A DNA stretch of 29,194 nt from a virus. How positions within the stretch are numbered: position 1 is the stretch's first letter; each line of letters starts with the position of its first letter. Where the stretch lies: IMG/VR virus record IMGVR_UViG_3300018405_000051, positions 1 through 29,194 of that record; one strand, given 5' to 3'. The notes under the pieces are model-generated. The model was not told the origin of the DNA. It saw nothing but the letters and a program-made list of their open reading frames with translations, and made no database searches. A program made the translations under genes and the position numbers. Below are positions 1-29,194 of the stretch, piece after piece.

Positions 1-249
1 ACTTTCATCAAGTAATATATTCTTGATTTGCCATTGGCTGTTTCGGTCAAGTTCCCGATAAACGTTTGTGAATTTTGATTCTTGGAATATCTTATTATCA
101 GTCCAAGGTCTTTCTTTTTTGTCAATAAACCTTCTCTTCCAAATCATTTGACGTTCATACATAGTCTCAAAGAATAATCTCAAATGAGGCTCATACACTT
201 CCAAGTTTTCATTCGGTAACTTGTTAAACCACGCTGCATATTCAAACAT
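1..249 (-). CDS. Thymine-hypermodification pyrophosphorylase-like protein (aGPT-PPlase), N-terminal part
   Basis: This gene runs off the left edge of the window; only its first 83 codons are seen. From about residue 24 it reads LRLFFETMYERQ, then RPWTD, then KFTNVYRELDR and an SQW step. This pattern (ER, PWTD, F-TNVYRELDR) is typical of the helical domain of the alpha-glutamyl/putrescinyl-thymine pyrophosphorylase and 5-hydroxymethyl-dU kinase group, which occurs in phages that replace thymine with hypermodified bases. In that pathway such proteins act on hydroxymethyluracil already in DNA, making or displacing a pyrophosphorylated intermediate. The start ATG lies 2 nt below the stop of the upstream gene, so the two are probably cotranscribed. 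The family call rests on motif memory, and the C-terminal half is not available. Confidence 0.72.
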   Translation of the reverse strand, partial: MFEYAAWFNKLPNENLEVYEPHLRLFFETMYERQMIWKRRFIDKKERPWTDNKIFQESKFTNVYRELDRNSQWQIKNILLDES

Positions 250-251
250 AT

Positions 252-593
252 TTATAAAGTTTTTGAATTTACTCTCATTACAAATTCTCTCCTTGCTTCA
301 ACATTTCCTTTAGACATTAGTTTCAGCAAAGGAACTTTTTTCATATTCCTGAAAGGTCTATGAAGTGAGTTTATTAACTTTGCTTCACGAACATCTAAAT
401 TACATTTTTGTCTATCTCCACTTGGATAGAATTTATTAAAAATATACGCAGACAATAAAGGACAATACCAATTGCCGTGAAATCCGTAAATTTCAAATTT
501 AGTTTTGCCCCAAACGCTGTCATCTCCGTCTCTGATAATGTCTCCTGCTTTGAAGTATTTCCAAACTTTAGGGTCAGTATTCTCGAATGTCAT
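252..593 (-). CDS. Hypothetical protein, 113 aa
   Basis: I do not recognise this basic, soluble protein of 113 residues. It has an aromatic-rich centre (FEIYGFHGNWYCPLLSAYIF) and a basic C-terminal third. There is no signal peptide or membrane segment. It ends 2 nt before the pyrophosphorylase-like gene, so it probably shares its transcript and may serve the same pathway; that link is inference from position only. The leader carries the AT-rich element CATAGTTATATAAG, also seen before the exonuclease gene at 1538-2512, about 20 nt above the ATG. A terminator for the preceding gene lies directly upstream, so this gene probably starts a new transcript. Confidence 0.7.
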   Translation of the reverse strand: MTFENTDPKVWKYFKAGDIIRDGDDSVWGKTKFEIYGFHGNWYCPLLSAYIFNKFYPSGDRQKCNLDVREAKLINSLHRPFRNMKKVPLLKLMSKGNVEARREFVMRVNSKTL

Positions 594-631
594 AATATAA
601 CTTTTTTCTTATATAACTATGTAAGAAAATG

Positions 632-665
632 AAAGGGAACTAAGTTTTACAACCTCGTTCCCTTT
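632..665 (-). terminator. Rho-independent terminator after the 220-aa gene
   Basis: A 9-bp perfect stem (AAAGGGAAC with GTTCCCTTT) closes a 16-nt loop, followed on the minus strand by a T-rich run. It sits just below the stop of the gene at 687-1349. Confidence 0.7.
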
Positions 666-686
666 ATTTAAAGTCACTTATTTACA

Positions 687-1349
687 CTAAAATCTTAATG
701 CTAAAACCTGACGTGGTGAAAGTTCAAATTGATTTTCGTCATTGAGAGTTTTTAAAATCTCACAAGCCTTAATATCAACCTTGATATTGCAAATAGCTCT
801 AACAATATCATTATACGCTCTACGACAGTTTGCTTGTTCTTGATTTTCAGGAACATTGCCTTTCTTATCTTCAGCATCCTCTGCAGAAAGAGAACTCATC
901 ATCTTTCCTCCGTCATTGCTTGGAACATAGGTTTCTTCCCAATCATAGATTTTGTAACCGCAGTCCATCTTGATACCGTCTGTCCACCATTTGTCTGGGT
1001 CTTTAGTCGGAGCTGTTCCGCAGTTCTTCAACTCCTTCTCAGCTTCCGCTTCCTTTACAGCCAAATCAGCCGTCATAGCAGGTAGTAAAACAGTGTCAAC
1101 TTGGTCTTTAATCTCCTTACCAGTCTTAGATACTTTGATGTCTCCCTGATAAGATAAAGCATCCATTACATCGGACTTCTCCATGCCTTCTTCTTCGGCT
1201 GCTTTTTCAAATGGATTTTCATCTACTTCTTTACTCTTTCGGATTGAATCGTCATCCGAACTAACTTGTTGAGCGTTGGAGAAACTCCCATAAATACGTC
1301 CAACTTGAGCGGCTCTCGCTCCTTTAATTGCTTTGCTAATTTCGTCCAT
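687..1349 (-). CDS. Hypothetical hydrophilic protein, 220 aa
   Basis: Unrecognised protein of 220 residues, strongly hydrophilic and acidic. Residues 1-60 are Ser/Asp/Glu-rich, and there is an Ala/Glu/Lys-rich likely helix around residues 88-108. Five Cys follow in the rest of the protein (NCG, DCGY, NCRRAY, ICN, ACE). No signal peptide or membrane segment is visible. It ends in TAG followed by a strong terminator, so it is the last gene of its transcript. A 58-aa membrane protein gene sits 3 nt upstream. The composition would suit a virion-associated or scaffold-like protein, but nothing in the sequence proves it. Confidence 0.7.
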   Translation of the reverse strand: MDEISKAIKGARAAQVGRIYGSFSNAQQVSSDDDSIRKSKEVDENPFEKAAEEEGMEKSDVMDALSYQGDIKVSKTGKEIKDQVDTVLLPAMTADLAVKEAEAEKELKNCGTAPTKDPDKWWTDGIKMDCGYKIYDWEETYVPSNDGGKMMSSLSAEDAEDKKGNVPENQEQANCRRAYNDIVRAICNIKVDIKACEILKTLNDENQFELSPRQVLALRF

Positions 1350-1352
1350 GGC

Positions 1353-1529
1353 TTATTCCTTTACATATTTGTTATACAATACATGAGCAATCCAGCCAAT
1401 GGTAATACCGACAGCTCCGAAAATTACATTTGAGATAGACACCCAAACAGGAGTGTAGTGCATATACACCAGTACTCCGATAACTACGGCTACAATAACC
1501 GCAATCCAAATAATAGTTTTCTTTTTCAT
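1353..1529 (-). CDS. Small two-span membrane protein, 58 aa
   Basis: A short reading frame starts with MKKKTIIWIAVIVAVVIGVL and ends with YNKYVKE. It has two hydrophobic segments (about residues 5-24 and 28-51) joined by a short turn, a Lys-rich N-terminus and a charged C-terminus. It fits exactly between its neighbours: 8 nt below the exonuclease gene and 3 nt above the 220-aa gene. The size and two spans resemble small phage holins, but many small phage membrane proteins look alike, so the function is open. Coding is supported by its placement in a tightly packed gene string and by its protein-like composition. Confidence 0.7.
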   Translation of the reverse strand: MKKKTIIWIAVIVAVVIGVLVYMHYTPVWVSISNVIFGAVGITIGWIAHVLYNKYVKE

Positions 1530-1537
1530 ATTTTCAC

Positions 1538-2512
1538 TTATTTAATTGTCATTCCGTAAAATTCTTCCAAAGTGTACTTTTTATTATAACTGTAGTTGTT
1601 CTTTTGATTATTAACGTCATCAAGCATATTTTCTAACAAACTCTTGCCGTTCTTGGTTTGATAATCTGTATTGTTGTAAACAGATAAATTTAACCAAGTC
1701 ATTTTAAGATTGAAAAGAATTTGACCCAACAAGTCCTCTTCTTTCATCTTAACAAAATCTGCGAACCTCGATGATATCCATTGAGCCATAGGAACTAAAT
1801 CAATATTTTTAGGCTCATCATAAGGAGTTATATGTTCTATGAATTTATCAAATGCCTTTGGTCCAAAACCAGTTTTCAATTTAGGTATATTATCTGAAGT
1901 ATCTCCCATGATAACCTTATACAACAAAACCTCAAACGGTTTTACCGATATCACTTGAATATCAGTTTCTAAGTATTCATTCCAATAAACTTCTTTTTCT
2001 GGAATGCAATACATCTTCAAATTTTTAGAATTGTTATTGAAAAGAGAAACATTTTTATTCATAATCTGCCTTATGTCTGAATCTCCAGTGATTATGACCA
2101 ATTCTTCATCTAAACAATAACCGAAATATAAAGCCCATACATACAGAAGGTCATCCCCCTCTGCTCCCATGACTCTACTAACAATTAAACCTTTCTTCCT
2201 AAGAAGAGCCTCAAACATATCTAAAACAGTCAGGAAATGCTTGTAAAATGGGTCTCTGACTTTAGTTAGAGCATATTTATAATCGTCATATAAACTATAA
2301 CGCCAAGAAGATGAATCAATGACAAACGCTACTCGTTTCACGTCCTTGAACTTTCTTATAGTAAAACACAAATCAATGATGCATTTACGAAGCAAAACTT
2401 GTTGCTTCTCTGGGTCGCTTAAAACCTCATTCATATCTTGACCTTTATAGTAGGTTGAAAATATAGAGAAGTTGCGATGAAATAAATAGTTACCGTCAAA
2501 CAATATATTCAT
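1538..2512 (-). CDS. 5'-3' exonuclease / flap endonuclease (T4 RNase H, FEN family)
   Basis: A 324-aa metal-dependent 5' nuclease of the FEN/T4 RNase H family, expected to remove RNA primers and 5' flaps during lagging-strand synthesis. The acidic metal ligands are in place: D6 (FDGNYL), D66 (FVIDSS), E118/D120/D121 (GAEGDDLLY), D144/D146 (TGDSDI) and D204/D207. The last two begin the helix-hairpin-helix stretch GDTSDNIPKLKTGFGPKAF (203-221) that grips the DNA backbone. Its length matches T4 RNase H (about 305 aa). It lies downstream of the DUF2786 gene behind a strong terminator. An AT-rich element (CATAGTTATTATAAG) lies about 20 nt above the ATG and may be its promoter. It probably works with the UvrD-like helicase nearby in phage replication or repair. 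Confidence 0.93.
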   Translation of the reverse strand: MNILFDGNYLFHRNFSIFSTYYKGQDMNEVLSDPEKQQVLLRKCIIDLCFTIRKFKDVKRVAFVIDSSSWRYSLYDDYKYALTKVRDPFYKHFLTVLDMFEALLRKKGLIVSRVMGAEGDDLLYVWALYFGYCLDEELVIITGDSDIRQIMNKNVSLFNNNSKNLKMYCIPEKEVYWNEYLETDIQVISVKPFEVLLYKVIMGDTSDNIPKLKTGFGPKAFDKFIEHITPYDEPKNIDLVPMAQWISSRFADFVKMKEEDLLGQILFNLKMTWLNLSVYNNTDYQTKNGKSLLENMLDDVNNQKNNYSYNKKYTLEEFYGMTIK

Positions 2513-2537
2513 AATTTTAACATTTTCTTATAATAAC

Positions 2538-2569
2538 TATGGGAGCCATTCCGAAGAACAACCCCCATA
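2538..2569 (-). terminator. Hairpin terminator with UUCG tetraloop
   Basis: A 14-bp stem, including a few G-U pairs, is capped by a TTCG tetraloop (TATGGG ... CCCATA at its base). It lies between the DUF2786 gene and the exonuclease gene. The downstream run is AT-rich rather than a pure U tract. Confidence 0.65.
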
Positions 2570-2592
2570 ATCTCAATCAAAGTCACATATGG

Positions 2593-3372
2593 TCATTTAA
2601 GCAATTTCACTCCATCGGCTTGACTCTTAGCTCCTGCACTTACTTGTTTGTGAAGCTCAGTGTTCTTGCCATCTTTATATCCGTAGGCTCTGGCTGAATC
2701 AAAATTCTCTCTTCTTGCTTTACCCTTACCAACTTTATATTTGTTCTCAATGTACTCGGTAACGGCTGTATCATTACGAACTACTAAAGCGGTAACTTTT
2801 GCTCCAAACTCAGCATCTTTAGCTTTTTCACGGTCACTCTCCTCTTTTAACTTAGCGTCCAGCCCAGCAGCGCAGCCCATTAGATAACTTCTTTGATACT
2901 TATCCATACTGATAGGCTTCATAGCATATTCAACTGTCTTTTGATATTCTTTGAATCGGTTTTTGGAGAACGCTACGAAACGTTCAGCAAGCATAGAGCG
3001 TAACCACTTAACTGTTTCAATATTTTCTTTCTTACCGAAAATCATCAATCTCTTGTAAGTTCCTCCTAATTGAAAACATTTGCAAAAATTCCACTTGCAA
3101 AGAACGTATAACAAACGGAACTCCCATTCACCTCCGATACTCTTATAAGTGAACCCATCCACTTTCTCCTCAAAAACGGTATCTTTTGCTTTTTCTTCAT
3201 CCGTTCCAATCTCGTCCATCGACAAATTGTACTGGGTGAGAAGTCTCTGAATAGCAGCAGCCGCAGCGTTTGCTTCTCCTTCAGAGTTGATTTTCTTTGC
3301 GCCTTCATAAAGGTTTTGTAACTTTCTTAGCTTTTTTAATACGCTGTCTAAATTTTGATTTGTTGCTTCCAT
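2593..3372 (-). CDS. DUF2786 domain protein
   Basis: A 259-aa protein whose residues 10-52 match the DUF2786 pattern: KLRKLQNLYEGA, then EANAAAAAIQRLLTQYNLS and MDEI. The remainder (about 60-200) has the WEFRLLYVLCKWNF and GKKENIETVKWL steps that usually follow DUF2786 in phage and bacterial proteins. The C-terminal 60 residues are Lys/Ala-rich. The family is common in phages but has no settled function; nucleic-acid binding is often guessed. It has its own Bacteroidetes-type promoter at 3412-3443 and its own terminator at 2538-2569, so it looks like a single-gene transcript. TGA is the stop. Confidence 0.82.
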   Translation of the reverse strand: MEATNQNLDSVLKKLRKLQNLYEGAKKINSEGEANAAAAAIQRLLTQYNLSMDEIGTDEEKAKDTVFEEKVDGFTYKSIGGEWEFRLLYVLCKWNFCKCFQLGGTYKRLMIFGKKENIETVKWLRSMLAERFVAFSKNRFKEYQKTVEYAMKPISMDKYQRSYLMGCAAGLDAKLKEESDREKAKDAEFGAKVTALVVRNDTAVTEYIENKYKVGKGKARRENFDSARAYGYKDGKNTELHKQVSAGAKSQADGVKLLK

Positions 3373-3411
3373 ATTACAATTTCATTTACAATGTTATTTA
3401 CTATTATGATA

Positions 3412-3443
3412 CAAAGGTATAAACTATTTTCCAAACGGCAAAA
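3412..3443 (-). promoter_or_regulatory. Bacteroidetes-type promoter (TTTTG-N19-TACCTTTG)
   Basis: On the minus strand TTTTG (3443-3439) is followed by exactly 19 nt and TACCTTTG (3419-3412), matching the Bacteroidetes -33 TTTG / -7 TAnnTTTG consensus. It is nearly identical to the copy at 17972-18003, including the spacer. The DUF2786 start codon lies about 40 nt downstream. Confidence 0.85.
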
Positions 3444-3484
3444 TATTTCACAAACTTTTTTATGTTTTTACCAAAATTTAACTT

Positions 3485-4966
3485 TTATGCTGAAAAATCC
3501 TTTATAAAACCAAGAAAATGCTTTGCTCTTGTAAATGCGACATAGACAAGGTTGCGTTCTTGTTCTGCCATCCAAGGAACGGTCATACAATATTTCAAAT
3601 AGAGCTTATCTTCACATATGATGAAAACTCTGTCGCTCTCCAACCCCTTCGATTTATGAATTGTACTCAAGCAAATACCGTTCTTATTATCATCTGAAAA
3701 AATCATTTCTATTCGGTCAATAACTTCTTGTGAAGTCGTTAAACCTTCTGATAAAACTTCTATTGCTTTCAACTTATCTTCGTAGTTCTTATACATTTCA
3801 TGTTCCTTCGCTTCAGCTTCGGTGCATCCCTGCTTTGCTACCACCTTTCCGATTATCCGTGATAATTCCCTTTCAAGTCTCTCCATAACGCCCTTAATCT
3901 GCTTGCGATTGGTTTTCTTTATCATGTTAATAAGATTGGTTCCAATATCCCTTCCTTTCACATATGCTTTCACTCCTCTCCCGATATATTGCATACATAA
4001 TTTAACCAACGGAGCTGAAACTCTACAAAGTATCATATCACCATCCTTAACATCCGCCATAACGCTCTCCCTACTTACTACACCTGATGGCGCACCTTCT
4101 CTTGCTTCTATCTGAGGCACTATTTCCTTGGCCATACCGATTATGTCTCCATCGCAACGGTAACATACGGACAAAGGAAGTTTCACGGTGTGCGGAAGTC
4201 TCTTCAAAAGATTGAAACTTTCAACGTCTGCTCCTGCAAAACCATAGATTGCCTGTCTTGGGTCTCCTACGGCTACAAATCTTCCATTCGGTTTCAAGCA
4301 TTTCAGGAATAAGTTTCTTTGGGCAGCATTAAGGTCTTGACACTCGTCTATGAATACCCAATCATATTGAAACATCTTTATCTGTTTGACGTTCGGGAAG
4401 TATATCATGTCTGTAAAGTCTATGACTTGTGTTTCCCTTTCTCCCCAATTGATACCCTTAATAGCAATATCAACCTCGTTATCTTCTAAATCAATATTAT
4501 GTTTCCAAGCAAGTTCTTCCAACTCCTTCTCGGACTTAACCAAGTTCACTCTACCAAGGTCAATGAGCTTCAAGATATTTTGCTTCCAAGTATTCATCTG
4601 CTCAGGCAATAGTTCTGACTTCGTAGTTAATAAAGAATATTTGACTCCATTATTTACCCAAGCCGTATATTTATCAACCTGAAGCTGAGAGTTCAAAGCT
4701 CGCATAGTTGATGATGCCCCCAAACTATGTAACGTTTTAATATCTACATTGTTGAGATTACCTACTTTGATTTTCAGTTCTTCTACAATTGCTTTGTTAA
4801 AAGCTAAAAATAAAACCTTTTTATTGTTAGGAATAAGTTTCAACGCATTTACAATAGTTGTAGATTTTCCTGAACCTGCTACTGCGTCTATAACCGCATT
4901 GCCTTTACCCTTTTCAATATAGATGTAAACGGCTCTTTGATATTTACTTGGAATGAATGCTCCCAT
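3485..4966 (-). CDS. UvrD/Rep-type superfamily 1 DNA helicase
   Basis: A 493-aa ATP-dependent 3'-5' type helicase with the SF1 motifs in order: Q motif (PSKYQ, 6-10), Walker A AGSGKST (30-36), motif Ia (LFLAFNKAIVEEL), Walker B VFIDECQD, motif III GDPRQAIYGFAGAD, motif IV LSVCYRC, motif V LSTIHKSKGLESDRVF and motif VI LVYVAFTRAK. Its length is shorter than UvrD (about 720 aa), as in compact phage helicases. It is likely to act in phage replication, recombination or repair. It has its own promoter (4993-5024), with a terminator for the previous gene immediately upstream, and its stop is followed by the next promoter. It therefore appears to be an independent transcription unit. Confidence 0.93.
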   Translation of the reverse strand: MGAFIPSKYQRAVYIYIEKGKGNAVIDAVAGSGKSTTIVNALKLIPNNKKVLFLAFNKAIVEELKIKVGNLNNVDIKTLHSLGASSTMRALNSQLQVDKYTAWVNNGVKYSLLTTKSELLPEQMNTWKQNILKLIDLGRVNLVKSEKELEELAWKHNIDLEDNEVDIAIKGINWGERETQVIDFTDMIYFPNVKQIKMFQYDWVFIDECQDLNAAQRNLFLKCLKPNGRFVAVGDPRQAIYGFAGADVESFNLLKRLPHTVKLPLSVCYRCDGDIIGMAKEIVPQIEAREGAPSGVVSRESVMADVKDGDMILCRVSAPLVKLCMQYIGRGVKAYVKGRDIGTNLINMIKKTNRKQIKGVMERLERELSRIIGKVVAKQGCTEAEAKEHEMYKNYEDKLKAIEVLSEGLTTSQEVIDRIEMIFSDDNKNGICLSTIHKSKGLESDRVFIICEDKLYLKYCMTVPWMAEQERNLVYVAFTRAKHFLGFIKDFSA

Positions 4967-4992
4967 GACTTTGTTATATTGATTATCTGGTA

Positions 4993-5024
4993 CGAAGTTA
5001 CGAACTTATTTTGTAACCGCAAAA
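4993..5024 (-). promoter_or_regulatory. Bacteroidetes-type promoter for the helicase gene
   Basis: TTTTG (5024-5020), 19 nt, then TAACTTCG (5000-4993) on the minus strand. The helicase ATG is about 27 nt further down. The spacer begins CGGTTACAAAATAAGTT, a variant of the CCGTTT...AGTTTA spacer of the other copies. Confidence 0.75.
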
Positions 5025-5061
5025 CTTTTTATAAGAAACTTTGCTAAATTTAACTTTTGTT

Positions 5062-5096
5062 AAAAAAGAAAGGAGCGGCTTTCACAAGTAGCTCCT
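5062..5096 (-). terminator. Rho-independent terminator after the 98-aa gene
   Basis: Stem AGGAGC / GCTCCT (5096-5091 with 5076-5071) with a 14-nt loop, followed by TTCTTTTTT. It insulates the helicase promoter from the RNR transcript. Confidence 0.8.
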
Positions 5097-5127
5097 CCCA
5101 AATCATACTTAAAATGAGACAATTAAA

Positions 5128-5424
5128 TTACACATTCAATATCAAGTTATCCTCTTCCATCAGTTTGACAAGTTTTTCCTCAGTAGGAATACAACCGCAA
5201 ACAAATATGATTTTATGACCTTTAGCTTTAGCAGCTTTATGCCAAGCATTCGATAAAGCCTTGAACCTTTTATCATTCATATATAAATCAAAATCTGAAA
5301 CGGAAATTTCCCACCATACGTGAGTCATAGGAGCGTTGCCTGTTTTATAAGAATAAGCAACAACCCCTTCTTTCATGCTCTCAACCTTCTTGAGAATACT
5401 TAATATAAAACTTTCAATCTTCAT
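5128..5424 (-). CDS. Hypothetical protein, 98 aa
   Basis: I do not recognise this 98-aa soluble protein. It looks like a small alpha/beta fold: an N-terminal amphipathic helix (residues 1-18), a strand with Trp-Trp (HVWWEISVSD), a Lys/Ala-rich helix (FKALSNAWHKAAKAKGH) and a buried strand (KIIFVCGCIP). It starts 2 nt below the stop of the class II RNR gene and is the last gene before a strong terminator, so it is cotranscribed with the reductase. A role linked to nucleotide metabolism is possible from position alone. Confidence 0.72.
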   Translation of the reverse strand: MKIESFILSILKKVESMKEGVVAYSYKTGNAPMTHVWWEISVSDFDLYMNDKRFKALSNAWHKAAKAKGHKIIFVCGCIPTEEKLVKLMEEDNLILNV

Positions 5425-5426
5425 AT

Positions 5427-7352
5427 TTATTTTAATTCACAGGCTCCTCCAGAACATCCTACGGCTACCATGTCGCCTGAATAGAAGTTACCACGGTTGC
5501 TCATTATCTCGTTAAAATCTACTTCGTGGGTATCAAGATACTCTTTAATAGCATTGTACTCGCTTTCAACTTCTGAGGAAGATAAACGCTGGAAAGGAGC
5601 GTTATCATAAATTTGGTCGCCCATTTTAGGCAACAGACTTACACCAGTGAATAGATAATCGTTGGTAAATAATACGGCTGCTACTTCATCCCATTCATCG
5701 TCTTTCACCTCTACGGTAGCGGATATATTGTTAGCAACAGCTTTGGTATTTACGCTCCCTTTGTTTATCCAATAATGTTTTACCATTCCGATAAACTTGA
5801 GATGCTCAACGGCTGATACCTCGTCTTTGAATATCATATTCGGGTCATCAGATTCAATTGGGAAACTTATTACAGCTTCATCACCTCTCAAAATCTTTAC
5901 CAACGGAGTATCTTTCAAAGCAATGAACTCTGGCCCATAAGTCTTGATGCGTACTCTACGAAGGTATTTGTTAGCATGAGCTGGATGAATACCGCTACAA
6001 TACAAACCAAGAATAGAAGAAGCGTTGCCGCTCGGTTTAATTGTCGTACAAGTACGGCTCTTATTTATTCCAAAAATAGATGCCCATTCAGCATTTGTTT
6101 CTGAAACTACCTTCGCACCTTCTCTTAATACCTCACCCCTAAGAATAGGATTGGCATACATGCCTGTGATGCTCACTCCTACAGCTCTATCACGCTCGGC
6201 TATTTCACGTGAAGCAGAAGATAGATATTTGAAATCAGTATAAAGAGCCTGAACAGTAGCAACAAAAGATGCAATTCGACATGCTTCCAAAAACTCTTCT
6301 TTTGTTTTGACCCTTTCAGCATTTATTTCCACGAGATTGCAAAAGGCAAATCCAGTCTTTCCGTTAATTGAAGGCTCCATTACAATTTCTCCGCAAGGAT
6401 TAACTGTATATTTATAATCTTTAACATTTACAAATCCAGGCTCCCCGAACTGGCGTATGACTTGAAGTTTTTCTTTCAATTCATTGTAAGGAATAGGGTC
6501 AGATAAAGTTGAAAGAATGCTATTGTTCGCCATTGCTCTTTGAGGATTTTCAGCCCACCAATTTCCTGTTTTAGCTCTCAACATCAACTCATCGTCTTTG
6601 TCGAACAAAGCAATCATAGCAGAACGTCTCACCCCTCCACTCACAACGCTGTCGGCTATATAACAAATAATGTCATGAACTTCGATACTCGTGAGCTTTC
6701 TGCCTTGAGCGACTTTCATGACTTCTTTGATATGATTATGAGCTTTTATCAACGGCTCTGGACCAGGTGCTATAAATTTACCGTCAATCAAAGCTCCTTC
6801 TGGACGTATATGATTGAATGATATTTTAGGAATCACGCCATTGAACAAAGAAGACATTAATATGCGAATTGATTCAGCCCATCCTTCGATACTATCTTCA
6901 ATTTCATATTCAATCTCTCCAAAATTGTTCAAATTCTTAACAACTGGAAGTTTATTTATATACTCTTTGTGAAGTGAATAACCTACTCCACATCCACAAA
7001 GAAGTAAATACATAATTTCACTAAATACTTCTGGACGGTCAACGTATGTACTACAGCAATTATACAACTTTGCCTCATGCTTTAAAATACCACTTGTTTC
7101 CTTCGGAGAAGCAAACTGCCTTCCTCTTTGTGAAGAAAGTATCTTTTTATCACACTCTAATTTCTTAGCATTCTCAATCATGAGTGCTACTTCTTCATTT
7201 AGCAAATTAAGTTTTTCTAACTTGACTTTATGCATATCATATATGCGGTCAATAGTTTCATTCCAACGCTCCAAGTTTCCGTCCTTTTTGCGCTGAGAAT
7301 ACTTTGAAAGAAAAACATAATCTGCTAACAAATCAATACCGTTACTTTTCAT
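5427..7352 (-). CDS. nrdJ: Adenosylcobalamin-dependent (class II) ribonucleoside-triphosphate reductase
   Basis: A 641-aa monomeric class II ribonucleotide reductase, making dNTPs from NTPs with a B12-derived radical and so independent of oxygen, which suits a gut host. Landmarks: LYNCCSTYVDRPEVF with the first redox Cys (99/100), LLLCGCGVGYS (117-126), GGVRRSAMIALFD (239-251), NPCGE with the thiyl Cys (C320), FCNLVEIN with the partner Cys (C338), TTIKPSGNASSILG (436-449) and the C-terminal shuttle pair C633-x4-C638 (GCSGGACELK). It is about 100 residues shorter than the Lactobacillus enzyme (739 aa). Its ATG is 11 nt from the stop of the ferritin-like gene, and the 98-aa gene follows 2 nt later. 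No catalytic residue looks lost. Confidence 0.93.
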   Translation of the reverse strand: MKSNGIDLLADYVFLSKYSQRKKDGNLERWNETIDRIYDMHKVKLEKLNLLNEEVALMIENAKKLECDKKILSSQRGRQFASPKETSGILKHEAKLYNCCSTYVDRPEVFSEIMYLLLCGCGVGYSLHKEYINKLPVVKNLNNFGEIEYEIEDSIEGWAESIRILMSSLFNGVIPKISFNHIRPEGALIDGKFIAPGPEPLIKAHNHIKEVMKVAQGRKLTSIEVHDIICYIADSVVSGGVRRSAMIALFDKDDELMLRAKTGNWWAENPQRAMANNSILSTLSDPIPYNELKEKLQVIRQFGEPGFVNVKDYKYTVNPCGEIVMEPSINGKTGFAFCNLVEINAERVKTKEEFLEACRIASFVATVQALYTDFKYLSSASREIAERDRAVGVSITGMYANPILRGEVLREGAKVVSETNAEWASIFGINKSRTCTTIKPSGNASSILGLYCSGIHPAHANKYLRRVRIKTYGPEFIALKDTPLVKILRGDEAVISFPIESDDPNMIFKDEVSAVEHLKFIGMVKHYWINKGSVNTKAVANNISATVEVKDDEWDEVAAVLFTNDYLFTGVSLLPKMGDQIYDNAPFQRLSSSEVESEYNAIKEYLDTHEVDFNEIMSNRGNFYSGDMVAVGCSGGACELK

Positions 7353-7363
7353 TGTTACGCAAA

Positions 7364-7921
7364 TTATTTTAATCGTTCTTTTAATAAATTGAGATGAACC
7401 ACTTCATCCGCTACTAATTTAGCAAGCAGTTGAAGAGCTATTTTAATGGTGGGAGTTTCTTCTAACTTCAAAAGTTTATCTTGTAACTTTTCATAAAAGT
7501 CAATTGTCTTTTCTTCTGCTCCGATAGCTATTTTGATTGCATCATCCTCATCCTTTCCTACGGTTACGCCTGAATTATTGAAACGCTGGTCAATCCTTCC
7601 TCCGATTTTACTGATAAAGTCAGATATTTTAGCATAATGTTTCATTTCAGTTAAACCTATACCAAGCATGAGTTCTCCAATATTTTCAAATGTAGCTTCC
7701 TGAGTAGTGTACATATGAATAGCAGTAAGCTCGGAGAAGTCATTGGTACCATTGAAAATGGGATAAAACCATTCAGCCATAACTCCATCATCAGACTTTG
7801 CTTTATCAAAACTTGGATATTCATATCCTGGATTGGAATAACGCATAGCATTCACAAGACCATCAGTAAGGTCGTCAAGCTGATTTTTACTCAACGGCTT
7901 TTTGATTGCAAAATTTTTCAT
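7364..7921 (-). CDS. Ferritin-like / rubrerythrin-type di-iron protein
   Basis: A 185-aa four-helix-bundle protein with the ligand pattern of the ferritin-like superfamily: E64, E92-x2-H95 (TEMKHY), E136/E137 (GAEEKT) and E173-x2-H176 (ADEVVH). The second and fourth helices thus carry ExxH pairs, as in rubrerythrins and bacterioferritin-like proteins. I chose the ATG at 7921 (MKNFAIKK); an ATG ten codons earlier (MIINKRF) would push further into the upstream gene. Even so it overlaps that gene's end by 35 nt. The family stores iron or removes peroxide and oxygen; which applies here is unknown. It sits between dUTPase and a class II RNR, although that RNR needs no iron. Confidence 0.75.
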   Translation of the reverse strand: MKNFAIKKPLSKNQLDDLTDGLVNAMRYSNPGYEYPSFDKAKSDDGVMAEWFYPIFNGTNDFSELTAIHMYTTQEATFENIGELMLGIGLTEMKHYAKISDFISKIGGRIDQRFNNSGVTVGKDEDDAIKIAIGAEEKTIDFYEKLQDKLLKLEETPTIKIALQLLAKLVADEVVHLNLLKERLK

Positions 7922-8123
7922 AATTATCCAAAACCTTTTGTTTATAATCATCGTTAGGAATACCCTTGCCGATTATACTACTTTCTACGATTTCAAAAAC
8001 TCCGTTTTCTACTCTACGCATAACAGTAGCGACGGAGAAGTCGCTGGAATGATTAGCGAAATCAACGCCTACAACCAAACCTCCTCCGTTGCTTATCATA
8101 TGGAATGAACCGTTCACGTACAT
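7887..8123 (-). CDS. Small RNase H-fold-like hypothetical protein, 78 aa
   Basis: A 78-aa protein beginning MYVNGSFHM, with a core VVGVDFANHSSDFSVATVM (17-35). A hydrophobic strand with an Asp, a turn and a second strand is how RNase H-like nuclease domains begin, and the terminase in this window has a similar stretch (GCDFAISANVGSDYTVFTTW). The protein is too short to be a complete nuclease of that fold, so it may be a fragment or only a local resemblance. It starts 2 nt below the dUTPase stop and overlaps the ferritin-like gene by 35 nt, so it is cotranscribed with both. Confidence 0.6.
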   Translation of the reverse strand: MYVNGSFHMISNGGGLVVGVDFANHSSDFSVATVMRRVENGVFEIVESSIIGKGIPNDDYKQKVLDNYEKFCNQKAVE

Positions 8124-8125
8124 CC

Positions 8126-8569
8126 TTATTTAGTTCCTGTATGACCAAATCCACCTGCTCCTCGTTCCGTAGTCTCGGAGAACTCATCAACAAACTCAAA
8201 GTCTGCCTGAACAACATTCTCTACGAATACAAACTGAGCAATTCGTTCACCCTTCTCAAAGCTCACTTCTTTGTCTCCGTGATTGATAAGAAGGATATTG
8301 CACTCACCCTGATAATCGCTATCAATAGTGCCAGGAGCATTCACGCAAGTAATACCATGTTTCATAGCAAGTCCGCTTCTCGGTCTTACCTGAACTTCCA
8401 TGTCTTCGGGCAATTGCATATAAATACCCGTGCGAATCATCTTGCGTTCATTCGGCTGTATTGTGAAAGTTTCATTTGCTCTCACATCGGCTCCTGAACT
8501 TCTCGGAGTAGCATAGACAGGAGCTTTTCCCCCATCTTTCAAAATCATTTTTACTTTTCTTTGTTTCAT
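8126..8569 (-). CDS. dut: dUTP diphosphatase (dUTPase), trimeric type
   Basis: A 147-aa dUTPase that converts dUTP to dUMP and diphosphate, keeping uracil out of DNA and feeding dUMP to thymidylate or modified-pyrimidine synthesis. All five motifs of the trimeric family are present: SGADVR (25-30), RPRSGLAMKHG (62-72), GTIDSDYQGE (80-89, with the catalytic Asp), GERIAQFVF (107-115) and RGAGGFGHTG (136-145, the C-terminal arm). Its length is normal for the family. It is followed within 2 nt by a small gene and then the ferritin-like and RNR genes, forming a nucleotide-metabolism run. Confidence 0.96.
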   Translation of the reverse strand: MKQRKVKMILKDGGKAPVYATPRSSGADVRANETFTIQPNERKMIRTGIYMQLPEDMEVQVRPRSGLAMKHGITCVNAPGTIDSDYQGECNILLINHGDKEVSFEKGERIAQFVFVENVVQADFEFVDEFSETTERGAGGFGHTGTK

Positions 8570-8609
8570 ATAATTATCAAATTAATATTTGTTTATAGTA
8601 AAACTCTGT

Positions 8610-10310
8610 TTAACCTATGAAAGTATATTTGAATCCAGTAGTAATAAGGTTTGCTGCTAATTTGGCTAACCAGAAAGAAGAACTAATATCATCATGTTCT
8701 CCTACGCTCTCCAGTCCTTTATCAGTAAATGCTACAGAACCAAGGTCGCTGAATATAAGGTCTTTTACATTTTGAGAATAAGTATCTCCAATTGGAATAT
8801 GTATCTTACCTCTTTCAAAATCAATAGCCAATCCTGGCCAGCCTGTTTTCAAGTCGTACTTATCTATACCAGTGGTATGTCCTATAACTGGCAATCCCTG
8901 TTTATCGCTTTCCTGAACGAATATCTGTTGGAATGTGTTTTGCTCCATCACCATTGTATCAGGTCTAAATCTTGCATTAATTCCTTTCAAAATTTGCATC
9001 TGTTCGTGGAATGTTTTTCCCTTATCTCGGTAGAAGTTTAACAACCAACGCTCCCCTGTTTCGTCATCTACTCCCCAAGTAGTGAATACAGTGTAGTCAC
9101 TTCCTACATTAGCAGAAATAGCAAAGTCACATCCAGTAACAACTTTGTTAAACTTAATTGGGAAGTCATCCCTATTACGAACCAAAGTGTAGTTCTCCAT
9201 ACGAACCAAAGAACGCTCCAAAACCTTTAATGGGAATATAGAAGCCTCATTGGTAATAGGTCGGCATAAATTCTCACGTGAAAAAATTATGTTACCTTGG
9301 GTTGACCTCTTATCCATAAGGTCAAAGAAGCTCCAACGTTGTGGCCATAAAATACGTCCATCTGGAAAGATAGCAGGATATTCAATAACAAACCATCCTT
9401 TTTTGTTATTAGTAGCAAAACGACTTTTGCTTTTTAAATCTCCGTATAAGTCAGATGCGTGAAAAGGAGTTCCAACAACAATTATTTGACCTCCAGGTAC
9501 AAGCATGTTCATAATAACGGAATGAAAATAGTCTATACTTTTCTGCCTTTGTAGGGCACTATATATTACGTTATCTTTCAGTCCGTCGTCTACTACTATC
9601 CAATATGGGTGAGCACCACGTACTGATGACCCAAATCCCTTACACGTCAACCTCGCTCCGTTCCTACATACTATGTTCGTGCTCGCCCAAGCTCCGCTAT
9701 TTCTTGAATCAGGATACAATCTGTCTTTGAGAATATCGTTGCTCTCAATTGTTCCTTTCAAAATCTCCATAAGGTCAACAGACTGTTGTAATGAAAAGCT
9801 GAAAAGATAACCACGATTAGAATTTGATTTTGTAGGTCTTGCTGAAAATACGCTATTCTTTGGTTTAGCATAGCTATATAATTTCCAAGCGCAATATGCA
9901 TTTGAGAAATAATAAGATTTTCCGTGGTCCCTCGCTGCATTAATACATAATTTATTGTATCGGTGTACCAAGTCTCCCCATTCTAAATGATGCCAAGACA
10001 ATTGGAAGTCGGGCATTACCGAAGTGATAAAGTAAGTAAGATTGCGTGTTCTCAAAGTCTCTTCAATTGACGCTGATAATCTCTCGGTATATTTGGGAGC
10101 AAAGTCAATATTTGGGTCTCCAGTGTACATAACCTGATAAGTATCTTTCATCATATTATCTAAAACCCAATCCAAATCTCCTCCCGAACCTTGCATGAGT
10201 TCCAATATGCCTTTGTCGTCCATGCCGTCAATTATTTCGTCAATGACATTAAGACACTCCAATCTATGCATTGGAGAACTCAACAAAGTATTTCCTACAT
10301 TTGATATCAT
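8610..10310 (-). CDS. terL: Terminase large subunit (packaging ATPase/nuclease)
   Basis: A 566-aa packaging motor that translocates and cuts phage DNA. The ATPase half shows a Walker A-like AARDHGKS (about 125-132), a Walker B-type IVVDDGLKD and a coupling motif VVGTPFHASD. The nuclease half shows the RNase H-fold acidic stations TGCDFAISANVGSDYTVF, MVMEQNTFQQ and GEHDDISSSFWLAKL. The reading frame extends eight codons further up to a TTG, but the ATG at 10310 (MISNVGNTLL), with AGAGGAA about 6-8 nt before it, is the better start. The preceding gene ends at 10391 behind a terminator, so terminase may be transcribed separately. Confidence 0.93.
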   Translation of the reverse strand: MISNVGNTLLSSPMHRLECLNVIDEIIDGMDDKGILELMQGSGGDLDWVLDNMMKDTYQVMYTGDPNIDFAPKYTERLSASIEETLRTRNLTYFITSVMPDFQLSWHHLEWGDLVHRYNKLCINAARDHGKSYYFSNAYCAWKLYSYAKPKNSVFSARPTKSNSNRGYLFSFSLQQSVDLMEILKGTIESNDILKDRLYPDSRNSGAWASTNIVCRNGARLTCKGFGSSVRGAHPYWIVVDDGLKDNVIYSALQRQKSIDYFHSVIMNMLVPGGQIIVVGTPFHASDLYGDLKSKSRFATNNKKGWFVIEYPAIFPDGRILWPQRWSFFDLMDKRSTQGNIIFSRENLCRPITNEASIFPLKVLERSLVRMENYTLVRNRDDFPIKFNKVVTGCDFAISANVGSDYTVFTTWGVDDETGERWLLNFYRDKGKTFHEQMQILKGINARFRPDTMVMEQNTFQQIFVQESDKQGLPVIGHTTGIDKYDLKTGWPGLAIDFERGKIHIPIGDTYSQNVKDLIFSDLGSVAFTDKGLESVGEHDDISSSFWLAKLAANLITTGFKYTFIG

Positions 10311-10334
10311 ATATGTTCCTCTTTTATACGACAA

Positions 10335-10366
10335 AAGCTAACAAGGATTTAACGCCCTGTTAGCTT
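10335..10366 (-). terminator. Hairpin terminator before terminase
   Basis: A 9-bp stem AAGCTAACA / TGTTAGCTT (10366-10358 with 10343-10335) followed by a short T-rich run. It lies after the stop of the Lys-rich winged-helix-like gene. Confidence 0.65.
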
Positions 10367-10390
10367 ATAATATGTTATGTTGTTAAGTGC

Positions 10391-11158
10391 TTAAAACTCG
10401 ATAGTAGAATCAATAGCACTTTGAAGTGTTTTATACAAATCATCTTTTTGCTCCTTCGTTAATTCGTTGTCTGCTTCAATTGACGCTTTATATCTCAAAA
10501 CGTCATTGTTAAGAGCCTTACACATAGCAAGAACTTCTGTTTGAATTGTTTGATGACAACGCTTTTTATTGAAATGAAGAACAAACTCATGAGTTCCTTT
10601 AACAAACTCTAACATTCCAAAAGCTCTCAAAAGCTGAAATACTTGCTTTGATTTACCGTGAGAAAGGTTTGTTTTCTTGACAACTTCTGTTTCGGTGAAA
10701 ATTCTTTTTCCTGAATCTTCAATCGGCTCTCCTCCTGTAAGTATCATCCAAAGTTTCACGCATTGGTCTTCAGCGTGAAGCCTGTTAGAAGTATTATTCA
10801 AAAATTCTCCCAAATCTCTCTTTTCTTCATCCTTACCTCTTACTGAAAGATAATCGTGAATTACACGGTCTTCCAATATAACTACTTCAACACCTTTTTC
10901 TTTAGCCGCATCAATAGCCTTCTTTGAAACCTCAGGTTCAAGACAAGCCATTATTAAAACAGAACGCTCAGCAGGTTGTTTAGTAGGTTTAGCAGCGTGT
11001 TCTTCGGGTGCTTTAGGTGCTTGCTCTTCGTTCTTAGTAGCTCCTTCAGCCTTCTTATTAGTTCTCTTAACAGGAGTTTCACCTGCGGCACGGGCAGCTT
11101 CAATCTCTGCCTTAGTTCTCCGCTTTCTTTTCGGAGTTTCGTTTTTCTGTTCAGTCAT
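10391..11158 (-). CDS. Lys/Ala-rich N-terminal tail plus winged-helix-like domain, 255 aa
   Basis: Unrecognised 255-aa protein. Residues 1-66 are a low-complexity basic tail starting with KRKRRTKAEIEAARAAGE, typical of DNA-binding tails. About 67-110 looks alpha/beta (VLIMACLEPEVSKKAIDAA, VEVVILED). About 150-195 looks like a winged helix (FTETEVVKKTNLSHGKSKQV, then FQLLRAFGMLEFV and a HEFVLHF wing). The C-terminal 50 residues are helical. It lies directly upstream of terminase, so a small-terminase or DNA-binding packaging role is conceivable, but a terminator separates the two and no family match is known to me. The leader carries the element TAGCAAAGTTTATAAATGAAG. Confidence 0.7.
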   Translation of the reverse strand: MTEQKNETPKRKRRTKAEIEAARAAGETPVKRTNKKAEGATKNEEQAPKAPEEHAAKPTKQPAERSVLIMACLEPEVSKKAIDAAKEKGVEVVILEDRVIHDYLSVRGKDEEKRDLGEFLNNTSNRLHAEDQCVKLWMILTGGEPIEDSGKRIFTETEVVKKTNLSHGKSKQVFQLLRAFGMLEFVKGTHEFVLHFNKKRCHQTIQTEVLAMCKALNNDVLRYKASIEADNELTKEQKDDLYKTLQSAIDSTIEF

Positions 11159-11218
11159 AACAATTTGAATTTACAGTTTATGTTTATAATACTTGCTTTT
11201 CTTCATTTATAAACTTTG

Positions 11219-11881
11219 CTATTTTGCTCCGCATTTGAATTCAAAGAACTCATTACCTTTTGCTCTTCCTTGATTAGATTCATTTACACTGTCTCCTTTT
11301 TTAGCTCTAAGTTTACGCATATACCATCTCAATAAATCGGCTGTAGCTTCAACGTCATTCATTGCTCCGTGAGCATCCGTCAATTTAATTTTAGCAGCTG
11401 TACAAGAAGCTCCAAGATTTATTTTTTCTTCTCCGTTTATTCCGAACGCTAATTTTGCTAAAGGAAAAGTATCAATGATATTAGGAAACATCCACTCTTC
11501 AACATTAGGTTTTTTCAAATAATTAAGAGCCCAATTCAACATTCGATTATCGAAAGGAATATTATGACCAACTGGAACAAGTCTCCCCATTTCTCTCTTC
11601 TTTGTTTTAACACGATGAGCTTCCCAAAATTCAGTAGCAGTTGCTATGAACTCTTTTACATTTAAACCTGAATTAATATCAGACATACTCACCATAGTTC
11701 TGTCCAACGCTTCTTGTTCAATCACTAAATCAGCATAAGGTTTTACAAAAGTTTCCCAACGGTCTATCTCTTTTAAAGTCTTACCGTCAAGAATAACAGC
11801 AGCATATTGAGTTATCGGATTTTTTGATTCATCCAATCCTCCTGTTTCGCAGTCAAAAACAATATAATTACTTTTTATCAT
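11219..11881 (-). CDS. DnaQ-like DEDDh 3'-5' exonuclease
   Basis: A 220-aa exonuclease of the DNA polymerase III epsilon (DnaQ) type, removing nucleotides from 3' ends with two metal ions. Exo I is FDCETGGLD (D10, E12), Exo II is GHNIPFDNRML (D111), and Exo III is DAHGAMNDVEAT (H171, D176), which gives the DEDDh set. The length is typical for a stand-alone exonuclease domain. It could proofread for the phage polymerase or trim DNA or RNA during repair. The stop is TAG. A perfect hairpin (11902-11940) lies upstream and probably separates it from the secreted-protein gene. Confidence 0.92.
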   Translation of the reverse strand: MIKSNYIVFDCETGGLDESKNPITQYAAVILDGKTLKEIDRWETFVKPYADLVIEQEALDRTMVSMSDINSGLNVKEFIATATEFWEAHRVKTKKREMGRLVPVGHNIPFDNRMLNWALNYLKKPNVEEWMFPNIIDTFPLAKLAFGINGEEKINLGASCTAAKIKLTDAHGAMNDVEATADLLRWYMRKLRAKKGDSVNESNQGRAKGNEFFEFKCGAK

Positions 11882-11901
11882 ATCAATGTTATTAAATAAT
11901 G

Positions 11902-11940
11902 AAAACCGTGTAACTTACTTAACTTTGGTTACACGGTTTT
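11902..11940 (-). terminator. Perfect 13-bp hairpin, probably a bidirectional terminator
   Basis: The arms AAAACCGTGTAAC (11902-11914) and GTTACACGGTTTT (11928-11940) pair perfectly around a 13-nt loop. The plus-strand side is followed by TTTATTTTTG and the minus-strand side by an AT-rich run. It ends the transcript of the 122-aa secreted-protein gene. Confidence 0.75.
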
Positions 11941-11950
11941 ATTTATTTTT

Positions 11951-12015
11951 GCCCATTTAATAGCTTTACTTGGATTTAAAGTCCATATTGAGCTCAACTT
12001 CGTGATTAAATAGGC
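11951..12015 (-). other. Structured 65-nt element directly after the secreted-protein stop codon
   Basis: On the minus strand the base directly after the TAA begins GCCTATTTAAT, which pairs over 11 bp (one G-U) with ATTAAATGGGC at the far end. Inside are a GAGCTC-centred palindrome and a small hairpin TGGA-CTTTAAA-TCCA with a 7-nt loop. The overall shape recalls a tRNA acceptor and anticodon arm, but no T arm (GTTCRANTC) exists, so I do not call a tRNA. It may be a 3'-UTR stability element or small RNA. Confidence 0.4.
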
Positions 12016-12384
12016 TTATGTAAAATAGGGCAAATTCAGACTATAATTTTTACCAATGTCATAAGCAATATTTAAACATCTGTATTGTTTATTGTTTGCC
12101 GGCAGTATATATTGTTTGATATTATATATAGATTTTTCTGTTTGGGGGCAAATAAGTTCATCCGTAAACGCATACAACTGCGTCACATCTGAAGTAACTT
12201 GCATATCTGTCCTTTGGCAGAAATTAAAATCGGCAACGGCTGCCTGTGTTTCAACGGAATAAACGGTTTGATTCATTTCTGTTTTTACTACCTTACCAAT
12301 ATCCGTATCGGCAGGAGTTGCTTTGATTGATGTTACGGCAAACAGAAATATAACCGACATCAGCATCATAACAAATCTTTTCAT
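12016..12384 (-). CDS. Small secreted protein with signal peptide, 122 aa
   Basis: The N-terminus MKRFVMMLMSVIFLFAVTSIKA is a clear Sec signal peptide (basic start, hydrophobic core 4-17, likely cleavage after KA at about 22). The mature part of about 100 residues is Thr/Gln/Asn-rich with three Cys (NFCQR, LICPQ, YRCLN) and no further membrane span. It should reach the periplasm or outer face of the host. I know no family for it. It stands alone between two hairpins, in the manner of a moron or host-interaction gene. Possible roles, such as superinfection exclusion or envelope modification, are guesses from the signal peptide and isolation only. Confidence 0.7.
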   Translation of the reverse strand: MKRFVMMLMSVIFLFAVTSIKATPADTDIGKVVKTEMNQTVYSVETQAAVADFNFCQRTDMQVTSDVTQLYAFTDELICPQTEKSIYNIKQYILPANNKQYRCLNIAYDIGKNYSLNLPYFT

Positions 12385-12400
12385 TTTGATTGTTTGATAA

Positions 12401-12426
12401 AAAGTTCAACGACTTATGGAGCGTTG
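12401..12426 (-). terminator. Weak hairpin with T run after the 193-aa gene
   Basis: A 5-bp stem CAACG / CGTTG with a 10-nt loop is followed by AACTTTTTATC on the minus strand. The stem is short, so termination is uncertain. Confidence 0.35.
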
Positions 12427-12476
12427 TTTTACCCATTTCAGATTTTATAATAGCTGTAGATTACTTTTCAGATTCT

Positions 12477-13058
12477 TCAGACGGATGCTTCTTCTGATTG
12501 TGCATCCTCTTTAGATGATTGCTCTTCGTTCTTAAAAGCTTCTTCAACCTTTTCCTTCGTTTCCTCTTTTTCCTCCTCTGAATCATGATTGAAAACCATC
12601 TGATAGATGATGCAATCTTTCTTGTTTTCGCAAGCATCGCACTTCTCTTTGTCCAACTCCATTCCAGGAACTACGGCAAAATCAATCTTTTCTGATTCAC
12701 CAAAAGGTCTCAAAGTCTCAGCATACTTTTCGATTTCTTCGCCCATAGCTTTTTGACCAGCCTTATAACCTTTCTTAAATTCTCGGTTTACGATATGACC
12801 GATTAAATCAGAAGTAGCTTTTTGTGATGTTTCTAAAACACCTTTAACAATCTGGTCAACCTCCTCCTTAGTAAAAGTTTTCTTGTTTACACCCAGAACG
12901 TGCTCGGTTGAATTCATAACCATTTGAACAGCGGCAGCACCGTCCACGTTTCCTCTCCTACGATAAGTGTGATTACTAAACCAAAGAGCGTTCCAAATCA
13001 TAACTCTTTCTTGTTTACTGAGCAATAAGCTCATCATAATTCTCTTGAACTTTTTCAT
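12477..13058 (-). CDS. Hypothetical protein with Cys motif and acidic tail, 193 aa
   Basis: Unrecognised 193-aa soluble protein. The first 35 residues are basic, with a hydrophobic patch (MSLLLSKQERVMIWNALWF). The middle is helical (FTKEEVDQIVKGVLETSQKA), followed by REFKKGYKAGQKAMGEEIEKY. At about 139-150, KCDACENKKDC gives a C-x2-C-x5-C cluster that might bind a metal ion with a fourth ligand elsewhere. The last 40 residues are a Glu/Ser-rich acidic tail. It lies 11 nt below the 102-aa gene, so the two are probably cotranscribed. The stop is TGA. Confidence 0.72.
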   Translation of the reverse strand: MKKFKRIMMSLLLSKQERVMIWNALWFSNHTYRRRGNVDGAAAVQMVMNSTEHVLGVNKKTFTKEEVDQIVKGVLETSQKATSDLIGHIVNREFKKGYKAGQKAMGEEIEKYAETLRPFGESEKIDFAVVPGMELDKEKCDACENKKDCIIYQMVFNHDSEEEKEETKEKVEEAFKNEEQSSKEDAQSEEASV

Positions 13059-13069
13059 TTTACTTGTTT

Positions 13070-13378
13070 TTATTTTTTTGTTAATAAATCAAAACTATCC
13101 CAACCTTTTGTGTATTTTAATGTGAACTTACCATTTTCATCTTTACGATAAACAACAACATATTTACTTCTGAAATGTGAAGGATTATTGTTAGGTTTAA
13201 TAAATTTGAACATATGGTCATACTTATCACATCTGACTTGTTCTTCAAACGGAGCTACTTTTACAACTTCACCTTTCTTGTAAGGTTTTAATAACCATTT
13301 ATTATGACTTGCTTTTTCAGGCTCCCCATTCACAATAAGGAACTTTGGCAAATCTTTCTCTTTTGTTACTGCTTTCAT
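13070..13378 (-). CDS. Hypothetical basic protein, 102 aa
   Basis: Unrecognised 102-aa, Lys-rich, mostly beta-looking protein (KFLIVNGEPE, KKGEVVKVAPF, YVVVYRKDENGKFTLKYTKG). It has no signal peptide or membrane span. A terminator for the HU-like gene lies just above it, and the leader holds AAAGTTTATAATTAC, resembling the AT-rich elements before several other genes. It therefore probably starts a transcript continuing into the 193-aa gene. Small beta-rich phage proteins of this kind often bind host proteins or nucleic acid, but there is no direct evidence here. Confidence 0.7.
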   Translation of the reverse strand: MKAVTKEKDLPKFLIVNGEPEKASHNKWLLKPYKKGEVVKVAPFEEQVRCDKYDHMFKFIKPNNNPSHFRSKYVVVYRKDENGKFTLKYTKGWDSFDLLTKK

Positions 13379-13426
13379 TTCTATACTTTGTTAAATTGTA
13401 ATTATAAACTTTGGGAAGAAAAAGAA

Positions 13427-13461
13427 ACGGAGAAAAGCAAACATTATTCGCCAATCTCCGT
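13427..13461 (-). terminator. Rho-independent terminator after the HU-like gene
   Basis: Stem ACGGAGA / TCTCCGT (13461-13455 with 13433-13427), with an inner pairing that shortens the loop, then TTTCTTTTTC on the minus strand. Confidence 0.8.
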
Positions 13462-13483
13462 CTCAAAGGAAGGATACATTGAT

Positions 13484-13786
13484 TTACTTCTTCGCTTTCT
13501 TTGCTGGTTTCGGCTCCACTACCTTCTTGATAGTAGTAGTCGGAGTGAACTTCAACGTATGGCTTTCCTTCACGTCCATAGGCTGTTTGGTAAGCGGATT
13601 GATACCTTTACGGGCAGGATTGATTTTTTGCTTAAACTTACCAAGTGCTGGCAAATTCACTTCATCGCCTTCATCAACACAAGCCTTCACAATCACTGGA
13701 CACATAGCGTCAATTACTTTGTTCACGTCTGTCTGGGTCATCCCAGTTTCTTTAGCCACTGCGGCTACCAATTCATACTTCTTCAT
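13484..13786 (-). CDS. HU/IHF-family DNA-binding protein
   Basis: A 100-aa histone-like protein of the HU/IHF family, which bends and compacts DNA as a dimer. The N-terminal helices (KKYELVAAVAKETGMTQTD, then VNKVIDAM) lead to the hallmark stretch LGKFKQKINPARKGINPLT (49-67) with the arm and the intercalating Pro region, then HTLKFTPTTTIKK and a Lys/Pro/Ala tail (PKPAKKAKK). The length fits the family. A phage-coded HU could organise phage DNA, aid packaging or replication, or cope with modified bases. It ends in a strong terminator. Upstream lie the 142-aa gene and a 48-nt gap with no promoter I can name. Confidence 0.92.
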   Translation of the reverse strand: MKKYELVAAVAKETGMTQTDVNKVIDAMCPVIVKACVDEGDEVNLPALGKFKQKINPARKGINPLTKQPMDVKESHTLKFTPTTTIKKVVEPKPAKKAKK

Positions 13787-13834
13787 TTTACTTTACAATT
13801 AGAATTTAACAAAATGTAACGGTACTATAACTGT

Positions 13835-14263
13835 TTACTGAATTTCAATAACGTTGAGACCTTCTATTTTCAGTAGTTCCATCAGTTTATCCCATTTATT
13901 ATCCCTAACTTCTTCTGTGTTATACCACATAGATAAGTCTGTTTTGTTGATGAACTGCCCTGGGTTGAGTCCTTTGTTTATCGTGATACCGAACTCCCAG
14001 TGAGCAGTCGGTTTTTCGACAAATCGCATATCCTTCTCAATACAGTTTAGGTCATAGGCTGAAATAACAATTCCCTCCTCTCCGAAGTTAATCATTGTTT
14101 TCTTCAACCGTTTCGGCTCGTCCTCCTCAGGCTCCTCTCCGAAGTCGTCATCATCTTCCTCGTCATCGAAGTCCTTTGCCTTCTTTGTCGTGGTTTTCAT
14201 CTGTTTCTGATACTTCGGCTTGCCGCTTTCTTCAGGTATTTGACTGACTCTAACTTTGACCAT
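13835..14263 (-). CDS. Hypothetical protein with acidic segment, 142 aa
   Basis: Unrecognised protein. I place the start at the ATG at 14263 (MVKVRVSQIPEE), because a perfect Shine-Dalgarno site AAGGAGG lies 6 nt before it. The frame is open further up without a better signal. Residues about 30-52 are an extreme acidic run (DDEEDDDDFGEEPEEDEP), probably disordered. The C-terminal 85 residues look folded (GIVISAYDLNCIEKDMRF, then HWEFGITINKGLNPG). The start overlaps the end of the preceding gene by 14 nt, so translation is coupled to the two paralogous genes upstream. Confidence 0.72.
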   Translation of the reverse strand: MVKVRVSQIPEESGKPKYQKQMKTTTKKAKDFDDEEDDDDFGEEPEEDEPKRLKKTMINFGEEGIVISAYDLNCIEKDMRFVEKPTAHWEFGITINKGLNPGQFINKTDLSMWYNTEEVRDNKWDKLMELLKIEGLNVIEIQ

Positions 14264-14873
14264 CTTCATCCTCCTTATGTTCCTCAGGCATCTCTCCTGC
14301 CTGCATCCAAGTAGCAGGGTGTCCAGTTGCTTTCTCAAACTCTTCCTTGTAACTGAAATTCATACCAGTTCCCTTCTCTCTCGGCATAACTGGTGAAATC
14401 TCTCCTTCAGCATCTTTCCTCTCAAGCAAGTAGTTAGCTTTCCAACGACTTTGGTCTTGTAAGTATCTACAAACTGCGGCAAATCCCATATCGCTTATAA
14501 CTCTCAAACCTGAAAAGTCCCAAAGATAAGTTTCAACCTCCGTATCTAAACTACCATATGAAACAACTTCCATGCTTTTGACGATAGGAACTTCAATTTC
14601 ACGTCTAAACTCGGAGAAAACAAATACAACGGCTTTACCTCTAACAAATGACTCAACTCTTGGATGAGGAGAAATAACCGCTTGACCAGCAATTGGTACG
14701 TCATCAGGCTCCCCATAAAATATCCTGTTAGTAGGAGCTTCACCCTTGATATAGAACTCGTTGGGGTCAGGCAGTACTTTCAGCATATACCGCATCCAAC
14801 TTGCTGGTATAGCTTGCTGCTTTTTCGTAGGCTCTTCACGCCTTCGCTTCCAAAATTTCCAATTGATTTTCAT
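14250..14873 (-). CDS. Hypothetical protein, paralogue of the gene at 14870-15424 (207 aa)
   Basis: Unrecognised 207-aa protein, but clearly related to its upstream neighbour. Both begin with a short Trp/Lys-rich helix (MKINWKFWKRR here), contain a V-x-LPDPN step (LKVLPDPNEF), and have near the C-terminus a VETYLWDFSGLRVIS stretch followed by an aromatic/Ala helix. The pair therefore arose by tandem duplication. The basic, Trp-rich N-terminus could touch a membrane. Its ATG overlaps the upstream stop as ATGA, and its own end overlaps the 142-aa gene by 14 nt, so all three are translationally coupled. The stop is TAG. Confidence 0.72.
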   Translation of the reverse strand: MKINWKFWKRRREEPTKKQQAIPASWMRYMLKVLPDPNEFYIKGEAPTNRIFYGEPDDVPIAGQAVISPHPRVESFVRGKAVVFVFSEFRREIEVPIVKSMEVVSYGSLDTEVETYLWDFSGLRVISDMGFAAVCRYLQDQSRWKANYLLERKDAEGEISPVMPREKGTGMNFSYKEEFEKATGHPATWMQAGEMPEEHKEDEDGQS

Positions 14874-15424
14874 AACAATCCTTGTTCTCTAAATTCTGAT
14901 AAAACATTGTTTTGTGCTCTGATGAACTCCGTAGCCATCGCCCATGCTTCCGCACTTAACATCCTTAACCCTGCTCCATAAAAGTCCCAGAAGTAAGTCT
15001 CAATTGCGGTTTGAACACCGTACACTTCATAACTGACATTCTCCTTTCTCAGAGGAATGAAGATATTCATGTTGTAGTCGGTTATGTGGACAATAGCTCC
15101 TCGCTCTCCTTCGTGAGCGGTTATTTCCTTGACGAAGCACTTATGGTCGTACTTCATTCCACCAAGCTCATCTACAAAACCCATGTTCCGTATGCTAATA
15201 TCTGATGATGATATTTTGCCTACTCCTACCGCATTTGGGTCTGGTAGGCACTTGACTATACATTCAAGCATTAATTGCGATACAAGATGTTTACGTCTCC
15301 CAAAAATTTGTTTTTTCAGTAATTCTATGTCTTTAGCATATTTTCTTGCTTCCTCCATAGATTCACTTATTGCTTTTAATTCATTTCTCAAAACCCAACG
15401 GGCAAATTTCTTAATCCAATTCAT
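14870..15424 (-). CDS. Hypothetical protein, paralogue of the gene at 14250-14873 (184 aa)
   Basis: Unrecognised 184-aa protein. I choose the ATG at 15424 (MNWIKKFARWVLRNEL), because its N-terminus then matches the paralogue downstream. The frame stays open for another 50 codons, but that part is a poor protein and holds a strong hairpin (15489-15531). Shared marks with the paralogue are VKCLPDPNAVG against LKVLPDPNEFY, and IETYFWDFYGAGLRM against VETYLWDFSGLRV. It ends with an ATGA overlap. The middle has a charged helix (ELKAISESMEEARKYAKD). Function unknown. Confidence 0.72.
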   Translation of the reverse strand: MNWIKKFARWVLRNELKAISESMEEARKYAKDIELLKKQIFGRRKHLVSQLMLECIVKCLPDPNAVGVGKISSSDISIRNMGFVDELGGMKYDHKCFVKEITAHEGERGAIVHITDYNMNIFIPLRKENVSYEVYGVQTAIETYFWDFYGAGLRMLSAEAWAMATEFIRAQNNVLSEFREQGLL

Positions 15425-15488
15425 ATTTACAATTTTTGATATTAGTCTGGATAGGATAACTTTGATGATGTACCCCTTATATGGCAAA

Positions 15489-15531
15489 GAAAGTACCAAA
15501 GAAACCATATTCAAATTTCTTAGATACTTTC
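15489..15531 (-). terminator. Long hairpin, possible terminator of the 67-aa gene
   Basis: GAAAGTA (15531-15525) pairs with TACTTTC (15495-15489), and inside it AAGAAA pairs with TTTCTT across a 3x3 internal loop, giving a long stem. Only a short T run follows. A perfect 14-bp palindrome (CGTATGTACATACG) lies upstream, next to GCGAGCGTGAGCGAGCG. Confidence 0.5.
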
Positions 15532-15592
15532 TATTTCTTGATTTTGCTTTACGTATGTACATACGCTCGCTCACGCTCGCATATAAACCCCC

Positions 15593-15796
15593 TTAAACAC
15601 CCCCTTTTTCGCAAGATTTTCCTTGTCGTAATTGAGCTAATTTGTTTTGATAAGTAGACAATACCTCACGCAAAACAGGAATAGGCTGTTTGGTATAATT
15701 TTCCAACCTTCCTTCTACAATGTCGGATATGATACGAATATCACGTTCCAGATATTCAATCTGTATCAAATGGTAGTCTTTGTTTTGATTTTCCAT
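15593..15796 (-). CDS. Hypothetical coiled protein, 67 aa
   Basis: Unrecognised 67-aa protein, helical throughout: IQIEYLERDIRIISDIVEG, then PVLREVLSTYQNKLAQLRQG, with a basic Cys-Gly-Gly end. Two amphipathic helices with a break at KQPIP suggest a helical hairpin or small coiled-coil dimer. It is separated from the 217-aa gene by 103 nt, in which I see no clear promoter or terminator, and is followed by a hairpin. Coding potential is supported by its composition and its lone position in the gene string. Confidence 0.65.
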   Translation of the reverse strand: MENQNKDYHLIQIEYLERDIRIISDIVEGRLENYTKQPIPVLREVLSTYQNKLAQLRQGKSCEKGGV

Positions 15797-15899
15797 AATT
15801 CTATTATTTGATTGCTAGTGACTTTCGCTTACTTATCCGATAACTTATAACACCTGAAGCGTTAAATCATTGTAGCAACTTCGTTACACATTTGTATTA

Positions 15900-16553
15900 T
15901 CATTTATCACCTATACTTTTATCTGGTTTATTAATATTAATTCCTAATGATTCTATGCCTGCTGAAACTACTGAATGTAACAACGCTGAATCAATCTCTG
16001 TTTTTGCGTCCAATACAACTTTGTCCATAACCTCTTGGAAACACTTAGCAAAGAAAGGTATATTTGACTTCACTTCGGTTGTCAGCTTATCGTAGAACAA
16101 TTTCAGTTCTCTTTGGTCATCCTTCGTCAAAGTCTTTTTATCAATAATATTCTCGACTTGTTTCCAACGCTTGTTAATATCAACCATCAGCTCTGCCATA
16201 CGTTGTCTGAATTGATTATGAGTATAAGTCTTTTTGCTCTCCATATCGATACATTGCTCAATCCTTTCTCCCAAAACCTCCTCTATGGTGACGGGAACTC
16301 CTGAACCGACATTAAGCGTTGTTATAAGCTCGGAGAATTGATTTGCCGACATCTTTACTTTGAATAAAGGTTTGAGAGCAAAGAACCAATCATTTGATAG
16401 TTCTCGGTTCATTTCTCCTTCTGAAAGAGTGAGTTCAATGAAGTTATCGGATTGAATTTCACTTCCAAACAAATATCCCGATTTTCCGTGAATACGGCTT
16501 AAACTTAACATTCCAAACGATGGATGTTCATATTTCTTTTCTTCATTTTTCAT
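15900..16553 (-). CDS. Conserved phage hypothetical protein (HPSFGM family), 217 aa
   Basis: A 217-aa protein of a type I have often seen in phages and mobile elements but cannot name. The hallmarks are HPSFGMLSLSRIHG near the N-terminus, LFGSEIQSDNFIELTL, NDWFF, and a SANQFSELITTLNVGSGVPV stretch at about 70-90, followed by a long helical C-terminal half. The start is set by the Shine-Dalgarno site AGGAGG, 6 nt before the ATG at 16553; a TTG two codons earlier is less likely. The ATG overlaps the upstream TGA (TGATG), so it is coupled to the 79-aa gene. Function unknown. Confidence 0.78.
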   Translation of the reverse strand: MKNEEKKYEHPSFGMLSLSRIHGKSGYLFGSEIQSDNFIELTLSEGEMNRELSNDWFFALKPLFKVKMSANQFSELITTLNVGSGVPVTIEEVLGERIEQCIDMESKKTYTHNQFRQRMAELMVDINKRWKQVENIIDKKTLTKDDQRELKLFYDKLTTEVKSNIPFFAKCFQEVMDKVVLDAKTEIDSALLHSVVSAGIESLGININKPDKSIGDK

Positions 16554-16792
16554 CACCAACCTCCTCTCATTACATCTTCAATCCAAAGGTCATCCTGAAT
16601 TTGATTCTCTTCTTCAAGAGCCTTAGCAACTTCCTTCTTCACACCAGTCCGAACTCGTTTATGTTCTACAGTCTTGCCTTTCGCTCTCGCTTTCTTTGAA
16701 CGATTATTCCGATAGGTATCATTGGGATACATATCATGGCCAGGACAGCAACCGCTTGCGTGCTTAACATACTTGTGAATTTCTCTTTTCAT
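16553..16792 (-). CDS. Small Cys/His basic phage protein, 79 aa
   Basis: A 79-aa very basic protein with the stretch GCCPGHDMYPNDTYRNNRSK (14-33), then ARAKG and EHKRVRTG. This Cys-Cys-Pro-Gly-His ... YRNNRSK pattern is one I have met in small phage proteins without assigned function. The Cys/His pair may bind metal, and the Arg/Lys content suggests nucleic-acid binding. It starts 1 nt below the stop of the membrane-protein gene and overlaps the next start by one base, so the four genes from 17383 down to 15900 form one coupled unit. Confidence 0.75.
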   Translation of the reverse strand: MKREIHKYVKHASGCCPGHDMYPNDTYRNNRSKKARAKGKTVEHKRVRTGVKKEVAKALEEENQIQDDLWIEDVMRGGW

Positions 16793-16793
16793 A

Positions 16794-16982
16794 TTAACCG
16801 CAAATTATATAGTTCAAAAAATCTACTACACCGCTCCACCATTCTAATATCGGGAACATTACAAACCTTATAAATAGGATAGCCAATGTTCCATAGGTGA
16901 ATAGTCTCCAATATCCTCTGTATTGTTCCTTCAGAACTCTTCTGCCGAAACGTCCGTCAATTGCTTGTAATACTTTAATCAT
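16794..16982 (-). CDS. Small membrane protein, 62 aa
   Basis: I place the start at the ATG at 16982 (MIKVLQAIDGRFGRRV), which overlaps the upstream TGA as ATGA; the frame is open above it with only a weak TTG. The protein has a basic N-terminus with EQYRGYWRLF, one or two hydrophobic spans (YGTLAILFIRFVMFPIL, about 29-45) and WWSGVVDFLNYIICG at the end. No family is recognised. Small phage membrane proteins may be holins, spanins or exclusion factors, and nothing here decides between them. Confidence 0.68.
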   Translation of the reverse strand: MIKVLQAIDGRFGRRVLKEQYRGYWRLFTYGTLAILFIRFVMFPILEWWSGVVDFLNYIICG

Positions 16983-17383
16983 GATTTTTGTTCTCCTATT
17001 CTTTTGATTTCTTTTCTTATTTCTTCGCAACGTATATTAGTAAGGTTTCTTGCTGCTGGATGAGGAACGAATAACAACGGTGTTCCTATCTCGGATATTT
17101 TAACAATATACTTGTTTACCGTTTCAGCAGCTTGAACTCCGCAAACTAATACCATATCAAACTTGCTTATTTCTTCGATAACTTTTTCAAAGTGTTCATA
17201 ATTCGGCTTCGGCTTAGCATTCGGAGTATCGGTCACAACGTCCGTAGTATTTGAAAACTTGTAGTAATTATCACCAACCATCTTCTTTACTACCTTAGCA
17301 CTCTTATTATACGGATTGGGCACAAAGGTGATAGGCAGTTTTCTATCACCCCAAGCGTTCTGTAATATACAAAGTATTCTCAT
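16979..17383 (-). CDS. Uracil-DNA-glycosylase-fold protein, 134 aa
   Basis: A 134-aa protein with the outline of the uracil-DNA glycosylase superfamily: an N-terminal strand with ILQNAWGD (6-13), a central strand and helix VLVCGVQAAETVNKY (78-92) and a C-terminal loop VPHPAARNLTN (106-116). The last corresponds to the HPS-type DNA-intercalating loop of that superfamily. It is shorter than typical enzymes (about 200 aa), and the usual GxNPG motif is not clear, so it may bind or act on an unusual base rather than uracil. It overlaps both neighbours by ATGA. The context of dUTPase and likely base hypermodification makes a base-handling role plausible. Confidence 0.55.
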   Translation of the reverse strand: MRILCILQNAWGDRKLPITFVPNPYNKSAKVVKKMVGDNYYKFSNTTDVVTDTPNAKPKPNYEHFEKVIEEISKFDMVLVCGVQAAETVNKYIVKISEIGTPLLFVPHPAARNLTNIRCEEIRKEIKRIGEQKS

Positions 17384-17940
17384 TTCTCAAGTTCCTTTCT
17401 ATCACATAAGCAAACCTTTGGTCTATCAGCATATACCCAAGTATTGCATTTAGTACAAAGATAACCGTCATGACCGCTGCTGGTTTTAGGTATCCAATTT
17501 CCTTGAGGTTCATCCTCCTCTGGATAGTGGTCGAAGTAATGACCAAGAACTCGGTTCAATTCTTCCCATCCTTCTAATTTTTCAAACTCATCTTCATCCT
17601 CGCTCTCTTCTCCTCCCATGCCTATTCTTTCAATATCCTCTTCGTTCAGATATTGAGGATTAGCTTTGAAAAATGTTTCAACCGATTGTCTGATGAGCTC
17701 AACCCATTTCTCAGGATATTTCTCACGCTCCCAACGGTTACACATTCCGTTATCATATTGAATTGCTTCCATCATCAACTTTGCTACGTTTTCATAGCCT
17801 TGGTCATACTTGAAGTCAATCGGATAACCCATTGCTTTCCTTACTTTGTTCTTGATTGGAGTATAACTCTCATTATCTACTCCGCAAAGAGCTACGTGTA
17901 AATCATATAACTCCTCATTGCTTAATTCTAATGTTGCCAT
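17380..17940 (-). CDS. Hypothetical protein with C-terminal zinc-ribbon-like Cys cluster, 186 aa
   Basis: Unrecognised 186-aa acidic protein. Residues 1-90 look helical (LSNEELYDLHVALCGVDN, VAKLMMEAIQYDNGM, WVELIRQSVETFFK). A Glu/Asp-rich linker follows (about 108-125). The C-terminus holds CTKCNTWVYADRPKVCLCD, a C-x2-C ... C-x-C cluster that looks like a zinc ribbon. It is the first gene after the promoter at 17972-18003 and overlaps the uracil-glycosylase-fold gene by ATGA. A nucleic-acid-binding or adaptor role is possible but not shown. Confidence 0.74.
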   Translation of the reverse strand: MATLELSNEELYDLHVALCGVDNESYTPIKNKVRKAMGYPIDFKYDQGYENVAKLMMEAIQYDNGMCNRWEREKYPEKWVELIRQSVETFFKANPQYLNEEDIERIGMGGEESEDEDEFEKLEGWEELNRVLGHYFDHYPEEDEPQGNWIPKTSSGHDGYLCTKCNTWVYADRPKVCLCDRKELEK

Positions 17941-17971
17941 AATCTTTTTGTTTTTAATTGTTTTCTGTTAG

Positions 17972-18003
17972 CGAAGGTATAAACTATTTCGCAAACGGCA
18001 AAA
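17972..18003 (-). promoter_or_regulatory. Bacteroidetes-type promoter (TTTTG-N19-TACCTTCG)
   Basis: TTTTG (18003-17999), 19 nt, TACCTTCG (17979-17972) on the minus strand. The spacer CCGTTTGCGAAATAGTTTA is almost identical to that at 3412-3443. It drives the gene run that starts with the zinc-ribbon-like protein, whose ATG lies about 32 nt below. Confidence 0.85.
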
Positions 18004-18008
18004 TAAAA

Positions 18009-18038
18009 AAGGAAGAAATTTTGGTAAACTTCCTCCTT
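18009..18038 (-). terminator. Rho-independent terminator just above a promoter
   Basis: A 9-bp stem AAGGAGGAA / TTCTTCCTT with one G-U pair and a 12-nt loop, followed by TTTTTTA. It ends the transcript of the 114-aa membrane protein and abuts the next promoter. Confidence 0.85.
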
Positions 18039-18105
18039 TTAACTAAAATGCCCAAAATTTAACGCTTTTATATCAAATATACTTTGTTACTATCCCAATA
18101 AATTC

Positions 18106-18450
18106 CTATCTTTTCAAGATACTTTGCCCATTCATCACGGTCTGAACTTTCGGAGCTAAAATTTCAGGCTCTATGGTACTTCGTTCCCTCCGTACCTTCG
18201 GAACAGTATCATACGACACATTTACAAGCTCATAGATGGCGTTTCTCCATATCTCCGAAGTATCTGTTTCACTTATACGTTCCCTTTTTATGACTGCTTT
18301 AGGGTCATTGTAATCCCACTTATCATCGTTACATTTTGTTATTAACATAACCGACAATAAAATTATTATCGCTAACATAATTGTGAATCCTCCTCCCAAT
18401 AATATAGCTTTTCTTTCAGCTACTGGGTCAATGTAATCATTCTCCTTCAT
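18106..18450 (-). CDS. Single-span membrane protein, 114 aa
   Basis: A 114-aa protein with one strong transmembrane helix (about residues 16-38, LLGGGFTIMLAIIILLSVML) preceded by an acidic N-terminus and followed by KCNDDKW and a soluble, Arg/Glu-rich C-terminal domain (40-114). The shape, a type II anchor with a charged periplasmic or cytoplasmic tail, would suit an inner-membrane spanin subunit. The lysozyme-like lipoprotein gene lies three genes upstream, which gives mild support for a lysis role. The tail lacks a long coiled coil, so this is only a suggestion. It ends in TAG before a strong terminator. Confidence 0.7.
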   Translation of the reverse strand: MKENDYIDPVAERKAILLGGGFTIMLAIIILLSVMLITKCNDDKWDYNDPKAVIKRERISETDTSEIWRNAIYELVNVSYDTVPKVRRERSTIEPEILAPKVQTVMNGQSILKR

Positions 18451-18622
18451 AATCGTGTATTTTAAGTCCGTTGATTACTTGATAACCGTGCTTGTAACGC
18501 AAGACTTCCTCAACTTTGTCTCGGTTATCGGCTTCAACTACAAGATTTTTTACTTGTTTGATTTGTTCTTTGCGATGTTTGCTACCAAAGAACTTAACTT
18601 TGAATTTCTTCAAATTCGACAT
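18437..18622 (-). CDS. Small basic protein, 61 aa
   Basis: A 61-aa protein, MSNLKKFKVKFFGSKHRKEQ and onwards, with a beta-alpha-beta look: strand KKFKVKFFG, helix KEQIKQVKNLVVEADNRDKV, then EEVLRYKHGYQVINGLKI. Small phage proteins opening with KFKVKFFG are familiar to me but unnamed. An ATG three codons earlier is also possible; neither has a clear ribosome site. It overlaps the upstream 67-aa gene by 29 nt and the downstream membrane-protein gene by 14 nt, so the cluster is tightly coupled. Confidence 0.65.
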   Translation of the reverse strand: MSNLKKFKVKFFGSKHRKEQIKQVKNLVVEADNRDKVEEVLRYKHGYQVINGLKIHDYEGE

Positions 18623-18797
18623 CTTTTGCATGTTCTTTTAATTTGTTTAATATTTCTTGTTGTTTACTTGTAAATCGTTTTATCGGAGTTTCAACAACTG
18701 TTATTTCTCCTTCTTTTACTTCATTCTCTTCGCAATCAAAAGCCGTACCAATACAAACTTCTATTATAAAATCATTGAAATTGTTAAATATACTCAT
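18594..18797 (-). CDS. Hypothetical acidic protein, 67 aa
   Basis: Unrecognised 67-aa acidic protein. It starts MSIFNNFNDFIIEVCIGTAF, continues with a Glu-rich stretch (CEENEVKEGEITVVETP) and ends in a helix (KQQEILNKLKEHAKDVEFEE). There is no signal peptide. Its start overlaps the lysozyme-like lipoprotein gene by 14 nt, and its end overlaps the next gene by about 29 nt, so it belongs to the same transcript. No function can be inferred from the sequence. Confidence 0.65.
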   Translation of the reverse strand: MSIFNNFNDFIIEVCIGTAFDCEENEVKEGEITVVETPIKRFTSKQQEILNKLKEHAKDVEFEEIQS

Positions 18798-19242
18798 TAT
18801 AAGATAAATTTGTTTTAATTATTTCTATTTGCTCCATTATCTTAGTACGATAACTTTGCGATGCTCTTGGGTTGTGGAGCTTTATTGCTTTATCAATATC
18901 CTTATCAGGATTATAATGATTTTGTAGTATTTCAAACATATCCAAACTCTTCCTCTTATCGGTACGACAGCTGAGAGTGTAACGTTTTTCACCAAGAATG
19001 CGGTTGACGTCCTTAACGAATATAGGTGTTATTTGTAATATCCCGACATCGTTCTTGGTACCAACCGCATCTTCTTTGCCTTCACTTTCTACCTGAATTA
19101 ACGCCTGAACGAATATATCCCATTCACTTGGCTTTTGTTTAATTTCTTTCTTTATTTCTTTTCTTGTAACTTCTTTATAGCAGTTCACATTACAGCTTGA
19201 CACTATAAATAGAGCTACCAAAATGATTAACCTTCTACCCAT
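18784..19242 (-). CDS. Lysozyme / lytic-transglycosylase-like lipoprotein
   Basis: A 152-aa protein that starts with a lipoprotein signal: MGRRLIILVALFIVSSC, with a V-S-S-C lipobox at C17. The mature part resembles a compact SLT/lysozyme fold: IQVESEGKEDAVG with the probable catalytic E52, then GILQITPIFVKDVNR (67-81) and a C-terminal YNPDKDIDKAIKLHN stretch. It should cleave peptidoglycan from the periplasmic face of a host membrane, in lysis or genome entry. It is smaller than most transglycosylase domains. It starts 1 nt below a 42-aa gene and overlaps the following gene by 14 nt. A lipid-anchored lysozyme is unusual for an endolysin, so a role other than general lysis is possible. Confidence 0.75.
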   Translation of the reverse strand: MGRRLIILVALFIVSSCNVNCYKEVTRKEIKKEIKQKPSEWDIFVQALIQVESEGKEDAVGTKNDVGILQITPIFVKDVNRILGEKRYTLSCRTDKRKSLDMFEILQNHYNPDKDIDKAIKLHNPRASQSYRTKIMEQIEIIKTNLSYNEYI

Positions 19243-19243
19243 G

Positions 19244-19372
19244 TTATTTTGATTTTTCTTCAGGGTGTCGTTTGAAGTATTCTTCTAACACCTTGCCGTT
19301 ATTAACTTTCACTCCAAGTTCTTTTGCTATTGCCTCCAATTCTGGTAAGGCTTCAACTATGGTCTTTGACAT
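19244..19372 (-). CDS. Small hypothetical protein, 42 aa
   Basis: A short reading frame beginning MSKTIVEALPELEAIAKELG and ending YFKRHPEEKSK, mostly helical. It fills the space between the DenV-like gene (overlap 16 nt) and the lysozyme-like gene (gap 1 nt), the usual spacing in this gene string, and its composition is protein-like. It is too short for a recognisable domain. Confidence 0.6.
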   Translation of the reverse strand: MSKTIVEALPELEAIAKELGVKVNNGKVLEEYFKRHPEEKSK

Positions 19373-19821
19373 ATAACATTGTTTTTAGTTAGTATTTCAA
19401 TTGCTTTATCTTTAGTGATAGATTTACCTTCATAATGGAAGAAAGTCTTGCTACTGCCTTGTATTCTATCTGTAATGCGCTGAATAAGCAGTTCCTTCTC
19501 ATCCTCCGTAGGAACGTAACTGTTCCAATAATCTTTCATTAAAACTTGTTTCCAATTTTCGGAATAGTCTGGAACGTTAAAACCACGTCTTATACATTCT
19601 TCGTATATTTGTTTGTAACGGTCAAGAGTGAATTGAGCTTTGTCTAAAAAGAATGTAACATGTCCAGTTCCCAAAGTAAACTTCTTTGGTATTCTTTTCA
19701 AAGCTCCGCTTGTATAAGATTTAACGAAGCAAGCAGGCAATCTCTTTATCTCTCTATGCTCGGCAAGTAAATGTTCATCTGTTAAACGTCTTACTGATAT
19801 AGCACTATTTATTCTTGTCAT
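19357..19821 (-). CDS. denV: Pyrimidine-dimer DNA glycosylase (T4 endonuclease V family)
   Basis: A 154-aa homologue of T4 endonuclease V (DenV), a glycosylase/AP-lyase that starts repair of UV-induced cyclobutane pyrimidine dimers. The N-terminus MTRINSAISVRRLTDEHLLA is close to that of DenV. T2 becomes the catalytic N-terminal Thr after Met removal, and E24 in AEHREIKRLP corresponds to the catalytic Glu (E23 in T4). The segment LGTGHVTFFLDKAQF and the C-terminal KTFFHYEGKSI (T4: WYKYYGKAI) also match. It is slightly longer than T4 DenV (138 aa). It stands directly after the tmRNA terminator. The upstream element TAGCAAAGTTATTTTAAC may be its promoter. Confidence 0.93.
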   Translation of the reverse strand: MTRINSAISVRRLTDEHLLAEHREIKRLPACFVKSYTSGALKRIPKKFTLGTGHVTFFLDKAQFTLDRYKQIYEECIRRGFNVPDYSENWKQVLMKDYWNSYVPTEDEKELLIQRITDRIQGSSKTFFHYEGKSITKDKAIEILTKNNVICQRP

Positions 19822-19863
19822 AAATTATTTGTTTTTGTTAAAATAACTTTGCTAAAAAGAAAA

Positions 19864-19884
19864 GGGGCAACTTTCGCTTGCCCC
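19864..19884 (-). terminator. tmRNA terminator
   Basis: GGGGCAA / TTGCCCC (19884-19878 with 19870-19864), a 7-bp perfect stem with a 7-nt loop, followed by TTTTCTTTTT. It lies 10 nt below the tag stop codon and so sets the 3' end of the coding piece. Confidence 0.9.
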
Positions 19885-19894
19885 AAATCTCGGT

Positions 19895-19942
19895 TTACAC
19901 AACGGCTCTTAGCTGTTGAGGAAACATTTGAATTGTTTTGCC
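19895..19942 (-). other. tmRNA tag reading frame (15 codons plus TAA)
   Basis: The most likely resume codon is GGC (19942-19940), preceded at -5/-4 by TA as in E. coli tmRNA (UAGUC then GCA). It gives the tag GKTIQMFPQQLRAVV and TAA. A tag starting with Gly agrees with Bacteroidetes tags. A competing frame one base later (GCA) would give AKQFKCFLNS. The ending AVV differs from the usual LAA/VAA degradation signal. Confidence 0.6.
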
Positions 19943-20005
19943 ATTTAGGACTTTTGTAAGCTCTCCACTAATCATACTCATACGCTGTCAAATCCACTCA
20001 CCCCC

Positions 20006-20081
20006 GTGTGAAGGTTTTTGAAGAGCTACCTACAAACTCAGGGCTGCTGGTTAAGCAAATCCACCATCCTTTTTCAAGGAG
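20006..20081 (-). other. Intervening segment of the permuted tmRNA precursor
   Basis: 76 nt separate the acceptor 3' end from the coding-piece 5' end. It starts with a small hairpin, TCCTT-GAAA-AAGGA (20080-20067), one base beyond the discriminator-adjacent C. Excision of this segment would leave two RNAs held together by the acceptor stem and P2. Confidence 0.7.
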
Positions 20082-20135
20082 TGGAGGTGACGGGAATCGA
20101 ACCCGTGTCCAAACGTACTTTACTAAAAGTCTCAA

Positions 20136-20165
20136 CGAACTTACTTTATTTATAACTTTGCTAAT
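20136..20165 (-). promoter_or_regulatory. Putative tmRNA promoter
   Basis: The minus strand has TTAGCAAAGTTATAAATAAAG followed by TAAGTTCG (20143-20136), which resembles the -7 element of the helicase promoter (TAACTTCG). No TTTTG lies at the proper distance. The AGCAAAGTT core recurs before other transcription units. Confidence 0.45.
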
Positions 20166-20167
20166 TT

Positions 20168-20386
20168 TCAACCTACAATTCTCCAACCTGTTTCCCATTC
20201 CTTTCCTTGACGACAAGCCCAAAAGTCTTTCTTTGGTAAACACAAACCTTCTTCGTCTATGAAATAGTCTTCATCGGCTGACCATATGTATTCTCCTTCT
20301 GAAAAGAAGCGGTGAGCAACTTTGTAACCGCCCTGCTCCATAGCATTGATTGCTGCTTCTTTGGTTATTGTATTGTTTTCTTCCAT
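20168..20386 (-). CDS. Small conserved hypothetical protein, 72 aa
   Basis: A 72-aa acidic protein, MEENNTITKEAAINAMEQGG and onwards. The middle contains KVAHRFFSEGEYIW and EDYFIDEEGLCL. The end is FWACRQGKEWETGWRIVG. The pattern A-x-G-x-K-V-x-H-R-F-F ... FW ... GW is one I associate with small proteins of Bacteroides phages and mobile elements, without a known function. It overlaps the preceding gene by 22 nt and ends at the start of the tmRNA promoter region. TGA is the stop. Confidence 0.72.
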   Translation of the reverse strand: MEENNTITKEAAINAMEQGGYKVAHRFFSEGEYIWSADEDYFIDEEGLCLPKKDFWACRQGKEWETGWRIVG

Positions 20387-20826
20387 AACTCATTCAATTC
20401 GTTCTCCGATACTTCAATTGACGTATCAGGATATGTTAATACTAATTGTTTTGCAAAGTTGATATGGTCATACCCATGGTCTCCCATACCTACACTATTC
20501 ATTTCTTGCGCATCAGACAGGTGGCTTACAATAGCCATTTGTACTGATATGTACCGAACTCCTGCTTTACGCTCTTCTTTCGGTTTATCCTTTTCTATGC
20601 CTTTCAAGAATACATACCCTATATTTGTCGGGTAATATGTTCGGTCATCACTAGGAAAACCTTTGTATTTAGGATTAACTAATTGCTGCCATTGTAAGCC
20701 CCAAACGCTACCGTCATTAATTTCCTTGAGCTTCTCATATATCTTTATGCAATCTTCGGCATCCTTCTTGAGTTTTGCGTCCTCTCTCTTCAATTGATTC
20801 TGAAGATAATCTAAAACTTTTCCCAT
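20365..20826 (-). CDS. Hypothetical protein, 153 aa
   Basis: Unrecognised 153-aa soluble protein. The first 40 residues are a charged coiled helix (LDYLQNQLKREDAKLKKDAE). The centre has aromatic, loop-like stretches (VWGLQWQQLVNPKYKGFPSD, TYYPTNIGYVFLKGI). A VRYISVQMAIVSHLSDAQEM stretch follows, then a GMGDHGYDHINFAK segment with two His and two Asp. The His/Asp group might bind metal but no known motif fits. It begins 8 nt below the next upstream gene and overlaps the 72-aa gene by 22 nt. Confidence 0.72.
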   Translation of the reverse strand: MGKVLDYLQNQLKREDAKLKKDAEDCIKIYEKLKEINDGSVWGLQWQQLVNPKYKGFPSDDRTYYPTNIGYVFLKGIEKDKPKEERKAGVRYISVQMAIVSHLSDAQEMNSVGMGDHGYDHINFAKQLVLTYPDTSIEVSENELNELWKKTIQ

Positions 20827-20834
20827 ATCTATAT

Positions 20835-21296
20835 TTATTTACAAATTGAACTAAAAGCTCCTTGCTGAAGGAGGTTGTAATATTTATCCAGCTCATCATA
20901 AATTTCGCTGTACTTCTCTAAATTAAAATTAGGATAATCTTTTTTGAAATCTTCAAACGGTTTCAAGTTGTCTATGTAATCTATTTGTCTCAGTCTTATG
21001 ACCACCGTATCTTCCAATTCCTTATCCTTACAATGAGAGGCAAAACCTCTGCCCTGAGAAAGTATTTCATCATATTCCTCAACCTTTCCGTGTACTTCTC
21101 CTAACATCTTGATGATTTCTCCGAACTTTTGGTTTGAGTAAATTGTACTGTCTATGATAATCGTATCGTCAGACAATATATCAACCTCTCCTTCGTACCC
21201 ATAGAGTTTCTTACAATTATCTTCATTCAAGATAATACCGTCAAACCTACAATTTGATTCCCCTTTTATAAATTCAATCCTTGTTTTATTTTCCAT
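20835..21296 (-). CDS. Hypothetical protein, 153 aa
   Basis: Unrecognised 153-aa acidic protein. The N-terminal half looks beta-rich (TRIEFIKGESNCRFDGIILN, GEVDILSDDTIIIDSTIYSN). The C-terminal half is helical and Tyr/Asp-rich (LEKYSEIYDELDKYYNLLQQ), ending in SSICK. It sits 4 nt below the DUF3846-like gene and 8 nt above the next gene, in the same operon. The coiled C-terminus suggests self-association or partner binding, nothing more. Confidence 0.72.
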   Translation of the reverse strand: MENKTRIEFIKGESNCRFDGIILNEDNCKKLYGYEGEVDILSDDTIIIDSTIYSNQKFGEIIKMLGEVHGKVEEYDEILSQGRGFASHCKDKELEDTVVIRLRQIDYIDNLKPFEDFKKDYPNFNLEKYSEIYDELDKYYNLLQQGAFSSICK

Positions 21297-21300
21297 AATG

Positions 21301-21579
21301 TTACTTCATTTCGTTTTCTTTACAAATCAATACATCCCCTACGATATAATCAAATGGAGTCACGTATTTCCGATACAAAACAGTAGCTCTTTCGTTCAAT
21401 GGTAAATCCATTATCTTGCCTTCTTCATTTAGTACCATAATACGATTTTCAGTGTCATTTAAGTAAGCGACTTCAATATTTCCACTAACTACTTTTCTTA
21501 ACTCTTCCAGCTGAAAGTCTGTTCCGTTCTTCGGCTCTATGTCTAACACTTCACCATTTGTCTTATAAATCTTTGCCAT
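21301..21579 (-). CDS. DUF3846-like protein, 92 aa
   Basis: A 92-aa protein with the outline of DUF3846: MAKIYKTNGEVLDIEPKNGT, then FQLEELRKVVSGNIEVAYL, a strand with MVLNEEGKIMDLPLNERAT, and DYIVGDVLICKENEM at the end. This family is common in phages and plasmids and has no known biochemical role. It starts 11 nt below the 60-aa Cys-rich gene. All domain parts are present, so the protein is complete. Confidence 0.78.
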   Translation of the reverse strand: MAKIYKTNGEVLDIEPKNGTDFQLEELRKVVSGNIEVAYLNDTENRIMVLNEEGKIMDLPLNERATVLYRKYVTPFDYIVGDVLICKENEMK

Positions 21580-21590
21580 ACCAATTTAAT

Positions 21591-21773
21591 TTACGATTGT
21601 TTGTTACTGTTAACTTTGGGACATGTACTGGGCTTGCAAGCTCCTCCTGCATTTCCTTCCTTGGTACAAACGGCTCTCTGTATTCTGTTAGCATCTTTTG
21701 TCCATTTAAGGCTCGGACAGTCGTTTTGCTTTGCGTAGAAGGATTTGACCTTCTGTAACTCGTTCTTGTTCAT
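21591..21773 (-). CDS. Cys-containing small protein, 60 aa
   Basis: A 60-aa basic protein with four Cys (NDCPSL, AVCTKE, GACKP, TCPKV at about 19, 36, 46 and 51), which could form a small zinc site. It starts MNKNELQKVKSFYAKQNDCP. It overlaps the upstream protease-like gene by 4 nt (ATGA) and lies 11 nt above the DUF3846-like gene. I know no family. Operon placement and composition support coding. Confidence 0.68.
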   Translation of the reverse strand: MNKNELQKVKSFYAKQNDCPSLKWTKDANRIQRAVCTKEGNAGGACKPSTCPKVNSNKQS

Positions 21774-22261
21774 TGTTTCTCGGACTTTTGTTTGTTATAC
21801 AATATCGAATACACACTACCATAGAAGCCTACTTCAGAACAGATGCTAACAACGGTTTCTTGGTCATACTCCCCCAAAGCCATATACTCCTCTTTCGTTG
21901 GGTCTCGGCCAAGAACAAGCTCCATAGTGATATCAACGTACTTGTCTCCTACCTTATTCCAAGCGTGCTCTATTCCGAACGCTCCGCAGCAAGTCATCTT
22001 TCCTTCAACATATTTGACCTCTGGGTAGATATGAGCGAACATCGTTGCGTTACGGTAACATTCCTTGACCTTCGGATTGACAAACTTCTTTATTTCCTTT
22101 ATCTCGGTATCTGTAAACACCTCTGATAATCTTACAACCTCTATGGGCTTTGCGTCTTTTAGCATCTGACGGTAGAACTCCGCTTGTCTTCCTTCTTCTC
22201 CGATTAACTCGACAAAGGTACGGAGTTCTACAATCAGACTATTTTCTTTTGTTGCTATCAT
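21770..22261 (-). CDS. Cys/His/Asp papain-like fold protein, 163 aa
   Basis: A 163-aa protein in which KECYRNATMFAHIYPEVKYV (67-85), GIEHAWNKVGDKYVDITMEL (96-115) and the gap between them place C68, H99 and D110 as a possible catalytic triad, as in NlpC/P60, transglutaminase and related papain-like folds. The E-H-A-W-N ... Y-V-D-I-T pattern is typical of small phage proteins that join this fold. It might cleave or transfer amide bonds, but the activity is not proven. Its ATG overlaps the last base of the upstream gene's stop, and its TGA overlaps the next ATG. Confidence 0.62.
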   Translation of the reverse strand: MIATKENSLIVELRTFVELIGEEGRQAEFYRQMLKDAKPIEVVRLSEVFTDTEIKEIKKFVNPKVKECYRNATMFAHIYPEVKYVEGKMTCCGAFGIEHAWNKVGDKYVDITMELVLGRDPTKEEYMALGEYDQETVVSICSEVGFYGSVYSILYNKQKSEKQ

Positions 22262-23457
22262 TACTTTACAAGTCCAACTGGTATGTACTCTATTCCATAT
22301 CTCTTCAACATAGCAACTACGCTATCCCAATTACACGCTTTCTTATCACCTTCTGCGTTCTCAAAGAACTTATGGTCAGCGGTTACTCGGTAGCCTTTCA
22401 TAACAAGTTTTAATGCTTCCTTTTGAGCTTCGCTTGGTTTCTTGTTACCTCTCGCACTCTTAGAAGGTAAAGCAACGAACTCGTCAATTGTTAGTTCCTT
22501 CGGAGCTTCTTTTTCAACCTTACTATCTTTGGCTACCTTTTTGTTTGCTGCCTTCTTTGTGTCTTTCTTAGGCTCGGACTTCTTTGCAGAAGTCTTTGCC
22601 TTATCGGTGCGTTGTCCTTGCTTCTTATCGGCTGGATTAGTTCTCCAGTCAAACTTTCCTTCAGCATATTCCGTCCATATCCAAGTGGGGTGATTAGGGT
22701 GAACGTCACCCACTTTGCGGGCAGTTTTAGCTTCTTTCTCCTTAGGCTGTTCCTTTTTATCAGCCTTCTTAGCTTCTTTCTTTGTAGGTGCTTTCTCGGA
22801 TGCTTTGCTTGCATCTTCAAAATTCTTCAATCTAGAAACTATTATATTCCAAATATCTCCTTCAACAACGTCCTCCGCTTTGATATTCTTCAACTCGTCA
22901 AAATTATCCCAGTTGTTAAGGATATACGTTGCAAGTTCTTTTGCTTCCTTAGCAGCAGGTCTTTTACCTTTTGATAGGTTAGCCATCTTCACAGCTTTGT
23001 ACTCGTTCAACTTCAAGATACGCTCGTCCATTATAGGAGCATCGAAGTTTTCAACTACTGGTTTATTTTCTTCGGTCTTTTCACCCATGGTTATACCAGC
23101 CGCAAGTATTGACTTGCCCTTACCATACAAATTTTCTTTCTTTGTTGCCATATTCTTTGATTTATTTGATTGAGTTTTTACTTCTTGTTCGTTATTAACC
23201 TTGTTGCTACTTTCTACTTCATGAAGTCCAGCTTCTGTAAGTTCTCCATCAAAGTAGCTTTCTGCATTATAGGTTAGCAACATACCTTTCTTAGCAAGGC
23301 TTCCAGTTGTTGCCGATACGCTTCGTATAGATTTACCAGTTTCTCTCGCTACGTCCTGAAGAATGAACTCAACTCCTGAATCACCTACCTTCTTTGCGTT
23401 AGCTACTATTGCTACCAATACTTCTCTTTCGTTCTTTGTTAATTCTACTGCTTTCAT
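22261..23457 (-). CDS. Winged-helix protein with Lys-rich linkers and a Trp-rich module, 398 aa
   Basis: A 398-aa basic protein with a modular plan. Residues 1-82 look like a winged helix (LTKNEREVLVAIVANAKK, LQDVARETGKSIRSVSATTG, LAKKGMLLTY). Long Lys/Ala-rich linkers follow. At 248-272 is KVGDVHPNHPTWIWTEY with GKFDWR, repeated almost exactly in the next gene upstream. The end (about 330-398) has QKEALKLVMKGYRVTADHKF and NWDSVVAMLKRYGIEY. It is probably a DNA-binding architectural or regulatory protein. An internal ATG at residue 103 (MATKKENL) could start a second form. It is second after the promoter at 23833-23864. Confidence 0.75.
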   Translation of the reverse strand: MKAVELTKNEREVLVAIVANAKKVGDSGVEFILQDVARETGKSIRSVSATTGSLAKKGMLLTYNAESYFDGELTEAGLHEVESSNKVNNEQEVKTQSNKSKNMATKKENLYGKGKSILAAGITMGEKTEENKPVVENFDAPIMDERILKLNEYKAVKMANLSKGKRPAAKEAKELATYILNNWDNFDELKNIKAEDVVEGDIWNIIVSRLKNFEDASKASEKAPTKKEAKKADKKEQPKEKEAKTARKVGDVHPNHPTWIWTEYAEGKFDWRTNPADKKQGQRTDKAKTSAKKSEPKKDTKKAANKKVAKDSKVEKEAPKELTIDEFVALPSKSARGNKKPSEAQKEALKLVMKGYRVTADHKFFENAEGDKKACNWDSVVAMLKRYGIEYIPVGLVK

Positions 23458-23469
23458 GACTTTGATATT

Positions 23470-23793
23470 TTATTTATTAAATTTATTGTTAAAAGATTCT
23501 TGGAAAAGTTTATCATACTTCTTTTCTATATTTTTTACCAACCTGTCTGCGGACTTCTGTGAATATCCGAATTTGCTTTGTAACTTTCCGCATAAATCTC
23601 CAACATAAGACATTTTAGCATTCATGTTAGCTGATTTGATTCTGTCATCTAATAAAGAAATTATCATCTCTTCAGTTTCTTCTTCTGCTTTCTTAATAGC
23701 TCTCCAATCAAATTTACCTGGTTGGTACTCCATCCACATCCATTTACCATTTGAATGAATATCTCCTACTTTTCTTGAATTATTTGCTTTCAT
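23470..23793 (-). CDS. Trp-rich-module protein, 107 aa
   Basis: A 107-aa basic protein whose residues 8-31 (KVGDIHSNGKWMWMEY, then QPGKFDWR) repeat the module found in the 398-aa protein next to it. The remainder is helical (KKAEEETEEMIISLLDDRIK, then QKSADRLVKNIEKKYDKLF). The module is probably a small folded unit that binds a shared partner or DNA. It is the first gene after the promoter at 23833-23864, with a leader of about 35 nt. It ends 12 nt above the 398-aa gene. Confidence 0.75.
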   Translation of the reverse strand: MKANNSRKVGDIHSNGKWMWMEYQPGKFDWRAIKKAEEETEEMIISLLDDRIKSANMNAKMSYVGDLCGKLQSKFGYSQKSADRLVKNIEKKYDKLFQESFNNKFNK

Positions 23794-23832
23794 GACCTTT
23801 ATTTTTAATTGTTATTATTTTAATTACAGAAG

Positions 23833-23864
23833 TAAAGGTACTAACTTCTTGCTAAACGGCAAAA
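23833..23864 (-). promoter_or_regulatory. Bacteroidetes-type promoter (TTTTG-N19-TACCTTTA)
   Basis: TTTTG (23864-23860), 19 nt, TACCTTTA (23840-23833) on the minus strand, with a spacer starting CCGTTTAGCAAG. It opens a long operon beginning with the 107-aa gene and sits just below a terminator. Confidence 0.8.
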
Positions 23865-23942
23865 CTTTTTACCAATTATTTTTGGGGAATTTTTAATTTT
23901 GGTCAAGATTTAACTTTTCTTTAGCAAAATGAACAGAAAACC

Positions 23943-23979
23943 CAATAAAAAAAGCTCCGAACTTCACAGCCCAGAGCTT
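23943..23979 (-). terminator. Rho-independent terminator after the 84-aa gene
   Basis: Stem AAGCTC / GAGCTT (23979-23974 with 23957-23952), extended inward by G-U-containing pairs, followed by TTTTTTTA on the minus strand. It closes the radical SAM / glycosyltransferase transcript. Confidence 0.85.
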
Positions 23980-24019
23980 CAAAATACATAAACGTCTGAT
24001 AAGATAGTACTAATTAAAA

Positions 24020-24274
24020 TCAATCTTTGCTATACCAAAATTCATTTACGTCAATTTCTTTCTTAACAACTTCTTCAATATATACGTTCTTTTTGATTAC
24101 CCAAATCTTGTCTCCTACAAAGTGTCCACGAATAGGATGTTTGAGTATCACTCTATAGCTTTTGTTTGTTTCGGCAATAACTTCTACTGGAGTAGAATAA
24201 CGTCTGAAAGTACCGTCAAAATTTGGAACTCTAAAATAGTACGTTCCTTGTTTCGGTGTACTATAAATTCCCAT
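24020..24274 (-). CDS. Hypothetical beta-rich protein, 84 aa
   Basis: Unrecognised protein. I start it at the ATG at 24274 (MGIYSTPKQGTYYFRVPNFD), because the sequence before it (AAAATAAAATAGCTATG) is repeated exactly before the start of the upstream HExxH gene. An ATG eleven codons earlier overlaps that gene by 26 nt and lacks the leader. The protein is beta-rich and basic (TYYFRVPNF, RYSTPVEVIAE, SYRVILKHPIRG, KIWVIKKNVYIEE), perhaps a small barrel. It is the last gene before a strong terminator. Confidence 0.7.
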   Translation of the reverse strand: MGIYSTPKQGTYYFRVPNFDGTFRRYSTPVEVIAETNKSYRVILKHPIRGHFVGDKIWVIKKNVYIEEVVKKEIDVNEFWYSKD

Positions 24275-24281
24275 AGCTATT

Positions 24282-24626
24282 TTATTTTGCTGAATTAACT
24301 CTAACATGTTTAAACCATCTATATTGAAAAACTTTGCGAGCTTTCAAATATTCTAATTTTTTTTCATTATTATACGCCTCCTCCTCAAATGATACATCGT
24401 GATACGCTTCGGATTGTTTGTTATGGAATAATCTTATCAGAAGATACTCTACAACATACCAAAGATAAAATCCTATAACAAACATTTCCAACATCTGTAC
24501 GGTATGTATGTTCTCATGATTATACTCTTCGGGTGATATTGTATTTCCTTTTACAAATAGAACTCCGCAAAGGTTGATTATTTTATATCTACCAAAGGGA
24601 ATGATTTTGTTTTTAATTACTATCAT
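24282..24626 (-). CDS. Membrane-associated HExxH (metallopeptidase-like) protein, 114 aa
   Basis: A 114-aa protein with H37-E38-x2-H41 (YNHENIHTVQ) followed by a hydrophobic helix (about 46-66, LEMFVIGFYLWYVVEYLL) and then SEAYHDVSFEEEAYNNE (72-88). The later Glu residues could supply the third zinc ligand. The arrangement HExxH, membrane helix, EAY ... FE-EAY is one I recognise from Bacteroidetes proteins, but no substrate is known. It lies between the glycosyltransferase and a small beta protein, and starts with the leader AAAATAAAATAGCTATG. Its small size leaves no room for a large protease domain. Confidence 0.68.
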   Translation of the reverse strand: MIVIKNKIIPFGRYKIINLCGVLFVKGNTISPEEYNHENIHTVQMLEMFVIGFYLWYVVEYLLIRLFHNKQSEAYHDVSFEEEAYNNEKKLEYLKARKVFQYRWFKHVRVNSAK

Positions 24627-24691
24627 AGCTATTTTATTTTACTCCAATGAACTATTACATCAAGACTGACTTTGTCTTCAAAATCTCCTCC

Positions 24692-25456
24692 CTAATTTTT
24701 ATTATTTCGTTCCTTGATTGTTATAATATCAGGGAACGCTTCTTGCATCCTTCTGGTTTCACTATTCATAAACTCTACATTTCTGTAAGTAGAACAACCG
24801 CCCTTAGCATTTGAACCGTTTGTTTTGTCAAATGCAAACCTGTTTGTTAATTTTATATCATATCCTATTTTTCGGATTGCTATTCCAGTAGCGAAGTCTT
24901 CCTTGATAGGCCAATCTGACATAAATACCTCACTCTGTGAATAGTATTTCTTACAATTTAATCCCCAAATAGCAAAAAACCTTTTATTATATTCAATATC
25001 AGGCATACCTTCTCTGTTGAACGGACGAAAAGAAATACCTGATATACCTACATTACTCTCTGACAATGAATCCCAAAGCCAATTAAACATTTCAAATTGA
25101 AATTCTTTTATTTCCTCATCAGAGAAATTATCTTTGTTAAGCACTCTTGGAGTCTTGTATCCCAATTGTCTAATACCGAACGTTATATTATCGTCCATAA
25201 ATATTATCTTTTCTTTAGGAGCATTGTAAGCTAACCATTCTCTTACTTCTGCTAAATTCTTACAAGAAGAATCGTATTCGCTGATTTCTTTTAGCTTCCC
25301 TCCCCAGTTCTTCTCATGTAGATTTTTCTCTCCTGGATGACAAAACAAAGAAATATGTTTTAGCACTTCCGGATGTAACCTTTGCAGAGTTTTTTGAGCG
25401 TCAACTCTACCTCTTGTTGTTAAAGCAATGAATATGTCTTTATTTATTTTTCCCAT
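24692..25456 (-). CDS. GT-A glycosyltransferase, TET-associated (TAGT)-like
   Basis: A 254-aa protein resembling the phage TET-associated glycosyltransferases, which attach sugars to oxidised bases in DNA. It opens with a nucleotide-sugar-binding strand (IFIALTTRGRVDAQKTL, 8-24). A helix with R72 (AEVREWL) follows, then the DxD-like metal site IIFMDDNITFGIR (D88-D89, 84-96). Later come GISGISFRPF and a DFATGIAIRKIGYDIKL segment, the usual place of the acceptor-side acid and helix. It overlaps the radical SAM gene by 13 nt, so the two are translationally coupled. The TAG stop is followed by a further 20 open codons. A protein or small-molecule acceptor cannot be excluded. Confidence 0.7.
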   Translation of the reverse strand: MGKINKDIFIALTTRGRVDAQKTLQRLHPEVLKHISLFCHPGEKNLHEKNWGGKLKEISEYDSSCKNLAEVREWLAYNAPKEKIIFMDDNITFGIRQLGYKTPRVLNKDNFSDEEIKEFQFEMFNWLWDSLSESNVGISGISFRPFNREGMPDIEYNKRFFAIWGLNCKKYYSQSEVFMSDWPIKEDFATGIAIRKIGYDIKLTNRFAFDKTNGSNAKGGCSTYRNVEFMNSETRRMQEAFPDIITIKERNNKN

Positions 25457-26397
25457 GGTCTTTTAACAATATCAGATAATGATGCGTTTTCTTTAGAAAC
25501 TTTGACTGCTATATTTCTAACTTCTTTTGTTATAGAAGGTAATGTTTTCTTGCCTAACTTATCAGGAAGCAATCCTACACGCATGCTTACACTATTACAT
25601 ATATTACAAGGGAAAAATCCCCTGTCACCATTATACAACATTATTCTTGCTGCTTGGAATCTTTCATGATTCCAAAGTGAAATAATATCCATGTCATTTA
25701 TATTAGCAATAGGATATTGACCTCTGAAATCGTCACAACAAATAGAAACATTACCGTCCCAACGAAATGATAATTCTCTGAAAGGGACTGTGCATCTTTT
25801 ATCAGCATATCCTTCAGCAGGAGGAAAAGCAGCACCGCAATGATTCTTTAAGTTTCTAACATAACTTATTTTAACATCAACTATTGGAGGCAATACAAGT
25901 ATGTCAAACTTCTTGGTATGGGAAAACATTGGTATTCCTTTATCCATATATATTATTTCCTTCTTACCTTCAACTGCTTTTACAACTTTACTCCAGTCTC
26001 CTTTTTCTGAATAGTTATCAAGCAATAAATGATTTACTCCGCAATCTTCCAAAAGATTCACATAATCTAATATATCCTCCGATTCTACAATACCCTTGCC
26101 GTTAGATATTACATAAAATATATTATTTGGTAAATCTTTCCTGAATATGTCTACTATCTCAAATATATTTTCATTTAAAGTTGGTTCGCCATGCATAGCA
26201 AACACAATCTTCGAACTCCATTTTGCTTTCTTTATTTCAGAAGCAATACGCTTTGCTGTTTTAATACTCATAAACTTCCAAGGTCTGGTCCCCTTTTCTC
26301 TCATTCCTCTTAGACCGCAAAACTTACAACCTAAGTTACAACCTTCCGTCAACTCTATTTGTACCGTAAATGGAGCTTCTTGATTTTCTATTTTCAT
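25444..26397 (-). CDS. Radical SAM/SPASM enzyme
   Basis: A 317-aa radical SAM protein. The [4Fe-4S] cluster motif is C20-x3-C24-x2-C27 (EGCNLGCKFCGLRG), the GEP motif is HGEPTLNE (69-76), and IYMD / VLPP strands follow the barrel order. The C-terminal third is a SPASM-type domain with auxiliary cluster Cys at 187, 202, 220, 221, 264 and 267 (SFRWDGNVSICCDDF, FPCNICN). It would use SAM and iron-sulfur clusters to abstract hydrogen from a substrate. Coupling to the glycosyltransferase gene suggests both act on the same molecule; a modified DNA base is my preferred guess, a peptide or glycan is the alternative. Confidence 0.9.
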   Translation of the reverse strand: MKIENQEAPFTVQIELTEGCNLGCKFCGLRGMREKGTRPWKFMSIKTAKRIASEIKKAKWSSKIVFAMHGEPTLNENIFEIVDIFRKDLPNNIFYVISNGKGIVESEDILDYVNLLEDCGVNHLLLDNYSEKGDWSKVVKAVEGKKEIIYMDKGIPMFSHTKKFDILVLPPIVDVKISYVRNLKNHCGAAFPPAEGYADKRCTVPFRELSFRWDGNVSICCDDFRGQYPIANINDMDIISLWNHERFQAARIMLYNGDRGFFPCNICNSVSMRVGLLPDKLGKKTLPSITKEVRNIAVKVSKENASLSDIVKRPWEK

Positions 26398-26420
26398 AAT
26401 ATAATGCTTTTTACAATGTT

Positions 26421-27653
26421 TTATTTCTTTTTCTTATTACCTGTATAATATTCCTTATTTTTATTCTTGTACTCCCCAGCTTTCGTCTTGCTCGGTGGTA
26501 CTTTGTCTTTCCCTCTTCCCTTACCTCTTTCAATAGGCTCTTCTTCATCCTTAGCAGTAGGTCGGTTGCGTTCCGCTTCGGCATCGAAGCCTGCCTGCCT
26601 TGCTTCCATCTCTTGCTTTTGTTTTCTTAACTTTGAAAGGAATATATTCTTTACATTTTCAGCAGCACTATGTTCTTTGTCGGTCACATCCTCTGCTTTA
26701 ACATCCATTATTTCTCGTCCAGCGGTACGCTCTATCATACCAAAGTCATAAGCTGTATTGGACGGATATTGCATTTCAGCATCGTCATCGAAGTCTCCTG
26801 AGATGTCAACGAACTTAGCATAATAAGAGTTATGAAGTCCAGCAACTAATTTCTTGGGGTCATAGTTCATTCTTGCCGCTACACGTCCCAATATAATTTC
26901 CTTGAGATTGATTGTCTTTAGTATTTCCTTCTGGATATGATTTTGTATTGTTACCTCAATATTAATATCAACCGCTCCATTAACTGTCAATATGTCTCCT
27001 TCGGCTTCCTTGCGTATTTGCTCTAAAGTACGAAGCATTGCGTTGTAAGCATCTGTTGAATTAATAGCAACGTATCTTGATTTCATCTTAGAATACATCC
27101 AAGCAAGCTCCTCAAGTCTAGGTCTTTTGTTATACAATCTTACATCCGTTACTCTGTTGCGAAAATCCTCACGCTTTCTCTCAATCTCTACTATATGTTT
27201 CTTGAGGACATCCTTGACTTCGTTCTCCTGTACTATTATACCGTTATCCTCACCCATAATCTTTACAACTTCGGCAACGGTAAACATTCTTCCAAGCAAC
27301 TCAATAATATCTTCCTCAAAAGGACTTAATTTGTTTAGCAAGGCAACCTCTTTCTTCTCTCCTCCGTAACGTCCTGCACGTCCATAGGCCATTGCCTTAC
27401 AAGTCGTTATTTTAGCTCTCATCTGATTGTATTTCCTTTTCAATTCCATTATGTCTTCCTGTTCTTTGGGAGACAGATGTTCTATATACTTTTTCAATCT
27501 ATGAGGAAGCATAGCAATATTTATCTCATCGCCCTCGCTACTGAGATATATTGTATTGCGTATAATTGGATGTCTTTCCAAGGCAATCATTTTTATGTAT
27601 TCCTTTGGATTGACTACATCTTCTGGTATAGCTACCTTACTACTATTTTCCAT
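26421..27653 (-). CDS. Hypothetical large helical protein, 410 aa
   Basis: Unrecognised 410-aa protein. About 105-150 contain a possible helix-turn-helix (LSPFEEDIIELLGRMFTVAE, then VVKIMGEDN and VKDVLKKHIVEI). The middle is helical with WMYSKMKSRYVAINSTDAYN, and the C-terminal 80 residues are a charged, disordered Lys/Glu/Arg tail (RGKGRGKDKVPPSKTKAGEY). Such a layout fits a DNA-binding or packaging helper (for example a small terminase subunit), but the real terminase lies 16 kb away, so this is a guess. It starts 11 nt inside the end of the upstream gene. Confidence 0.72.
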   Translation of the reverse strand: MENSSKVAIPEDVVNPKEYIKMIALERHPIIRNTIYLSSEGDEINIAMLPHRLKKYIEHLSPKEQEDIMELKRKYNQMRAKITTCKAMAYGRAGRYGGEKKEVALLNKLSPFEEDIIELLGRMFTVAEVVKIMGEDNGIIVQENEVKDVLKKHIVEIERKREDFRNRVTDVRLYNKRPRLEELAWMYSKMKSRYVAINSTDAYNAMLRTLEQIRKEAEGDILTVNGAVDINIEVTIQNHIQKEILKTINLKEIILGRVAARMNYDPKKLVAGLHNSYYAKFVDISGDFDDDAEMQYPSNTAYDFGMIERTAGREIMDVKAEDVTDKEHSAAENVKNIFLSKLRKQKQEMEARQAGFDAEAERNRPTAKDEEEPIERGKGRGKDKVPPSKTKAGEYKNKNKEYYTGNKKKK

Positions 27654-27981
27654 TACTACTATTACGTTTACAAGTTATTACTTTCTCCTTTATATTTGCC
27701 TTTGTAGGTGAATCCTTTGCGGTTTTCTTTCTTTCACTATACTTTTTCATTATTCGCAAGCGTTCAACTCTTATCACGCAAATAGGATAATGTTCTTTTT
27801 GATTGGGATAATCGGATATCAACAATATCCTCAACGTTTTTATTTTCCTTACTTGGGATATGATTGAGTATCTTTGCCTTTGGGAATAGATAAATATGCG
27901 AAAAGACGTTGGGTCATCTTTTTTTACCTCAACGTCTTTATCCTTTTTTCTCAATTCCTTTTCAAGTTCTTTTGGGTTCAT
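27643..27981 (-). CDS. Hypothetical basic protein, 112 aa
   Basis: Unrecognised 112-aa Lys/Arg-rich protein. The N-terminal 25 residues are charged (LEKELRKKDKDVEVKKDD). The centre has three hydrophobic strands (FRIFIYSQRQRYSIISQ, LRILLISDYP, YPICVIRVERL). The C-terminus is again basic. It sits 1 nt below the 227-aa gene and overlaps the 410-aa gene by 11 nt. The high charge suggests nucleic-acid binding. The TAG stop is followed at once by a second TAG. Confidence 0.68.
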   Translation of the reverse strand: MNPKELEKELRKKDKDVEVKKDDPTSFRIFIYSQRQRYSIISQVRKIKTLRILLISDYPNQKEHYPICVIRVERLRIMKKYSERKKTAKDSPTKANIKEKVITCKRNSSNGK

Positions 27982-27982
27982 A

Positions 27983-28666
27983 TTAAACCTCTATTGAAAT
28001 GTTTTTAATTTCTTCAATTTTTTCTTCTAACCAATTGCTTTTTAAATCAGCTTTCTTTTCTTCAATCATTTCTTCTGTAATTGAATCTTCCCAACCTTCT
28101 TTACCAATATCAATTTCTTCATCTTCGGCAATTTGGTCTTTGATATCTTTTTCGTCTGGTTCTTCATACTCCAAATCGTCAAGACAATCAAATTCGTTTA
28201 TCGCATTTTCCAACGCTTCGATACGTTCTTGAAGTAATTGACCTGTATCAGATTCTTGAAGTTGTTCAGGCATATTATCAAGTTTGTCTTGCGTTTCATC
28301 CCTTAGTTCTTCCAATCTACTTTTTATGTCATCTACAAATTCAGAGACATTGTCAGTATCTTCTGTATTCCATTCATCCATTTCTTCTTGAATACCATAA
28401 ACAGTAGAAAGAAATTCACTGCTTGTTAATTGACTCCGTTTTGGTTGAGTTTTTGAATAATAAGTTCCTCCGTACATAAAGCTCCAAGTCCAATAACTTT
28501 CGCCTTTATTGATTAAAATACGGTCATTCTCATCGGCTGGAATAGTTCTGTCAATTTTACTCAAAATTTGACCTTCTCTCTTACCTTTTTGAGAAACGTA
28601 CTCAACTCTTTTGCCCCTTTCATAAATAGGTTTGCGGGCATATTTAACAAATGATGCTTTTGCCAT
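27983..28666 (-). CDS. Conserved phage protein with acidic coiled tail, 227 aa
   Basis: A 227-aa protein. The N-terminal 90 residues contain FVKYARKPIYERGKRVEYVS, then INKGESYWTWSFMYGGTYYS and KTQPKRSQLTSSEFLSTVY. The G-E-S-Y-x-W-x-F-x-Y-G-G ... K-T-x-P-K-R-S-Q-L-T-S-S pattern is one I have seen in many phages without a function. The rest (95-227) is very acidic and helical with long coiled-coil-like runs (VDDIKSRLEELRDETQDKL, ERIEALENAINEFDCLDDLE). It starts 13 nt below the 96-aa gene and ends 1 nt above the next. Confidence 0.75.
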   Translation of the reverse strand: MAKASFVKYARKPIYERGKRVEYVSQKGKREGQILSKIDRTIPADENDRILINKGESYWTWSFMYGGTYYSKTQPKRSQLTSSEFLSTVYGIQEEMDEWNTEDTDNVSEFVDDIKSRLEELRDETQDKLDNMPEQLQESDTGQLLQERIEALENAINEFDCLDDLEYEEPDEKDIKDQIAEDEEIDIGKEGWEDSITEEMIEEKKADLKSNWLEEKIEEIKNISIEV

Positions 28667-28679
28667 AATATTTAATATT

Positions 28680-28970
28680 TTATTTATTGTTTACTTTAGG
28701 ATAAAATTGATTATCTTGGTCCATTAACATTGCTACTCCGTAATTACCAGCAAGCATAGTCATTACCGCTCCATCTGTTTTATTAGGCTTTAGCCCAAGA
28801 CTTTCAGAATGACTTTTGTAATCTACCTCTAAACGTCCTTGTTTCATATACACGAAGCCTGCCGATACTGGAACCCATTCATCGCCTATTTTTACATCGC
28901 AATGATTAACGTGTTCATGAAATATAACAGGCATTACAATTTCATCTCTTTTGAATATAACGTATTTCAT
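28680..28970 (-). CDS. Hypothetical protein, 96 aa
   Basis: Unrecognised 96-aa protein, probably beta-rich: MKYVIFKRDEIVMPVIFHEH, DVKIGDEWVPVSAGFVYM, GRLEVDYKSHSESLGLKP and a Gly/Met-rich C-terminal stretch (GAVMTMLAGNYGVAMLM). The His residues near the start might bind metal. It overlaps the 70-aa gene by 4 nt (ATGA) and lies 13 nt above the 227-aa gene. Confidence 0.7.
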   Translation of the reverse strand: MKYVIFKRDEIVMPVIFHEHVNHCDVKIGDEWVPVSAGFVYMKQGRLEVDYKSHSESLGLKPNKTDGAVMTMLAGNYGVAMLMDQDNQFYPKVNNK

Positions 28971-29179
28971 TCTTTCTTCTCCTTTACAAAATTTAATAAA
29001 TTGTCAAGAAAGTTTGTCAAGTCCTCTTCGTCTTCTTCTGATAACTCAAGACTTCTCACGCTCTCGGAGTTATCGCAATAATGCGTTGGACTATCTATAT
29101 CATTAGAACTCTTCCAAAAGCTCGCTTGCTGAATAACAAGGTCGCAAATCTGTTTTTGTTTATCGGTTGCTTTTGACAT
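28967..29179 (-). CDS. Hypothetical acidic protein, 70 aa
   Basis: Unrecognised 70-aa acidic protein, MSKATDKQKQICDLVIQQAS and onwards. A short loop with HYCDNSESVR is followed by LSEEDEEDLTNFLDNLLNFV. It is mostly helical. Its stop overlaps the next ATG. The 15 nt above it are AT-rich; the rest of its upstream region lies outside the window. Confidence 0.68.
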   Translation of the reverse strand: MSKATDKQKQICDLVIQQASFWKSSNDIDSPTHYCDNSESVRSLELSEEDEEDLTNFLDNLLNFVKEKKE

Positions 29180-29194
29180 ATGTTTTTATTATAT

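Follow-up and report, generated by a model that had tools for sequence, protein, structure and literature searches.

A circularly permuted tmRNA gene in Bacteroidota phages: a probable fourth lineage of split tmRNA, carried by phages

We analyzed a viral stretch of 29,194 nucleotides from IMG/VR (record IMGVR_UViG_3300018405_000051, hereafter the window) and found a circularly permuted (two-piece) tmRNA gene on its minus strand, at 20144-19864. Read 5' to 3' on that strand, an acceptor half is followed by a spacer, a coding half with the tag and a terminator. The acceptor piece (20083-20144), which comes first in the gene but forms the 3' portion of the tmRNA, holds the 3' strands of P2c (GUAAGUUC, 20137-20144) and P2a (GUACGUU, 20112-20118), the motif TGGAC, a T arm (ACGGG-UUCGAUU-CCCGU, 20090-20106) and the 3' strand of the acceptor stem (CACCUCC, 20083-20089), where CCA is only partly encoded. 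The spacer between the two acceptor ends (20006-20082), expected to be cut out of the transcript, measures 77 nt from CTCC to GGGG; an earlier reading of the DNA, made from the sequence only and naming no strand, had correctly noted its presence but counted 76 nt. The coding piece starts with the 5' strand of the acceptor stem (GGGGGUG, 19999-20005), which pairs with CACCUCC and is directly followed by GGATTTGAC. The piece also holds the conserved GGAUUUGAC of the tRNA-like domain (19987-19995), with a Bacteroidia-type UUUGAC, the 5' strand of P2a (AGCGUAU, 19980-19986), pairing with GUACGUU, and that of P2c (GAGCUUAC, 19956-19963), predicted by duplex calculation to pair with GUAAGUUC. The tag reading frame called by ARAGORN (19895-19942) encodes GKTIQMFPQQLRAVV and a stop, with GGC as the resume codon, and leads directly into an intrinsic terminator, a hairpin at 19864-19884 followed by UUUUCUUUUU. 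The terminator stem lies 10 nt past the tag stop, as had been claimed, and is kept in two other copies (L002 and L080, below). Outside the RNA, the downstream neighbor on the same strand is a pyrimidine-dimer DNA glycosylase of the T4 DenV type (19357-19821; PF03013, 2.9e-10; phrog_1183).

Covariance models and a dedicated gene finder agreed on this layout. Rfam cmscan of the whole window at the gathering threshold returned a sole match, RF04321 (tmRNA_permuted), spanning 20140-19925 with 59.6 bits (E 2.3e-9) against a curated cut-off of 47 bits, and ARAGORN independently called a permuted tmRNA at the locus, bearing out the order proposed from the sequence. The standard tmRNA model, RF00023, scored 41.3 bits against a cut-off of 47 and was recognizable in its 3' part only, so no standard-order tmRNA, which had been named among the findings that would count against permutation, overlaps the locus. 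The lineage models for alpha (RF01849), beta (RF01850) and cyano (RF01851) tmRNA gave 23.3, 35.1 and 38.5 bits, none reaching the respective cut-offs of 50, 84 and 70. Since the named control genomes miss the beta and cyano cut-offs too, those two scores alone exclude neither lineage, and alpha is the sole clean exclusion among the three. The fold of the whole precursor was no more stable than that of shuffled sequences (z -0.56); it is the models and the covariation, and not folding energy, that carry the argument.

The gene order is kept in one close relative (L002) and in about 30 more distant phage copies. L002 was reached via the downstream glycosylase (92% identical), and its tmRNA also scores above the RF04321 cut-off. 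Both tmRNA halves are nearly unchanged there, with zero substitutions in the acceptor piece and an A-U to G-U change in P2c, while the upstream gene differs and the spacer, at 139 nt, is partly unrelated. A direct repeat, AGCAAAGTTAT on the minus strand, stands on both sides of the tmRNA gene in the window (19843-19853 and 20152-20162); homology with L002 begins exactly at the upstream GCAAAGTTAT, with another gene beyond, an arrangement that would suit a cassette passed between genomes. The spacers of the window, L002, L080 and L089, otherwise different copies, also have in common a GGTGGA...GTTTGTAGGT...AAACCTTC-like block just 5' of the coding half, which may serve in processing or folding.

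More distant copies were found by two routes. BLASTN of the window RNA against phage records gave 0 matches at E 1e-5 and, at E 10, T-arm matches only, mostly in unrelated phages; an exact permuted pattern with a fixed T loop likewise had 0 matches among viral contigs. A looser permuted-gene pattern with TTTGAC yielded 16 more IMG/VR contigs, all of them (16/16) above the RF04321 cut-off; one of these is also a relative of the window phage by its terminase (87%) and by a 410-aa protein. The pattern behind these 16 viral copies and L108 held both the acceptor stem and UUUGAC fixed, and UUUGAC was likewise a condition of the extraction script. Independently of the pattern, RF04321 exceeded its cut-off in 9 of 35 records to which the terminase and a second protein of the phage had led, and these nine copies are free of any search-pattern constraint. 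Spacer length ranges from 40 to 185 nt across 27 loci. The gene is thus phage-borne, as first proposed, but it belongs to a widespread class and is not unique to the window phage.

Several candidates fell away. The Cellulophaga phages Calle_1 and phi40:1 likewise carry a tmRNA as Bacteroidota phages, but theirs is in standard order and not permuted; LT996079, MT836666 and MT836377 lack a coding half downstream; MT837964, a T-arm match, is not permuted; and an RF04321 search of a Lak phage and Phass-1 gave no match. The contig L010, which holds a relative of the window's glycosylase gene (52% identical), has a tmRNA that is not permuted either, a standard-order gene at 7601-8046 with a 25-residue tag, AMSKWNEVDETPVYSINRSQLAMAV.

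We then asked how the pairings that cross the permutation behave among the copies. The 7-bp acceptor stem formed by GGGGGTG and CACCTCC across the break is intact in 28/28 non-redundant copies, with two-sided changes at pair 4 (GC/CG), pair 5 (GC/CG/AU), pair 6 (UA/AU) and pair 7 (GC/AU/UA); double changes at pairs 4-7 also occur in the 13 copies that were not found by the stem-fixing pattern. Pair 3 is G3-U70, invariant in all 28, and G3-U70 is the alanine identity pair. The 5-bp stem of the T arm (20106-20090 in the window) is paired in 28/28 copies and shows many kinds of compensatory change. For the start of P2, AGCGTAT with GTACGTT in the window, 137 of 189 P2a positions are paired across 27 loci, against a maximum of 120 in 2000 partner shuffles. 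When applied to the joined pieces, RNAalifold returned the acceptor stem and the T arm and missed P2 because of length variation, so a cognate versus non-cognate duplex test was used instead. The whole P2 duplex averaged -16.2 kcal/mol for cognate and -10.8 kcal/mol for non-cognate partners, with 0/5000 permutations reaching the cognate value; for distal P2 alone, cognate partners again beat non-cognate ones (0/5000 permutations). Each of the three pairings named in the sequence-only reading is therefore present, and the covariation it asked for in relatives takes the form of compensatory acceptor-stem changes and cognate P2 pairing.

The tag is conserved as a reading frame. L002 encodes GKIIQMFPQQLRAVA and a stop, preserving the frame of the window; the +1 frame (AKQFKCFLNS) was rejected, a stop codon interrupting it in L002. 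Across the class the tag frame is kept, the resume codon is mostly GGC, and tags end in, for example, LRAVA, VRLAA or AMAA. P2c and the resume codon lie about 13 nt apart, which leaves no room for the pseudoknot PK1 if P2c forms as predicted, and the phage copies appear to lack PK1. This differs from two-piece tmRNAs as reviewed in PMC3985003, whose coding pieces typically have PK1 and PK2. In about half of the copies, judged by eye in the alignment, a small GCC...GGC-like hairpin includes the resume codon.

Next, we considered the hosts. The permuted form occurs in Maribacter phage Panino (RF04321, 62.2 bits), which was isolated on a member of the Flavobacteriaceae; the paper describing this phage reports a tmRNA gene and does not use the term "permuted" (PMC11590407). 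Chryseobacterium phage MA9V-3 (PMC13120357), with UUUCGAC in place of UUUGAC, and the crAss-like phages cr7_1, cr124_1 and cr10_1 also exceed the RF04321 cut-off, and crAss-like phage cr125_1 shows the same permuted order by inspection. In cr125_1 (NC_055900.1; L326, 788-956), a RAGATH-9 RNA (RF03146, 154 bits) ends immediately 5' of the acceptor half. Permuted copies in Bacteroidota phages had been annotated before only as "tmRNA", and those of crAss-like gut phages simply as "SsrA", so annotation hides the permuted form.

Among 395 Bacteroidota genomes, RF04321 exceeded its cut-off in only two, a prophage in genome G293 and a contig of a Bacteroidales MAG. The G293 gene adjoins tRNA genes inside a prophage that encodes an integrase and a ring protein of crAss type, and the same 1.6-Mb contig continues after the prophage with chromosomal glpD, glpK, SusC and SusD; a standard tmRNA (160 bits) is present in G293 too. 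The element, at about 930-998 kb of contig C1 (L318, L320, L174, L321), carries CrAss_Ring_1 (PF24228) and a tyrosine integrase and sits within a Bacteroidota chromosome; this Crassvirales-like prophage spans at least 65 kb. In the MAG, the short contig that bears the permuted gene also encodes phage-like proteins, members of PHROG families of unknown function, and the genome has a standard tmRNA at another place. The statement that Bacteroidota hosts use one-piece tmRNA holds for 60 of 61 sampled genomes, in which the standard form exceeds its cut-off.

A Bacteroidota host, as proposed earlier, is well supported for the class by Panino, MA9V-3, the Crassvirales genomes and the chromosomal prophage. 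For the window phage itself it is probable, judging from terminases and leader composition: the nearest named terminases are from Bacteroides phages (about 36% identity), a Shine-Dalgarno-like motif precedes 6/42 genes, compared with 17% at random ATGs, and leaders are 49% A. Bacteroidota are known for lacking Shine-Dalgarno motifs. Elsewhere in the window, at 24692-26397, a radical SAM protein adjoins a protein like the T4 beta-glucosyl-HMC-alpha-glucosyltransferase, possibly a DNA or glycan modification pair. At 7364-7951, a ferritin-like protein (a weak match, below the Pfam cut-off) adjoins the large subunit of ribonucleotide reductase and could be its small subunit or an unrelated ferritin-like protein.

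Permuted tmRNA is known from three main bacterial lineages (PMC11915505, PMC3985003) and has already been described in marine phages (PMC9004378); in the main texts of the open-access literature searched, we found no report of it in Bacteroidota or their phages. The window gene has what RF04321 tmRNAs have: acceptor half, spacer and coding half in that order, an acceptor stem and P2 across the break, a tag and a score above the cut-off. Like the two-piece tmRNAs of Melnitz, pelagiphages and cyanophages (PMC9004378), it is a permuted tmRNA in the genome of a tailed phage. Those marine copies, however, resemble alpha, gamma or cyanobacterial host genes, from lineages with two-piece tmRNA, whereas here the host phylum has the one-piece form. 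Relative to the alpha, beta and cyano lineages, the gene differs in falling below all three model cut-offs (a shortfall that beta and cyano controls also show), in its Bacteroidia-type core, in a tag that begins with Gly and in a distance of 37-45 nt from GAC to the tag. In sequence it resembles the one-piece tmRNA that is standard in Bacteroidia, where the tag is GENNYALAA or similar; the two have in common UUUUGACAGC, GUUUGGAC, the UAAxUGGC resume context and the Gly-first tag; the Bacteroidia gene differs in its standard order, its GAC-to-tag distance of about 77 nt and its longer RNA.

How such a gene arose was left earlier as a separate origin or a transfer, and our comparison favors a separate permutation from a Bacteroidia-type gene as the best reading, short of proof. 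The core consensus of the phage class (TGG-TTTTGACAGC / TAAatGGC / GTTTGGAC) equals that of standard Bacteroidia tmRNA (CTGGTTTTGACAGC / TAAATGGC / GTTTGGAC), while phage permuted tmRNAs of the UUCGAC type with AND-type tags read GGTTTCGACAGGG / GTAAACGC / TTCTGGAC. By mean distance over this 43-nt core, from which a tree is poorly resolved, 24 of 26 phage copies are nearest to standard Bacteroidia tmRNA. The likeness is partly built in, because TTTGAC was a condition of both the scan pattern and the extraction script, neither of which constrained the 3' signature or the Gly-first tag. Transfer would mean that an alpha- or cyanobacterial-type permuted phage tmRNA later became Bacteroidia-like through recombination or convergence with the host gene. 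Material for it is at hand: UUCGAC permuted tmRNAs with AND-type tags are common in IMG/VR phages (at least 120 matches), phages exchange RNA genes, as in Melnitz with its SAR11-type tmRNA and non-alphaproteobacterial host (PMC9004378), and MA9V-3 has UUUCGACAGC. Yet the core is Bacteroidia-like at either end, as is the tag with its leading Gly, and the low alpha, beta and cyano scores (23, 35 and 38 bits) speak against it as well, the latter two with the limit that control genomes also miss those cut-offs. The 37-45 nt from GAC to the tag also contrast with about 63-67 nt in UUCGAC copies, a comparison made on recognizable AN-, AD-, AE-, AK- and AQ-type tags, many tags in that set being mis-called by a simple script. 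We consider transfer unlikely. The short distance, common to all members, points to one origin of the class, and the Bacteroidia signature (TTTTGACAGC, GTTTGGAC and the Gly-first tag) in phage genes suggests a fourth, independent permutation.

Taken as a whole, the locus very probably holds a phage-encoded permuted tmRNA of a class present in diverse Bacteroidota phages (including Crassvirales), Bacteroidia-like in sequence, most likely permuted separately from the alpha, beta and cyanobacterial genes and predicted to act with host SmpB. Its working can be modeled on the two-piece tmRNA of Caulobacter, which is functional according to work cited in PMC3985003 and on whose processing, alanine loading and SmpB delivery we base the scheme by analogy. 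Acceptor half, spacer, coding half and terminator would be transcribed as one RNA, and host tRNA enzymes would excise the spacer: RNase P would make the 5' acceptor end, and tRNase Z or exonucleases the 3' one, to which CCA would be added. The two pieces, held together by the acceptor stem and P2, would form the tRNA-like domain, be charged by alanyl-tRNA synthetase via the G3-U70 pair, enter stalled ribosomes with host SmpB, resume at GGC and add GKTIQMFPQQLRAVV; we infer each of these steps, from transcription to tagging, as well as a benefit to the phage. A decoy or defective RNA might instead occupy SmpB or host tmRNA sites and add no tag, as proposed for the RNA of Mycobacterium phage DS6A, which consists of a tRNA-like domain only; a phage RNA of that make-up inhibits tmRNA (PMC4131195, PMC11915505). 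The apparent absence of PK1, with little present besides a tRNA-like domain and tag, would suit such a role, but unlike the DS6A type this class has a conserved tag frame, and diverse phages retain the resume codon and the hydrophobic C-terminus but not the alternative frame, which makes a decoy improbable. That a tRNA-like T arm merely lies by chance beside an unrelated GGGGGTG run is hardly credible: T-arm sequences are common in phages, but the window's model match has an E of 2.3e-9, L002 retains both halves despite a different upstream gene and a partly altered spacer, and the covariation across copies in relatives already refutes it.

The gene, phage-encoded and most likely separately permuted, appears to represent a fourth lineage of split tmRNA, borne by phages of a phylum whose bacteria have a normal one-piece gene. 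A stronger version can be offered tentatively, and we would not lean on it: a fourth independent origin confined to Bacteroidota phages and prophages, without PK1 (and in the window without PK2), whose own GKxIxMF..LRAVA-type tag, as opposed to the host's GENNYALAA, might let the phage reset the degradation signal on rescued proteins during infection. The class provides a compact tmRNA for probing the need for pseudoknots, and Maribacter phage Panino and Chryseobacterium phage MA9V-3 are cultured systems in which to ask why phages carry tmRNA. A separate permutation in phages, absent from the sampled host chromosomes, would, if true, mean that evolution has come to this architecture time and again, with viruses among its possible birthplaces.
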